Positions 1 through 64,000 of a stretch of DNA of 64,000 nt are shown here, piece by piece. Below the pieces are notes generated by a model. That model had not been told where the DNA came from, searched no databases, and saw nothing but the letters and a program-made list of their open reading frames with translations. Position numbers and translations under genes: made by a program. The stretch comes from SAR202 cluster bacterium bin16 (GTDB lineage: Bacteria; Chloroflexota; Dehalococcoidia; Lucifugimonadales; Australimonadaceae), in NCBI GenBank assembly GCA_002238425.1, contig MPMJ01000014.1:1-64000 (forward strand), given 5' to 3'. Each line of letters opens with the position of its first letter. Within the stretch, counting starts at the first letter, position 1.

Positions 1-804
1 GGGCGCATCATCGGTGAGCGTCTGCGGCAGGTGCGGCGGCTCACGGGTCACGAGTCAGGCTTCATCAGGGAGCACGCGCCGGGGCCGTACAAGGTGACGA
101 TGCCCGCGGCCAGCTACGTCGTCGCTCGCGGGTACAAGCCCGGCGTCACGGACACGGTGTACGAGTCGCGCGCAGCGGTGCTCGCCGACGCCGCGTCCAT
201 CATCCGCGACGAGGTCGTGACGCTCATCGGCGAAGGCTGTCCGTACGTGCAGTTGGACAACCCGCACTACCCGGACTACATCCCGGAGGAGCGTCGCGCG
301 CAGTGGGCGTCGCAAGGCGTCGACCAGGACCGGGCGCTCCAGGACGACATCGACGCCGACAACGCGTGCCTGCGCGGCTTCGACCGCAGTGCCACCATCC
401 TGGCGATGCACCTCTGCCGGGGCAACGGCGCGTACGGCGCATGGCACACGTCCGGCGGCTACGACCGCATCGCGGAGCAACTCTTCAGTCAGCTGGAGGT
501 CGACTCGTTCCTGCTGGAGTACGACAGCGAGCGCGCCGGAACGTTCACGCCGCTGCGCTTCATGCCGAAGGGCAAGACGGTGGTGCTGGGCCTCGTGACG
601 ACGAAGGCCGGCGAACTCGAATCGCAGGACACGCTGCTGCGCCGCATCGAGGAGGCGTCGCAGTACATGGACGGCGACGACCTCGCGCTCAGCCCGCAAT
701 GCGGCTTCTCGTCGACGCTGCAGGGCAACCCCATCACGTGGGACGACCAGCTGCGGAAGCTCGAACTCGTGGTGGAGACCGCGCGGCGGGCGTGGGGAGC
801 GTGA
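1..804 (+). CDS. Cobalamin-independent methionine synthase (MetE C-terminal)-like protein, 5' truncated by window
   Basis: Frame is open from base 1; protein contains MetE/UROD-like motifs (YVQLDNPHY, HLCRGN, LALSPQCGFSST). Confidence 0.75.
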   Translation, partial: GRIIGERLRQVRRLTGHESGFIREHAPGPYKVTMPAASYVVARGYKPGVTDTVYESRAAVLADAASIIRDEVVTLIGEGCPYVQLDNPHYPDYIPEERRAQWASQGVDQDRALQDDIDADNACLRGFDRSATILAMHLCRGNGAYGAWHTSGGYDRIAEQLFSQLEVDSFLLEYDSERAGTFTPLRFMPKGKTVVLGLVTTKAGELESQDTLLRRIEEASQYMDGDDLALSPQCGFSSTLQGNPITWDDQLRKLELVVETARRAWGA

Positions 805-827
805 ACATCGATGGCCAGGATGGAAGT

Positions 828-990
828 TGTTGTCATTCCGAGCGCAGTGCAACGGAGCCGAGGAATCTCTCAGGAGGCGCCCCGTTGTGAGCGAACGCTC
901 CCCGAGAGATGTTTCGACTCCGCCTTCGGCTCCGCTCAACATGACAACGCCCCCTCCCGTCGTTCCCGCGAAGGCGGGAATCTCGCAGCC
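828..990. repeat. Composite REP/MITE-like intergenic repeat
   Basis: TTGTTGTCATTCCGAGCGCAGTGCAACGGAGCCGAGGAATCTCTC ... GAGAGATGTTTCGACTCCGCCTTCGGCTCCGCTCAACATGACAACG (outward inverted TTGTCAT/ATGACAA) followed by CGTTCCCGCGAAGGCGGGAAT palindrome. Confidence 0.65.
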
Positions 991-1023
991 CATCGGGGTT
1001 GATACAAGGCTGAAGGAGGCGCA

Positions 1024-1530
1024 ATGACGATGTGGGGAGCGGGATTCTATGGAGACCCGTGCCGGGAGTGCGGGTACTCGTGGTCGATATCGCCGGAGGA
1101 GGGGACGGCGCTGATACTCGATGCGCCGCGGCGGTACGCGGAGCTGCTCGACGGCGCGGACGGGAGCGCGCGGCATCCCGATCTGACGTGGTCGGTCACG
1201 GCGTACGTTGAGCACGTCTCCGACAACCTTCGAAACTGGGCGGAGCGCATCATGAGCGCGGTCGCGGCCGGGCAGACGGCGCTGCGCCCCACGGACCAGG
1301 ATGTCGTGGCGGCGGCACGCGGCTACGAGAGCATGCCGCTCGCGACTGCGCTCTGGTCGATGGGGCACTCGGCCAACATCTGGGCGGACGCGATGGCGGC
1401 TTCAGCGGGGCAGGACATCGTGTTCGCGCACCCGACGCGCGGGCAGCAATCGCTCGCGGAGCTCGTGCTGACGGTCGCGCACGACACGGCGCATCACGAC
1501 TGGGACATCCGGCGGTCGCTGGGGGCGTAG
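1024..1530 (+). CDS. DinB-like domain protein
   Basis: Four-helix DinB-like pattern, VEHVSDNLRNWAERI and C-terminal HDTAHHDWDIRR. Confidence 0.6.
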   Translation: MTMWGAGFYGDPCRECGYSWSISPEEGTALILDAPRRYAELLDGADGSARHPDLTWSVTAYVEHVSDNLRNWAERIMSAVAAGQTALRPTDQDVVAAARGYESMPLATALWSMGHSANIWADAMAASAGQDIVFAHPTRGQQSLAELVLTVAHDTAHHDWDIRRSLGA

Positions 1531-1539
1531 GGGGGGCTG

Positions 1540-1622
1540 TCATGCTGAGCGGAGCGTCAGTCCCCTCTGCGTGCGCTGCCCGCGCACCCTGGATTCCCGC
1601 CGGTGCGGGAATGACGGGACTT
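1540..1622. repeat. REP-like palindrome GGATTCCCGCCGGTGCGGGAATGACGGG with partial GTCATGCTGAGCGGAGCG unit
   Basis: Same repeat families as 828-990 and 58440-58520. Confidence 0.5.
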
Positions 1623-1640
1623 GCTATGCACCCAGATCGG

Positions 1641-1967
1641 TTACTTGGGTGGGAGGCTGAGGGCGTAGGCGGCGCCGGTGGCGACCCAGTCTTCGAGCGT
1701 CGCGTCGTCTGTGCCGTCGGGGCCGACGACGATCCAGCCGCGCATGGGCCTGCCGGTGAAGTCCATCTCGCGGACGTGGGGTTTCGTGAGCGCGGCCTCG
1801 TACTCGTCCTTCGGGACGCGTACCATCAGGTCGTTCCCCAGGACGCCGCAGGCCATGTTGCCCTGCAGCATGACGGCGACGCCACCGAACATCTTCTTCT
1901 CCACGAGCGTCGGCTCCGCGCCGAGGATGTCGAGCACGCGCTCGGTCAGTCGTTCGTCGTAAGGCAC
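1641..1967 (-). CDS. TfoX/Sxy N-terminal domain family protein
   Basis: 108 aa; KKMFGGVAVMLQGNMACGV and LMVRV pattern of TfoX N-domain. Confidence 0.7.
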   Translation of the reverse strand: MPYDERLTERVLDILGAEPTLVEKKMFGGVAVMLQGNMACGVLGNDLMVRVPKDEYEAALTKPHVREMDFTGRPMRGWIVVGPDGTDDATLEDWVATGAAYALSLPPK

Positions 1968-1978
1968 CGGCCGCCTCC

Positions 1979-3556
1979 TTACTCCTGCCGCGCCCGGTCC
2001 TGCTCGATGAGGACGCGCCGCAACAGTTTACCGGAGGCGTTCTTGGGGATGGCGTCGATGAACTCGACCTCGCGCAGCTGCTTGAACGTCGCCACGCGCT
2101 CGGCGACGAACGACTTGAGTTCGTCGGCGGAGGGCTCGGCATCAGGCTTGCGTACCACGTACGCCTTCGGCACCTCGCCTGCTTCGTCGTCGGCCTTCGG
2201 GATGACGGCGGCGTCGGCGACGCCGGGGTGCTCGAGCAGCAGGCCCTCCAACTCGGCGGGCGCGACCTGGAAGCCCTTGTACTTGATGAGCTCCTTCTTG
2301 CGGTCGACGATGCTCACGTAGCCGTCCTCGTCCATGCTGGCGATGTCGCCCGTGTGGAACCAGCCGTCCGGCGTGATGGCCTCCGCAGTCGCCTCCGGCT
2401 GGCGGTAGTAGCCCTTCATCACCTGCGGGCCGCGGACCAGGAGCTCGCCGAGCTCCCCGGGGGGCAGGTCGCGGTCGCCCGATTCGAGGTCGACGATGCG
2501 CTCCTCGGTGTCCGGCAGCGCGGGGCCTATCGTGCCCGGCCTGCCGCGCTCGTCGGTGAAGTCGGTGTTGGTCATGGGGGACGTCTCGGTGAGGCCGTAG
2601 CCTTGGATGACGGCGCATCCGAGCCGCTCCGCGAGGCGGGTCTGCAACTCGCCGGAAAGCGGGGCCGCGCCGGTGAGCAGGAAGCGGAGCGACGAGACGT
2701 CGTACTCGTCGAGGAGCGGCGTCAGCGTGAGACCGAGGCAGACGGGCGGCACGGTGTAGAGCACCGTCATGCGATGCTCCGCGATGAGCGCCAGCATCTC
2801 GCGCATGTCGAAGCGCCCCATCATCACCTGCGTCGCTCCGGCAGCGATGGCGCTCAGCTGGAGGACGGTCATGCCGTAGATGTGGAAGAGCGGCAGATGC
2901 ACGAGCATCACGTCGCCACGACGGACGACGCCCTCCTCACCGGGGCGTCCGAGGTTCTGCCGGACGTTCGTATGGAGGTTGGAGTGCGTGAGCATGACGC
3001 CCTTCTGCAGGCCCGTGGTGCCGGAGGAGAAGGGCAGCGCGGCGATGTCCTCGTAGGGGTCGAGCGCGGGTTCGGGCGGCGGGCCGCTCTGCGCCTCGAT
3101 CAGCGACCAGAACGAGGGCGCGGTATCGGCGCCTTCCGCGATGAGGATGCGCTCTATGGGCTCTTCCGAACCGAAGAGCGCGAGGTCTGCGGCATCGGCC
3201 AGCGTGTGATGGACGATGAGCGCCTGCGCGCCGGACGCCTGCAACTGGTATGCGATCTCGCGCTCGCGGTAGCCGGAGTTGACGGTCGTGACCGTCGCGC
3301 CTGCCTTCAGGATGCCGAAGAAGGCGATCTCGAACTCGGCGCAGTTGGGCGAGAGGATGCCGACGATGTCGCCCTTGCCGAGGCCCATCGCCGCGAGTGC
3401 AGACGCGAACCTGCCGGAGTGCGCGTCCAGCTCCGCGAACGTGAACCGGCGCTCGCCGTCGATGATGGCGATCTCGTCCGGCCATCGCTCGGCTGCCTGC
3501 TCCAGCAGGCGCTGGACGGGCTCCGGGTTGTATGGGGCAAGTGATGAGCGGCTCAT
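1979..3556 (-). CDS. AMP-dependent acyl-CoA synthetase/ligase (4-coumarate:CoA ligase-like)
   Basis: FSSGTTGLQKGVMLTH, YGLTETSP, GWFHTGD, DRKKELIKYKGFQVAPAELE, PKNASGKLLRR motifs. ORF opens at 3622; ATG at 3556 preferred because a -35/-10 lies at 3594-3622. Confidence 0.88.
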   Translation of the reverse strand: MSRSSLAPYNPEPVQRLLEQAAERWPDEIAIIDGERRFTFAELDAHSGRFASALAAMGLGKGDIVGILSPNCAEFEIAFFGILKAGATVTTVNSGYREREIAYQLQASGAQALIVHHTLADAADLALFGSEEPIERILIAEGADTAPSFWSLIEAQSGPPPEPALDPYEDIAALPFSSGTTGLQKGVMLTHSNLHTNVRQNLGRPGEEGVVRRGDVMLVHLPLFHIYGMTVLQLSAIAAGATQVMMGRFDMREMLALIAEHRMTVLYTVPPVCLGLTLTPLLDEYDVSSLRFLLTGAAPLSGELQTRLAERLGCAVIQGYGLTETSPMTNTDFTDERGRPGTIGPALPDTEERIVDLESGDRDLPPGELGELLVRGPQVMKGYYRQPEATAEAITPDGWFHTGDIASMDEDGYVSIVDRKKELIKYKGFQVAPAELEGLLLEHPGVADAAVIPKADDEAGEVPKAYVVRKPDAEPSADELKSFVAERVATFKQLREVEFIDAIPKNASGKLLRRVLIEQDRARQE

Positions 3557-3593
3557 GGGGATCCGGCCGACCTCTGCGTCCAGGTTCGGCGTG

Positions 3594-3654
3594 AAACTAC
3601 CCGACCCGCCCGTGGCAGTCAACGCGGGCGGCAGTGTGCGCGGACTCCTATAAT
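3594..3654. promoter_or_regulatory. Divergent promoter region between ligase and PKS
   Basis: Minus strand TTGACT (3617-3622) -17 nt- TAGTTT (3594-3599) toward ligase; plus strand perfect TATAAT (3649-3654) 38 nt before the PKS GTG, but no good -35. Confidence 0.4.
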
Positions 3655-3692
3655 GCGCTTGTCAGTCGATGACCCAGTCCGAGTGAGGGGCA

Positions 3693-6600
3693 GTGATGGC
3701 ATCCGAGGGGAAGGTCGACTCCAGCAGACTCCCCAGCGAGTCCGTGGGCGGAGAGCCTATCGCGGTGGTGGGGATGGCGTGCCGGTTCCCCAGCGCCACG
3801 GGGCTTCCGGCGTTCTGGCGCCAGTTGGAAGCCGGCGAGAGCGCGGTCATCGAGGGCGTTCCGGGGTCCGGGGTCGGGCGCGTGGGGTACCTGTTCCCCG
3901 ACGCAGCGGTACAAGCCGAGGCGTGCAAGTTCGGGGCGTACATCGACGGGATCGACCAGTTCGATGCTGGGTTCTTCCGCATCTCCCCGGTGGAGGCACA
4001 GTTGCTGGACCCGCAGCAGCGGCTGATGCTGGAGACGAGTTGGCGAGCCCTCGAAGACGCCGGTATAGACCCGGACACGCTGAAGGGCAGCCGCACCGGG
4101 GTCTACGCGGGTATCAGCAACAACGAGTACCGGGGGCTGATCCTGGGCGTCAGCGACACCGCCGACCCTGCCACGAGCCTCTACACGGTCACCGGCACGT
4201 CGTTCAACACGGCCATCGGGCGCGTGGCCTTCGCGCTCGGGCTACAGGGGCCGGCGATCGCGGTGGACACCGCGTGCTCGTCGTCGCTCGTGGCGGTGCA
4301 CCAGGCGGTGGTAGGGCTGCAGCGTGGCGAGGCCGACCTTGCGCTGGCAGGAGGCGTACACGCGATCCTGTCAGGGCGGCTGCTGGAGCTGCGGGCGAAC
4401 GCCGGGATGCTGGCGCCGGACGGACGATGCAAGACGTTCGACGCCGCAGCGAACGGGTACGTGCGGGGCGAGGGCTGCGGCCTCCTCGTGCTAAAGCGGT
4501 TGAGCGAGGCGGAGGCGGACGGCGACCGGATATGGGGCGTGATACGCGGCTCGGCGCTGAACCAGGACGGGGCGAGCCAGGGGCTGACGGTGCCGAGCGA
4601 GAGCGCTCAGGAGCAGGTAATCGAGGCGGCGTTGCTCCGGGCAGGGCTCGAACCGTGGGAAGTGGACTACGTGGAGGCGCACGGAACGGGGACGCCAGTG
4701 GGCGACCCGATCGAGATGCAAGCCACGGGAACGGTGTACAGCAGGGGGCGCGAGGCAGACCACCCGCTGCTCGTCGGGTCGGTGAAGACGAACATCGGTC
4801 ACCTGGAGTCCGCGGCGGGCGCCGCCAGCCTGATCAAGGTGATGCTGGCGATGAAGCACCGGGTGATTCCGAAGCACCTGAACTTCCGCAACCCGAACCC
4901 GGAGATCGACTGGGAGCGGATGACGGTGCGGGTGGCGTCGGAGACGATGGAGTGGCCGGTCGTTCCCGACCGTCCGCCACGGGCGGGCATCAGCGGGTTC
5001 GGGTGGTCCGGGACGAACGCGCACGTCATCGTCGAGGGGTACGGGGAGCCCATAGCGGCTGACGCAGGGAACGGTCTGCCGGCGGGGCCTTCGGTGGCTA
5101 TCGCGGTTGCGCTGCCGGAGTCTGGACACCCTCATCCTAACCTTCCCCCATCAAGGGGGAAGGGACCGGAAGTCTCGACAGCGGAGGAGCGGGAGTTGGC
5201 GGCGCGGGGGACGCGACTGCTGCCGCTGTCGGGGAAGTCGAGGCAGGCGCTCCGGGAGCAGGCGGAACGGTATGTCGCGTGGCTCAACGAGCATCCCGAG
5301 CGATTCCCACCCGACAGCACCGCCAGCGGCGAAGCGCTGTCAGACATGGCGTGGACGGCGAGCGTCGGGCGGAGTCACTTCCCGCACCGCTCGGGCGTTG
5401 TCTTTCGCGATGCGGCGTCGCTGCGCGAGCGGCTGCGGGAGGTCGCGGAGGACGACGAGGCGCCCGACGGGCCGGAGCCACGAGCCGCGTCGAAGGTGGC
5501 GTTCGTCTACACCGGTCAGGGCAGCCAGTGGGTTGGGATGGGAGAGGCGCTGTATGAGAGCGAGACGGTGTTCCGGGCAGTGCTGGACCGGTGCGAGCGT
5601 TGGGTGCAGGAGCATCGCGGAGCGTCGCTGGTGGACGTGATGTTCGGGCGACCCGGTGCTGCGGGCGACCTGAACGACCCCGCATGGACGCAGCCTGCGA
5701 CCTACGCGCTCCAGTGCGGACTGACGGCGCTGTGGTCGAGCCTGGGTGTGCGCCCGGACGTGGTGATGGGCCACAGCCTCGGCGAGATCGCGGCGTCGCA
5801 GACGGCGGGCGTGTTCAGCCTCGAGGACGGGCTGCGCTTCGCCGCAGCACGCGGCGAACTGATGGCGTCGCTGCCGGTGGCGGGCGCGATGGCGGCGGTG
5901 TTCGCGTCTGCGTCCCACGTGACGGAGGCACTCGAGGAGTGGAACGCTGCGACAGAAGGGATGGGGCTGAGCATCGCCGCGGACAACGGAGCGCACCAAG
6001 TTGTGAGTGGCGAGGCGAGGGAGGTCGAGCAGATCGTGCAGCGGTTCGAGGCAGAGGGGCTTCGCGTGAACCGGCTGCGGAGCAGCCCCGGCTACCACAG
6101 CGTGCTGGTGGAACCGGCGCTGGACGATCTGGCGGCGGTGATCGACGGCATAGCAGTTGCGGCTCCATCCATCCCGCTGGTGAGCAACGTGACTGGCCGG
6201 TTAATCGAGCAAGGCGGCGTGCAGGACCCGGCGTACTGGCGGCGGCACGCTCGGCAGCCGGTGGCGTTCCGGGGGTGCGTCGAGACGCTCGCTGAGATGG
6301 GCGTCGACGCCGTAGTGGAACTGGGGCCGCACGCAGTGCTGGGGCCGATGGCGAGCCTCGCGTGGCCGGAGACGAGCGCCGCCCCGGCGGTGCTGTCGAG
6401 TCTCCACCGGCCGCCGCGGGACCCGGCAGAGCCCGTCCAAGACTCGACCGGCGGGTTCATCGAAGGCGTCGCAGCGGCGTACGAGGCGGGCATCCCGTTC
6501 TCGTTCGCGGGGCTGTTCGCAGGAGAGTCGCGGCGGCGGGTCGCGCTGCCGGGGTATCCATTCCAACGGCAGTCGTACTGGGTCGATGAAGTGCGACGGC

Positions 6601-9600
6601 GGCGCGTGGCCGCGAGGCACCCGCTGCTGGGGACCCGGCACGAGTCACCTCGCGGCGAGACATCGTTCGAGTCGGAGCTATTCCCGGCCGACCCTGCGTG
6701 GCTGAACGACCACCGGGTGTTCGGGCGGGTGATCGCACCGGGCGCGCTGTACGGGGCGATGGCGGCGTCGGCACTGGCGAGCGCACAAGGGTCGGTGGCA
6801 GTGGAGGAGATGCAGCTGGTCACCCCGCTGGTCCTGCCCGAACAGGACGGAGAGCAGGGGTCCGGGCAGGAGGGGCGGAGCGTCCAGATGGTGCTGGACG
6901 CCCCGGACGGGACGTCGCCCCGCGGTTTCGAGATATTCAGCCGCGGGGAAGGAGAGGAAGGGTGGACGCTGCACGCCCAGGGGCGAGTAGCGTCCGGTGC
7001 GGAACGGCAGGGACGCGAGCGGGTCGAGGTCGACCAACTCAAGGCCGGTCTGTCGGCGGAGGACCTGCCGGCGTTCTACCGGGCGCGCGCCGAGACCAAC
7101 ATCAATCTCGGGCCGTCGTTCCGAACGCTCCTGGGGCTCTGGCGCGGAGAGGGCGAGGCGGTCGGCGAGATAGTCCTGCCCGAAGCGGTGGACGGTGCAG
7201 GGCTGCCCGTGCACCCGGTGCTGCTGGACGGCTGCTTCCAGGTGATGGCGGCGGCGCGCAACCGGGAGGGGCTCGAAGACGGGGCGACCTACCTGCCCTT
7301 CGGATGGGAGCGGCTCTGGCTGGCGGAACGATTGCCGGAACGGGTGATCTGCCACGCCCGCATGCGGGAGAGCATCCGGGATGCTGAACAGGAGAGCGCA
7401 GCCGCCGAGCCGAGGGAGGTGTTCGCAGGGGACCTGCGGTTCTACAGCCCGGACGGGGTAGAGCTCGGTGGGTTGAGCGGGTACACGGTGAAGCGGGCGA
7501 CGCGAGCGGCCGTGCTGTCGGGGACCGAGGGAGTGAACGACCTTCTCTACGAGGTCATCTGGCGGGACAAGCCGCTTCCGCAAGGGATGCCATCCGCAGA
7601 CTTCCTTCCGAGTCCGTCAGCCATCGCGGCGCGCTCCGGGCCGTTCTCAGAGTATCTGGTCGCGGAGGGTGTCGGAGCCGAGGAGAGGACAGCGCTGCTG
7701 ACGGACCTCGAACGGCTGTCGTGGCGGTACGCGCTCGCGGCGCTTGAGCAGTTGGGGTGGGAGCGGAAAGTGGGAGAAGCGGTCGATCCGGAACCCCTGC
7801 GGGAGCGGTTCGGGGTTTCGGCAGAACACACGCGCCTGTTCCGTCGGCTATTCGAACTGCAGGCGAGGGCTGGCATCGTGAAGGCGGAAGGCGACGGCTT
7901 CGTCGTGGTGGTCGGAAGCGACGATTCACTGCCGGAAGCGGTGCCGAGCGATCCTGAAGCGTTCGCGGACGGAATGGCATCGCACTACGCGCACGGCGCG
8001 GTCGAAGTCGGACTGTTCCGGCGGTCTGCCGCTGCACTGGCAGACGTGCTCGTTGGAAAAGCAGACCCGCTGACCTTGCTGTTCAGCAGCGGAGAGCCGA
8101 CGGCCGCCGACCTCTACATGCGCGCGCCGGTGGCGCGCGCGGCGAACCGGATGCTGGGCGACGCCGTCGCGGCGCTGCTGGAAGCGTTCCCGGACGGACG
8201 ACGGCTGCGCGTGCTGGAGATCGGGGCAGGCACGGGGTCGGCGACGGAATTGGTGTTGCCGGAGCTTCCAGCGGGCCGGTTCGACTACGTCTACACAGAC
8301 ATATCGGCGGGCTTCTTCGCGGAAGCTGAAGGGCGCTTCGGCGGGAGTGAAGCGTCGATAGAGTACCGGGTGCTGGACGTCGAGAAAGACCCGGTGGCGC
8401 AGGGGTTCGACGCGCACGGCTACGACCTCGTCATCGCGTCGAATGTGCTGCACGCGACGCGCTACCTGGAGGAGACGCTTGCGCACTGCCGCGACCTCCT
8501 CGCACCATCGGGGCAGTTGCTGGCGCTCGAGAACCTTCGCGGCCAGGGCTGGCTCGACCTGACATTCGGGCAGTTGGACGGCTGGTGGCGGTTCGCCGAC
8601 TCCTACCGTCCGCACCATGCGCTGGCCAGCCCCGCCGTGTGGCGGCAGGCGCTCGGCGACGCGGGCTTCGTGGAGGCGGAGGTGCTGGGGGTGGAGGCGT
8701 CAGCGTCAGCGGAGCCTGACAGAGGCGTCATCATGGCGCAGGGTCCGTCGGAGGTCATGGAACCGGCAGGCGTCTGGGTGCTCGCGGGCGACGGGAGCGG
8801 GGTGGCAGAGCAACTCGCAGCGGAACTGTCGGCGCGCAACCAGGCCGTGGTTCTGGCGGGGACGCAGGTGGAAGCGGAGGACCGCGAATCGTGGCGGGCG
8901 CTGCTGGAAAGGTTGCCTGCGGACGTGCCGCTCAACGGCGTCGTCCATCTCATGGCGTTGGACGGGCACGGTCCGGATGCCACCGCTGATGAGTTCGCAC
9001 AGGACGTAAGACACGGGGCGGCGAGCGCGCTTGCGCTGGTGCAGGGCATAGCCGATGCCGACGTGACTCCGGCGAAGGGGTTGTGGCTGCTCACGCGCGG
9101 CGGGCAGGTGTTGGAGAAGGAGCACGGCGGAGAGATCGCGGGCGCAGCGCTGTGGGGTTTAGGGAAGGTCGTGGCGCGTGAGGCGCCGCACCTGCAGCCG
9201 CGGATGCTCGACCTCGACCCCGGAGCGCCGCCTTCGCTGTCGGACCTCGTCAACGAGCTGCTGTACCCGGACCCGGAGACGCATATCGCCTATCGCAGAG
9301 GGTACCGCCAAACAGCTCGGCTCGTCCGGGCCGGTAGCGCGACCGAGCGGCTGACGTTGTCGGAAGACTCAGCCTGGCTGCTGGAGCCGGATGCGGGCGG
9401 TGCGCTCGAAGGGCTGGAGATAGGCCCATTCCCTGCCCGTCCCCTAGAGCCACGGGACGTCCGAATAGCAGTGGAGGCTGCGGGGCTCAACTTCTGGGAC
9501 CTGTTCCGCGCACTCGGCCTCATCGACGAGGGGTTGCTGGGCGGCGAGTTCTGCGGGCGGGTGCTGGAGGTCGGTAGCGACGTGACAAGCGTCTCGGTGG

Positions 9601-12600
9601 GAGAGCGAGTTGTGGGGTTGGCATTCGGGACGTTCGGGTCCGAGGCCGTCACGCGAGAAGAGATGGTTGCGTCCGCGCCGCAGGGGTTCTCCGCAACGGA
9701 GCTTGCCACGATCCCGACGGCGTTCGTGTCGGCGGCGTTGTCGTTCGACCTGTCCGGGCTGCATCCCGGTGATCGGGTGCTCATCCACTCGGGCGCAGGA
9801 GGCGTAGGGCTGGCCGCCATACAACTGGCGCAGGCGGTGGGGGCCGAGGTGTTCGCGACCGCGAGCGCGCCGAAGCAGGCGTACCTGCGCTCGCTGGGTG
9901 TTCAGCACGTGTTCGACAGCCGCTCGACGAAGTTCGGGCAGGAGATCCTCGACGCCACGGGCGGCGAAGGCGTTCACGTCGTGGTGAACAGCCTCACGGG
10001 AGAGGGTTTCATCGACGCGAGCCTGTCGTGCCTCGCACAGGACGGGCGGTTCGTCGAACTGGCCCGGTTGGACATCCTGTCCGAGGAGGAGATGGCGGCG
10101 GTGCGGCCTGACGTCTCCTACGCCATCCTGATGCTGGACGTTCTGAAGGAGCATGACCCCGCGACACCCGGGAATGCCCTGCGACGCGTCATGCAGCAGC
10201 TGGCGGCGGGAGAGGTGACGCCGCTCGTCCATACCCGGTGGTCGATGACCGAAACCGGGCCTGCGATGAAGTTCATGCGGGCGGCACGGCACATCGGGAA
10301 GATCGTGCTGGCCAACTCTCCCGTCGAGAGCGGACGGCTTCGCGAGGACAGGACGTACCTCGTGACCGGCGGACTCGGCGGCATCGGATGCGCGCTGGCG
10401 GAGTGGCTCGCGGAGCGGGGCGCAGGCGCTATCGTGCTGAACGGACGCCGTCCTCCGGACCCGGAGGTTGCCGATGCCATCGACGCGTTACGGGGACGCG
10501 GCGGAACCGTCCAGGTGGAGATCGCGGACGTCACGGACGCGGAGGCGGTCGACCGGATGCTGGAGCGCATCGATGCGACGCTGCCGCCGCTGGCGGGCGT
10601 CATCCACAGCGTGGGCGTGCTGTCCGACGCGGCGCTGACGAACCAGAATTGGGAGCGGTTCGAGGATGTGCTTTGGCCGAAGGTGCTGGGAGCCTGGCAC
10701 CTGCACCGAGCGACCGCCGGGCGCGACCTCGACATGTTCGTCCTGTTCTCGAGCGTTGCGGGCGTACTGGGCAATCCGGGGCAGGCGAACCACGCCTCGG
10801 CCAACGCCTTCCTCGACCAACTCGCCGGTCACCGGCGCGCGCTGGGGCTCCCCGGCCAGACCATCGCGTGGGGCGCGTGGTCAGGACTGGGCGAGGCGGA
10901 GGAGCAACGGGAGCGCATCGCCCGGCAGTTGGAGGCGGCCGGGACTGGCTGGATCACCCCGGAGCAGGGGCTCAAGGCGTTCGACGAGGTGCTCAGGCAG
11001 GACATGACCACCGGGATGGCGGCGTCAGTGGACTGGCAGGTCTTTTCGGAGGGGCACGAGCAACGTCCGCCATTGTTGGAGGAGCTGCTGGCCACCTCCG
11101 AGGACAGCGCCGCCGAGGCGACTACCTCGCGGGGCGACGTGCTGACCGGCCTCTGGGATGCGTCGATAGCGGAGCGTGAGCAGATGCTGGCGTCGTTCCT
11201 GCAGCGGGAACTGCAGGCGGTGATGCGCCTGCCGACGCCACCGGCGGCATCGGTGGAGTTCTCCGAGTTGGGGATGGACTCGCTGATGGCGGTGGAGTTG
11301 CGCAACCGTGTGAACCGCGCATTCGCCGGAGAGTACGTGGCGCCGAACACCGTGGTGTTCGATTACCCGAGCGTCACGGCGCTCGCGCGCCACCTGGCCG
11401 GAGAACTCGGAGAGCCTGCCGAGGCGGCGCTCCCGGAACGGCGCGCGCCGGAAGTGCTGGTGCGGTCCGACGTGAGGGACGGCATCGCTATCGTTGGGAT
11501 GGCGTGCCGGTTCCCCGGCGCGGAGGACCTCTCGGCCTTCTGGCGTCAGTTGGAGGCGGGCGAGAGCGCGATCACAAACGGACGAGAGGGTTCCGGCAAC
11601 TGGTATGGCGCCGTAGGAGACCCTGCCGCGAAAGACACAACCTACCTGCGCGGAGCGTTCGTTAAGGACATCGATCTGTTCGACTCTCGGTTCTTCCGCA
11701 TCGCGCCGATCGAAGCCCGGATGATGGACCCGCAACAGCGGATGATGCTGGAGACAAGCTGGCAGGCGCTCGAGGACGCGGGCATCGACCCCGACCGGCT
11801 GCGGGGCAGCCGAACAGGTGTGTACGCGGGGGTCGGCGGCAGCGAGTACCGGGACCTCATCCAGACCAGCGGCAGGTTCAACAGCTACCTCGGCACCACC
11901 GGCAGCGTGACCGTTGGCCGGGTTGCGTTCGCGCTCGGCCTCGAGGGGCCCGCAATGCCGATGGACATGGCGTGCGCCTCGTCGCTCGCCGCAGTGCACC
12001 AGGCGGTCGCCGGCCTGCAGCGCGGCGAGGTGGACCTCGCTCTGGCGGGCGGGGTCAACGCGGTGCTGTCCACCTCGGTCACGAGGTTCATGGCGGACCT
12101 CGGCATGTTGTCGGCGGACGGCGAATGCAGGACGTTCGATGCAGCCGCGGACGGCTACGTGCGAGGCGAGGGCTGCGGCATCGTGGTGCTGAAGCGGTTG
12201 AGCGACGCCGAGGCCGACGGCGACCGGATATGGGGCGTCATCCGCGGATCGGCGGTAAACCAGAACGGCGCGAGCATGGGCCTGACGGTCCCCAAGGGTC
12301 CGGCACAGGAGCGCGTTATCGAGGAAGCACTCGCACGGGCGGGCGTCGAACCCTCGGAAGTGGACTACCTTGAAGCGCACGGGGTCGGGTCGAACCTGGG
12401 CGACCCCATAGAGGTGCGGGCCGCGGCAGCGGTGTACGGGAGGGGGCGCGAAGCAGACCGCCCGCTCCTCGTGGGATCGGTGAAGACGAACATCGGCCAC
12501 CTGGAGTCCGCAGCGGGGATCGCCGCCCTCATCAAGGCCGTGCTTGCGATGGAGCACGGCGTTATCCCGAAGCACCTGCACCTCGACAACCCGAACCCCA

Positions 12601-13826
12601 ACCTGGACTGGGAGCAACTCCCCGTACAGGTGACCACGGCGACGACCGACTGGCCGCCCGTCTCGGGCCGTCCGCCACGGGCGGGTGTGAGCGCGTTCGG
12701 GCTGTCGGGTACGAACTCGCACGTCGTCGTGGAGGGCTACGGCGAACCCGGGAGCGCCAAGGGAGAGAACGGCTGGCCTGCGGGGCCTTCGGTACCAGTT
12801 GCCGTTCCTGTGCCGGAGCCTGCCCCCGATGGAGCGATCGCCGGTCGGGGGGCACGGCTGCTGCCCCTGTCAGGAAAGACAGACCGCGCCCTCCGAGAGT
12901 TAGCGGCGCGCTATCTCTCGTGGCTCGACGAGCACCCCGAACAGTTCCCGCCCGATAGCGCCGCCAGCGATGAAGCGCTGTCCGACGCGGCCTGGACGGC
13001 GAGCGTAGGCCGCAGCCACTTCCCGTACCGAGCGGGCGTGGTCTTCCGTGATGTTGCATCGTTACGCGAGGGGCTGCGGGCGGTTGCGGAACGCGGGGAG
13101 GCACCCGATGAGCAGGAGCCGCAGGCCGCATCAAGGGTCGCGTTCGTCTACACCGGCGAGGGCAGCCGGCGGGTGGGAATGGGCAAGGCGCTGTACGAGA
13201 GCGAGCCGGTCTTCCGCGCAGTTCTGGACCGATGCGACGCAGCGCTGCGGGAGGTCCGCGGCGCGTCGCTGCTGGACGTGATGTTCGGCCGGCCCGGAGC
13301 GGCGGGTGACATCGACGATCCTGCGTGGTCGCAGCCGGTGATCTATGGACTGGAGTGCGCGCTGACGTCGCTCTGGTTGAGCGTGGGCGTGCGTCCGGAC
13401 GTGGTGGCATGGAACGGTAATGGCGAGATTTCAGCGTCGCAGGCCGCAGGCGTGTTCAGCCTCGAGGACGGCCTGCACTTCGCGGCAAGACACGGCGAGC
13501 TGGCGGCATCAGGCACGCAGAAGAGTCCCGAGGCGGCCTTCGACGGCATCACGCTTGTTTCGCCTTCCGTACCCTTGGTGAGCAGCCTTACGGAAGAGCC
13601 GGGGGCCAGTCTCGTTGTCGAGGTCGGCCCGCAAGCAGGCGGCGGGTTCGTGGAGACGGTTGCCAGAGCGTATGAGGCCGGGCTCTCGCTTTCGTTCCCG
13701 GGGTTGTTCGCGGGAGAGTCCCGACGGCGGGTCGCTCTGCCCGGCTACCCGTTCCAGCGCCGCCGTCACTGGATAGAGCCGCTGGAGCGGCTGATACCGG
13801 GCGCAGGTGGCCCTCAGCGTCTCTGA
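3693..13826 (+). CDS. Type I polyketide synthase, KS-AT-DH-cMT-ER-KR-ACP-KS-(degenerate AT)
   Basis: KS1 VDTACSSS/EAHGTGT/KTNIGH; AT1 GHSLGE; DH HxxxGxxxxP (HRVFGRVIAP) and DGCFQ; cMT LEIGAGTGS; ER HSGAGGVGLAAIQLA; KR TGGLGGIG; ACP GMDSL; KS2 MDMACASS/EAHGVGS/KTNIGH; shrunken AT2. 3377 aa, GTG start (or ATG at 3696). Confidence 0.95.
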   Translation: MMASEGKVDSSRLPSESVGGEPIAVVGMACRFPSATGLPAFWRQLEAGESAVIEGVPGSGVGRVGYLFPDAAVQAEACKFGAYIDGIDQFDAGFFRISPVEAQLLDPQQRLMLETSWRALEDAGIDPDTLKGSRTGVYAGISNNEYRGLILGVSDTADPATSLYTVTGTSFNTAIGRVAFALGLQGPAIAVDTACSSSLVAVHQAVVGLQRGEADLALAGGVHAILSGRLLELRANAGMLAPDGRCKTFDAAANGYVRGEGCGLLVLKRLSEAEADGDRIWGVIRGSALNQDGASQGLTVPSESAQEQVIEAALLRAGLEPWEVDYVEAHGTGTPVGDPIEMQATGTVYSRGREADHPLLVGSVKTNIGHLESAAGAASLIKVMLAMKHRVIPKHLNFRNPNPEIDWERMTVRVASETMEWPVVPDRPPRAGISGFGWSGTNAHVIVEGYGEPIAADAGNGLPAGPSVAIAVALPESGHPHPNLPPSRGKGPEVSTAEERELAARGTRLLPLSGKSRQALREQAERYVAWLNEHPERFPPDSTASGEALSDMAWTASVGRSHFPHRSGVVFRDAASLRERLREVAEDDEAPDGPEPRAASKVAFVYTGQGSQWVGMGEALYESETVFRAVLDRCERWVQEHRGASLVDVMFGRPGAAGDLNDPAWTQPATYALQCGLTALWSSLGVRPDVVMGHSLGEIAASQTAGVFSLEDGLRFAAARGELMASLPVAGAMAAVFASASHVTEALEEWNAATEGMGLSIAADNGAHQVVSGEAREVEQIVQRFEAEGLRVNRLRSSPGYHSVLVEPALDDLAAVIDGIAVAAPSIPLVSNVTGRLIEQGGVQDPAYWRRHARQPVAFRGCVETLAEMGVDAVVELGPHAVLGPMASLAWPETSAAPAVLSSLHRPPRDPAEPVQDSTGGFIEGVAAAYEAGIPFSFAGLFAGESRRRVALPGYPFQRQSYWVDEVRRRRVAARHPLLGTRHESPRGETSFESELFPADPAWLNDHRVFGRVIAPGALYGAMAASALASAQGSVAVEEMQLVTPLVLPEQDGEQGSGQEGRSVQMVLDAPDGTSPRGFEIFSRGEGEEGWTLHAQGRVASGAERQGRERVEVDQLKAGLSAEDLPAFYRARAETNINLGPSFRTLLGLWRGEGEAVGEIVLPEAVDGAGLPVHPVLLDGCFQVMAAARNREGLEDGATYLPFGWERLWLAERLPERVICHARMRESIRDAEQESAAAEPREVFAGDLRFYSPDGVELGGLSGYTVKRATRAAVLSGTEGVNDLLYEVIWRDKPLPQGMPSADFLPSPSAIAARSGPFSEYLVAEGVGAEERTALLTDLERLSWRYALAALEQLGWERKVGEAVDPEPLRERFGVSAEHTRLFRRLFELQARAGIVKAEGDGFVVVVGSDDSLPEAVPSDPEAFADGMASHYAHGAVEVGLFRRSAAALADVLVGKADPLTLLFSSGEPTAADLYMRAPVARAANRMLGDAVAALLEAFPDGRRLRVLEIGAGTGSATELVLPELPAGRFDYVYTDISAGFFAEAEGRFGGSEASIEYRVLDVEKDPVAQGFDAHGYDLVIASNVLHATRYLEETLAHCRDLLAPSGQLLALENLRGQGWLDLTFGQLDGWWRFADSYRPHHALASPAVWRQALGDAGFVEAEVLGVEASASAEPDRGVIMAQGPSEVMEPAGVWVLAGDGSGVAEQLAAELSARNQAVVLAGTQVEAEDRESWRALLERLPADVPLNGVVHLMALDGHGPDATADEFAQDVRHGAASALALVQGIADADVTPAKGLWLLTRGGQVLEKEHGGEIAGAALWGLGKVVAREAPHLQPRMLDLDPGAPPSLSDLVNELLYPDPETHIAYRRGYRQTARLVRAGSATERLTLSEDSAWLLEPDAGGALEGLEIGPFPARPLEPRDVRIAVEAAGLNFWDLFRALGLIDEGLLGGEFCGRVLEVGSDVTSVSVGERVVGLAFGTFGSEAVTREEMVASAPQGFSATELATIPTAFVSAALSFDLSGLHPGDRVLIHSGAGGVGLAAIQLAQAVGAEVFATASAPKQAYLRSLGVQHVFDSRSTKFGQEILDATGGEGVHVVVNSLTGEGFIDASLSCLAQDGRFVELARLDILSEEEMAAVRPDVSYAILMLDVLKEHDPATPGNALRRVMQQLAAGEVTPLVHTRWSMTETGPAMKFMRAARHIGKIVLANSPVESGRLREDRTYLVTGGLGGIGCALAEWLAERGAGAIVLNGRRPPDPEVADAIDALRGRGGTVQVEIADVTDAEAVDRMLERIDATLPPLAGVIHSVGVLSDAALTNQNWERFEDVLWPKVLGAWHLHRATAGRDLDMFVLFSSVAGVLGNPGQANHASANAFLDQLAGHRRALGLPGQTIAWGAWSGLGEAEEQRERIARQLEAAGTGWITPEQGLKAFDEVLRQDMTTGMAASVDWQVFSEGHEQRPPLLEELLATSEDSAAEATTSRGDVLTGLWDASIAEREQMLASFLQRELQAVMRLPTPPAASVEFSELGMDSLMAVELRNRVNRAFAGEYVAPNTVVFDYPSVTALARHLAGELGEPAEAALPERRAPEVLVRSDVRDGIAIVGMACRFPGAEDLSAFWRQLEAGESAITNGREGSGNWYGAVGDPAAKDTTYLRGAFVKDIDLFDSRFFRIAPIEARMMDPQQRMMLETSWQALEDAGIDPDRLRGSRTGVYAGVGGSEYRDLIQTSGRFNSYLGTTGSVTVGRVAFALGLEGPAMPMDMACASSLAAVHQAVAGLQRGEVDLALAGGVNAVLSTSVTRFMADLGMLSADGECRTFDAAADGYVRGEGCGIVVLKRLSDAEADGDRIWGVIRGSAVNQNGASMGLTVPKGPAQERVIEEALARAGVEPSEVDYLEAHGVGSNLGDPIEVRAAAAVYGRGREADRPLLVGSVKTNIGHLESAAGIAALIKAVLAMEHGVIPKHLHLDNPNPNLDWEQLPVQVTTATTDWPPVSGRPPRAGVSAFGLSGTNSHVVVEGYGEPGSAKGENGWPAGPSVPVAVPVPEPAPDGAIAGRGARLLPLSGKTDRALRELAARYLSWLDEHPEQFPPDSAASDEALSDAAWTASVGRSHFPYRAGVVFRDVASLREGLRAVAERGEAPDEQEPQAASRVAFVYTGEGSRRVGMGKALYESEPVFRAVLDRCDAALREVRGASLLDVMFGRPGAAGDIDDPAWSQPVIYGLECALTSLWLSVGVRPDVVAWNGNGEISASQAAGVFSLEDGLHFAARHGELAASGTQKSPEAAFDGITLVSPSVPLVSSLTEEPGASLVVEVGPQAGGGFVETVARAYEAGLSLSFPGLFAGESRRRVALPGYPFQRRRHWIEPLERLIPGAGGPQRL
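5127..5165. repeat. Dispersed palindromic repeat inside PKS coding sequence
   Basis: CACCCTCATCCTAACCTTCCCCCATCAAGGGGGAAGGGA, 36/39 identical by eye to the copy at 35199-35237. Confidence 0.75.
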
Positions 13827-13855
13827 TTGACACAGGTATACCCCATTGCTAGGGT
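13827..13855 (+). promoter_or_regulatory. Candidate sigma70-type promoter for ACP-PPTase-hydrolase
   Basis: TTGACA (13827-13832), directly after the PKS stop, 17-nt spacer, TAGGGT (13850-13855). Confidence 0.45.
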
Positions 13856-13903
13856 GTTTGAATACTGGGGCACATGCCCATGCACACAGGAGAGGAATTG
13901 CCC

Positions 13904-14146
13904 ATGGCCACGACCGAAGAACGTATCAGGAAGCTGGTCGACGAGAACCTTGAGATCGAAGGGCGGCCGCTGGGCCGTGGCCTCGACCTGAACGCCAGCC
14001 TGCGGGACGCCGGCGTCCCTTCGGCAGACTTCCTCGCCTTCACCAAGGTGGTGGCGGAAGAGTTCAACCTCACCTTCAGCCCTGAAGACTGCTCCCGGTT
14101 CGAAAACCTGGGGGACCTCGTAACGTTTCTGGACTCCCGGGGCTAG
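13904..14146 (+). CDS. Discrete acyl carrier protein
   Basis: 80 aa with ACP helical pattern; DAGVPSADFLAFTKVVAEEF aligns with DLGxDSLxxVELvxxLEEEF (Ser kept). ORF opens at 13874; ATG at 13904 has AGGAGAGG SD. Confidence 0.75.
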   Translation: MATTEERIRKLVDENLEIEGRPLGRGLDLNASLRDAGVPSADFLAFTKVVAEEFNLTFSPEDCSRFENLGDLVTFLDSRG

Positions 14147-14171
14147 TCCCTCGCGATTCAACGGCAGGCAG

Positions 14172-14229
14172 AGGCTCTCAGAAGAGATGCGGGCATGGTG
14201 ATGATTGCCCAGAACTCTTCTGAGAGCCT
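14172..14229 (+). promoter_or_regulatory. 15-bp perfect inverted repeat flanking PPTase start codon
   Basis: AGGCTCTCAGAAGAG (14172-14186) / CTCTTCTGAGAGCCT (14215-14229), 28-nt loop containing ATG at 14195. Confidence 0.6.
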
Positions 14230-14944
14230 TTCGTTTGTTCCGGGCCCCTGGTGGAGTCCGTTCGCCACAACAGCCGGCGTTCAGATTGTGCACGTCGCCC
14301 TGAGTCCCGATCCGGCCTGCGAGAGCGAGGCATACGGATGGCTGGACAAAGCGGAGCGGGGCGCGTGGGGGAAGTACCTGCCACGGCCACGCCGTCAGTT
14401 CACCCTCTGCCGCGCCGCACTGCGCGCCATCCTCTGCGAACGGTTCGACTGCCGGAACGACCAGCTTTCGTTCGGCGCAGGCCGTCACGGGAAGCCGTTC
14501 GCCATAGCCGGAGGAGCGCGTATCCCGTTCAATTTCAACGTCAGTCACAGCGGTGGCCACGGCCTGATCGCCCTGTCGGCGGCGGGACGGTTGGGGGTAG
14601 ACATCGAAGAACGCATCCCGAGACGCTACCTGAACGAACTGATAGAGGCAGTCATGGCGCCCGAAGAGCAGACGGAACTTGCCGCTCTTCCGGAGTCCGC
14701 TAAACTGCACCTGTTCTACCGCCTCTGGACGCTCAAGGAGGCGCTGATCAAGGCGCTGGGCACGGGGTTCTCCACCGATCCTTCCGGGTTCCAGGCGCCT
14801 CCCGCGATGCGCAGGGACGGCAGGTCCAGCGTATTCAGCTTTCCGAACCTGCCGTCTGTCGCCTGGATGCTGGAGGACATCGGGGACGAACGGTTCGCCG
14901 CCGCCCTCGCCTATGAGTTGGAGAGCCCCAAGATTGGCCGATAA
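14195..14944 (+). CDS. 4'-phosphopantetheinyl transferase (Sfp type)
   Basis: FNVSHSGGHGLIALS, LGVDIE and YRLWTLKEALIKALGTG motifs. Confidence 0.88.
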   Translation: MVMIAQNSSESLSFVPGPWWSPFATTAGVQIVHVALSPDPACESEAYGWLDKAERGAWGKYLPRPRRQFTLCRAALRAILCERFDCRNDQLSFGAGRHGKPFAIAGGARIPFNFNVSHSGGHGLIALSAAGRLGVDIEERIPRRYLNELIEAVMAPEEQTELAALPESAKLHLFYRLWTLKEALIKALGTGFSTDPSGFQAPPAMRRDGRSSVFSFPNLPSVAWMLEDIGDERFAAALAYELESPKIGR

Positions 14945-15842
14945 TCCGCAACATCCCTGGAAGATCCCTGAGCCTGTCTCAGTCCATGAGATAGCGATGG
15001 CCGATCAGACGCGCGTCGTCCTCCGGCGGCACGGCAACCCCGACGGACCCCGGCTGGTGCTGAGCCACGGCAACGGCCTCGCCATAGATCTGTACTACCC
15101 CTTCTGGTCGCTGCTGACCGGCGACTTCGACGTCGTGGTCTACGACTTGAGGAACCATGGCTGGAACGCCATAACCGACCTGAAGGAGCACACCATCCCA
15201 ACGCTGATCGACGACCATGACCTCGTCATCGATGCGATCGACCGCCACCTGGGAGAGAAGCCGAAGATAGGGGTGTTTCACTCGCTCTCGTCCCTGGCTC
15301 CCCTGTTGTCGCCCACGGAAGGCAGCAGTTTCGAGGCGCTGATCCTGTTCGACCCTCCCCTGTGCAAGCCGGGCAAGAGCTACGAGGAGTTCGACTCTGC
15401 CGCCATCAAGACGGCGGCGGCGGCACGGCGGCGCTCGTACCGGTTCCGCAGCCGGGGAGACTTCGTCGAACTCTTGCAGATTTCGCCGAACTTCAGGCTC
15501 ACTGTCCCGGGGACACGCTATCTGATGGCCGAGACAACGCTGCGCGAGGAAACGGATGGCGAGGGATACGAACTGCGGTGCCCTCCCGAGTACGAGGCGC
15601 AGATCATCGACTACGCCAGGGTCTTCGCGGTTTCCGTGGATCTCACAGCGCTGCAGTGTCCGACGAAGGTCATAGGAGCAGACCCGACCCTTCCCTACTC
15701 CTACCTGCCGACGATGGACCTGAGCGATATGCTGAGCGTGGACTACGACTTCCTGCCCGACGCAACGCATCTCCTCCAACTGGAGCAGCCGGAGGAATGT
15801 GTGGCGAAGATGCGCCAGTTCATCGAATCCGTCTCGGGGTGA
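14913..15842 (+). CDS. Alpha/beta hydrolase, possible polyketide release enzyme
   Basis: LVLSHGNG oxyanion region, VVVYDLRNHG, nucleophile elbow VFHSLSS, C-terminal DATHLLQLEQPE His; overlaps PPTase end. Confidence 0.75.
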   Translation: MSWRAPRLADNPQHPWKIPEPVSVHEIAMADQTRVVLRRHGNPDGPRLVLSHGNGLAIDLYYPFWSLLTGDFDVVVYDLRNHGWNAITDLKEHTIPTLIDDHDLVIDAIDRHLGEKPKIGVFHSLSSLAPLLSPTEGSSFEALILFDPPLCKPGKSYEEFDSAAIKTAAAARRRSYRFRSRGDFVELLQISPNFRLTVPGTRYLMAETTLREETDGEGYELRCPPEYEAQIIDYARVFAVSVDLTALQCPTKVIGADPTLPYSYLPTMDLSDMLSVDYDFLPDATHLLQLEQPEECVAKMRQFIESVSG

Positions 15843-15964
15843 GGCAACGGCGCGCGCGCCGTGCAAGGTGTGACATCTGCCCCTTTCGCAGTTGAAGGCG
15901 CAGTTCCTAACCTCTTTTGACCCGCCCGTGGCAAGCCATGCGGGCAGCAGAAGAGGTGAAAGGA

Positions 15965-17485
15965 ATGCTGACCAAAGTGAACACATGCGCGCTGACCGGG
16001 CTCGACGGACAGATCATCGAGGTGGAGGTGGACGTCGCTCCCGGCCTGCCGCACTTCGTTGTGGTGGGGCTGCCCGACGCGGCGGTGCAGGAATCGCGCG
16101 AGCGCGTTCGTTCGGCCATCCGCAATTCAGGCTTCGAGTTCCCCATGCGCCGCATCACCGTGAGCCTCGCTCCCGCCGACATCCGCAAGGAAGGACCCTC
16201 CTACGACCTTCCCATAGCGGTGGGCATCCTCGCCAGCAGCGGCCAGATCGACATCATGCTCGGCGAGACGGTGCTCATCGGTGAACTGTCACTCGAGGGC
16301 AACCTGCGCCACACCGACGGCATCCTCCCGATGGTGGGGGTCGCACGGGACCGCGGGATGCGGACAGCGGTTGTGCCCCAGACGAACGCGGACGAGGCCG
16401 CGCTCGTGGAGAGCGTAGACGTGCTGGGCGCGCGCACGCTCCGCGAACTCGTGGAGCACATCAGGGGCGATGCGCCCATCCTCACGCACACACCAATCGT
16501 AGAACTGTCCCGCATCGCACCCGAGGACTACGCCATAGACATGGCCGACATCCGCGGGCAGGACCAGGCGAAGCGTGCGATCGAGATCGCGGCAGCGGGC
16601 GGGCACAACCTCCTGATGACCGGACCGCCCGGCAGCGGCAAGACGCTCCTTGCTCGCGCGATGGCTTCCATCCTGCCGCCCCTCACCCCTACCGAAGCCC
16701 TGGAAACGACCAAGGTCTACAGCATCGCCGGGATGCTGCGCGACGACACCCCGCTGGTCTCGACGCGTCCCTTCCGTTCGCCGCACCACACCATCTCACA
16801 TGCAGGGCTCGTAGGCGGCGGAAGGATCCCCAAGCCGGGGGAGGTGTCGCTCAGCCACCGGGGCGTGCTGTTCCTCGACGAACTACCCGAGTTCGGGCAC
16901 AGCGTCCTGGAGGTGCTGCGGCAGCCGATAGAGGACAAGGTCGTCACCATCAGCCGGGCGAACGGCTCTGTGACGTATCCAGCGAGTTTCATGCTGGTCG
17001 GCGCCATGAACCCGTGCTTCTGCGGCAACTACGGCGACCCGAGGAAGGCCTGTACCTGCTCGTCGCAACTCCTCAGCCGCTACCAGAAGCGGATCTCCGG
17101 CCCGCTGTTGGACAGGATGGATATCTTCATCGACGTTCCACGGGTGGAGTACGAGAAGCTGACGGGCGACGTGACAGGCGAGCCCTCAGCACGCATCCGG
17201 GAATGCGTCTGCCACGCGCGGCAGGTGCAACAGGCGCGGTTCCGCGAGTCGTGCGTCCAGTGCAACGCGGACATGGGACCGTCCGACGTGTGGAATTTCT
17301 GCCGTATGGACGATGAAGCCGAAGGGCTCGCGCGCGCTGTGATGGAGCGCATGCACTTCTCCGCACGGGCGTTCCACCGCACGCTCAAACTCGCGCGCAC
17401 CATCGCGGACCTCAGCGGCGGGGACATCATCGGCATGCCGCACCTCGCGGAGGCGGTGCAGTACCGCCAGCGCGGGGCCGAATAG
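15965..17485 (+). CDS. comM: YifB family Mg chelatase-like AAA ATPase (ComM-like)
   Basis: MLTKVNTCALTGLDG, GPPGSGKTLLARAMASILPPL, HHTISHAGLVGGG. ORF opens at 15917; ATG 15965 preferred. Confidence 0.92.
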   Translation: MLTKVNTCALTGLDGQIIEVEVDVAPGLPHFVVVGLPDAAVQESRERVRSAIRNSGFEFPMRRITVSLAPADIRKEGPSYDLPIAVGILASSGQIDIMLGETVLIGELSLEGNLRHTDGILPMVGVARDRGMRTAVVPQTNADEAALVESVDVLGARTLRELVEHIRGDAPILTHTPIVELSRIAPEDYAIDMADIRGQDQAKRAIEIAAAGGHNLLMTGPPGSGKTLLARAMASILPPLTPTEALETTKVYSIAGMLRDDTPLVSTRPFRSPHHTISHAGLVGGGRIPKPGEVSLSHRGVLFLDELPEFGHSVLEVLRQPIEDKVVTISRANGSVTYPASFMLVGAMNPCFCGNYGDPRKACTCSSQLLSRYQKRISGPLLDRMDIFIDVPRVEYEKLTGDVTGEPSARIRECVCHARQVQQARFRESCVQCNADMGPSDVWNFCRMDDEAEGLARAVMERMHFSARAFHRTLKLARTIADLSGGDIIGMPHLAEAVQYRQRGAE

Positions 17486-17555
17486 GAAGCGTACGTCAGA
17501 CGTGGCGCAACGCTAAACTGTGCGGCAGTCCGCCATGGCGCCGGCAGGAGGAAGT

Positions 17556-19394
17556 GTGAGGATAGCCGTCTGCGTAAAGTGGGTGCCCGCGATATCCCGA
17601 ATACGCCTCGACCCGGAGACGAAACGCCTCGTCCGGGAAGGCGTACCGAGCGAACTGAACGCCTACGACGTACTTGCGGTCAACCGCGCGGTCGAACTGA
17701 AGCAGGCGCTGGGCGGCAGCGTCGCGGTCTACACGATGGGGCCACCCGATGCGCGGCGCGGTCTCGTGCGTTGCCTGGCGATGGGGGCTGACGACGCGTT
17801 CCACCTGAACGACTTCGCGTTCGCGGGCGCGGACACACTGGGGACGTCCCGCGCGCTGGCACTCGCACTCTCCCGCGAGGAGTACGACCTCGTCCTGTTC
17901 GGCAACAACAGCGTCGACGCGGAGACCGGACAGGTCGGGCCGGAAGTCGCGGAGATGCTGGGCATCCCCCAGATCACAGCCGTCAGCAAGCTGGAGGTCA
18001 CGAAGGACGGTGCCGTGCGTACGGAGCGGGCACTGGAGAACGGCACCGAGGTCGTGGAAGGCGCGCTACCGCTGCTCGTGTCGGTCACCGAGGGGGTCGC
18101 ACATGATGCGCAAGCCCCACGCGATGCGGTGCGCGCCGCCGAGGAACGCGAGATTGCCGAACTGACTGCCACGATGCTCGCCGACGACGTTTCGCAGTTC
18201 GGGGCGGCGGGCTCGCCGACCTGGGTCGCGGAGGTTCGGCAGATCGAACCGTCGCGCGAGGGCAGGCTCATCAACGAAGGCAGCGCGGCGGCGATGGCGC
18301 GAGAGGCTGTCGCGGCACTCGTTGACCGAGGTGCACTCGATACTGATGCCGATACAGCAGACACTTCGGACACGGCAGCCGACGCTCCCCGCCCCGCTGG
18401 CGGACCGGAACTGTGGGTGATCACTGAGGCGGACGAGAGCGGACTGCGGCCCGTCACGCTCGAGATGCTGGCTGCGGCGCAGCCTGTTGCGGACGTGCTG
18501 CGCGGCAGGGTCGCAGCGTTCGTCATCGGGGGAGGGGATGCGGCAGACTACGCGAGCGCGCTGGGGGAGGCAGGGGCGGATGTGGTCATGGTCGCTTCCG
18601 ATAGCGGGCTATCGGCTTACTCCACGGCTGCATACACAGCGGTGCTGGCGGAGGCCATCGCTGAGCGGCAGCCGTTCGCGGTGCTGCTGCCTTCGACTCC
18701 GAACGGTCGCGACTTAGCGGCACGCGTATCGGCACGGCTGAACCTCGGCCTGACCGGTGACTGCATCGGGCTGGATGTAGACGATTCCGGGCTGGCGCAA
18801 CTCAAGCCCGCATTCGGTGGCAACATCGTTGCCCCCATCTACTCGCGCACGCTCCCGAACATGGCGACAGTGCGGCCCGGCGTGTTCAGCGCACTGCAGC
18901 CAGATCCAGCCAGGAGCATCACGGTAGAGACCATCAGGGCAGCGGCTATACCGAGTGACGGCCTGACACGAGTGGAGTTCCGCGCCGCGCCGGACGACGA
19001 CGCGGCCGCTCTGGACAAGGCGCGGGCGGTCGTGTGCGTCGGGATGGGCGTCGGCGGGCCGGAGCACATCTCTGAGTTGGAGGAACTGCGGGCGCTGCTG
19101 GGCGCAGACCTCATCTGCACGCGAGACGTGGTGGAGGCCGGGTGGATGCCGCGGCAGCGTCAGGTGGGACTGACGGGGCGCTCCATCGCTCCACGCCTGT
19201 ACGTGGGCGTCGGTGTGCGCGGCGATTTCAACCACGCCGTGGGGATACAGCGCGCGGGCACAGTGCTTGCGGTCAACAACGACCGCCGCGCCGCGTTCTT
19301 CCGGGGCCAGTCAGACATAGGCGTGATGGCCGACTGGCGGGAGTTCGTGCCCGCGCTCGTTGAGGAGTTGCGACGCCATCGCAACGGCGGGTGA
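17556..19394 (+). CDS. Electron transfer flavoprotein, fused beta-alpha
   Basis: N-half EtfB-like (RIAVCVKWVP, NAYDVLAVNRAVELK, GNNSVDAETGQVGPEVAEMLGIP); C-half EtfA-like (LTGDCIGLDVD, FGGNIVAPIYSRT, RPGVFSALQPD, ACKs replaced by VGLTGRSIAPRLYVGVGV). Confidence 0.88.
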   Translation: MRIAVCVKWVPAISRIRLDPETKRLVREGVPSELNAYDVLAVNRAVELKQALGGSVAVYTMGPPDARRGLVRCLAMGADDAFHLNDFAFAGADTLGTSRALALALSREEYDLVLFGNNSVDAETGQVGPEVAEMLGIPQITAVSKLEVTKDGAVRTERALENGTEVVEGALPLLVSVTEGVAHDAQAPRDAVRAAEEREIAELTATMLADDVSQFGAAGSPTWVAEVRQIEPSREGRLINEGSAAAMAREAVAALVDRGALDTDADTADTSDTAADAPRPAGGPELWVITEADESGLRPVTLEMLAAAQPVADVLRGRVAAFVIGGGDAADYASALGEAGADVVMVASDSGLSAYSTAAYTAVLAEAIAERQPFAVLLPSTPNGRDLAARVSARLNLGLTGDCIGLDVDDSGLAQLKPAFGGNIVAPIYSRTLPNMATVRPGVFSALQPDPARSITVETIRAAAIPSDGLTRVEFRAAPDDDAAALDKARAVVCVGMGVGGPEHISELEELRALLGADLICTRDVVEAGWMPRQRQVGLTGRSIAPRLYVGVGVRGDFNHAVGIQRAGTVLAVNNDRRAAFFRGQSDIGVMADWREFVPALVEELRRHRNGG

Positions 19395-21493
19395 TGAAGA
19401 GCCGCCTGCTGGCATCCGCACTCCTTGCCGCAGTGGTGCTGGGTCTCATCGCAGCGCTGGATGCGGCGCTGGACGAACCGCAGGTGGAGCGACTCCCCAT
19501 CGTGCCGCCCGAGGAGTCGCCGCTCGCTTCTGCCGAACTGCTGCGCGAGTTTGCCGGGTTCGCATACGCAGACCTCTCGGAGGAGGACTGGGAAGGACTC
19601 GCGCTCTCCCTACTTCCCGGTAGCCAGGCAACATGCACCGTTGAGTCGCTCGCCGTTTACGCTGGAGCGACGCAGCGCGACGCAGCGGAGGCAATAGAAG
19701 CTTCCATCGATCGTGAGGACGCAGGGCGCGTTCAGTTCGTCCGTCTGCCCGCCGTCGAGTGGCGCATCGCCGGCATGACCGTGGAGGGTGAACAGGCCAC
19801 GGTAGAACGGCGCGCGCAGGCCCTGGGACGAGACGCCGTACCTCCGCTGGCGCGCAAGGACAAGTGGGTAGTAGCGGACGGCGTATGGTGGCTGGAACCG
19901 GAGAGCGTCGCGCCCGGATGCAGCGAGAAAGTTCGAGAGGAGGAGGATGTCCTCCCCGGGTACGCTGCCGAAGAAGGAGGTTCCTTCGAACGTCCACTCG
20001 CGATGGGAACACCAGTGAGTGCAGTCTCGCCAGAAGGACGCGCAGTCAACGTGACGCTCACGAAAGCGGAGCGCGGTGTGAGCCCCGCGCCCCCACAGGA
20101 CGGCTTCGAGCACGCCTACGTAGAGATGCGCGTGGAATCAGCGGAGGATGAGCAACTCGGCCTGCCGCCCGGGTTCCACTCCGCATCGTTCGACGGTTGG
20201 TTCCTGCATGAGTCCGGCCCGGTGAGCACTGACATCTGCACCGGCACGGAACACACCGGCGTGACGTGCCAGCTGATCGCTGGCCGCTTCCTCATTGCAG
20301 CGGACGACCCTTCGCCACGGCTCGCGTGGACGGTTACCCAACCCGGTGAGCGCATCGAGGCTCTGGCATGGTGGCGGCTACCCACAACAGAGCGTGGCGG
20401 CGAACCACTGGTACACGACCTCACTCCCGAGGAGACGGCGCGCATCACGACTGAGGCATCCATCTCACCGGACGAATGGCGCACCGACTTCGCTCGAGTA
20501 ACTGCGGACCTGAGCGATGCGGTCGTTGTAAGCGGCGGGCGTGGGCCTATCCCCGTCATCACCCAAGCACGCTACGAGACGATCGAACAGGCCGACGGGT
20601 GGATCAGGGATAGGGAGCCGGTGCTGGCGGCATTCGCCGGAGACGAGGCGCGGGCGTATCCGCTGCGTCTGCTCCTCGCGCACGAGGCGGTGAACGACTG
20701 GCTGGGAGGCTCGCCGCTGCTGGTCACGTACTGCCCACGCTGCAACAGTGCGGCGGTGTTCGAGCGCAACGCCGGAACACTTACACTGGAATTCGACGCA
20801 GCCAGCGCGCTGCGCTCCGAGAACCGGGTACTCTTCGACGAGGCCACGGAGTCGTGGTGGCAGCAGGCGACCGGCGAGGCCGTCGCAGGTGAGTTCGCAG
20901 GGCTCCGGTTGCGGCCAGCCGAAAGCGCCCTCATCTCCTGGAAGGACTTCAAGCGTGCCTACCCGGACGGAACCGTCCTTTCTCAATCATCGGGCTTCGA
21001 TCTCGATTACGAGTTCAACCCGTACTTCAACGTTGATTTCACCCAGCCACCTGAATCCTCCGGCGAGACCGACCCGCGCTTGCCGCCCCGTGCACGAGTG
21101 CTGGGACTCTTGAGCGACGGCGAAGCACTCGCGGTGCCGTTCTCGGAGCTCTTCTTCTCCGGGGTCGTCAACGTAACGGTCGACGGCGCGCCCGTGGCCG
21201 CGTTCTGGCAGCGGGGAACGTCGTCTCCGCTCAGCAGCGCGAACGTTGCAGAGGGACGGGAAGTGGGGGCGGCGGTCGCATTCGATGCCCGGCTCGGGAA
21301 CCGGACGCTCACGTTCCAAGCAGAGCGCGGCGCCTTCATCGACGAACAGACCGGTTCGACGTGGAGCATCACGGGGCAGGCACAGAGCGGGCCACTCGCA
21401 GGCAGCCGTCTGAACGTCTTCCAGCACGCCAATAGCTTCTGGTCGTGCTGGTCGGCGTTCCGACCGACGACAGGGTTATACGCCGCTAGCTGA
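19391..21493 (+). CDS. DUF3179-domain protein with N-terminal signal/TM segment
   Basis: LLVTYCPRCNSAAVFER, SGFDLDYEFNPY, DEQTGSTWSITGQAQSGPLAGSRL; ATGA overlap with ETF. Confidence 0.8.
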   Translation: MMKSRLLASALLAAVVLGLIAALDAALDEPQVERLPIVPPEESPLASAELLREFAGFAYADLSEEDWEGLALSLLPGSQATCTVESLAVYAGATQRDAAEAIEASIDREDAGRVQFVRLPAVEWRIAGMTVEGEQATVERRAQALGRDAVPPLARKDKWVVADGVWWLEPESVAPGCSEKVREEEDVLPGYAAEEGGSFERPLAMGTPVSAVSPEGRAVNVTLTKAERGVSPAPPQDGFEHAYVEMRVESAEDEQLGLPPGFHSASFDGWFLHESGPVSTDICTGTEHTGVTCQLIAGRFLIAADDPSPRLAWTVTQPGERIEALAWWRLPTTERGGEPLVHDLTPEETARITTEASISPDEWRTDFARVTADLSDAVVVSGGRGPIPVITQARYETIEQADGWIRDREPVLAAFAGDEARAYPLRLLLAHEAVNDWLGGSPLLVTYCPRCNSAAVFERNAGTLTLEFDAASALRSENRVLFDEATESWWQQATGEAVAGEFAGLRLRPAESALISWKDFKRAYPDGTVLSQSSGFDLDYEFNPYFNVDFTQPPESSGETDPRLPPRARVLGLLSDGEALAVPFSELFFSGVVNVTVDGAPVAAFWQRGTSSPLSSANVAEGREVGAAVAFDARLGNRTLTFQAERGAFIDEQTGSTWSITGQAQSGPLAGSRLNVFQHANSFWSCWSAFRPTTGLYAAS

Positions 21494-22253
21494 CGCTCCA
21501 GCCCGCGTCCACCAGCAGGTGATGGCCGTTGACCGCGCCCGCTTCCCTGCTCGCGAGGAAGACCACTGCACCCGCAATCTCCTCCGGCTGGAGCCGTCTG
21601 CCGATGGGAGAGTGGCGCAGAAAGTCGGTGTCGCTGCGGGCGGAGTCGGGGTTCCGCGTCATGGGGGTATCGGTTGGGCCGGGCCCGACAGCATTGACGG
21701 TAATGCCCTGCATGGCCCATTCCGTGGCCAGCGACTTGGTAAGCGCGACGACGCCTCCCTTTGCCGAGACATACACGGCGCGGTTCGGTCCGGAGGTGAC
21801 GACCAGTTGCGAGGCGACGTTGACGATCCGCCCATAGCCCGCGTTCAGCATGTGGCGCGCCGCGGCCTGCGCCGCGAAGAACACACCCTTCAGGTTCACG
21901 CCGTGCACCGCGTCCCAATGCTCCTCCGACACGTCCAGGGCACTCAGGCGGGAGCTGACGCCAGAGTTGTTCACGAGGATGTGCAACCCCCCGAGATCGG
22001 CGGCGATGGAGTCGAAGACCGGGGCGATGTCGGCGGTGGCAGTAACGTCCAAGTCGTAACCACGCGCCTTACCGCCTGCAGCCTCTATCTCACGCACGAA
22101 TGCGTCCACATCAGAACGCTTGGAAGGAAGGTTGGTTACTGCAACGGTAGCGCCCGCCTGCGCGAGCGCAGTGCTGACGGCTCCGCCGATCCCCTGGCTG
22201 CCGCCGGTCACGACGGCGACCATGCCGTCCAGTCTGAAAGGCCCCTGTGTCAT
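21486..22253 (-). CDS. SDR family oxidoreductase
   Basis: TGGSQGIGGAVSTALAQAG, NNSGV, YVSAKGGV. Confidence 0.92.
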   Translation of the reverse strand: MTQGPFRLDGMVAVVTGGSQGIGGAVSTALAQAGATVAVTNLPSKRSDVDAFVREIEAAGGKARGYDLDVTATADIAPVFDSIAADLGGLHILVNNSGVSSRLSALDVSEEHWDAVHGVNLKGVFFAAQAAARHMLNAGYGRIVNVASQLVVTSGPNRAVYVSAKGGVVALTKSLATEWAMQGITVNAVGPGPTDTPMTRNPDSARSDTDFLRHSPIGRRLQPEEIAGAVVFLASREAGAVNGHHLLVDAGWSVS

Positions 22254-22286
22254 GCGAGGATTATAGGCGCTGGGACAGGCCCAGTC

Positions 22287-22499
22287 CTACAGGTAGGTGA
22301 ACCCGGCCGGGAGCGAGGCGTGGCCACCGCCGTAGTCACTCTCCTTGGGGACCGGGTTTCGGAGTTCGTCACGGGTCAGGTAGTTGTAGGAGATAACGCC
22401 GATGGTGGTTGCTGCCACGATAGCGGCCAGCAGTCCGAGGATTATGAGCGAGAGATAGACGAGGCGAGCGTTGCGAGGCGCGGCGCTTGCTACGGACAT
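22287..22499 (-). CDS. Small single-TM hypothetical protein (70 aa)
   Basis: MSVASAAPRNARLVYLSLIILGLLAAIVAATTIGVISYNYL...; internal start of the 22287..23321 ORF. Confidence 0.5.
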   Translation of the reverse strand: MSVASAAPRNARLVYLSLIILGLLAAIVAATTIGVISYNYLTRDELRNPVPKESDYGGGHASLPAGFTYL

Positions 22500-22697
22500 G
22501 GGTGATTGGGCCTCCGGCGGAGCATCGGTATCGTATCGAACCGTCCTCGTAACGCTACTATAGGCGACGGCGCGCCGCAAGGCGTTGAGGGCCATGTACG
22601 AGCCGCAGGTTCCGTAGAAGGGCGCACCGTTACCATCTGCACGCGGCGCAGTCAGGAAGTTATTGTTTACAGGAGCAGACTCCCATCCGAGTGAGAC

Positions 22698-23801
22698 GTG
22701 CCTCTCGATCCGCTGACAACTGACCTGCACCTGCAACGACTGATCGCCGGCGGCGTGTTCATCGCCACTGTGGTCATCGCGTTTGTCTTTTTCGGCATCA
22801 CGCGCTTCGTCACCCGCAAATACCTCACCGGAGTGAGCGGGCGTACTTACCGCCTGGCGCATTCCATCATGCGCGCCACCTCGAGGCCAGGAGCCCTCTT
22901 CCTGCTGATCCTCGGAGCAACAGTCTCCACGCTCATCTGGCCAGACGCGCAAGCCTGGGGCGACGAGGTTACGACCATCGGCGGAGCCGCGCTCGTGCTC
23001 GTTGGCGCCTTTGCCTTGTCCAATGTCTTCATTGCCGTTGCGAACTGGTACAGCCTTACCATCGCGATCTCCACCAAGACCGACCTGGACGACCGGATAC
23101 TTCCGGTAGCGAAGCGCGTGATCCCCCTGTCCGTCTACGCCGTCGGCGGGCTCATCGTCCTGGACATGCTGGGAGTCAGCATCAGCCCTCTGCTGGGTGG
23201 TCTCGGCATCACCGGGCTGGCCGTCGCGTTGGGATTGCAGCCGACGCTCAGCAACTTCTTTGCGGGAACGAACATCCTCTCTGAGGGCGTGTTCTCGAAC
23301 GGAGACTACATCGAGATACAAGGCGGCCCCGCGGGTTACGTGGAGGCGGTCGGGATGCGGAGCACGAAGATACGCACATGGCTGAACAACTTCGTCGTGA
23401 TTCCGAACTCCGTCCTGGCCAGTTCGATCATGACAAACTACAGCCGACCCGACCCACGGATGAACGTCCTCGTCACCTGCGGCGTGAGTTACGACAGCGA
23501 CCTGAGCCGTGTGAACGATGTTGCGCTGGAGGTCGCCCGGGAGACTATCGCGGCGAACCCTGAGGCGGAAGATGAAGTGCCGTGGTTCGGGTTCGAGCGG
23601 TTCGGCGATTCCAACATAGACTTCTGGGTCTTCCTACAGGCGACGGACAGGGTCGGTTCGTTCATCGTGACGAACGATCTGATCAAGCGGCTGCACGCGC
23701 GCTTCCAGCAGGAAGGCATAGAGATCAACTACCCGGTGCGCAAGGTAGTGTTCGACTCCCCTGTCCCACCTGACGCGCCTCCGGCGTGGGCGGGTTCGTG
23801 A
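22698..23801 (+). CDS. Mechanosensitive ion channel (MscS family)
   Basis: LGGLGITGLAVALGLQPTLSNFFAGTNILSEGVFSNGDYIEI. Confidence 0.88.
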   Translation: MPLDPLTTDLHLQRLIAGGVFIATVVIAFVFFGITRFVTRKYLTGVSGRTYRLAHSIMRATSRPGALFLLILGATVSTLIWPDAQAWGDEVTTIGGAALVLVGAFALSNVFIAVANWYSLTIAISTKTDLDDRILPVAKRVIPLSVYAVGGLIVLDMLGVSISPLLGGLGITGLAVALGLQPTLSNFFAGTNILSEGVFSNGDYIEIQGGPAGYVEAVGMRSTKIRTWLNNFVVIPNSVLASSIMTNYSRPDPRMNVLVTCGVSYDSDLSRVNDVALEVARETIAANPEAEDEVPWFGFERFGDSNIDFWVFLQATDRVGSFIVTNDLIKRLHARFQQEGIEINYPVRKVVFDSPVPPDAPPAWAGS

Positions 23802-24595
23802 GCGGACTGCCGGACCTGTTGGCGCACCGCAATGAGGCGCTCGCGCTACTGGGGCGCCGCCCCACCTGCGTCTTTACCGACATAGACGGAACGCTCTCCC
23901 CCATCGTTGCCGACCCCGCTGCCGCCACCGTGCCCGATGCGACGCGCTCGGCCCTGGCAGCGCTTGTGGAGCGCATACCAGTGGTTGCGCTTACCGGGCG
24001 GAGCGTTGACGACGCAAGGCGGGTGCTGGCGCTCGATGCGCTGGTCTACTCCGGCAACCACGGGGCCGAGTGGTGGGAGGACGGGTTGTTGAGCGTCGAG
24101 CCCACGGCCGAGCCATACCTCGAACGGGTCCGGGAGATCGCGAAGGCAGTGGAACGCGGCATCACCACCCCAGGCACCCTCCTTGAGGACAAAGGTGTGA
24201 GCCTCTCCGTGCACTACCGGAACGCGGCTCAGCCCGATACCGCCCGGTCAGGCATCCTCGACTTCCTCGATGCACACGCCCAGGGGATGAGCATCCGTGA
24301 AGGGAAGATGGTGGTGGAGGTGCGCCCACCGGTCGAGCTTTCCAAGGGCGAAGCGGTACGCTCATTCACACGACGCAAGGGGCTGGCGTCGGCGCTCGTG
24401 CTCGGGGACGACCGTACTGACGCGGAGGCGTTCGCGGTCATCCGAGAGATGCGCGACGCCGGGGCGATCCGCGGGCTGTGCGCTGCAGTAGCAACAGCAG
24501 ACGCTCCTGCGGAACTGTTGGCGTCGGCGGACTATACGCTGGCAGACACAGCAGCAGTAGGGCGGTTCCTTACCTGGCTCGCCACGGAGTTGTAG
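23786..24595 (+). CDS. otsB: Trehalose-phosphatase
   Basis: TDIDGTLSPIV, ALTGRSVDDAR, YSGNHGAEWW, VLGDDRTDAEAF. Confidence 0.88.
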   Translation: MGGFVSGLPDLLAHRNEALALLGRRPTCVFTDIDGTLSPIVADPAAATVPDATRSALAALVERIPVVALTGRSVDDARRVLALDALVYSGNHGAEWWEDGLLSVEPTAEPYLERVREIAKAVERGITTPGTLLEDKGVSLSVHYRNAAQPDTARSGILDFLDAHAQGMSIREGKMVVEVRPPVELSKGEAVRSFTRRKGLASALVLGDDRTDAEAFAVIREMRDAGAIRGLCAAVATADAPAELLASADYTLADTAAVGRFLTWLATEL

Positions 24596-24631
24596 CGAAT
24601 GCCAAAGTGAGACAGATAAGATGGCAATCGG

Positions 24632-25249
24632 ATGCTTATGAGATACCTCCCATTGCTGCTCATGCTCGTGACTCTGGCCGCGTGCTCGCAGGGCAACGAG
24701 CCCGATGCCGACGCAACGGCAAGCGCAGCCATCGCCGCATCTCAAGCAACCGCTGAAGCAGCGCAGCAACGCGAAGATATCGTGGCCACCATAACCGCGG
24801 CTGCTCCGACCCCGCGTCCCTCACCCACTCCCACCGGGACGCCCACTCCGAAGCCTCCCCCCACGGCAACGGCGACCGCCACAGCAATCCCGACGCCGAC
24901 CCCAACAGCGACGCCGACTCCGCGCCCCTTGCGGGTGGGCCCCTTCCCAACCCCCACGCCCGCTCCACCGCCGCTTGTCCTCGCCGACCCATCGAGGCCA
25001 CACACGATAAAGCTGGCGGAACTCCTCAACGAGAGGAACCGGCTGCTGTACGAGATGCCAGACTTCGCGGGCCAGCCGTCGTCCGAAGAAGTGAACGTCT
25101 GGAGCAGGGCCCTCCGCGACTGGCTGGAGGCGCAGGAAGGCTACTGCGGAATCGTGGACTACTTTGAGCTCGAGCGAGCGAACTGCAATCGGATGGCAGA
25201 AGACGCGTTGATGATGCAACGCACACTGCAGGGTTGGCAACGCCGCTAG
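24632..25249 (+). CDS. Putative lipoprotein with Pro/Thr-rich linker
   Basis: Signal peptide with lipobox LAAC, long TPTPTATP low-complexity linker. Confidence 0.65.
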   Translation: MLMRYLPLLLMLVTLAACSQGNEPDADATASAAIAASQATAEAAQQREDIVATITAAAPTPRPSPTPTGTPTPKPPPTATATATAIPTPTPTATPTPRPLRVGPFPTPTPAPPPLVLADPSRPHTIKLAELLNERNRLLYEMPDFAGQPSSEEVNVWSRALRDWLEAQEGYCGIVDYFELERANCNRMAEDALMMQRTLQGWQRR

Positions 25250-25282
25250 CAGGAATGCACAACCGAGGGCCGCGCAGGCTCG

Positions 25283-26296
25283 CTAGAGGCTGAGCACGCT
25301 CGGTGCGAAGAGGTCCTCGACCTCCGGCTTCTCCGCGATGAGGTGCTGCTCGTGGAGGAAGTCGCTCACGGTTTCAATCATGGGGCGGTTCGCCTCCACC
25401 CCGTACACGAACGGATCGCCGTCGAGCAGCTTGCGGGTCTGCGCCATGTACTCCCTGCCGAACACCATGAAGGAAGGGATGCGCTCATTGAGCGTGGCCT
25501 CGGCGTGCCGCTTAGCCTGTACGAACGCGTCGTACAGATTGAACGCAGCCCACGGGTACTTGTCGTAGGTTGACTTCCTGATGGTGTACATCTGTGTGGC
25601 CGGGATGAAGCCGTACTTTGCGTAGAAGCGCGAGCCTTCCTCGATGAGGCTGGGAAAGAGAGGTCTGACCTTGCTCCAGTCGCCGCTTCCGCGTATCCGG
25701 GAGGAGCGGTCTATGACGTTGCCCGCAGCGCCCGCTCCTGCTCCCAGGCCGGAGACAGCGTCGATCTGATTGCTGAGGATCATCGAAGCGAGGCTCTCCG
25801 TCTCCGGGATGCGGGCAAACGAGATGCCCTCCGGCGGCTCGAAGCCGGTCACGCCGCCGTGGCTGAACTCCTCGCTCCGCTCCATGAACCAGTGGATGTC
25901 GTACTGCGAGACGCCGAAGTCGTGTTCGAGCACGCCGCGCAGCCAGATAGATGCAGTCATCTGGTACTCGGGGACTCCCACGCGCTTGCCCTTCAGGTCG
26001 GCAGGGACACTTATGCCGGAGTCCGCGTGGTGGCGAAGCTCGGCGTGCATGAAACGGCGCGACGCGAACACCGGCAGCGCCACGGCGTCATACCCCTTGC
26101 TCCGGGCGATGATGTACGACGCTACGGAGAGGGAGGAGACGTCAAACTCGTTGAAGGTGAACTGACGCCAGTAGCCGGTTGAACCGTCGGCGCGTGTAGC
26201 TGTGAGCTCTATCCCCTCCGGCTTGACCTTCCCTTCGAAAAGCGGGTTGACGATGTCGGCGGGGCTCCCGATCAGGCTCATCTGGACGTCCGGCAT
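25283..26296 (-). CDS. ABC-type substrate-binding / 4,5-dihydroxyphthalate decarboxylase-like protein
   Basis: MPDVQMSLIG...FDVSSLSVASYI, DLKGKRVGVPEYQMTASIWLRG. Confidence 0.7.
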   Translation of the reverse strand: MPDVQMSLIGSPADIVNPLFEGKVKPEGIELTATRADGSTGYWRQFTFNEFDVSSLSVASYIIARSKGYDAVALPVFASRRFMHAELRHHADSGISVPADLKGKRVGVPEYQMTASIWLRGVLEHDFGVSQYDIHWFMERSEEFSHGGVTGFEPPEGISFARIPETESLASMILSNQIDAVSGLGAGAGAAGNVIDRSSRIRGSGDWSKVRPLFPSLIEEGSRFYAKYGFIPATQMYTIRKSTYDKYPWAAFNLYDAFVQAKRHAEATLNERIPSFMVFGREYMAQTRKLLDGDPFVYGVEANRPMIETVSDFLHEQHLIAEKPEVEDLFAPSVLSL

Positions 26297-26316
26297 AGAA
26301 GCACCTCCCGTATGCG

Positions 26317-27624
26317 TTAGTGAGCGAGACCCGGCGGCACCGGCACCTGGTGCTCGAGCATTACCTCCCGTCGTTCGCGGGCCGACTGCATCAGGCCCAA
26401 CTGGACCTCCAACGTCGCCATCCCCCACCGTCCGTCGTGGAATATGGGATTGCCGCGCACGATGCCGCTGTAGGCCTCCTCGATGGTCGGGTCGCCGCCG
26501 CCCTCCTTTACCTCGATGGGCTCCTCCCGAAGGCCATCGTCGTTGTAGACGTAGATGCCATTCGGCGACTGGCGCAGCAGGCCGCGCTCGCAGGTGACGA
26601 GGAGTAGGCCGAGGTCGCTCTGGAAACGCTGCCGTGGAGGACCGGAGGGGGCTCCCCCACCCTCCAAAGCGTTACGTTGCCCCTGCATGCTGGCAATACG
26701 CATCGCATCCTTGGCCTGAGCCTGGTCCCACGTGCCGGTGTTGATACCGTTCCTGACGCGAGCCCTATCCTCTGCCTGCGCGCCCGCCTCCATTTCCCAC
26801 GGCAGCAGTTCAGACGCCATGAAGTAGCCGTAGGCGTTGTAGACGATGGTAGCCGGCGTGCCGTCCTCGAACTCCAGATAGGCCGAGTAGTACCCCGGGG
26901 CTCCAGAGCGCCCTTCCATCCATATCCCGGTCGTACCGCGAACACTGCGGATGAGTCCTCCGCCGAGGAACCGGAGCGAGTCGATCTGGTGCGGCGCCTG
27001 GCGGAACGCGACGCCTCCGCCACGCTCGACGTCGACCTCCTCCGGCATGCGGGGGCGGAGCATCCAGTCCGTGAACGACATGACGTTCATCGCCCTGATC
27101 GCGCCGACCTCGCCGGAGCGGACGATGCGCCACATCGTCTGAACGGGCGGGTCGAACGCGCGGGTATGGCCGGAGAGCAGTTTGACGCCATGCTTCTCAG
27201 CCGTCTCAACCATGAGAGAGGCCTCATCCAGCGACAGGGCCATCGGCTTTTCGAGGACGATGTGCTTCCCGTGCTCGACAGCCATCACCGTGTGGGGGCA
27301 GTGGAAGTGGTTCGGAGTCGCGATCCAGACCACGTCGACGTCAGGGTCCTGGCATATCCCCTCGACGGAGTCGTACGTCTTCCCTCCGAAGTCGCGCTGG
27401 AAGGCTTCGAGGGCCTGCGGGCGCAGGTCTGCTGCAGCCACGACCTCGACGTTGGGCTCGTCACGCATCATGTTGAGCACGCCGCCACCCGCGTTGCCGA
27501 CCCCGATGATGCCGAACCGCAGGACAGGGTTCCCGTTCGAGGAAGAGCTGGATGTGGTCACGATGGCGCCTCCGTTCGTGGGTTTCACCGCGTCGCAGCG
27601 GATACCCGTGGTCAGACAGGGCAC
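26317..27624 (-). CDS. Gfo/Idh/MocA family oxidoreductase
   Basis: RFGIIGVGNAGG, VWIATPNHFH, GKHIVLEKPMALSLDEA. Confidence 0.88.
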   Translation of the reverse strand: MPCLTTGIRCDAVKPTNGGAIVTTSSSSSNGNPVLRFGIIGVGNAGGGVLNMMRDEPNVEVVAAADLRPQALEAFQRDFGGKTYDSVEGICQDPDVDVVWIATPNHFHCPHTVMAVEHGKHIVLEKPMALSLDEASLMVETAEKHGVKLLSGHTRAFDPPVQTMWRIVRSGEVGAIRAMNVMSFTDWMLRPRMPEEVDVERGGGVAFRQAPHQIDSLRFLGGGLIRSVRGTTGIWMEGRSGAPGYYSAYLEFEDGTPATIVYNAYGYFMASELLPWEMEAGAQAEDRARVRNGINTGTWDQAQAKDAMRIASMQGQRNALEGGGAPSGPPRQRFQSDLGLLLVTCERGLLRQSPNGIYVYNDDGLREEPIEVKEGGGDPTIEEAYSGIVRGNPIFHDGRWGMATLEVQLGLMQSARERREVMLEHQVPVPPGLAH

Positions 27625-27682
27625 AGGTTAGGCCGCTGTTCGCTCGCTCACAAGCCTACTTCTGCCGAACCGGCGCGGGAGT

Positions 27683-29197
27683 TCAGTTGTCGAGGGCGTC
27701 GAGGTCGATGAGCTGGCGGCGAAGCCAGTCGGTGATGTCCTCGCGCTCGATGCAGTCCCGCATCAGGTCAGCCCTGCGCTTGCGCTCCTCCGGCGGCATC
27801 GAGAGTGCCTCGTCGAGCGCCCGAGCCGCACCTTCGATGTCGGCAGGAGCAACGGGGAGCGCGCCGACGCGAAGTTGTTCGTAGGCTCCGGCGGACTCCG
27901 AGAGGATAAGCACGCCGTCCCTGCGGTTGACGATGGGGCCTTCCTTGGCGACGAGGTTCATGCCGTCGATGACGGCGTTGACGAGCAGCACGTCGTAGAG
28001 ACGCATGCCGGCCATGGCCTGGGTGTAGTTGTTCTCGTAGAAGACCTCGATGGGGGTCCAGTCGTCCGTGCCGAACCGTTCGTTGATGCGCCTGATGGCG
28101 ATGTCTACTTCCTCCACGTAGCGCTGGTACTGACGGATGTGCGTGCGCGACGGGACGAGGAACGCGAGGAAGCGCACGTTGCCGCGCAGGTCGGGTCGCC
28201 TGTCCAACAACGTCTCGTAGGCCGCGAACCCTCGAACGATGTTCTTGCTGGGCTCTGCGCGGTCGACGCGGACGATGGTCTGCTTGCCGAGGTGGGGCGT
28301 GAGCCGTTGCTCGTACTCGTCGGCACGCGGGGAATTGGCGATATCGCGCACCTCGTCCACATCGATAGAGATGGGGTAGCAGCGTACGAGGGTGGTGCGT
28401 CCCTTGTAGTGGACGCACGATCCGGTACGGTCGACGACAGCTCCTTCCAGGAAGGCGTCGCAACTGCCGAGGAAGGAGCGGACGTCGCGCGGCGCTTGGA
28501 AGCCGACGATGTCGGCCTGGCAGAGGCTGTCGCAGATGGCGGTGCGGATCATGGCCGGGAGGAGTTCCCAGTAACTCGCGGTGGGCCACGGGATGTGGAC
28601 GAACTCGTGGATGCGGGCGTGGGGCAGCTGCTCCCGCACCATGCCGGGGACGAGGTAGAGCTGGTAGTCGTGCACCATCACCAGCGGACGGGCGTCGGTC
28701 TGAGCCGCCTCGTCCACGACCGCATCTGCGAACTCACGGTTGACGTGGACGTAGCCGTTCTCCCAGGCGTCGTAGACGGCGGCATCCACGCGGGGGGTGT
28801 ACGGAGAGCTCCACATGTAGTGCTGGATGAACCAGAGGAGGGGGTTGCAGATAATGTTGTAGTGCTTGTGATAGGCGCGGCGGGGGGTGTTGATGAACCT
28901 GACGGAGACGCGCTGGCCGGGGAGCGGAGACGGGACCGCCCTGCTCTCGTTCGCCCGCGCGGCCCGGCGGTCGCCCTCGCTCATGGCCGAAGCGATCCAG
29001 GTGAAATCGACGTGGTTGGTGAGCCCGCTGAGCGCGGTCACGACACCGCCGCTGCCGCGGCGCGCCTGCAACTCGCCGCCGGATGCGACGTGGTACTCCA
29101 TGGGGCCACGATTGGAGACGAGGATGAGGCGCTGGTCGCGGAGCAGGTCGTCTGCAAGGGCCTTCAGGGAGTCGTGGGCGTTCGTGGGGGTCTGCAT
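27683..29197 (-). CDS. otsA: Trehalose-6-phosphate synthase
   Basis: LILVSNRGP, VHDYQLYLVPGMVR, HEFVHIPWP, VDRAEPSKNIVRGF, DGMNLVAKE. Confidence 0.9.
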   Translation of the reverse strand: MQTPTNAHDSLKALADDLLRDQRLILVSNRGPMEYHVASGGELQARRGSGGVVTALSGLTNHVDFTWIASAMSEGDRRAARANESRAVPSPLPGQRVSVRFINTPRRAYHKHYNIICNPLLWFIQHYMWSSPYTPRVDAAVYDAWENGYVHVNREFADAVVDEAAQTDARPLVMVHDYQLYLVPGMVREQLPHARIHEFVHIPWPTASYWELLPAMIRTAICDSLCQADIVGFQAPRDVRSFLGSCDAFLEGAVVDRTGSCVHYKGRTTLVRCYPISIDVDEVRDIANSPRADEYEQRLTPHLGKQTIVRVDRAEPSKNIVRGFAAYETLLDRRPDLRGNVRFLAFLVPSRTHIRQYQRYVEEVDIAIRRINERFGTDDWTPIEVFYENNYTQAMAGMRLYDVLLVNAVIDGMNLVAKEGPIVNRRDGVLILSESAGAYEQLRVGALPVAPADIEGAARALDEALSMPPEERKRRADLMRDCIEREDITDWLRRQLIDLDALDN

Positions 29198-29379
29198 CGG
29201 TGGCCTCTCCTCCGCGCTCCACACGCGCCCCGAAATCACCGCCCGTTACGCCGCTCTTGCCGGAGGAAGGGTCGTGGAAAACGCCTTGCAAGCCGGATGG
29301 TCGCTCCCCCAGAGCAGCGACCATCCGGACGCGGGCACGCTACCATACGGCTGGGGGAGGGTCAAACGAACGGAGGGCA

Positions 29380-29425
29380 CATCGGTGTCTCAGTTTGCCT
29401 CTCATCGGTGTCTCAATCTGGCCCT
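29380..29425. repeat. 23-bp imperfect direct tandem repeat
   Basis: CATCGGTGTCTCAGTTTGCCTCT / CATCGGTGTCTCAATCTGGCCCT, followed by GTACAACA. Confidence 0.5.
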
Positions 29426-29504
29426 GTACAACACGCCTGTTCCGGCTGCGAGGTCCTGCCTTCGGCGCGCTAAAGCGCGGGAACGACGCGGGCAGGAGTG
29501 ACGC

Positions 29505-29533
29505 TTGACTCGCCTGCGCAGGTGTACGATAAT
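29505..29533 (+). promoter_or_regulatory. Promoter of tRNA-tuf transcript
   Basis: TTGACT (29505-29510) -17 nt- GATAAT (29528-29533). Confidence 0.65.
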
Positions 29534-29542
29534 CTGCGATTG

Positions 29543-29567
29543 GACGGGCCTGCGGGCCGTCTTTTTT
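29543..29567 (+). terminator. Intrinsic-terminator-like hairpin in leader
   Basis: GACGG(G)CC-TGCG-GGCCGTC followed by TTTTTT. Confidence 0.5.
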
Positions 29568-29589
29568 GGTTGAGGCGGATGCCGTCCCG

Positions 29590-29664
29590 GCCCGAGTGGC
29601 GCAACGGCAGCGCAGCCGATTTGTAATCGGCAGGTTGTGGGTTCGACTCCCTCCTCGGGCTCCA
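29590..29664 (+). tRNA. tRNA-Thr(TGT)
   Basis: GCCCGAG/CTCGGGC acceptor, anticodon loop TTTGTAA, GGTTCGACTCC T arm, encoded CCA. Confidence 0.93.
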
Positions 29665-29762
29665 GGTCTCACCGGGGAGAGGGCCTCTCCTGCGGAGAGG
29701 GAGCCCCTCCGTTGGAGGGGGAGTGTTAGGATACGTTCATCGGATCGGCGCACAGCCTCCGT

Positions 29763-29849
29763 GGAGGGATGGGAGAGCGGCTAAATCCATCAGACTGTAA
29801 ATCTGACGCCCTCAGGGCTACGCAGGTTCGAATCCTGCTCCCTCCACCA
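29763..29849 (+). tRNA. tRNA-Tyr(GTA)
   Basis: GGAGGGA/TCCCTCC acceptor, anticodon loop CTGTAAA, long variable arm, encoded CCA. Confidence 0.94.
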
Positions 29850-29878
29850 CGCCGCGCCGCAGAACAACAGTACGACAC

Positions 29879-29954
29879 GCCCACATAGCTCAGGCGGTAG
29901 AGCACGTTCTTGGTAAGAACGAGGTCATCGGTTCAAGTCCGATTGTGGGCTCCA
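29879..29954 (+). tRNA. tRNA-Thr(GGT)
   Basis: GCCCACA/TGTGGGC acceptor, anticodon loop TTGGTAA, GGTTCAAGTCC T arm, encoded CCA. Confidence 0.94.
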
Positions 29955-30056
29955 GGCGACTGCAAGGGGCCGGGAGCGTTCCGAAGGGCTCCGGGCCGAT
30001 GACAGCGAGAAACGAAAAGGAAGCATCAGAGAGAACAGCAGGAGGCAGAGGGTTAG

Positions 30057-31253
<1,197 letters not shown>

Positions 31254-31262
31254 GGAGCGATC

Positions 31263-31433
31263 GTGGCCAAGAAGCGAGGAGACGTCCGCCAGTTGATCAA
31301 CTTGGCATGCACCGAGTGTCGCGAGCGGACGTACCACAGCCAGAAGAACCGGCGGAACGATCCGAACCGGATGGAGTTGAACAAGTTCTGCCCACGCTGC
31401 AGGACGCATCGCCTCCACCGTGAGGTGCGGTAG
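31263..31433 (+). CDS. rpmG: Ribosomal protein bL33
   Basis: GTG start; [56 protein letters not shown], 56 aa; absent from the supplied ORF track. Confidence 0.95.
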
Positions 31434-31434
31434 C

Positions 31435-31677
31435 GTGGCACAATCTCGAGGCCGGAACCCGCTCCGCTCGATGATGGACGAGGGCCAGGTCCGCCGCCGA
31501 GGCAGATTGGCCTTCGTAGGCGAGGTGTGGAGCGAACTGACGAAGGTAACGTGGCCTTCACGCGAGGACGCCGCACGTCTGACAGTGCTGGTGCTGGGCG
31601 TGTCGGCTGTCGTGGGAGTGTTCCTGGCCCTGTGGGACCTCGGCTTCAGCACGTTGGTGGAGCGGGTGTTCCTGTAG
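31435..31677 (+). CDS. secE: Preprotein translocase subunit SecE
   Basis: FVGEVWSELTKVTWPSREDAARLTVLVLGVSAVVGVFLALWDLGFSTLV; between rpmG and nusG. Confidence 0.92.
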   Translation: MAQSRGRNPLRSMMDEGQVRRRGRLAFVGEVWSELTKVTWPSREDAARLTVLVLGVSAVVGVFLALWDLGFSTLVERVFL

Positions 31678-31726
31678 GCAGGGCGCACTGCGGCACCTTT
31701 CATCTGATCAAGAAAGACAGAGGCTC

Positions 31727-32296
31727 ATGACGCAACAATCCGTCATACCGGAGATCGAGTCTCACTGGTATATCGTGCACACGTACTCCGGCCAGGAGGA
31801 CCGTGTGAAGCGGAACCTGGAACTGCGGATCGAGTCCATGGACGTGAAGGACAAGATCTTCAGGGTCGTGGTGCCGACCGAAGAAGAGATCGAGATGAAG
31901 GAGGGGAAGCGCAAGTCCGTCCAGCGCAAGATATTCCCCGGCTACATCCTGATCCTGATGCGGATGGACGACGAGAGCTGGTACGTGGTGCGGAACACGC
32001 CGGGCGTAACCGGCTTCGTCTCTTCCGAGGACGAGCGCGAACGCCGTCCGAAGCCGGTCCCGCTGGAGGATCGGGAGGTGGCGACCATCCTGAACCGGAT
32101 GGAAGAGCCCACCCCGCGCATCAAGGTGGGGCTCGCCCCCGGCCAGATGGTGCGGATCACCGGCGGGCCGTTCGCCGAGTTCATGGGCTCCGTGGACACG
32201 GTGGACGAAGACAAGGGCAAGGTACGCGTACTCGTGTCGTTCTTCGGACGCGAGACGCCGGTTGAATTGGACTTCCTGCAGGTAGAGAGGGCGTAA
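31727..32296 (+). CDS. nusG: Transcription termination/antitermination protein NusG
   Basis: WYIVHTYSGQEDRVKRNLE, IFPGYILI, VRNTPGVTGFV, C-terminal KOW. Confidence 0.98.
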   Translation: MTQQSVIPEIESHWYIVHTYSGQEDRVKRNLELRIESMDVKDKIFRVVVPTEEEIEMKEGKRKSVQRKIFPGYILILMRMDDESWYVVRNTPGVTGFVSSEDERERRPKPVPLEDREVATILNRMEEPTPRIKVGLAPGQMVRITGGPFAEFMGSVDTVDEDKGKVRVLVSFFGRETPVELDFLQVERA

Positions 32297-32725
32297 GTGG
32301 CGAAGCGAGTTCGGGCGGTTCTAAAGCTACAACTTCCGGCCGGGAGCGCGACACCCGCGCCTCCGGTGGGGCCGGCGCTGGGTCAGCACGGCATCAACAT
32401 CATGGGTTTCGTGAAGGAGTACAACGCTCGCACCGCGAACCAGGCGGGGACCATCATCCCTGCCGAGATCACGGTGTTCGAGGACGCCTCGTTCACGTTC
32501 GTGACGAAGACGCCTCCGGCGTCTGAACTCATCCGCAAGTCCATGGGTGTGGACAAGGGCTCCAGCAGCCCGCGTCACGAGCGCGCAGGTTCGCTCTCCC
32601 GCTCCGCCATCCGCGAGATAGCAGAGACGAAGCAGAAGGACCTGAACGCGGCCGACCTGGACGCCGCCATGAAGATCATCGAAGGCACGGCTCGCAGCAT
32701 GGGCGTTGCGGTAGAGGGAGAGTAG
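32297..32725 (+). CDS. rplK: Ribosomal protein uL11
   Basis: [38 protein letters not shown]. Confidence 0.98.
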
Positions 32726-32727
32726 GC

Positions 32728-33441
32728 ATGGTGAAGCACGGCAAGCGCTACCGCTCCGCAGCAGAGACGGTGGACCGGCAGCAGCGGTACGAACCCGAAG
32801 CAGCGATCGGACTGCTGCGACAGACCGCAACGAGCAAGTTCGACGAGACAGTGGAACTGCACCTGCGAACGAGCGCAGACCCGCGTCACGCCGACCAACA
32901 GCTTCGAGGCGTTGCCTCGCTCCCACACGGGCTGGGGAAGCCTGTCCGCGTAGCGGTGTTCGTCGCCGGTGAGCGGGCACTGGCCGCCCAGGAGGCCGGG
33001 GCGGAGGTCGTCGGTGCCGATGACCTGGTCGAGCGCATCGAGGGAGGGTTCCTAGACTTCGACGTGGCCATCGCGACGCCGGACATGATGGGCAAGATCG
33101 GACGGCTAGGCCGGGTGCTGGGCCGCAGAGGCCTGATGCCGAACCCGCGCACGAACACCGTCGTGCAGCCGCAGGACATCCCGGACGCCGTACGGGAGGC
33201 GAAGAAGGGACGGGTTGAGTTGCGGATGGACCGCACCGCCATCATCCATTCGCCGCTGGGGAAGACGAGTTTCCCCGACGAGCAATTGCTCGAGAACATG
33301 GCCTCTGTGATGGACACGGTGAACCGGCTCCGCCCGGCAGCCGTGAAGGGCCCGTTCATCAAGACAGCACACCTCACGACAACGATGGGCCCGAGCGTGC
33401 CACTGGACGTGGGCTCGACGATGGCGATGAAGGTCGAGTAG
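32728..33441 (+). CDS. rplA: Ribosomal protein uL1
   Basis: MVKHGKRYRSAAE, IATPDMMGKIGRLGRVLGRRGLMPNPRTNTV. Confidence 0.98.
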   Translation: MVKHGKRYRSAAETVDRQQRYEPEAAIGLLRQTATSKFDETVELHLRTSADPRHADQQLRGVASLPHGLGKPVRVAVFVAGERALAAQEAGAEVVGADDLVERIEGGFLDFDVAIATPDMMGKIGRLGRVLGRRGLMPNPRTNTVVQPQDIPDAVREAKKGRVELRMDRTAIIHSPLGKTSFPDEQLLENMASVMDTVNRLRPAAVKGPFIKTAHLTTTMGPSVPLDVGSTMAMKVE

Positions 33442-33454
33442 ACTGATTACAACA

Positions 33455-33590
33455 AGCGAATAGCCAACGCCGAAGACCGTGGGTCCCCCATCGCGGGGTT
33501 AAGCCGGAAGGGCCCACCGAGGCGCGCCTGATCAGCCTCATATCCCTATGAGCAACGCAGGGCCCGCGTCTTCGGAAGCGGGTCTTTTCT
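33455..33590 (+). ncRNA. Ribosomal protein L10 leader-like region
   Basis: Located between rplA and rplJ; GTGGGTCCCCCATCGCGGGG..., ending in CCCGCGTCTTCGGAAGCGGGTCTTTTCTT attenuator-like hairpin. Confidence 0.7.
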
Positions 33591-33606
33591 TATGGAGAGG
33601 TGAACA

Positions 33607-34131
33607 GTGCCGACAGAAGCGAAACGGGAAGCAGTGGCAGAACTGGCGGAGCGCCTGAGCAAGGCCGCCATCGTCATCGCCACGGACTTCTCCGGCCTCA
33701 AGGTCAACCAGATGACCGAACTGCGGCATCGCCTGCGCGAGCAGGGCGTCGAGTACCGGGTGGTCAAGAACCGCATCGCGTCCATCGCGGCCGGCGAATC
33801 AGGGGTCGAGGCCTTCCGGGACATCCTGGAGGGCGCGACCGGCGTGGTGCTCGGTTACGAGGATCCGGTAGCAGCGGCGAAGGCCGTGAACGACTTCGTG
33901 CGGCAGACTCGTGCGGAGTTGAAGGTGCGCAAGGGTGTGATGGACGGCGCGCTCATCAGCGAGGCTCAGGTCGTCGCTCTGGCCGCGCTGCCGAGCAAGG
34001 ACGAACTCGTCGCCAAGCTGCTGGGGCAGATGAATGCGCCCATCAGCGGCCTGGTGAACGTCCTCAGCGGCCCGACACGAGCTCTTGCCATCGTTCTGCA
34101 GCGCCGTGCGGAGCAGCTGGGCACTGCCTGA
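33607..34131 (+). CDS. rplJ: Ribosomal protein uL10
   Basis: AIVIATDFSGLKVNQMTELRHRLREQGVEYRVVKNRI. Confidence 0.97.
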   Translation: MPTEAKREAVAELAERLSKAAIVIATDFSGLKVNQMTELRHRLREQGVEYRVVKNRIASIAAGESGVEAFRDILEGATGVVLGYEDPVAAAKAVNDFVRQTRAELKVRKGVMDGALISEAQVVALAALPSKDELVAKLLGQMNAPISGLVNVLSGPTRALAIVLQRRAEQLGTA

Positions 34132-34170
34132 TAGCAACAACGAAACGCAACAGGGAAACAGGAGGACCAA

Positions 34171-34551
34171 GTGGCAACCAAGGAAGAACTCATTGAGTCG
34201 ATAAAGTCCCTCTCCGTGCTGGAGCTTTCGGAGCTCGTGAAGGCGCTGGAAGAAGAGTTCGGCGTGAGCGCAGCTGCACCGGTGGCAGTCGCTGCCGCCC
34301 CTGCCGCAGGCGGGGATGCAGCCGAGGCCGCGGAGGAACAGTTCGAGTTCACCGTGACCCTGACGGACATCGGCGCGAACAAGATCAACGTCATCAAGAC
34401 GGTGCGCGAGCTGACGAACCTCGGCCTGCGCGAGGCGAAGGAGATGGTGGAGAGCGCCCCCGTCGCCGTGCGGGAGAGCATCAGCAAGGAAGAGGCCGAG
34501 GACACGAAGAAGAAGCTGGAGGAGACCGGCGCAACGGTTACCGTCGCGTAG
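34171..34551 (+). CDS. rplL: Ribosomal protein bL7/L12
   Basis: [51 protein letters not shown]. Confidence 0.99.
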
Positions 34552-34630
34552 GTCCCGGCAACGCACAGTGGAAACAAGGGGCGGTCTTGCAGAAGGCCGC
34601 CCTTTCCGCATCCGAGCGAGGGAGGGCGCC

Positions 34631-35161
34631 ATGTCGTCGTTGGGACAGGTGATCAAGGACGCGCTGAACAGGAACGAGGAGTACATGCTGGCCGCGGTGG
34701 AGGGACTGTCCGCTGAAGAGCTGCATCAGCGTCCGGCGCCGGAGTCCAACCCCATCGGCTGGCTCATGTGGCATCTGTCGCGGGTGCAGGACTTCGCTGT
34801 GTCCAGCATGGGGGGACAGGAAACGGTCTGGGTGCGCGACGGCTGGTACGAGCGCTTCGGTATGGCGCCTGACCCGTCCTACCGCGGCAACGGCGACACC
34901 AACGAGCAGGTGGACGCGTTCGCTTCGCCTCCGGCAGGGACGCTGCTGGACTACTACAGGGCCGTGCGCGCCAACACGGACGCCTTCCTCGACTCGCTGA
35001 CCGAGGCCGACCTCGAGCGCATGGTGCCGCCGGTGCGCGGCACGGAACTCGTTCCGCTTCGGGAGCGCCTGCCGGGCATCATCGTGGAGTCGATCCATCA
35101 CGGCGGCCAGGTCTGCTATGCGCGTGGCGCACTGCAGGGCCGGGGCTGGCTGAACAGGTAA
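34631..35161 (+). CDS. DinB family protein
   Basis: LVIKDALNR..., PIGWLMWHLSRVQDF, ESIHHGGQVCYARG. Confidence 0.8.
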   Translation: MSSLGQVIKDALNRNEEYMLAAVEGLSAEELHQRPAPESNPIGWLMWHLSRVQDFAVSSMGGQETVWVRDGWYERFGMAPDPSYRGNGDTNEQVDAFASPPAGTLLDYYRAVRANTDAFLDSLTEADLERMVPPVRGTELVPLRERLPGIIVESIHHGGQVCYARGALQGRGWLNR

Positions 35162-35198
35162 CGCGCTCCAAGAACCTCACACCCCCGCTCCGCCGATC

Positions 35199-35237
35199 CA
35201 CCCCCATCCTGACCTTCCCCCATCGAGGGGGAAGGGA
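35199..35237. repeat. Dispersed palindromic repeat, intergenic copy
   Basis: CACCCCCATCCTGACCTTCCCCCATCGAGGGGGAAGGGA; partner of 5127-5165. Confidence 0.75.
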
Positions 35238-35246
35238 TAAAGGGTC

Positions 35247-35849
35247 CTACCCGCCCCACGATTCGTAGTACGTGACCTCGGAGGCGGGCCTGCGCCCTGC
35301 GCCGCCGAACCGTTCGCCCTCGGCGGGGTAGCCCATCGCGATCATGCAGGCGGTGACGTAGTCGTCGGGTATGCCCAGCAGTTCCTTCACCTCCCCTTCG
35401 CGTCTCATGTGGAACGTCGTGATGACTGTCCCGATGCCGAGGGCAGTGGCGGCGAGCATCAGGTTCTGCGCTGCGGGGTAGATGGACGAGCCGGTCTGGA
35501 AGGAAGGCCTGCGTCCGCCTCCCGCAGCGATACAGGGGAAGATGAGCACCGGCGTCTCGGCCATGTGCTCGGCGAGGTACTCGGCTGAGCGATAGACCGC
35601 ATTGCGCGGACGGTTGGGGTCGGAGGCGTACATCCCCACCCATCCCTCGTGGTACCACTCCGCGATGCGCTCTTTCTTCGCCGGGTCAGTCACGACGACG
35701 AACGCCCAGGGCTGACGATTGCCGCCGGACGGCGCGTGCGTTGCGGCCTCGATGATGCGCTCGAGGATCTCCTTCGGCACGGGGTCCGGTTTGAACCGGC
35801 GGATGGCCCGCTGGGCGTAGAGGGTCTCGAACAGTTCCGGTTCCGGCAT
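35247..35849 (-). CDS. Nitroreductase family protein
   Basis: MPEPELFETLYAQRAIRRFKPDPVPKEIL...APSGGNRQPWAFVVV; internal start of larger ORF. Confidence 0.9.
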   Translation of the reverse strand: MPEPELFETLYAQRAIRRFKPDPVPKEILERIIEAATHAPSGGNRQPWAFVVVTDPAKKERIAEWYHEGWVGMYASDPNRPRNAVYRSAEYLAEHMAETPVLIFPCIAAGGGRRPSFQTGSSIYPAAQNLMLAATALGIGTVITTFHMRREGEVKELLGIPDDYVTACMIAMGYPAEGERFGGAGRRPASEVTYYESWGG

Positions 35850-35908
35850 CCTATCCTCCTTGCCGCGATGGAGAATCGAGTCTACTACGAGCCGTGCCTT
35901 CGGCTGGC

Positions 35909-36460
35909 TCACCAGCGCTCGGTGCCAGGCTTGCCCTTGAACGGCCCCACGACGTTGGAGGTTATCCAGCCGCCGTAGTAGCCACCCGGTTGCGGAGTAG
36001 CACGCTCGCCGCCGACGTAGCAGGCGTCCGCACGCCCCGCGTGGAAGGCGAACCATCCGGCGATGGCCTCGAAGCCCTGGAACGGCGATGGATAGCACCA
36101 CGCCACGGCCTGGGCTTCGCGTCCGCGCACGCTGAGCGTCCAATAGGACGCCTCCCCCTTCCATTCGCAGAGCGTCGTGTGGCTCATAGGGCGGAGGAAC
36201 GCGCGCTTCACGTCTTCCGGCGGGAAGTAGTAGACGGGCGCGCCGGCCGTCTCGCAGACGCGCATCCCGCGCGCGGTTTCGGCAACGGTCACGCCCGCGA
36301 ACTCGACACGCAGACGCGAGCTGACAGGGTCCAGACGGGGCGGGCGCGGGTAGTCCCACACCGATTCCTGGCCGGGGCCGGGCGTCTCGACCTTCGCCGG
36401 GCGCTCCCGCGGGAATGCGCGCCAGTACGTTATCTGTTCTTCCGTCGTTCGGTCCGCCAT
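35909..36460 (-). CDS. DUF427 domain protein
   Basis: PVYYFPPEDVKRAFLRPMSHTTLCEWKGEASYW, CYPSPFQGFEAIAGWFAFHA. Confidence 0.82.
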   Translation of the reverse strand: MADRTTEEQITYWRAFPRERPAKVETPGPGQESVWDYPRPPRLDPVSSRLRVEFAGVTVAETARGMRVCETAGAPVYYFPPEDVKRAFLRPMSHTTLCEWKGEASYWTLSVRGREAQAVAWCYPSPFQGFEAIAGWFAFHAGRADACYVGGERATPQPGGYYGGWITSNVVGPFKGKPGTERW

Positions 36461-36514
36461 CGTGTGACACCAGCCTGTAGCGCGTTCGCGGTTCTCTTTC
36501 GGATGATATCTGCG

Positions 36515-37258
36515 ATGAGCTACACACACGCAACGACGACCGCCGAACGGATACTGCACGAGCCGCGATACCGCCCGGTGCTGATACGGGACATGCCAGG
36601 CGACCAGCGTCCACGGGAGCGCCTGCGGGACGCTGGGCCCGACGCGTTGAGCGACGCGGAACTGCTCGCGATACTGCTGCGCACGGGCACGAAAGCGGAG
36701 AGCGCTGTCACGCTTGCCAACCGGCTGCTGTCGGAGGCGGGCGGCCTCGAGCGCCTCGCTCGGGTGTCGCACGGCGAGCTGTGCGCGTTCCACGGCTTCG
36801 GAGAAGCGAAGGCTGCGCACCTGCTGGCCGCTCTGGAGCTGGGGAGACGCATCGCCACACTGAAGGATGAAGAAGGTCCGCCCGTGCTCCAGACATCGGT
36901 GGACGTGGCTCGGATGATGAAGCCGCTCATGGAATTCATGCCGCAGGAGCAACTGCGCGTACTGTCGCTCAACTCGCGGAACCAACTACTGGCCACGTCC
37001 ACGGTGTTCATGGGGACGGTGAACAGCGTGAGCGTGCGTCCGGTAGAGGTGTTCCGGCAAGCAGTGCAGGTGAACGCTCCCAGCGTGGTGATGGTGCACA
37101 ACCATCCATCCGGAGACCCGGACCCGAGCGCGGCAGACGTAGCGCTGACGAAGGAGATAGCCGCCGTCGGCAAGACGCTGGACATCAAGCTGGCAGACCA
37201 CGTCGTCGTGGCGCGGGGCGGCTACGTGAGCATGCGGGACAGGGAGATCATCAAGTAG
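36515..37258 (+). CDS. radC: RadC family protein
   Basis: MPGDQRPRERL, SDAELLAILLRTGTK, HNHPSGDPDPSAAD. Confidence 0.95.
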   Translation: MSYTHATTTAERILHEPRYRPVLIRDMPGDQRPRERLRDAGPDALSDAELLAILLRTGTKAESAVTLANRLLSEAGGLERLARVSHGELCAFHGFGEAKAAHLLAALELGRRIATLKDEEGPPVLQTSVDVARMMKPLMEFMPQEQLRVLSLNSRNQLLATSTVFMGTVNSVSVRPVEVFRQAVQVNAPSVVMVHNHPSGDPDPSAADVALTKEIAAVGKTLDIKLADHVVVARGGYVSMRDREIIK

Positions 37259-37366
37259 CGCGATGCACGAACGCGCCATCTTCACGCGAGGAGCCCGGCA
37301 GCGTTTGGCGTATCCTTTGAGCACAAATGGCGCAGCCGGTGCCGGCGCGTCGAAAGGAGTGACAGG

Positions 37367-38158
37367 ATGGCTGAAGTTTCCCAACATGAGCCCGGCATGT
37401 TCAACTGGGTGGACCTGATGACCACCGACGTGGAGAGCGCGAAGGAGTTCTACTCCCAGCTGCTCGGATGCGAGACCGTCGACAACCCGGTGAGCGACGA
37501 CTTCGTCTACACCCTCTTCAGCCGGAACGGAAAGAACATAGCGGGGCTGTCGCCGATGATGCCGGATATGCTGGAGCAGGGTGTGCCCCCTCACTGGAAC
37601 TCCTACGTTGCGGTTGTGAACGTGGAGGAAGCGGCAGCGAAGGCGGCCAGACTGGGCGGGACAATGATCATGCCGCCGATGGACGTGATGGAGTTCGGGC
37701 GGATGACCAGCATCATCGACCCGACCGGCGCCGTCCTGAACCTGTGGGAGGCGAAGGCGCACATCGGCGCGGACCTCATAGGCGAGGCAGGCGCGTTCTG
37801 CTGGGCCGAGCTGTACACCCACGACACAGAGGCGGCGAGCAAGTTCTACGCGGGCCTATTCGGGTGGGCAGTTGAGCAGGTGCCAGGCGCGGGTGGCATG
37901 CCGTACAACCTGTTCACGAGCGGCGGAGCGCCCGCGGCTGGCATGCTCGCCATCCAGCCGATATGGGGCGAGGTGCCCCCGAACTGGACGGTCTACTTCG
38001 CGGTGGAGAACCTGGACGCGGCGCTGGAGAAGGTGCAAGCGATGGGCGGTAGCATGCAGATACAGCCTATGTCCATCCCCGGGATAGGGCGAATCAGCCT
38101 CATTACCGACCCCCAGCACGTCTACGTGATGCTCATCGAGTTGGACCAAGCAGCCTGA
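37367..38158 (+). CDS. VOC family protein (two tandem VOC domains)
   Basis: FNWVDLMTTDVESAKEFYSQLLGCE and FCWAELYTHDTEAASKFYAGLFGW. Confidence 0.9.
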   Translation: MAEVSQHEPGMFNWVDLMTTDVESAKEFYSQLLGCETVDNPVSDDFVYTLFSRNGKNIAGLSPMMPDMLEQGVPPHWNSYVAVVNVEEAAAKAARLGGTMIMPPMDVMEFGRMTSIIDPTGAVLNLWEAKAHIGADLIGEAGAFCWAELYTHDTEAASKFYAGLFGWAVEQVPGAGGMPYNLFTSGGAPAAGMLAIQPIWGEVPPNWTVYFAVENLDAALEKVQAMGGSMQIQPMSIPGIGRISLITDPQHVYVMLIELDQAA

Positions 38159-38228
38159 TCCGAATCCAGGGCCGGGGCAGGTGGGCGCTGTTGCCTTCCT
38201 GCTCCGGAGGTGAGGTAGACGTAGCGCG

Positions 38229-39974
38229 ATGGAACTGGGAACCGAACTGTTCGACGACATCGTCGTCATCCTCGTAGCGGCGGGGGTTGGCGGGCTCGGC
38301 GCACGCCTCCTGCGCCTCCCCCCCATCATCGGCTACCTCGTGGCAGGCGCAATAGTAGGGCCGCACGCGCTGGGCATAGTGACGCAGTTGGAGGACGTGC
38401 ACACGCTGGCCGAGTTCGGCGTCATCCTCCTGCTCTTCGCGGTAGGCGTGGAGATATCGCTGTCGGACCTGCGGCGCCTCGGCTGGCGGGTGCTGGTCGC
38501 GAGTGTGGGCCAGATCACGCTGACGATAGCCGTGGGCTACGGCATCGGCACGGCGCTCGGCTGGGATGCGCGCGCGTCGCTCACCGCGGGTCTGGCGCTC
38601 TCGCTCAGCAGCACGATGGTCGCGCTCAAGACGCTGAACGACCGTGGCGAGCTGGGCACGCTTCACGGACGCCTGGCTGCAGGGATGCTGCTGGTGCAGG
38701 ACCTCGCGTTCGTGCCGATGATGGCCGTCATCGCGGCGCTGGGAGGAGAGGGCGAATCGCTCGCCACGGAGTTGGCTATCAGCGCAGCGAAGGCCGCGGC
38801 CATCCTTGCGGGAGTGTGGTTCGTCGGTTCGCTCGGCCTCCCCTGGCTGCTCAAGCGCGTGGCGCTGGTGGGAGCGCGTGAGTCATTCGTCGTCACGGTG
38901 ATGGGTGCGGCGCTCGGCGCAGCAGCGCTCACGTCCTGGGGCGGGCTATCCGCACCGCTGGGGGCATTCGTTGCCGGGCTGGTGCTGAGCGAATCGGACT
39001 GGGCAGGACGCCGCGCTCTCTCGGAGGTGATACCCGTCCGCGACGTGTTCGCTGCGCTGTTCTTCGTGTCTCTGGGCATGCTGACCGATCTCGGTTTCCT
39101 CGCTTCGCACCTCGGCGAGGTGGCGCTCTTCATCGCGGCGTCGATCGTGGTCAAGCTCTTCCTCATCTACACGCTTACTCGGGCGTTGGGCTACCTGCCG
39201 GACACGGCAGCCCGCACCGGGTTCCAGATGATCCAGATAGGCGAGTTCAGCTTCATCGTCGCAGGCACTGCGGTTGCACTGGGGGTTGCGGGAGAAGAGC
39301 TGTTGCCGCTCATCATCACGGCGGCAGTGGTCACGATGGGGATCACTCCGGGCTTCGTGGCTACAACATCGAAGGCGCTGACGTCCCTGCGGACGCGTTC
39401 CACCTTCTTCGAGCGGCACCTCGCGGGCGCAACAGGGGCGGAGTCGGCGCTGGAGCGCGGACCCACACTTCAGGGGCATGTCGTCATCGCAGGCTACGGG
39501 CGGGTTGGGGCGCTCATCGTGCAGGAGGTCGGCCGCCTCGGGCTGCCCTGCGTCGCGATTGAGTCCGACCCGGCAATCATCTCGCGCGAGATTGCGGACA
39601 ACGACTCCTCGCTCATCTACGGCGACGCCACGAACGACGCCGTGCTCACGGCGGCGGGCGTGCAGCACGCGCGGCTGTTCGTCGCGGCGCTCCCGGAGCA
39701 CGTGTCAGCGCTGGTTGCAGTGCAACACGTGCGGCGGCTCAACCCGGAGATACGCATCGTGAGCCGCGCCGGACGGCAGGAGGAGGTGCGTGCGCTGGAA
39801 GACATCGGCGCCGACGCAGTCGTCTGGCCGGAACTGGAAGCAGCGCTGGAGATGATGCGCGTCTCCCTGTTGGACGTGGGCGTGGCGAAGCCGGTGGTGG
39901 AAGAACTCGTCGAAGAAGCCCGCGCCGAGCTGGGCGAATGGGCTGGCGAGGAATCCTCCCCCGACGAGTCCTAA
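38229..39974 (+). CDS. CPA2-type cation:proton antiporter with TrkA-N domain (KefB/YbaL-like)
   Basis: LPPIIGYLVAGAIVGPHALG, QIGEFSFIVAG, VIAGYGRVGALIVQEV. Confidence 0.92.
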   Translation: MELGTELFDDIVVILVAAGVGGLGARLLRLPPIIGYLVAGAIVGPHALGIVTQLEDVHTLAEFGVILLLFAVGVEISLSDLRRLGWRVLVASVGQITLTIAVGYGIGTALGWDARASLTAGLALSLSSTMVALKTLNDRGELGTLHGRLAAGMLLVQDLAFVPMMAVIAALGGEGESLATELAISAAKAAAILAGVWFVGSLGLPWLLKRVALVGARESFVVTVMGAALGAAALTSWGGLSAPLGAFVAGLVLSESDWAGRRALSEVIPVRDVFAALFFVSLGMLTDLGFLASHLGEVALFIAASIVVKLFLIYTLTRALGYLPDTAARTGFQMIQIGEFSFIVAGTAVALGVAGEELLPLIITAAVVTMGITPGFVATTSKALTSLRTRSTFFERHLAGATGAESALERGPTLQGHVVIAGYGRVGALIVQEVGRLGLPCVAIESDPAIISREIADNDSSLIYGDATNDAVLTAAGVQHARLFVAALPEHVSALVAVQHVRRLNPEIRIVSRAGRQEEVRALEDIGADAVVWPELEAALEMMRVSLLDVGVAKPVVEELVEEARAELGEWAGEESSPDES

Positions 39975-41098
39975 GGCTCGTCCGTGTAGCCCTCCATCTG
40001 GGAGGTTGCACCGCGCTTCGCCAGCTCTTCCTCGAAGTGCGACCGTATGGCCGGGTCCTCTTCCTTGAACTGTATCTGCGGCCCGCCAGTGTTCTTGTAG
40101 CGCGCGCCGACGTACCCCGCGTACCGGGGGTTGCCGTAGCGCAGGACGAGGTAGCGGATGGGCTCCGCGCTGCAGTTGAAGTGCTGGTGGTAACCGGTGC
40201 CGGGTGACATGAGCGTGCCAGCCCTGTAGTCCAGCTGCTCCCACTCCGTGCCGGGCGAGGGGTAGACGCCCTCCGGCCACTGCAGGTCATAGCCCTCCCC
40301 GCTCAGGAAGAGGTACGCCACGTCCGAGACGAGTCCTGCTTTCTTGCGGTTCGCCTCGCCGGTGTGCGCCTTCTTATAGGTGCCCGCCGGGAACTCGGAG
40401 AGGTGGCAGATGAAGTGGCCGTTGGCCATGTTGATCATCATGTTCTCCCCCGGGCCACGGGCCGTCCACCTGTCCAGCACCACGTTGTGCACATTGGGGA
40501 TGAAGTTCGTCTCCATGAACCGGTCCTCGATCTTGGACGACTTCCCGCTGAAGTACAGCTCGTCGGTGGGGTCGAACCGGTCGGGGAACGTCATGGGGCA
40601 GTCGAAGATGAATTCGGGGCTGCCGTAGAGGTTGAAGGCGGTCGGGGCGTTGGTCGCGCCGTACAGCCGCACCGTCTCTTCGCCGCTGGCGTTGTACAAC
40701 TCGTGCCATGCATTGAGCGGGATGGAGAAGACACTCCCCTCCTGCCATTCGAACGTGTGCTTCGGCTGGCCCTCGTACCAGACAGCGGTCGCGCCGCGTC
40801 CCTTGAGCACAAAGAAGATCTCCTCGTACATGTGGCGCTCGACGTTGAAGGTGCCCCCCGGAGGAATCTCGCAGACGAAGCGGATGGTCCCCTGGTTGTT
40901 TATGAGCGCACCATCGAGCGGGTCGGCGGTGAGGTCGAGCAGCGCGGCTTTCGTGCCGGTGCGCTCCCACGGCTCGACGTCGATGGTGTGGATGTCATCG
41001 ACGAGCTGCTGCGTGTGCACGTGCAGTCCTTCGTCGGTCACCCACTTCTCGTAAGGGGTCAGTGTCCAGGGTTCGTAGCGATCGGTGAAAGAGACCAT
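39971..41098 (-). CDS. Cupin domain protein
   Basis: IPPGGTFNVERHMYEEIFFVLKGRG and second cupin; ATGs near 41098. Confidence 0.82.
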   Translation of the reverse strand: MVSFTDRYEPWTLTPYEKWVTDEGLHVHTQQLVDDIHTIDVEPWERTGTKAALLDLTADPLDGALINNQGTIRFVCEIPPGGTFNVERHMYEEIFFVLKGRGATAVWYEGQPKHTFEWQEGSVFSIPLNAWHELYNASGEETVRLYGATNAPTAFNLYGSPEFIFDCPMTFPDRFDPTDELYFSGKSSKIEDRFMETNFIPNVHNVVLDRWTARGPGENMMINMANGHFICHLSEFPAGTYKKAHTGEANRKKAGLVSDVAYLFLSGEGYDLQWPEGVYPSPGTEWEQLDYRAGTLMSPGTGYHQHFNCSAEPIRYLVLRYGNPRYAGYVGARYKNTGGPQIQFKEEDPAIRSHFEEELAKRGATSQMEGYTDEP

Positions 41099-41246
41099 GC
41101 CGCGCCTCCTCTGCTGTCTCCTCGGCTGGCCGGAGTATACGCCCACGCACGCTGGTTCGCGCGGTGCGAATCGGAAGGTGCTACGCTATCGCCGTCAGAT
41201 GTGACTACGACGGATCCGAGGCAGAGTACGGGCAAAGGAGGCTGAC

Positions 41247-41639
41247 ATGGTGCAGGAAGCTCAGAAGTTGGAGATCAAGACCACGGGCATCGACCACGTC
41301 GTGCTCTGGGTGAACGACCTCCCCCGCGCCAAGCGCTTCTATACGGAAGTGCTGGGCATGACCGTGGGGCACGAGAGGGACTGGCAGTGCTTCCTCAAGT
41401 GCGGCGAGCATGACCAGGTGGCCCTGTTCGATGCGGGGCGCGTCGGTGGCTCGGTCAACGGGCGTGAGCTGAACCACATGGCGCTGCGCATGGAGCCCGC
41501 GAGCTACGAGGAGACGAAGGCGAGGCTCGAGGCGGAAGGCGTCGAAGTGCGGGGCCGCGCCGGCGACCCGACGTGCATCTACTTCGACGACCCGGATGGC
41601 CACGGGCTCCAGCTGCTCTACAAGGGGCACGACGACTGA
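41247..41639 (+). CDS. VOC family (glyoxalase-like) protein
   Basis: TGIDHVVLWVNDLPRAKRFYTEVLGM, YFDDPDGHGLQLL. Confidence 0.9.
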   Translation: MVQEAQKLEIKTTGIDHVVLWVNDLPRAKRFYTEVLGMTVGHERDWQCFLKCGEHDQVALFDAGRVGGSVNGRELNHMALRMEPASYEETKARLEAEGVEVRGRAGDPTCIYFDDPDGHGLQLLYKGHDD

Positions 41640-42802
41640 TGGTGGACACCAGAGACGCCGCGCGGTCGGCGATAGACGCTGCGCGCGACGAGTTGACCGC
41701 GCTGAGCCGGCGCATCCATGCGAACCCTGAACTCGGCTACGAGGAGGAGCGAGCATCCGGCTGGCTCGAGGAGACGCTGGACGCCGCCGGGTTCGCGGTC
41801 GACCCCGGGATATGCGGCCTGCCGACAGCGTTCCGCGCCACGAAGGGCTCCGGTCCTCTGCACATCGTCGTCTGCGCGGAATACGACGCCCTGCCCGGCA
41901 TCGGCCACGCCTGCGGACACAACGTCATCGCCGCGAGCGCCGCCGGCGCGGGCATCGGGGCTGGAGCAGTGGCCGACGACGCGGGGTTGACTGTCACGGT
42001 TATGGGCACACCCGCAGAGGAGGTGCTGCGCTCCGGCGGGAAGATACGCCTGCTGGAAGGCGGCGCGTTCGAAGGCGCTCACGCCGCGATGATGACGCAC
42101 CCCGCCCCGTGGGACGTGGCCGTCTGGCCCATCGTCGCGGCGTCGTTCTTCGAGGTGCACTACGAGGGGAAGGCGGCGCACGCGTCCGGTTTCCCTGAAC
42201 TGGGCATCAACGCTGCCGACGCACTGACCATCGCGCAGACGGCAATCGGCCTGCTGCGGCAGCACATCCGCTCGACGGACCGGGTGCACGGCATCGTCAC
42301 GCACGGCGGCGACGCGTTCAACATCATCCCTGCGCATGCCTCGGCAGACTACGCGGTGCGCGCCATCACGCTGGACGATCTCACGGACGTCTACGAGAAA
42401 GTCATGCGCTGCTTCGAAGCAGGCGCGCTGGCCACAGGCGCGCGGCTCAGCATCATCGGCGGCGACAGGCCGTTCTCCCACCTCGAACACGACCTGGAGA
42501 TGGCGTCGGCGTACCAGCGGAACGCGGAGCGCCTTGGACGGCGGTTCCCCGCGCCCGGCGAGTCGAGCCCGGCTACGCCCGTCTCGACCGACATGGGCAA
42601 CGTCTCGCTCGCCCTGCCCTCCATCCACCCGGCGATCGGCATCGAGTCGCTGCCGGCGGTGAACCACCAACCGGAGTTCGCGGCGGCCTGTGCCACGCCC
42701 GCCGCGGACCAGGCGCTGTACGACGGCGCAGTCGCGATGGCGTGGACGATGCTGGACATGGCCGAGACGGCGTCGCTGCGGGAGCGTCTGCTGGCGAAAT
42801 AG
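41639..42802 (+). CDS. M20 family metallopeptidase/amidohydrolase
   Basis: IHANPELGYEE, VVCAEYDALPGIGHACGHNVIA, AAHASGFPELGINAADA; ATGA overlap with upstream gene. Confidence 0.9.
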   Translation: MVDTRDAARSAIDAARDELTALSRRIHANPELGYEEERASGWLEETLDAAGFAVDPGICGLPTAFRATKGSGPLHIVVCAEYDALPGIGHACGHNVIAASAAGAGIGAGAVADDAGLTVTVMGTPAEEVLRSGGKIRLLEGGAFEGAHAAMMTHPAPWDVAVWPIVAASFFEVHYEGKAAHASGFPELGINAADALTIAQTAIGLLRQHIRSTDRVHGIVTHGGDAFNIIPAHASADYAVRAITLDDLTDVYEKVMRCFEAGALATGARLSIIGGDRPFSHLEHDLEMASAYQRNAERLGRRFPAPGESSPATPVSTDMGNVSLALPSIHPAIGIESLPAVNHQPEFAAACATPAADQALYDGAVAMAWTMLDMAETASLRERLLAK

Positions 42803-42831
42803 CCTGCTCGTAGGGAACCACGCTTAACGAG

Positions 42832-42861
42832 AGAGCGGGAGCCGATGGCTCCCGCTCTTCT
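42832..42861. terminator. Rho-independent-type hairpin between convergent genes
   Basis: AGAGCGGGAGCC-GAT-GGCTCCCGCTCT followed by TCT. Confidence 0.65.
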
Positions 42862-42881
42862 ATGTTCGTTCTACCCGTGGC

Positions 42882-42983
42882 CTACGTGGCGGCGACGTAG
42901 ATGCGGACGAGTACGACGAGCGCGATGGTGATGATGACGCCGGATGTCAGCGTCCCTTTGACGGTGTTCAGTGGGTTGTTCAT
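42882..42983 (-). CDS. 33-aa single-TM microprotein
   Basis: MNNPLNTVKGTLTSGVIITIALVVLVRIYVAAT, complete ATG-stop, immediately downstream of the PuuD-like gene and before terminator; below ORF-track length cutoff. Confidence 0.5.
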   Translation of the reverse strand: MNNPLNTVKGTLTSGVIITIALVVLVRIYVAAT

Positions 42984-43025
42984 GTTCTATGTCCTCTCCC
43001 TTCTTGGCTTGAGTGCTCTCGGCGC

Positions 43026-43556
43026 TTAGCTCCAGAGCGAAGGCAGGTTCCTTGCTGCCACCATGAAGAAGAGCATGGGGATGGACAGCATCGTGTTCGT
43101 GCGGGAAGCCAGCAGGGCGGTGCGCGCCCACTTCGGCTGTTCGGCCGGCGCAGGGGTACCGTTCTCTACAGTGTCCCTCACGGCAGCGATGATCTTCTGC
43201 TGGTTCGGCCAGATGATCATCCAGACGTTGTAAGCCATGATGATGCCCAGGATCCCACCGATGAGAATCGAGTTCCCGGCTGCGGTTTCGATCAGGTACG
43301 ACCCCGTCCCCGCGTCCGCCGCGTCTATCTCCGCTCCTATGATGTAGAGCAGTCCGAAGATCAGCGTCGAGAGCGCCGCCCAGCGGAAGACGTTCAACGA
43401 GAATGGCAGGATGGATATCTGGTAGTGCGGCCTGGCGGATGCTTCCATCCGCGGGAGTGCGATCGCCTGCACGAAGTTGTAGAAGTAGAGCAGGCCTATC
43501 CAGAGTATGCCGCTGAAGATGTGACCATAACGCGTCAAGTCGTAATATATCTCCAT
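43026..43556 (-). CDS. PuuD/urate-oxidase-N-like integral membrane protein
   Basis: MEIYYDLTRYGHIFSGILWIGLLYFYNFVQ... multiple TM helices; no C-terminal cytochrome c (CxxCH) domain. Confidence 0.6.
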   Translation of the reverse strand: MEIYYDLTRYGHIFSGILWIGLLYFYNFVQAIALPRMEASARPHYQISILPFSLNVFRWAALSTLIFGLLYIIGAEIDAADAGTGSYLIETAAGNSILIGGILGIIMAYNVWMIIWPNQQKIIAAVRDTVENGTPAPAEQPKWARTALLASRTNTMLSIPMLFFMVAARNLPSLWS

Positions 43557-43591
43557 GCCTTTCTCCTTTCCCGGCGATTTGTCCGGCGAGA

Positions 43592-43978
43592 TTACTCCAC
43601 GACGGTAATCTTGCCAACCATCCCTGAACCTTCGTGTCCGGCCACCGTGCACACGAGCCTGTACGTTCCAGCCTCGTTGAACGTGAAAGTCTCGACCTGA
43701 GGCTCTTCGTTCTTCGGCACGACCCAGTTGATCCCGAGATCCTTAACCGTAAAGGTATGCGGTTCGTCCTCGGATATCAAGCGGAATTCCACCGTCTCGC
43801 CGACCTCGAACTCGAAAGACCTCGGTTCGTAGACGTAGTTCCGCATATCGACGTCCATCACGCCGTCCGTCGGCACGGCAGGTGTCGGGGTGGGCCCGGA
43901 GGGACCACATCCGGCAAGGATGCCCAGAGCAAGAACAGCTATCGTGAGGTAGAGGGTTAAGGTGGAACGTATCTTCAC
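43592..43978 (-). CDS. Cupredoxin-domain lipoprotein
   Basis: Lipobox LAGC; copper ligand pattern EPHTF ... CTVAGHEGSGM. Confidence 0.85.
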   Translation of the reverse strand: MKIRSTLTLYLTIAVLALGILAGCGPSGPTPTPAVPTDGVMDVDMRNYVYEPRSFEFEVGETVEFRLISEDEPHTFTVKDLGINWVVPKNEEPQVETFTFNEAGTYRLVCTVAGHEGSGMVGKITVVE

Positions 43979-43987
43979 AGGTCTATT

Positions 43988-45361
43988 TTACAGCGGCGCC
44001 ATTGCGTCCCGCGCCTGCTGGGCGGCGAACGCGATATCTTCCGACGTGTGCGCAAGCGAAACGAACGCGGCTTCGAACTGCGACGGCGCGACGTAGACCC
44101 CGCGCTCCAGCAGGCCGTGGAAGTATGCAGCGTACCGGCCCGTGTCCGAAGAGGCAGCTTCTTCCCATGTCGTTACCGTCGACTCGGTGAAGAATGCCGT
44201 GAGGGCAGAGCCGACCCGGTTCACGGTGACCGCCACACCCGTGGCGTCTCCGGCAGCGCGCAGTCCGGCCTCGGCCTCCGCGCCGAGCGCTTCCAGTGTG
44301 TCGTATACGCCCGGTCTGGCCAACTCCTGCAGGCAGGCGATGCCCGCAGCCGTGGCAAGCGGGTTGCCGGACAGCGTCCCCGCCTGGTACGCGGGGCCGA
44401 GCGGCGCGGCCATCTGCATCACGTCGGCGCGCCCGCCGTAGGCGCCTACCGGCAGGCCGCCCGCCGTGATCGTGCCGCGCCAGGGGGGAGGCGGCGCGGC
44501 CTTCTGCCCGGCGCGGCGGCCCCCGCGGTAGGCGCCTACCGGCAGGCCGCCGCCGATGATCTTGCCGAGACAGGTGAGGTCCGGCCTGATGCGGTAGCGC
44601 TCTTGCGCGCCGCCGTAGGCAACCCGGAAGCCGGTGATGACCTCGTCGAAGATGAGCAGCGCGCCGTTGTCGTCGCACAGCCTGCGCAGACCGGGCAGGA
44701 AGCCGTCCGCCGGGGCAACGACGCCCATGTTGCCCGCGACCGGTTCGACGATGACCGCCGCGACCTGGTTCACGTTCGCATCGAAGACCGCCTCGACCGA
44801 GGCGAGGTCGTTGTACTCGGCTACGAGCGTCTCGGCGGCATACCCAGGCGGGACGCCAGCGCTCGTGGGGACGCCGTAGGTCGCCGCTCCGGAGCCCGCT
44901 TTCACGAGCAGTCCGTCGGCGTGACCGTGGTAGTTGCCGTTGAACTTGATCAGCTTGTTGCGGCCCGTGTAGGCACGCGCGATGCGGATGGCGCTCATCG
45001 CAGCTTCGGTGCCGGAGTTCACGAGGCGAAGCATCTCGATGGAAGGCATGGCCCGCGTGATGAGTTCGGCGAGCTCGAGTTCGCGCTCCGTCGGTGCACC
45101 GAAGCTGGTGCCGTCCGCCGCCGCGCGCTGCACCGCCTCGACCACTGCCGGATGCGCGTGGCCCAGCACAAGCGGCCCCCACGAGCCTACGAAGTCGAGG
45201 TATTCGTTGCCGTCGGCATCGCGGATGCGCGCACCGCTGCCGCTGACGATGAAGGGCGGCGTGCCTCCGACCGCTCCGAACGAGCGAACGGGGCTGTTGA
45301 CACCGCCGGGGATGAGCCTGCGAGCGTGGGCGAAGAGTCGTTCCGAATTATCGAGCCGCAT
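43988..45361 (-). CDS. hemL: Glutamate-1-semialdehyde 2,1-aminomutase with internal 30-aa duplication
   Basis: LIPGGVNSPVRSFGAVGGTPPF, LIFDEVITGFRVAYGGAQ, LGKIIGGGLPVGAY, GTLSGNPLA. Confidence 0.95.
   Translation of the reverse strand: MRLDNSERLFAHARRLIPGGVNSPVRSFGAVGGTPPFIVSGSGARIRDADGNEYLDFVGSWGPLVLGHAHPAVVEAVQRAAADGTSFGAPTERELELAELITRAMPSIEMLRLVNSGTEAAMSAIRIARAYTGRNKLIKFNGNYHGHADGLLVKAGSGAATYGVPTSAGVPPGYAAETLVAEYNDLASVEAVFDANVNQVAAVIVEPVAGNMGVVAPADGFLPGLRRLCDDNGALLIFDEVITGFRVAYGGAQERYRIRPDLTCLGKIIGGGLPVGAYRGGRRAGQKAAPPPPWRGTITAGGLPVGAYGGRADVMQMAAPLGPAYQAGTLSGNPLATAAGIACLQELARPGVYDTLEALGAEAEAGLRAAGDATGVAVTVNRVGSALTAFFTESTVTTWEEAASSDTGRYAAYFHGLLERGVYVAPSQFEAAFVSLAHTSEDIAFAAQQARDAMAPL
44401..44580 (-). 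repeat. 90-bp diverged tandem duplication within hemL
   Basis: 44401-44490 vs 44491-44580 align ungapped at roughly 3/4 identity by eye, including 24-bp exact GTAGGCGCCTACCGGCAGGCCGCC. Confidence 0.85.
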
Positions 45362-45389
45362 CGTGCTGAGGGTGACAGTCTAGCACGGC

Positions 45390-45845
45390 CTACAGCATCG
45401 CTATCCTGACTCGCAGGGCGAGCGGGTCGCTCAGGGTCGAGCGGTACTCGGAGTAGTGGGCGATCAGCGCCCAACGCTCTCGATACACGGAGAGGCGGTC
45501 GCTCAGAGGTTCGTCCGCCGGAGCGTCGAGTTCGAGCACCCATTCAGGTTCGCCGGGCGCGCCGGTTGCGAAGCGCTCGAACACGGCGGAGGGCAACAGC
45601 CAGGCTTCCGGGCCCTCAGCGACACACATGATGAACAGGTGCGGACGTGGACGGAAGCGGCGCATGAGGAACGACCGGCTCTCTTCCGCCGACACCGGCT
45701 CCTTGATGATGACTTCCACGTACTGTCCGTCACCCGTCCTGACGGCGAGGTCGACGTCCGCGGAGCCGCCGACGGGCTCGAAGACGGCAGCATGCCGCTC
45801 TATGAGGTTATCGACAACGTGCTGTCTGGCGCTGGCCTCGGTCAT
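45390..45845 (-). CDS. Unknown protein in tetrapyrrole operon (151 aa)
   Basis: MTEASARQHVVDNLIERHAAVFEPVGGSADVDLAVRTGDGQYVEVIIKEP...; 2 nt from hemB stop. Confidence 0.65.
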   Translation of the reverse strand: MTEASARQHVVDNLIERHAAVFEPVGGSADVDLAVRTGDGQYVEVIIKEPVSAEESRSFLMRRFRPRPHLFIMCVAEGPEAWLLPSAVFERFATGAPGEPEWVLELDAPADEPLSDRLSVYRERWALIAHYSEYRSTLSDPLALRVRIAML

Positions 45846-45847
45846 GG

Positions 45848-46873
45848 TCAAGCGTTGCTCTGCAGGAGCCTGGCTGCGTCCTTCGCGAAGTAGGTGATGA
45901 CGATGTCGGCCCCGGCGCGCTTGATGCTCGTGAGCGTCTCCAGCATAGCTGCCTGTTCGTCCAGCCAGCCGTTGGCTGCCGCGGCCTTGAGCATCGCGTA
46001 CTCGCCGGAGACGTTGTAGGCCGCAATGGGGAGGTCGAACGCTTCCCGCGCCCGAGCGATCACGTCCAGGTATGCGAGCGCGGGCTTGACCATGAGGATG
46101 TCCGCCCCTTCGGATGCATCCTGCTGCAGTTCGCGCATCGCTTCCCGCGCGTTGGCGCCGTCCATCTGATACGCCTTCCGGTCGCCAGACTGCGGAGTGG
46201 ACTCTGCGGCAACGCGGAACGGCCCGTAGAAGGCGGACGCCATCTTGGACGCATAGGCCATAACCGGCACGTCCGTGTGCCCGGCGGCATCGAGCGCGGC
46301 GCGGATCGCCCCCACCTGCCCGTCCATCATCGCGGATGGTGCAACGACGTCCGCCCCGGCGTCGGCGTGCGACACCGCCGTCCGGGCAAGCAGTTCGAGC
46401 GTCGCGTCGTTGTCGACGGTTCCGTCGTCGAGCAGCACGCCACAGTGACCGTGGTCCGTGTATTCGCAGAGGCACACGTCCGTGATGACAACCATGCCGG
46501 GCAACGCCTGCTTCAATGCCGACGTCGCCTCCTGGATGATGCCGTTCGGGTTGTACGCGCCGGTCCCGAGTCCGTCCTTAGCCGGCGGCAGGCCGAACAG
46601 AAGCACCGCACGGATGCCGAGTTGCTCCGCTTCCGCTGCTTCCCGGATGAGGTTGTCTATGGAGACCTGCGCCTGTCCCGGCATAGGGTCGATCGACACC
46701 CGAACGTCGCGCCCGTACGTTACGAACACGGGGTAAACGAAATCGGCGGGGCGCAGCGACGTCTCACGCACCATTTCCCGGAGGGCCGGTGTGCGGCGCA
46801 GCCTGCGCGGACGCACGGTGGGAAACGTCGCGCTACCCGCAGTGGCTGACCGTGAGGTCAGGAGTTCACTCAT
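45848..46873 (-). CDS. hemB: Delta-aminolevulinic acid dehydratase (porphobilinogen synthase)
   Basis: [56 protein letters not shown]. Confidence 0.97.
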
Positions 46874-48380
46874 CGCCCAGAACCTCCAGCACGGCGTTCG
46901 CTACGCCGGGCACGGTATGCTGCGCAGCTTCCTTATCCACGCGTACGCCAAGCTCGGACGCGGTCTTGCTCGTGACGGGACCGATGGAGACCACCTTGCA
47001 CCCGTTGATGAGCTCCGCACTGCCGAGCATGCTCACGAGGTTCCGCGCGGTGGAGGAGCTCGTGAACGTAACCGCGTCTATCGTACCAGAGGCGAGCGTC
47101 TCTCTGGCTGCTGCCGCCGCGTCATCGGGTACAGCGGTGTGGTAGGCGGTTACATCAGTCACGTCCGCGCCCATGTCCCGCAGGCCATCGGGAAGCGTCG
47201 GCGGTGCTATGTCAGCCCGCGGCAACAGGATGCGCGTCCCCCAAATATCCAACGAAGCGAACGAGTTGGCGACGGAACGCGTCGTGTACGCCGTGGGCAT
47301 GAGGTCGGCGGTGATGCCGTGGCTCGAGAGCGCAGCCGCTGTAGCCGGCCCGATAGCCGCTACCCTGGTCTGCGAGAACGCCCTCGCGTCCCTTCCCGCT
47401 GCCTCCAGGCGGCCGAACACGGCGTCCACGCCATTCGTGCTCGTCAGGACTACCCAGTCGAAACCGGTGAGGTCTGCCAGTGCAGCATCGAGCGCAGTCG
47501 TATCTGCGAGCGGTCTCACCGCTATTGTGGGCAGTTCCACGGCCTCGGCGCCGTGCGCGGTGAGCAGCGCGCTGAGCGTGCCAGCCTGCGTTCGCGAGCG
47601 GGTGACGAGCACACGCTTGCCGAAGAGCGGGGTGCGGTCGAACCAACGGAGAGCGGGCCGCAGGGCGGCGGTCCCGCCGATGACAGTGACAACCGGAGAC
47701 GTGATCCCGGCCTCGTTCCCCTTCTCCACGATATCCGCGAGCGTGCCGCTCACGGTGCGCTGGTTCGGGAGCGTCCCCCACTGGGTCACTGTGGCGGGTG
47801 TGTCCGCGGAGCGTCCTTCCGCAAGCAGCGTCCGGACAATCGCTGGGAGGCTCTGCCACCCCATCAGCACCACGAGCGTTCCACCCACGTTCGCCAGGGC
47901 TTTCCAGTCCACCTGAGGGTCCGGTTTGGCAGGGTCTTCAGAGCCCGTAACGACGGTGAACGCCGCCGCGATGTCCCGGTGCGTGACGGGCACGCCTGCA
48001 TAAGCAGGCACCGCTATGGCGGACGTGACGCCGGGAACGACCTCGAACCGCACTCCAGCCTCAGCGAGGGCCATCGCCTCCTCGCCGCCGCGCCCGAACA
48101 CGAACGGGTCGCCGCCCTTCAGGCGAACCACCGTCTTCCCTGCCGACGCGGCCACCACGAGCCGCTCGTTGATGAACGTCTGGAACTCGCTGGGCGTATC
48201 CGGTTCCTTGCCTACGTAGACGAGTTCGGCATTGGCCGCAAGCGCGAGCACTGCGGACGAGACGAGACGGTCGTACACCACCACGTCTGCCTTCTGCAGG
48301 AGCTCCGCGCCCCTGGCCGTGATGAGGCCAGGGTCTCCCGGACCGGCGCCAACGAGGTAGACCGCGCCGCCGGTCGTCAT
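46866..48380 (-). CDS. cobA-hemD: Fused uroporphyrinogen-III C-methyltransferase / uroporphyrinogen-III synthase
   Basis: [28 protein letters not shown], then [19 protein letters not shown] and [12 protein letters not shown]. Confidence 0.95.
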
Positions 48381-49297
48381 TGGCCTGCCTCCTCGAGCAA
48401 CGCTGACGCCCCTTGCTCCAGGAACGCCTGGTATGCGGCCCTGCCCAGCAGGTCGGGCTCGGAAGCACTCCCCGTCACCTCAACCCGGTAACTCGTGGAG
48501 CCGTCCGGCGGCGTGACGGTCGCGAACAGCCGCATCTGGTCGCCCTGCACCTCCGCGAACGCTCCGAGCGGCAGGCGGCAGCCACTGCCCGCGGCTCGCA
48601 GGAGGGCGCGTTCCGCCTCGACCGCGGCCTCTGTCGGCTCGTGCACCAACTGACGCAGGAGCGCCAGCAGTTCGCGGTCGTCCGAGCGCGCTTCAGCGGC
48701 GAGCGCGGCCTGTCCGGGGGCGGGAGTGCAGATATGGGGTGAGAGGCGCTCAGCTATGCGCTCTGTCATGCCCAGACGCTCGACACCTGCCGCCGCGACG
48801 ATGATGCCGTCGTAGTCCGGCCCCTCCGACTTCCGGATGCGCGTCTCCACGTTCCCGCGGATGGCCAGCAGCGAGATGTCCTTGCGTCCGTGAGCGATCT
48901 GTGCGGCGCGGCGAGGGCTGCTCGTGCCGATGCGCGCCCCCTCCGGCAGATCGAGCAGGCCCACGTTCCAACGGTCTATCAGCACGTCGCGCGGGTCTTC
49001 CCGCTCCAGCACCGGCACGGCAGTCAGCCCGTCCGGCTGGCTGGTCGGGAGATCCTTCAGGCTGTGCACGGCGAGGTCTATTCGTTCCTCGAGCAACGCT
49101 CGCTCAATGGCGGACGTGAACACCCCTAGCCCCAGTGTCTCGATGGCAGCTTCCGGTTGCTCGTCACCTGTCGACGCGATGGTCTCGATTCGGACGTCCA
49201 AGTCAGGAGCAACCCCTGCGAGTGCGGCGGCGACCGCGTGTGTCTGCGCGAGCGCCAGCCTGCTCCCGCGTGTCCCGATAGTGAACGTGCGCGGCAT
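48377..49297 (-). CDS. hemC: Porphobilinogen deaminase (hydroxymethylbilane synthase)
   Basis: TIGTRGSRLALAQ, AVHSLKDLPTSQPDGL, GTSSPRRAAQ. Confidence 0.96.
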   Translation of the reverse strand: MPRTFTIGTRGSRLALAQTHAVAAALAGVAPDLDVRIETIASTGDEQPEAAIETLGLGVFTSAIERALLEERIDLAVHSLKDLPTSQPDGLTAVPVLEREDPRDVLIDRWNVGLLDLPEGARIGTSSPRRAAQIAHGRKDISLLAIRGNVETRIRKSEGPDYDGIIVAAAGVERLGMTERIAERLSPHICTPAPGQAALAAEARSDDRELLALLRQLVHEPTEAAVEAERALLRAAGSGCRLPLGAFAEVQGDQMRLFATVTPPDGSTSYRVEVTGSASEPDLLGRAAYQAFLEQGASALLEEAGQ

Positions 49298-49308
49298 GGC
49301 CCGGTGCG

Positions 49309-50556
49309 CTACTCGTCCAGCCCGAAGAGCTGCCGAGCGGACTGTGTCACGGACTCGTCGTTACGCTCGCGCAGGTGTGCCGTCGGCTGGTGCAGGAGCT
49401 TCTTCACCAACGCCTTCGTCATCTGCTCGATGCGGCGAGCGTCCTCCTCCGACAGTCCCTCCATGCGCTCCACGGTCCGAGCGACCTCGGCTGCGCGCAT
49501 CTCTTCGGCATCGTGGCGTATCGCCGCGATGGTCGGGGTAACGCCGCGCGCCTTCCACCACTGCCGGAACTTCGCCGTCTCCTCTGTGACGATGGCCTCC
49601 ACCTGACGGGCCTCGGACTCGCGCTGCTGCCGGTTGGCCTCCGCCAGCGATTCCACGTCGTCCAGCGTATAGACGTGAACGCCCGGAACCGCCGCGGCCA
49701 CGGGATCGACGTCACGAGGAACAGCCATGTCCATGATCGCCAGCGGGGTCCCGTTCCTCCTGGCTGCCGCCTCCTCGATGAGCGACGCGGACAGGATGAA
49801 ATCCGGAGCGGCGGTCGCGGTCACGGCGAGGTCGGCCTGCGCGAGCAGCGACGCGAGGTTGTCGAGCGGCGCTACCTCCGCGTCCAGCTCTCGTGCGAGC
49901 TCAGCAGCGTTCGCAGGAGTCCGGTTGGCGATGACGATGCTCGCGGCTCCGGCGTCCCGCAGCGCGAGACCGGCGAGTCGGGAGGCTTCTCCCACTCCGA
50001 TGATGAGAACGCGCTTGCCCTCCGCTGTCCCGATGGCGCGCCGCGCCAGCTCGATGCACGCACGGCTCAGCGAGAGGGCATTCCGGCCGATGGCCGTCTC
50101 CGTACGAGCGCGCTTGCCGGTGCGAAGCGCGCTGTGGAACAGGTGAGCCATCACCCCGCCGGACGCGCCCTGCTGCCTCGCCGCACTGAACGCGCTCCGG
50201 ACCTGCCCGAGCACCTCCGACTCGCCGAGTATCTGCGAGTCCAGCCCCGACGCGACACGGAAGAGATGGGCTACCGCTTCGCTCTGATCAAGGGTGTACA
50301 GATGCTTGCGGACCAACTCCGCGTCGACTTCGAACTGCTCTTCGATGAACCCTTCGATGGCCCGCGCTCCGCGCTCGAAGGTTGGCGCGAGCGTGTAGAC
50401 CTCGGTGCGGTTACACGTACCCACGATGACGCCGTGTCCGGCGTGGCGCCGCAGCGTTCCGAGCGCCTCCGGCAGTGTCTCGCTCGTGATGCTCAACCGC
50501 TCCCGCATCTCCAGCGGAGCGGTGTGATGGCTCAGACCGGTCATGACGATGCGCAT
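49309..50556 (-). CDS. hemA: Glutamyl-tRNA reductase
   Basis: GLSHHTAPLEMRERL, GTCNRTEVY, SQILGESEVLGQV, MDMAVPRDVDP. Confidence 0.96.
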   Translation of the reverse strand: MRIVMTGLSHHTAPLEMRERLSITSETLPEALGTLRRHAGHGVIVGTCNRTEVYTLAPTFERGARAIEGFIEEQFEVDAELVRKHLYTLDQSEAVAHLFRVASGLDSQILGESEVLGQVRSAFSAARQQGASGGVMAHLFHSALRTGKRARTETAIGRNALSLSRACIELARRAIGTAEGKRVLIIGVGEASRLAGLALRDAGAASIVIANRTPANAAELARELDAEVAPLDNLASLLAQADLAVTATAAPDFILSASLIEEAAARRNGTPLAIMDMAVPRDVDPVAAAVPGVHVYTLDDVESLAEANRQQRESEARQVEAIVTEETAKFRQWWKARGVTPTIAAIRHDAEEMRAAEVARTVERMEGLSEEDARRIEQMTKALVKKLLHQPTAHLRERNDESVTQSARQLFGLDE

Positions 50557-50560
50557 CAGC

Positions 50561-51250
50561 CTACGACTCCGCGCCCGACAGCAGCGCGGCGCGCAGCCGC
50601 TGCCGCGCCTCGCTGCTCTTCCCCGCCCGAACCAACTCCAGTAACTCCTCGTCCATCGCTTCCTGCCACGCCTCCGGTGACGCACTCCTGTCCTGCGCCT
50701 TCAGTTCTCCGCGAACGTCCGCAAGCGCGTCCGCCACGTCTGCCCACTCGATGCACCGGCAGAACGCGTCGTGGTCGTAGTGCACGGGGTTCTGGTCGCC
50801 GCCCATCAGCTCCCGCAGCTTCCGTGCGAGTGCAGGACTAGCCCCACCCGTAGAGATCGCCACCGTAACGGGGCCGCGCTGGACGATGGACGGCGCGATG
50901 AATCCGCACAGCTCGGTAACGTCCACAACGTTGAGCAATGTCTTCTCACGTTCTGCTTCCGCGTGGATGGACCGGTGCAGGTCGGTGTCGTCGGTAGCGG
51001 CGATGGCCAACCACGCTCCTGCGAGGTCGCCCGGAGCGTATGGCCTGCGTATCCAGCGCACACGGCCCTCCGACGCCAGGTGCTCCAGTTCGGGCGTAGC
51101 GTCGGGGCTGACAAGCGTGACGTCCGCGCCGGAGGCGACGAGTTGCGCGACCTTGCGCTCAGCCACCTCACCGCCACCGATAACCACCGTGCGCCGTCCC
51201 GTGATGTTCAGATAGGCCGGGTAATACTGCGTCAATGCGGGCCTCTGCAA
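50561..51250 (-). CDS. Precorrin-2 dehydrogenase/sirohydrochlorin ferrochelatase (CysG N-terminal type)
   Basis: YLNITGRRTVVIGGGEVAERKV, LLNVVDVTELCGFIAPSI, STGGASPALARKLRE. Confidence 0.93.
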   Translation of the reverse strand: MQRPALTQYYPAYLNITGRRTVVIGGGEVAERKVAQLVASGADVTLVSPDATPELEHLASEGRVRWIRRPYAPGDLAGAWLAIAATDDTDLHRSIHAEAEREKTLLNVVDVTELCGFIAPSIVQRGPVTVAISTGGASPALARKLRELMGGDQNPVHYDHDAFCRCIEWADVADALADVRGELKAQDRSASPEAWQEAMDEELLELVRAGKSSEARQRLRAALLSGAES

Positions 51251-51409
51251 GCGTTCTCGGAGTACTAGCGTACAGCACCAGCCCCCCGTTGCGTACTGCT
51301 TCAGGCGTCACGTGGGTCGGCGGACGTACACTCCCACTCCGATTTGACGCACCCGCCCCTGTGCTCTATATCATGCGGTGTTTACGAACCAGCCGCACAG
51401 GAGGGGACG

Positions 51410-52387
51410 GTGGTAGTTTCCGGACGTACCTTGGACCTGGCCGGGGCACGGGGAGTTGCCGAGAGGCTGCTGGACAACCTCGGCAAGGTGATCCTCGGCA
51501 AGGGGGAAGAAGAGCAGTTGGCCGTGATGGCGCTGATGTGCCGCGGGCACCTCCTCATAGAGGACGTGCCCGGCGTTGGCAAGACCATGCTTGCGCGCAG
51601 CATCGCGAGGTCCATCGGCGGCACCTTCCGGCGTATCCAGTTCACGCCAGACCTGCTCCCCGCCGACATCACCGGCGTATCCGTCTTCAACCAGAAGAAC
51701 GGCGAATTCGAATACCGAGAGGGCCCCATCGTTGCGCAGGTCGTCCTCGCGGACGAGATCAACCGCGCGTCACCCAAGACCCAGGCAGCCCTTCTGGAAG
51801 CGATGGAGGAGCGCCAAGTCACGGTCGACGGCGTAGCCCACCCCATGCCGGACCCCTTCATCGTCATGGCGACGCAGAACCCCATCGAGTACGAGGGCAC
51901 GTTCCCGCTGCCCGAGACCGAATTGGACAGGTTCCTCGTACGTCTGCACCTCGGCTATCCGGACAAAGAGGACGAGATCCGGGTGCTGGAAGCACAGCAG
52001 TACGTTCACCCGGTTGAGGAGTTGGAGCCGGTCGTCGATGAGAACGACCTCGTCGCCCTTCAGAACGCGGTCCGCGGCATCTATGTCTCGGACGACGTGA
52101 AGGAGTACATCGTCGCGATAGCGGATGCGACGCGGAACCACGGCAGCCTCTATCTCGGCGCATCACCGAGGGGTTCGCTGGCGCTCTTCCGGCTCGTCCA
52201 GGCCAAGGCGCTGCTGGAAGAACGAGACTACGCGTTGCCGGACGACGTGAAGGCGTTGGCGTATCCGGCGCTCGGCCACCGGGTCATCCTCAGTTCGGCG
52301 GCGCGTATCCAGGGGACCACTTCCGCAGACGCGATAGCGGACGTGCTGGAACAGACCCCGGTAGCAGGAGCGCTCCCCGGCGCATGA
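51410..52387 (+). CDS. MoxR family AAA ATPase
   Basis: [67 protein letters not shown] before GTG 51410. Confidence 0.95.
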
Positions 52388-52424
52388 TGCGCCGGAGGCA
52401 GCGTCCGACAGTGGAGATGCCACC

Positions 52425-53660
52425 GTGAAAACGCGAATCGTGTGGGCAAGCGTGGGAGCGCTGCTGCTGATCCTGGCGTTCTCCACCGGTGAAGCGCTCT
52501 ACTACCGCCTCTTCCTGGGCCTGCTCGTCGTTCCGGCTCTCGGTTTCCTCTCCAGCGTGCTTGCAGCCCGCCGCATAGAAGGCGGTGTGCAACGGCTCAG
52601 CGCCTACCTCCAGGTGGGCGACACGCTGGAAGAGCGCATCGTCCTGCGAAACACCCACTGGTGGCCGAAACTGCTGCTGGAAGTGCAGCACGACACGCAG
52701 CCCTTCGGGCGTGCCGGGCGCATCGCCACGCTCTGGCCGTACGGTTCGACTGTCTGGACGTCGACCAGTCACTGTGAGCGCCGGGGCATCTACCGGTTCG
52801 GGGAGTTGGAGATCACCAGCCGCGACCCGTTCGGCCTCTTCAGCAGGGCCATGCGCCTGGGGCGCCCGCAGACCGCGCTTATCTACCCCGCCACGGTGGA
52901 CCTCTCCGATTTCTTCGTCCTCTCCGGCAGAGGTTGGACGGAAGGCATCATCCACGGACGGACCTTCACTCCCAGCCCCATCGCCTCCACCGTGCGCGAG
53001 TACACCTCGCACGATGCCGTGAGCAGGGTGCACTGGCCCGCCACCGCGCATACCGGCAGGCTCATGGTGAAGGAGTTCGACCGCGAACCGTCCGGGCCGG
53101 CCGACGCCATATGGGTCGTGCTCGACCTCGACGAACGCGTACAGAAGGGAGAGGGCACCGAAAGCACCGTTGAGTATGGCGTGACGACCGCCGCATCGGT
53201 GGCGAAGCGCTTCCTGGACTCAGGACGAAGCGTCGGCGCGGTGCTCTCCGGCAAGGAGCAACTCATCATCCCTGCCGCTCCGGGCATCGCGCAGATGGGA
53301 CGCATCTTCCAGGCGCTTGCTCTGATCGAGCCTGGCAACGCAGGAGGTGTGCAGGAGGTGTCGGAGGCGGTCAGGAACGAACTGAGCAAGGGCGCGAGCA
53401 TCGTGCTCATCACCGCCGCGCATCCGACCTCCGTCTCTGCGGCCGTCGAGATGCTGCACGCCACCGGCGCGGCTGTCGTTCCCGTGCTCCTGGACGCTCT
53501 CAGCTTCCAGGCAGGAGGCGGCACGTCCATGGCGCGGGGCACCGGGTTCGATGCCTACGTCATCCGAATGGGCGATGAGATAGGCAACCGGCTGGACTAC
53601 CACTCCGCCCCGCCGGGGCTGGCGGTTCCGGCTCGGGAACTGCAGGGCGTACTGTCATGA
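52425..53660 (+). CDS. DUF58 domain protein
   Basis: RDPFGLFSRAM, VREYTSHDAVSRVHWPATAHTGRLMVKEFDREP. Confidence 0.92.
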   Translation: MKTRIVWASVGALLLILAFSTGEALYYRLFLGLLVVPALGFLSSVLAARRIEGGVQRLSAYLQVGDTLEERIVLRNTHWWPKLLLEVQHDTQPFGRAGRIATLWPYGSTVWTSTSHCERRGIYRFGELEITSRDPFGLFSRAMRLGRPQTALIYPATVDLSDFFVLSGRGWTEGIIHGRTFTPSPIASTVREYTSHDAVSRVHWPATAHTGRLMVKEFDREPSGPADAIWVVLDLDERVQKGEGTESTVEYGVTTAASVAKRFLDSGRSVGAVLSGKEQLIIPAAPGIAQMGRIFQALALIEPGNAGGVQEVSEAVRNELSKGASIVLITAAHPTSVSAAVEMLHATGAAVVPVLLDALSFQAGGGTSMARGTGFDAYVIRMGDEIGNRLDYHSAPPGLAVPARELQGVLS

Positions 53661-55870
53661 CCACGCTCGTTGCCCGCGCCCGTGCCGTTGACGTCCTCTC
53701 TCTGTGGGAACGATTCATCGGGGGGATGGGGCTTACGCTGACGCTCGTGGGGCTCGTGCTGTTCTCCGTCGTCATGCCCCTGCAGGAGGGCAACTGGGTC
53801 CCGGGGATGCCCGCGCCGCTCCTCATCGGCGTGTTGGGAGGCACGGCAGGTTGGGCGATGCACCAACGAGGCTGGACAGCCCGCCGCGCGGTCGTCACTG
53901 CTGTCGCTGCCGGTCTGCTGCTGGCGGCGTATGCGGGCACGACCGCGGCTGAAGGGTTCGCGATCACGGCCCGTGCCGTCAACGCGGTCGAGGACATCGC
54001 GCAGTGGTTAGCGGCCATCTCGACGGAGGAGACGCAGGCCGGGACGATCGAGTTCGCCATGTTCCTCTCGTTCGCCGTCTGGCTATTGTGCGTCTCCAGC
54101 GTCTGGCTGGCACTCCGCAACGCGCATGGGTGGTCGACCGTGCTGCTCGGCGGGGTGGTGCTCGCCTTCGCCCTCTCCAACCTGCCGGGAAGCCTTGGCT
54201 GGCGACTCGGCATCTTCATGGCGACGGGCGTCATGCTCCTCATCCACCTCAGCACGGTCCGGCGGATTGAGGGATGGCGCGGACGCGGCGCAGTGTTCGA
54301 CGCCCGGACGGTGCTCACGCAGTCCGGCATCGTGCTCGCCATCGGGATGCTGGTGACAGCAGCCATCGCAGTGCTGCCCACACCGAACGTTGCTCCGCTC
54401 GGCGTGGTCTCACGCGCAGTGGACGACACAGCACAGGCGATAGGAGCACAGTTCAGCAGGCTGTTCAGCGCGCTGCCGTCCCGGCGGGACTACAAGACGA
54501 TCACGTTCGAGAGCGAAACCCGGTTCCGGGGGAACCCGGAACTCACAGACGAACTGCTCTTCATGGTGAGCGGCCCCAGGGCCTACTGGCGGGCGCGCTC
54601 CTACGGGGTCTACACCAGCAGTGGGTGGGAGACGGCCGAGGACTCCGAGTTCCTCCCGTTCGAGGACATCACTCCTTCGGATGAACGCCGCATGGCGCCC
54701 CGGACCAACGCGTTCCGCATCGCCGCTGCAACCGACACGCTCTTCTCCGGTGGGCTGCCCGTCGATTTCGATGAACCCGCCGAGGCCTTGACGGCCCCCA
54801 CGTCCGGCCCCGGCGCGGTGCAGGTGCGATTCTCCAAGGGCCGGGAGTACTTCCCGACGCGCGTCAACATGAGCTACATCAGCACGGGGCTCGAATCGGT
54901 CGCTACCCCGTTCGAGCTGCGGCGGGCGAGCGAGGAGTACCCGGAATGGACGGAGGCCTTCCTCCAACTGCCGGACACGCTCCCTGACCGTGTGCGCGTG
55001 CTTGCGGAGACCCTCGCCACCAACGAGGAGAACGCGTTCGACAAGGCGGTTGCCATCCGCAACTACCTCCGCCGCGTGCCGTACAACCTGGACATCGCCG
55101 CTCCCCCCGATGACGCGGACGGCGTGGACCACTTCCTCTTCGAGTTGGGGCAGGGTTACTGCGACTACTACGCCTCGGCGGCGGTGGTCCTGATGCGCTC
55201 CATCGGGATACCTGCCCGGTACGTGCTGGGTTACGCTCCCGGACGCCTCAATCCGACGCTCGGCGTGTACGAGGTGCTGGAGCTCAACTACCACGCCTGG
55301 GCGGAGGCGTACTTCCCGGAGTTCGGCTGGGTCAGCTTCGAGCCGACGCCTCCCAATGCCATCGAGTTCGGCGGACTGGACATCGGCGAGTCTCCCCTGC
55401 TGACGGAAGACATCGACATCGGTGAGCTGGGCGAGCTGCTGGAGGACGAGGAAGAGGACACGTTCGACGTCGACTTCACGCCGCGCAGGGAGATGCCCGC
55501 GTGGCTCGTTGCGCTGCTCGCGCTCGCGGGCGCCGTGGCGGTCGCCACGCCCGTGCTGCTGTGGCGGGAGTGGTGGTGGAAGCTGGGCGCGCTCCCCCGC
55601 TCCGAGGAGCTGTTCGCGAAGATGTGCCGCCTCGGGGCGGCGCTCGGCTTGCGGAAGCGGCCCGACCAGACGCCAATGGAGTACGCGGCGGTGCTGTCAG
55701 GAGCGATACCCGAGCAGAGCAGGCAGATACGGCGCATCACGCGTGCCTTCATCCTGCACCGCTACGCCCAGGGGAGGGTGCCGCTCAGCGACTTGCGGGA
55801 CGCGGAGTGGTCCTGGGGCAACCTCCGCTGGGCCATGATCAGGCGCCTCTTCCGCGTGCGGCCTGCATGA
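53657..55870 (+). CDS. Transglutaminase-like TgpA/DUF3488 family membrane protein
   Basis: N-terminal TM region; GQGYCDYYASAAVVLMRSIGIPARYVLGY, LNYHAWAEAYFPEFGWVSFEPTP. Confidence 0.93.
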   Translation: MTTLVARARAVDVLSLWERFIGGMGLTLTLVGLVLFSVVMPLQEGNWVPGMPAPLLIGVLGGTAGWAMHQRGWTARRAVVTAVAAGLLLAAYAGTTAAEGFAITARAVNAVEDIAQWLAAISTEETQAGTIEFAMFLSFAVWLLCVSSVWLALRNAHGWSTVLLGGVVLAFALSNLPGSLGWRLGIFMATGVMLLIHLSTVRRIEGWRGRGAVFDARTVLTQSGIVLAIGMLVTAAIAVLPTPNVAPLGVVSRAVDDTAQAIGAQFSRLFSALPSRRDYKTITFESETRFRGNPELTDELLFMVSGPRAYWRARSYGVYTSSGWETAEDSEFLPFEDITPSDERRMAPRTNAFRIAAATDTLFSGGLPVDFDEPAEALTAPTSGPGAVQVRFSKGREYFPTRVNMSYISTGLESVATPFELRRASEEYPEWTEAFLQLPDTLPDRVRVLAETLATNEENAFDKAVAIRNYLRRVPYNLDIAAPPDDADGVDHFLFELGQGYCDYYASAAVVLMRSIGIPARYVLGYAPGRLNPTLGVYEVLELNYHAWAEAYFPEFGWVSFEPTPPNAIEFGGLDIGESPLLTEDIDIGELGELLEDEEEDTFDVDFTPRREMPAWLVALLALAGAVAVATPVLLWREWWWKLGALPRSEELFAKMCRLGAALGLRKRPDQTPMEYAAVLSGAIPEQSRQIRRITRAFILHRYAQGRVPLSDLRDAEWSWGNLRWAMIRRLFRVRPA

Positions 55871-55927
55871 GGAAGGGGCAGCCTTGCAGGCTGCCCCCGG
55901 TCTCCTCGTGTTGTCCGTTCCGGCGGC

Positions 55928-57196
55928 CTAGGTCTTGGCCGTCTCTCCGACGTACCAGGACTCGACGGCGTAGCGGATGTCGTCCTCGGCGCCGCTGATG
56001 CCGGCCTCGAGCGGGATGAACTTGATCCGCGGCACCTTGTCCCGGCCGAGCGCCATGTGCTCCGTCGGCACGTTGATGCTCTCCGCCGCTTCCTTGCTCC
56101 GGAAGGTGTTCATCGGCTCTCCGCCGTCCGCGACGATCTGCATCTGCTCGGTCAGCAGCCTGCGGTAGAGGATGATGCCCACGTCGGACTTGCCGAGCCG
56201 CTCCAGGTAGCGCTTGGCGACAGGCCCCTGCGTCTCCCAGGCCATCTTGTCCTGGTCCACCGTGAAGGTAGTGTCGTAGCGGCCCGAGGCGTCACGGTGC
56301 GGGACGTACTTGTAGGGGATGCGCTCCTGCTTCGGCACCGGTTGCCCTGGCGCGACCCGCCACGAGTAGTAGATGAAGTGCAGCGTGTGCGTGTCGTCTA
56401 TCGGCACGCGGTACTGGAGCGTCTTGGACTGGAAGCCGCCGACGTAGAGGATCTGCGGGAAGAGGATGGGGTGGCCAATCTTCCAGTCGTCGCTCTCCTT
56501 GGTGTAGCCCTCCAGCACGCGGCGTTTGATGATGCCGTGGTCGAAGACGTCGAAGCCGATCTCCTGGTGCGGGATGCGCGGCGGCATCGTGGCCATGAGG
56601 TCAGGCGAGATGGCCTGCTGGTAGTTCGTGTAGAAGCGGTGCAGCCACTCCACGTGCACCGGGTCCAGCGAGTTCTCCATGCACTGCAGCCAGTTGCAGT
56701 CCAGCGTCGTGATGCCCACGTCGTGCACGGCGTCGTCCCACTGGAACGGGTCCCAGACGGGGAGGAAGGGCGCAGGCTGCGGCCCCATGTAGGCGAAGAT
56801 GAGCCCGCCCATCTCCTGCACCGGGTAACCGGCGACCTTCACCTTCTCCTTGAAGCGTCCGTCCGGGTGGACGGTCTCCTCGAAGGGCTGCTCGATGCAC
56901 TGCCCGGTCTCGTCCATCATCCAGCCGTGGTACATGCAGCGCAGGCCGTGCTCCTCCGGTATGCCGTAGGAGAGGTCGACGCGGCGGTGGGGGCAGAAGC
57001 GTTCGATGAGTCCGAGCGTGCCGGACTTGTCCTTGTAGAGGACGAGGTCCTCGCCGAGGATGCGCACCGCCTTGGTGGGGCGGTCGTCCAGTTCGGCTGT
57101 GGCGGCGACGGGGTGCCAGTAGCGGCGCATCAGCTCGCCCATGGGCGTTCCGGCGCCGACTTGCGTGAGGCGTTCGTTCTCCTGCTGGTTCAGCAT
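55928..57196 (-). CDS. Rieske 2Fe-2S aromatic-ring-hydroxylating oxygenase alpha subunit-like
   Basis: FCPHRRVDLSYG...LRCMYHGWMMDETGQC, CNWLQCMENSLDPVHVEWLH. Confidence 0.93.
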   Translation of the reverse strand: MLNQQENERLTQVGAGTPMGELMRRYWHPVAATAELDDRPTKAVRILGEDLVLYKDKSGTLGLIERFCPHRRVDLSYGIPEEHGLRCMYHGWMMDETGQCIEQPFEETVHPDGRFKEKVKVAGYPVQEMGGLIFAYMGPQPAPFLPVWDPFQWDDAVHDVGITTLDCNWLQCMENSLDPVHVEWLHRFYTNYQQAISPDLMATMPPRIPHQEIGFDVFDHGIIKRRVLEGYTKESDDWKIGHPILFPQILYVGGFQSKTLQYRVPIDDTHTLHFIYYSWRVAPGQPVPKQERIPYKYVPHRDASGRYDTTFTVDQDKMAWETQGPVAKRYLERLGKSDVGIILYRRLLTEQMQIVADGGEPMNTFRSKEAAESINVPTEHMALGRDKVPRIKFIPLEAGISGAEDDIRYAVESWYVGETAKT

Positions 57197-57267
57197 GACG
57201 CGTCCTCCTGTTCCTACGTCTGTTCCGGGTGCGATCGGCGGGATTGTAGCACCTGGGTGTTCGGCGC

Positions 57268-57365
57268 GACCAAGAATGCCAACGGCAGCCAAATCTGGCA
57301 CTCTTGGTCGGTCATCTACGAGTAAACGGGCCTGGCCATTTGGCATCCTTGGTCGCCTTGGTCGG
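57268..57365. repeat. Cluster of TGGCAyyCTTGGTCG motifs, one inverted
   Basis: GACCAAGAATGCCAA (57268-57282), TGGCACTCTTGGTCG (57296-57310), TTGGCATCCTTGGTCG (57340-57355), CCTTGGTCGG (57356-57365). Confidence 0.6.
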
Positions 57366-57577
57366 GGCGTTTCCATGGCCGTGGCCTGCTTCCCGAGACC
57401 AAGGAACCAACAATACCAATGAAAACAAAGTTCGGGGCCACGAGCAGGTGTTCATTCCGTTGCATTTCGTTGCATCGCGCCGGCGCCGGGTGCCGCGACA
57501 TAGTCATGAATCCATGGTAGGGAGGGAGGCGTCATTCGCACAATGGGGCGGTGTCACAGTGGTGGGGTGGGGGGGGG

Positions 57578-58387
57578 CTACGGCTTGAAGGCGATCGCCT
57601 CGCCGAAGCAGATCGCCCCGACCGCGCCGGGGTCGGCCTGCCAGTTGTCGAGAGCTTCCTGGGCCGTCTCGAACTCCTCGTGGGTCGCCACCCCGTACGT
57701 CGTGGCCTTCTCGATAACCTCGGGTGACAGGAACCAGCCCGAGGCAAAGGCGTGGAAGAAAGCAACGTCCTCCGCGGAGCCGAAGAACTCGAAGGAAGCG
57801 CCCGCCCGGATGCCGGTGAAGCCCGCGTCGATGAAGACCGCCTTCAACTCCTTCCCCATCTGGGGATGGCCGCCGTTGGCCGAGACGAGCTTCGCGAAGG
57901 TGACCCATGCATCCTTGGCGCCGAAGTCGGGCTCCAGGAACGACGACGCGATGATGGCCTCCCGGCTGGCGATCATGCCGCCGGGCTTCAGCACCCGCTT
58001 CACCTCCGACAACACCGCCCGCGTGTCCGGAACGTGCATCAGCACCGCGTGGCAGTGCGCCACGTCGAACGAGTCGTCCTCGAACGGGAGCGCCGTGACG
58101 TCGCCGACGTGGAACGTCGCATTGGCGTGTCCCCCCGCCTCCGCGGCGGCCCGCGCCATGAGTATCTGCGACTCCTCCATGTCGATGCCGTGCAACTCGC
58201 CGGGTTCGATCGCCCTCGCCAGACCGACCGAGATGGTGCCCGGCCCGCAGCCGAAGTCCAGCAGACGCATACCCGGCTTCAGGTGCGGAAGCAGGTACGC
58301 GGCGTGGCTCTGCGCGCTGCGCCGGTGCAGCATCTGCAGGAACTCCTCGCTATAGCCCATCGTGTACTCAGGGGCCTGTTCGGTCAT
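57578..58387 (-). CDS. Class I SAM-dependent methyltransferase
   Basis: MRLLDFGCGPGTISVGLA, GIDMEESQILMAR, FDVAHCHAVLMHVPD. Confidence 0.92.
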   Translation of the reverse strand: MTEQAPEYTMGYSEEFLQMLHRRSAQSHAAYLLPHLKPGMRLLDFGCGPGTISVGLARAIEPGELHGIDMEESQILMARAAAEAGGHANATFHVGDVTALPFEDDSFDVAHCHAVLMHVPDTRAVLSEVKRVLKPGGMIASREAIIASSFLEPDFGAKDAWVTFAKLVSANGGHPQMGKELKAVFIDAGFTGIRAGASFEFFGSAEDVAFFHAFASGWFLSPEVIEKATTYGVATHEEFETAQEALDNWQADPGAVGAICFGEAIAFKP

Positions 58388-58454
58388 CGGATCCTTCCTT
58401 TACAAGGGGTGTTGTCCCGCCATGTGCGCTGCTGCGCACGCGTGACCTGCCGGT

Positions 58455-58520
58455 CACCTGGTTCCCGCTTTCGCGGGAATGACGGAGAAGGCGGGAATGG
58501 CAGAGGAGGCGGGAATCACG
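58455..58520. repeat. REP-like GGTTCCCGCTTTCGCGGGAATGACGG plus GGCGGGAAT repeats
   Basis: Same palindrome family as 959-981 and 1591-1620. Confidence 0.55.
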
Positions 58521-58524
58521 AGGC

Positions 58525-59241
58525 CTACGCGTCCTCCACGGCGATGCGGAGGCGCTTGTTGATGCGGCCCTTGCTCTCGTGGCCGACGACGCGGATGCGG
58601 CCGACTTCCGAGGTGTCGGCGACGTGGGTGCCGCCGTCGGCCTGCACGTCCAGGCCGTCGATATCGACGACGCGCACCTCGGCAATGCCCTCCGGCAGCA
58701 GGTTGATCTTCGTGCGGATGAGGTCCGGGTGCGCGAGCGCTTCCTCGCGCGGCAGGAAGCGGACGCTGATCTCCCGGGCGAGGACGATCTCGGCGTTCGC
58801 CAGCTCCTCGACGCGCTCCGCGAAGTCTGCGCTCATGCTCTCCAACTCGAAGTCCATGCGAGCGGCGAGCGGCGTCATGTTGCCGCCGGTGACGTGCGCG
58901 CCGAAGTCGCGCCAGATGACGCCGCAGAGGATGTGCAACGCCGTGTGCGTCCGCATCAACTGGTGCCGGTGTTCCCAGTTCAGGGTGGCCATCACCGCCT
59001 CGCCAACGGCGGGGGCGGAGCCGTCCAACTCGTGCCAGATGTCACCGTCGCGACGGCGCACGCCGACGATCCGCCGCTCGATGCCGCTCTCGCACGCGAT
59101 CGTTCCCATGTCGCACGGCTGACCGCCGCCTCCGGGGAAGAACGCCGTCCTGTCGAAAGCCACAGCGTTGTCGCCCGACGCCGTGACCTGGGCGTTGAAC
59201 CTGCGCACGTAAGCGTCGTGATGGAAGATCTCCTCAGTCAT
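58525..59241 (-). CDS. Alanyl-tRNA editing protein (AlaX-like)
   Basis: FFPGGGGQPCDMG, MRTHTALHIL, DVQADGGTHVADT. Confidence 0.88.
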   Translation of the reverse strand: MTEEIFHHDAYVRRFNAQVTASGDNAVAFDRTAFFPGGGGQPCDMGTIACESGIERRIVGVRRRDGDIWHELDGSAPAVGEAVMATLNWEHRHQLMRTHTALHILCGVIWRDFGAHVTGGNMTPLAARMDFELESMSADFAERVEELANAEIVLAREISVRFLPREEALAHPDLIRTKINLLPEGIAEVRVVDIDGLDVQADGGTHVADTSEVGRIRVVGHESKGRINKRLRIAVEDA

Positions 59242-59245
59242 CGGC

Positions 59246-60592
59246 TCACCCCTCCGCCTTCGCCATCAGGCGCGCTACCTGTTCCACATCCGGCGCGGAG
59301 TCCAGCGCCCACACCGCGCCGAGCAGCTCCTCCACCTGGCTCGATGGGAGCGCCTCGCCCGCGAGGGAGCGGTACTTCGCCTCCAGCGTCGAGTCGGTCA
59401 TCGGGTTCTCCGGCGACCCCGTGGCGTGCTCCACGTAGATGGAGTGCACCGCTCCGCTGGTGAGCGTGATGGAGAGGCGCACCTCGTCCTCACGCATCGC
59501 CTCGTCCACCACCGCGCTCACCTTGGAGCGCACCGCGCTGATGACCGGGTCGGCGACGCGGGCGTCGGAGAACTGTGCGTCGTGCCCTGCCCCATCCACC
59601 AGCGCCGCGGCGGCGCAGTGCTGGAAGGAGAACTTCCCTTCCAGGCCGCGCTTCGGCTCCGCGCGGTTCATCAGCTCCAGCACCAGCGGGTTGACCTGCG
59701 CGTCGATGGAGGCGACGTCCTCCGGCGCGATGCCGTGCTCGTTGCGGAGCGCTATCACGGCGTCCTGTATCGGATGGGAGACGACCCCGTTCGCGTAGGG
59801 CTTCAGGCCGTTGTTGCCCAACTCCCAGCGCGAGCCGAGGTCTGCGAGCAGCGCCTCCTCGCTATGCCCGTTCGGCGACAGCACCTGCCAGAAGCCCCGG
59901 CGGCCGCCCAGAATGTCGTCGGCGCCGGTGAAGCCCTGTGTCGCGAGGCGCGCGGCCTGCACGCCGTTGCTCGCCGCCTTCGCGGGATGCATCGCCTTCG
60001 CGTGGCTCCCGAACACCTCACGCACGCCGGCCGCGAACGTCCCGGCGATGCCTATCGCCATGTTCATCTCGTCGGCGTCGAGTCCGAGCAGCCTTCCCGC
60101 ACCCGCCGCAGCGCCGAACACGCCCGCAGTGCCCGTGATGTGCCAGCCCATGTCGTAGTGCCACGGGTGCACGGACATCGCCACCCGGCACGCAACCTCT
60201 GCGCCCAGGACGAAAGCCGCGAGCGTCTCCTTGCCGGTCGACCCACGCTCCTCGGCAACGGCAAGCACCGCGGGCCAGACCGGCGCGGTGGGATGCAGCA
60301 CTGTCGGGAAGTGGGTGTCGTCGTAGTCCTGGAGGTGTGCGAGGAAGCCGTTGACCATCGCGGCGTTGAACGCGCTCGTCCGCAGCGTTGAGCCGACAAC
60401 CGACGCCTTCGGCGCAGCGCCCTCGTCACGCGTCCAGTCGATCAGCGCATGGTTGCCGGAGTCGGCGGACGCCGAGAGCGAGACCCCGAGGATGTTGACG
60501 AGCGTGCGCTTCGCCTCGTGGAGCATCGACGGAGGGAGGTCCTCCGTGTTCGCATTCGCGACGTAAGCGGCCAGGGATTGCGTGGCAGACAT
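59246..60592 (-). CDS. MmgE/PrpD family protein
   Basis: NGFLAHLQDYDDTHFPTVLHPTAPVWPAVLAVAEE, KAMHPAKAASNGVQAARLA. Confidence 0.92.
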   Translation of the reverse strand: MSATQSLAAYVANANTEDLPPSMLHEAKRTLVNILGVSLSASADSGNHALIDWTRDEGAAPKASVVGSTLRTSAFNAAMVNGFLAHLQDYDDTHFPTVLHPTAPVWPAVLAVAEERGSTGKETLAAFVLGAEVACRVAMSVHPWHYDMGWHITGTAGVFGAAAGAGRLLGLDADEMNMAIGIAGTFAAGVREVFGSHAKAMHPAKAASNGVQAARLATQGFTGADDILGGRRGFWQVLSPNGHSEEALLADLGSRWELGNNGLKPYANGVVSHPIQDAVIALRNEHGIAPEDVASIDAQVNPLVLELMNRAEPKRGLEGKFSFQHCAAAALVDGAGHDAQFSDARVADPVISAVRSKVSAVVDEAMREDEVRLSITLTSGAVHSIYVEHATGSPENPMTDSTLEAKYRSLAGEALPSSQVEELLGAVWALDSAPDVEQVARLMAKAEG

Positions 60593-60661
60593 GAGTTATC
60601 GAGCCTCCGTACGAGAATACGGAGGGGAGTATAGCGGGTGCAGTGATGAACAGTGGCGAGC

Positions 60662-60724
60662 GTGCGGGGAGAGCCCGCACGAACACGCGGCTGCCTCCCA
60701 GCCGCTTGGCGGCTGGGAGGAGGC
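60662..60724. terminator. Two consecutive GC-rich hairpins
   Basis: GTGCGGGGAGAGCCCGCAC (60662-60680) and GCCTCCCAGCCGCTTGGCGGCTGGGAGGAGGC (60693-60724); no U tract. Confidence 0.4.
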
Positions 60725-60755
60725 GCGCGTCTTTCCGGAGGAGGAATCGAGGCGC

Positions 60756-61247
60756 TTAGCGGGAGAGACTGACCGCAGGCAGCAGGGCGCGCTGGCCCGC
60801 GTGGATCTCGTTCAGCATGTTGGAGACGTGCTCCTCCAGCGTGTGCAGGCAGTCGCGGCTGTAGTCGTCCGCGCCGTCGCGCCGCCGCTGGGCCTCCTGC
60901 TCCGCGAGGCTGATGATCCGGTCGGCCTTGCTATTGGCGTCCTGAACGATCTCATCAGCGCGCTGCTGGGCGGCCTTGACTAACTCCGTCTCGTCGACGA
61001 GCAGGCGGGCGTCGCCCTCGGCGGTGGAGCGGATGCGGCGGGCGTCGATCATCGTCTGGTTGACGATCTGCTCGCGGCGCTCGATCAGCTCCTGCGCCTC
61101 GTGGATACTGCGGGGCACCGCCACACGGAGCTGGTCTATCAGCCCGAGCATGTGGTCCGTGTCCACCATGGACATGCTCGTCATCGGCATCTTCTTGGAT
61201 TGAGCCGCCATGCTCTCCAGCCGGTCCACCAGGTCCAGTAACTCCAT
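60756..61247 (-). CDS. Coiled-coil DivIVA/AtpF-like protein
   Basis: SIHEAQELIERREQIVNQTMIDARRIRSTAEGDARLLVDETELVKAAQQRADEIVQDA heptad-rich helix. Confidence 0.6.
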   Translation of the reverse strand: MELLDLVDRLESMAAQSKKMPMTSMSMVDTDHMLGLIDQLRVAVPRSIHEAQELIERREQIVNQTMIDARRIRSTAEGDARLLVDETELVKAAQQRADEIVQDANSKADRIISLAEQEAQRRRDGADDYSRDCLHTLEEHVSNMLNEIHAGQRALLPAVSLSR

Positions 61248-61274
61248 GATTTCCTCCTTGGTTCCTCTGTCCTG

Positions 61275-61760
61275 TTATCTCTGTTGTCCGTAGCGCTCCG
61301 CGAGCGCCGCGATCACGTTGTCCGGTGCAAGTCCCCGTATGTCGCCACCCAACATGGCCACTTCCTTGAGGAGAGAGGCCCGCACGAACTGGTAGCGTCC
61401 GTCCGTCATCAGGCAGACCACGTCGACGTTGGGCGCGAGCTTCCGGTTCATCAGCGCCATCTCGAACTCCGACTCGAAGTCCGCGTGCATCCTGATGCCC
61501 CGGACGATGGCCGTTGCGTTCTGGGCCTGCGCGTAGTCCACGACCAGGCCGCTGAAACTGCGTACCTCCACGTTCGACAGCCCGGCGGCGGCTTCCTGTA
61601 TCAGCCGCACGCGCTCCTCAGTGGAGAACATCGTCTGCTTCTGCGGCGCCTCGAACACGGCCATGATGACCTTCTCGAAGAGATAGGAGGCGCGCTGGAG
61701 GATGTCCAGGTGTCCCGCAGTCACCGGGTCGAAGCGGCCGGGGTAGATAGCCGTCGTCAT
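61275..61760 (-). CDS. coaD: Phosphopantetheine adenylyltransferase
   Basis: AIYPGRFDPVTAGHLDILQRA, AIVRGIRMHADFESEFEMALMNRKLAP. Confidence 0.96.
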   Translation of the reverse strand: MTTAIYPGRFDPVTAGHLDILQRASYLFEKVIMAVFEAPQKQTMFSTEERVRLIQEAAAGLSNVEVRSFSGLVVDYAQAQNATAIVRGIRMHADFESEFEMALMNRKLAPNVDVVCLMTDGRYQFVRASLLKEVAMLGGDIRGLAPDNVIAALAERYGQQR

Positions 61761-62311
61761 GCCGCAGCCTCCGCGTGGCTGTAGAAGGCGAGCGATACGT
61801 CGCCGTAGCGGCGGTCGTCCCACTTCGCGAGCGAGCCGCAGCGGTCGTCCGCGGCGGTGCGGCTGGAGTGGCCGCAGACCAGGATGCCCTCGTCCCGCAG
61901 CAGACCGGCCTCGCCGATGCGCGTGATGAGGGCGGCGGGGAACGGCTGCGTGTACGGCGGGTCCATCAGCAGGAAGTCGCAGCTACCCAGGCGGTCGAGG
62001 GCGTCCTCGGCACGCGCCGCGTGAACGTCCGCCCTGTCCGCGAACCCCGCTGTCTGCAGGTTGGCCTTGATCACTGCTATCTGCCTCCGGTCTGCCTCGA
62101 CGAACCCGGAATGGGCCGCTCCCCGGCTGAGAGCCTCGATGCCCAGGGAGCCGGTTCCCGCGAAGAGGTCAGCCACGTAAGCGTCCTCGATACCGTACCG
62201 AGCGAGGATGTTGAACAACGCGCTCCGCACTCTGTCGGTCGTGGGTCTCACGCCGGGCGCTCTGGGCGAACTCAGCGGTACGCCTCTTGCCATTCCGCCC
62301 GTTATCCGCAG
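61757..62311 (-). CDS. rsmD: 16S rRNA (guanine(966)-N(2))-methyltransferase
   Basis: LRITGGMARGVPL, RPTTDRVRSALFNIL, ADLFAGTGSLGIEALSRGA, LLMDPPY. Start uncertain (CTG 62311, ATG 62293 or GTG 62359). Confidence 0.9.
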   Translation of the reverse strand: MRITGGMARGVPLSSPRAPGVRPTTDRVRSALFNILARYGIEDAYVADLFAGTGSLGIEALSRGAAHSGFVEADRRQIAVIKANLQTAGFADRADVHAARAEDALDRLGSCDFLLMDPPYTQPFPAALITRIGEAGLLRDEGILVCGHSSRTAADDRCGSLAKWDDRRYGDVSLAFYSHAEAAA

Positions 62312-62452
62312 CGCCGCTCCCCTGTCCGGCAGGTCGTCCTGCCGCCTCGAACTTTGCACAAAGTCTAGACTTGGTTTGAATCTCTGTTCAATGAAACTAG
62401 CTCGCTGGTTAGCGGGGTTTCCTCGCAGTGCTTCCGTGCGCTGATCTAGGCT

Positions 62453-63097
62453 ATGAGGATGACCGAGCCATTGATCCTTCCGATACGGGCCGACCAGATC
62501 CCGCAAGCAGCTCATGCGATGGCAAGTGCCTTCGCGGAGGCCCCCCGCTTCAGGTTCCTCGTTCCAAGAGACGAGCAACGTCAGGCGAAGTTGCGCTGGT
62601 ACTGGGAAGCCGTCATGCGCGCTTGTCTGCTATCGGGCGGAGTCGTCCACACGGCGCTGGAGAAGCCTGGCGGTTTGGTACAGGGTGTCGCGATATGGGA
62701 CTCGCCGGCACAACGCCCATACAGCGTCACGACGCTCCTAAGGTCCAGCCTGTGGTCTACGCCCGTCCGACTCGGCATACCTGCCTGGTTGCGCCGTCGC
62801 TCCCTGAGCTCCGTGCTCGCCGCGCTGGAGTCACCCCAACCGTGCTGGTATCTCAACGCCATCGGCGTCGACCCATCAGCACAGCGTGGGGGACTGGGAA
62901 GCGCACTCCTCAACAGGATGCTCGCTCGCGTCGACGAAGATGCTCTACCCGCGTTCCTTGATACCTCCGCACCAGACAACCTCGGCTACTATGAGCGGTT
63001 CGGCTTCCGGGTTACGGCGGAGTCCACGCTGCCGAACGGCATTCCGCTCTGGGGCATGACCCGGCTGCCTAGGCACTACACGAGTCAGCAGGAGTAG
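62453..63097 (+). CDS. GNAT family N-acetyltransferase
   Basis: WYLNAIGVDPSAQRGGLGSALLNRML, YYERFGFRV. Confidence 0.9.
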   Translation: MRMTEPLILPIRADQIPQAAHAMASAFAEAPRFRFLVPRDEQRQAKLRWYWEAVMRACLLSGGVVHTALEKPGGLVQGVAIWDSPAQRPYSVTTLLRSSLWSTPVRLGIPAWLRRRSLSSVLAALESPQPCWYLNAIGVDPSAQRGGLGSALLNRMLARVDEDALPAFLDTSAPDNLGYYERFGFRVTAESTLPNGIPLWGMTRLPRHYTSQQE

Positions 63098-63218
63098 CTG
63101 GCGTCCGCGCTGACGTTTACTTACCCACGGGCTACGGGTAGAATAGGCGAGCCGAGCGCCTCGCAGCGGGGAAACCCCACGGGCGTTCGGCTTTCCCCAA
63201 CCTACCGGAGGGCTGCCC

Positions 63219-63698
63219 ATGGCCTCAGAAGGCACATACCTGACGACCGCCGGGCTGCACGAGCTCGAAGAGGAGCTCGACCAGCTCCGTAGCGTGCGGC
63301 GCCAGGAAGTCGCCGAACGCATCCAGGACTCCAAGGAAGTCGGGGAGCTGGAGAACGCCGAGTACGAGGAAGCGAAGAACGAGCAGGCGTTCGTGGAAGG
63401 CCGCATCCAGGAGCTGGAGATGATGATAGCGAACGCCGTCATCATCCCCGACCACACCCAGGCCGGGGCCAGTTCCGACGTCGTCGAGCTCGGCTCCATC
63501 GTCGCCGTGCAGATGGGGAAGGGGAAGAAGGCCAGCACCTACACCATCGTCGGCAGCACGGAAGCCTCCCCCACGGACGGGCGCATCTCCAACGAGTCCC
63601 CGCTGGGGAAGGCGCTCCTCGGCAGGAAGGCCGGTCAGAAGGTTGAGTTCAAGACGCCTTCCGGCTCTCAGTCCATCACCATCGTCTCCGTTCAGTAG
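63219..63698 (+). CDS. greA: Transcription elongation factor GreA
   Basis: YLTTAGLHELEEELDQLRSVRRQEVAERIQDSKEVGELENAEYEEAKNEQAF. Confidence 0.96.
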   Translation: MASEGTYLTTAGLHELEEELDQLRSVRRQEVAERIQDSKEVGELENAEYEEAKNEQAFVEGRIQELEMMIANAVIIPDHTQAGASSDVVELGSIVAVQMGKGKKASTYTIVGSTEASPTDGRISNESPLGKALLGRKAGQKVEFKTPSGSQSITIVSVQ

Positions 63699-63725
63699 AA
63701 CGGAACTTCTCACCCGGAGAGGCTG

Positions 63726-64000
63726 ATGCCCCAACGCGGAGACGAGTTGCTCGCCAGCCGCCGAGCCAAGCTGGAGCGGCTGCGCCAACGCGACATAGAC
63801 CCCTACCCCGCCCGCTTCCATCGAACGCACACGACGGCTGAGGCCGCGCGCGCCTTCACCGACGCCGAAGCCGCGGGCGGCGACGGCCCCGCCGCCACCG
63901 TCGCCGGACGCATCGTGCGCCTGCGCCGCATGGGCAAGGCGTCGTTCGCGGACGTCGAGGACTCGGAGGGGCGTCTGCAGCTGTTCATCCGCAGCGACGC
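63726..64000 (+). CDS. lysS: Lysyl-tRNA synthetase, 3' truncated by window
   Basis: ATG 63726; LLASRRAKLERLRQRDIDPYPARFHRTHT...VAGRIVRLRRMGKASFADVEDSEGRLQLFI. Confidence 0.9.
   Translation, partial: MPQRGDELLASRRAKLERLRQRDIDPYPARFHRTHTTAEAARAFTDAEAAGGDGPAATVAGRIVRLRRMGKASFADVEDSEGRLQLFIRSD

Follow-up and report, generated by a model that had tools for sequence, protein, structure and literature searches.

This locus probably encodes a type I polyketide synthase (PKS) or fatty acid synthase (FAS) of the sup type, in which one methylating module would build the chain, a second ketosynthase (KS2) without acyltransferase (AT) would hand it to a discrete acyl carrier protein (ACP), and the product would be a methyl-branched fatty acid. 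The name sup stands for "sponge symbiont ubiquitous", and the family (SupA type) is matched here through its published description, which strongly suggests that the locus is a further member of a known and very widespread group and ordinary in kind. Its founding description is reportedly that of Fieseler et al. 2007. The locus lies in a window of 64,000 nucleotides, by which is meant the whole stretch of DNA that was analysed, and the contig of this window belongs to a MAG of 3.2 Mb and 101 contigs. Judging from the named relatives that lie nearest in the KS trees, the source MAG probably represents a sponge symbiont of the Chloroflexota (Dehalococcoidia/SAR202-like).

Table 1. Coordinates of the PKS, its domains and the adjoining genes (positions of the window).
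Feature	Positions	Strand	Basis or remarks
AMP-dependent acyl-CoA ligase, neighbour outside the conserved set	1979..3622	-	Pfam AMP-binding
Type I PKS, 3377 aa	3693..13826	+	ORF and Pfam domains
KS1, Cys/His/His catalytic residues intact	3753..5042	+	DTACSSS, EAHGTGT, KTNIGH
AT1, Ser (GHSLGE) and His (GYHS) intact	5502..6344	+	Pfam and motifs
DH, His and Asp intact	6618..7514	+	HRVFGRVIAPG, DGCFQ; 59/59 in family
C-methyltransferase (cMT), SAM motif EIGAGTG	8157..8669	+	Pfam and motif
ER, nucleotide-binding motif HSGAGGVG intact	9450..10310	+	Pfam and motif
KR, His replaces the usual catalytic Tyr (GQANHASAN)	10353..10883	+	His in 60/61 family KRs
ACP1, LGMDSL	11199..11396	+	Pfam and motif
KS2, Cys/His/His intact (DMACASS, EAHGVGS, KTNIGH)	11475..12767	+	Motifs; purifying selection
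AT2 relic, AT N-terminal part and YPFQRRRHWI C-terminal tail	13170..13778	+	Ser -> Gly, codon 13416-13418
Discrete ACP, 90 aa, Ser in GVPS	13874..14146	+	Pfam PP-binding
Sfp/HetI-type 4'-phosphopantetheinyl transferase (PPTase)	14195..14944	+	Pfam ACPS
Alpha/beta hydrolase	14913..15842	+	Pfam Abhydrolase_6

The core of the locus is a single protein with the order KS1-AT1-DH-cMT-ER-KR-ACP1-KS2-AT2 relic, its reading frame open over the full length (Table 1). Pfam matches were obtained twice for KS and AT, and once for PS-DH, methyltransferase, ADH_N/ADH_zinc (the ER), KR and PP-binding. The PKS is followed head to tail by the discrete ACP, the PPTase and the hydrolase, neighbours being separated by about 50 bp or overlapping (the PPTase ends at 14944 and the hydrolase starts at 14913). 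The preliminary description had placed the same five genes and the same domains from the letters alone, and Pfam agrees with it; the sequence also supports its reading as a fully reducing, C-methylating and FAS-like PKS with a dedicated ACP, PPTase and hydrolase. KS1-AT1 and KS2-AT2 are direct repeats, 74-82% identical and 7.6-7.7 kb apart, so that the terminus of the PKS looks like an internal duplication. Across the family the key residues of KS1, AT1, DH, cMT, ER and ACP1 are intact, with both Ser and His of AT1 present in the 58 scorable members (58/58). The Ser of the discrete ACP is conserved in about 50 family loci, and the Ser and His of the hydrolase triad are invariant (47/47). A palindromic repeat of about 39 bp lies in frame in the linker between KS1 and AT1 (5127-5165), where it adds HPHPNLPPSRGKG; a second copy in the window is found at 35199-35237 and about 40 others elsewhere in the genome. 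A similar in-frame insert was identified near this site in one relative (G003) and none in another (G005).

The second AT is dead. Its GHSLG motif has become WNGNG, with Gly in place of the nucleophile Ser when aligned to CurL, and a stretch of about 100 residues carrying the catalytic His (the small subdomain) is missing. Family-wide, this subdomain comprises about 100 residues in AT1 versus a median of 15 in AT2; the Ser of AT2 is lost in all scorable cases except one doubtful alignment (L092), and the His in all. As the deletion is shared by all AT2, it most likely predates the spread of the family over phyla. Further erosion differs among lineages, AT2 being nearly gone in L039. In KS2 the Cys and the second His are retained in 64/64 members and the first His in 60/64, with N or Q in the other four; the Cys was counted from the alignment, since a narrow motif pattern misses the divergent flanks, which are remodelled in the family (xLNCAAS and similar). 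Within the genus, dN/dS was 0.08-0.19 for KS2 versus 0.34-0.55 for the end of AT2. The residues kept in KS2, the discrete ACP and the hydrolase, the low dN/dS of KS2 and the residues lost from AT2 argue for cooperation of the first three and for a non-functional AT2. KS2-AT2 was also modelled with AlphaFold, with moderate confidence only (pLDDT 69), and nothing decisive rests on the model. One alternative takes the terminus for a decaying, non-catalytic leftover of a lost second module, retained for synthase dimerisation only. The visible erosion of AT2, which varies among lineages, and the raised dN/dS of its end would agree with such a remnant, but this erosion is limited to AT2, and an invariant Cys over many phyla together with low dN/dS is unlike a mere scaffold, which makes this alternative unlikely.

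The distribution of the family was followed with KS2-AT2 as query against 59 genomes, comprising the window's own and its relatives. The same PKS was identified in 4 of 5 genomes of the same genus (83-88% identity, one 74%). Several other families of the order also have it (about 56-65%). When GTDB contigs were scanned, about 60 further loci were identified in at least ten phyla, mostly at 50-64% identity. Their labels are Chloroflexota (SAR202, Dehalococcoidia, Caldilineaceae), Gemmatimonadota, Alpha- and Gammaproteobacteria, Acidobacteriota, Latescibacterota, Nitrospirota, Nitrospinota, Deltaproteobacteria, Spirochaetaceae, Rhodothermaceae and Acidimicrobiaceae, and the isolate series of the relatives presumably resemble sponge MAG sets. 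The border of the family is clear, identity falling to 48% or less for cyanobacterial, myxobacterial and actinobacterial PKSs. The domain order is constant wherever the contig is long enough; the exceptions are two Bryobacterales contigs of modular type and a few loci that are partial or have a broken frame. The architecture, which had not been recognised in the preliminary description, is that of a large described family, with about 60 loci of the same order. It had also been considered that related genomes might have a normal second module, this copy being a degraded one; the relatives carry the same dead AT2. An assembly chimera or a locally broken module has a negligible probability: the assembly of the MAG in 101 contigs speaks for it, but the structure recurs in four genomes of the genus and in dozens of independent MAGs, some with very long contigs, and the reading frame is open throughout. 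A degraded local copy or chimera is thus rejected by the family-wide conservation. The PKS frame is broken once in each of two members of the order, L037 (2959-12980) and L039 (4481-14022), by MAG error or as a pseudogene.

In the trees, KS1 forms one clade (SH-aLRT 95) and KS2 another (SH-aLRT 100), both apart from modular relatives, as would result from one early duplication. The two modular Bryobacterales contigs (L089, 1-18161; L088, 1-13378) fall outside both clades. They carry genuine tandem modules of the KS-AT-DH-MT-ER-KR-ACP type, their ATs are intact, and among truly modular relatives they are the closest to the family. The KS1 tree mixes phyla, with 21 label changes for 11 phyla where the minimum possible is 10. 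This is a hint of transfer among the phyla of symbionts, to which bin contamination is an alternative.

The neighbourhood was compared in the 45 loci with enough flank. Near the PKS, 36 of them have the discrete ACP, 33 the hydrolase, 22 the PPTase and 3 the ligase. The set whose conservation the preliminary description proposed to check is retained in its ACP, hydrolase and, less often, PPTase, and fails for the ligase, whose proposed place in the pathway does not hold. This gene encodes a generic long-chain acyl-CoA ligase; the three loci where it adjoins the PKS are all from the window's genus, in G005 it lies on a different contig, and it occurs in members of the order without the PKS. On these grounds it was rejected as a pathway gene. 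A starter-loading role, with the ligase activating a fatty acid and loading it on the discrete ACP, the chain entering module 1 and KS2 guarding this entry, is accordingly quite improbable: the adjacency in three genomes of one genus speaks for it, but the ligase is also absent at the loci of other families, and KS2 lies downstream of ACP1. The genes past 15842 (Mg-chelatase-like, fused ETF, DUF3179 and MscS) are unrelated housekeeping genes. Two of them, a one-protein fusion of the ETF subunits followed by the DUF3179 protein, occupy 17520-21493.

The His at the position of the catalytic Tyr of the KR was also identified in 5 of 30 KRs from other PKS loci examined, and a literature search for this substitution gave no direct match. 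In the PDB, the KR region is matched best by mycocerosic acid synthase (MAS). Full reduction by module 1 is assumed because DH and ER are intact, and given the conservation of these two domains the KR with His is presumably active.

In the proposed mechanism, AT1 would load malonyl and module 1 would elongate an acyl chain with malonyl units, with alpha-methylation by the cMT in some cycles or in all of them and full reduction by KR-DH-ER. KS2, placed directly after ACP1, would take the finished chain from it and, with the discrete ACP acting in trans, move it off the synthase by plain transfer or, alternatively, by one last condensation with malonyl put on the discrete ACP by another AT. The hydrolase would then free the acid, or the acyl-ACP would re-enter type II fatty acid synthesis. 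KS2, whose active site is retained, most likely lost its own AT in the common ancestor of the family. Without an AT, KS2 depends on a carrier that is loaded elsewhere, either to receive the chain or to condense with it, and for this role the conserved discrete ACP would be the obvious partner. The four KS2 that lack the first His incline us towards transfer over condensation. Some loci without an ACP or hydrolase nearby, the His that the KR has nearly throughout the family and the odd-numbered methyl isomers of sponges (see below) speak against the model.

True extension by KS2 is a possible but weaker reading. AT1 or FabD would load malonyl in trans on the discrete ACP, KS2 would extend the chain by a final C2 unit that stays unreduced, and the hydrolase would release a beta-keto acid, possibly decarboxylating to a branched methyl ketone. 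All three KS residues in most KS2, the conserved discrete ACP and the lack of reducing domains after KS2 are what such a step would require; against it, the His lost in four members is normally required for condensation, the active-site flanks are remodelled and no AT is left to serve the discrete ACP. Returning to transfer, its extension to the family as a whole, with an ancestral and conserved AT-less KS2 acting in trans with a dedicated ACP, a hand-off to release or to type II FAS, and a functional His-KR, is a tentative proposal to which slightly less than even weight is given. If true, this hand-off device of KS2 and ACP would explain single mid-chain methyl branches.

Methylation at the alpha carbon with extension by C2 units places branches at even carbons only. 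Sponges contain mixtures of 8-/9-Me-16:0 and 10-/11-Me-18:0 (PMC7840048), of which 8-Me-16:0 and 10-Me-18:0 would fit this rule, the 9- and 11-methyl isomers needing another route. A branched lipid, already favoured in the preliminary description, is supported by the sequence as the likeliest product and agrees with the methyl-branched or mid-chain-branched fatty acids proposed for sup (PMC3908369, PMC4245539). A characterised family with identical domain order, raised there as a possible objection, exists in part: the family has been described, and biochemical proof of its product was not found in the literature surveyed. In PKS surveys of sponges the sup genes predominate, and the minimal set of PKS, discrete ACP, PPTase and hydrolase, with no ligase, would lend itself to in vitro reconstitution as a small defined system. 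The conserved terminus with its dead AT and this minimal set make the sup product, and the origin of mid-chain branched fatty acids in sponges, testable.

The assignment to sup follows from the domain plan, the spread over phyla and the distance from characterised PKSs. The sup group dominates sponge metagenomes and is described as unusually small, mono-modular and sponge-specific (PMC3908369, PMC4245539). It occurs independently of taxonomy, in Chloroflexota, Spirochaetota, Proteobacteria and Acidobacteriota (PMC9426513), and many Gemmatimonadetes and Alphaproteobacteria fall in a sponge-specific sup KS clade that has no MIBiG members (PMC10308959); SAR202 sponge symbionts have type I PKS clusters that resemble the clusters in other sponge symbionts (PMC6306507). 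The present family likewise has one complete C-methylating FAS-like module in a small type I PKS, a KS clade separate from modular cis-AT PKSs (the KS tree and the drop in identity at the family border) and, as in PMC9426513 and PMC10308959, members across Chloroflexota, Acidobacteriota, Proteobacteria, Spirochaetota and Gemmatimonadota. No difference from sup was found in this comparison, which was made with descriptions only.

The swf system (sponge widespread fatty acid synthase) is also a mono-modular and fully reducing PKS/FAS of sponge symbionts, where SwfA (KS-AT-DH-ER-KR-ACP) is accompanied by the reductase-sulphotransferase SwfB and the radical SAM protein SwfC (PMC3908369). SwfA has neither a cMT nor a second KS (PMC3908369), and lacks the DPQQ and HGTGT motifs found in KS1 here. 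Among the neighbour genes scanned at the locus there is no reductase-sulphotransferase or radical SAM gene, and with a cMT and KS2 present membership in swf was rejected. A multimodular cis-AT PKS was also discarded, the second module having no working AT and no fused ACP. MAS is an iterative, fully reducing type I PKS making methyl-branched lipids, which uses methylmalonyl-CoA and lacks the cMT and the second KS-AT present here. Fungal highly reducing PKSs of the lovastatin LovB type are iterative, with the plan KS-AT-DH-cMT-ER/KR-ACP; this plan is shared, whereas the present PKS is bacterial and has an intact cis ER motif, a KS-AT relic and a discrete ACP. In the curacin pathway, the CurM thioesterase (3qit) is the first fold match of the hydrolase model (pLDDT 87) and would be its closest solved structure, a likeness among many, since numerous esterases also match; the curacin thioesterase acts together with a sulphotransferase (PMC3908369). 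The closest solved structure to KS2-AT2 is the CurL KS-AT didomain of the same pathway, in which the AT is intact whereas AT2 is dead.
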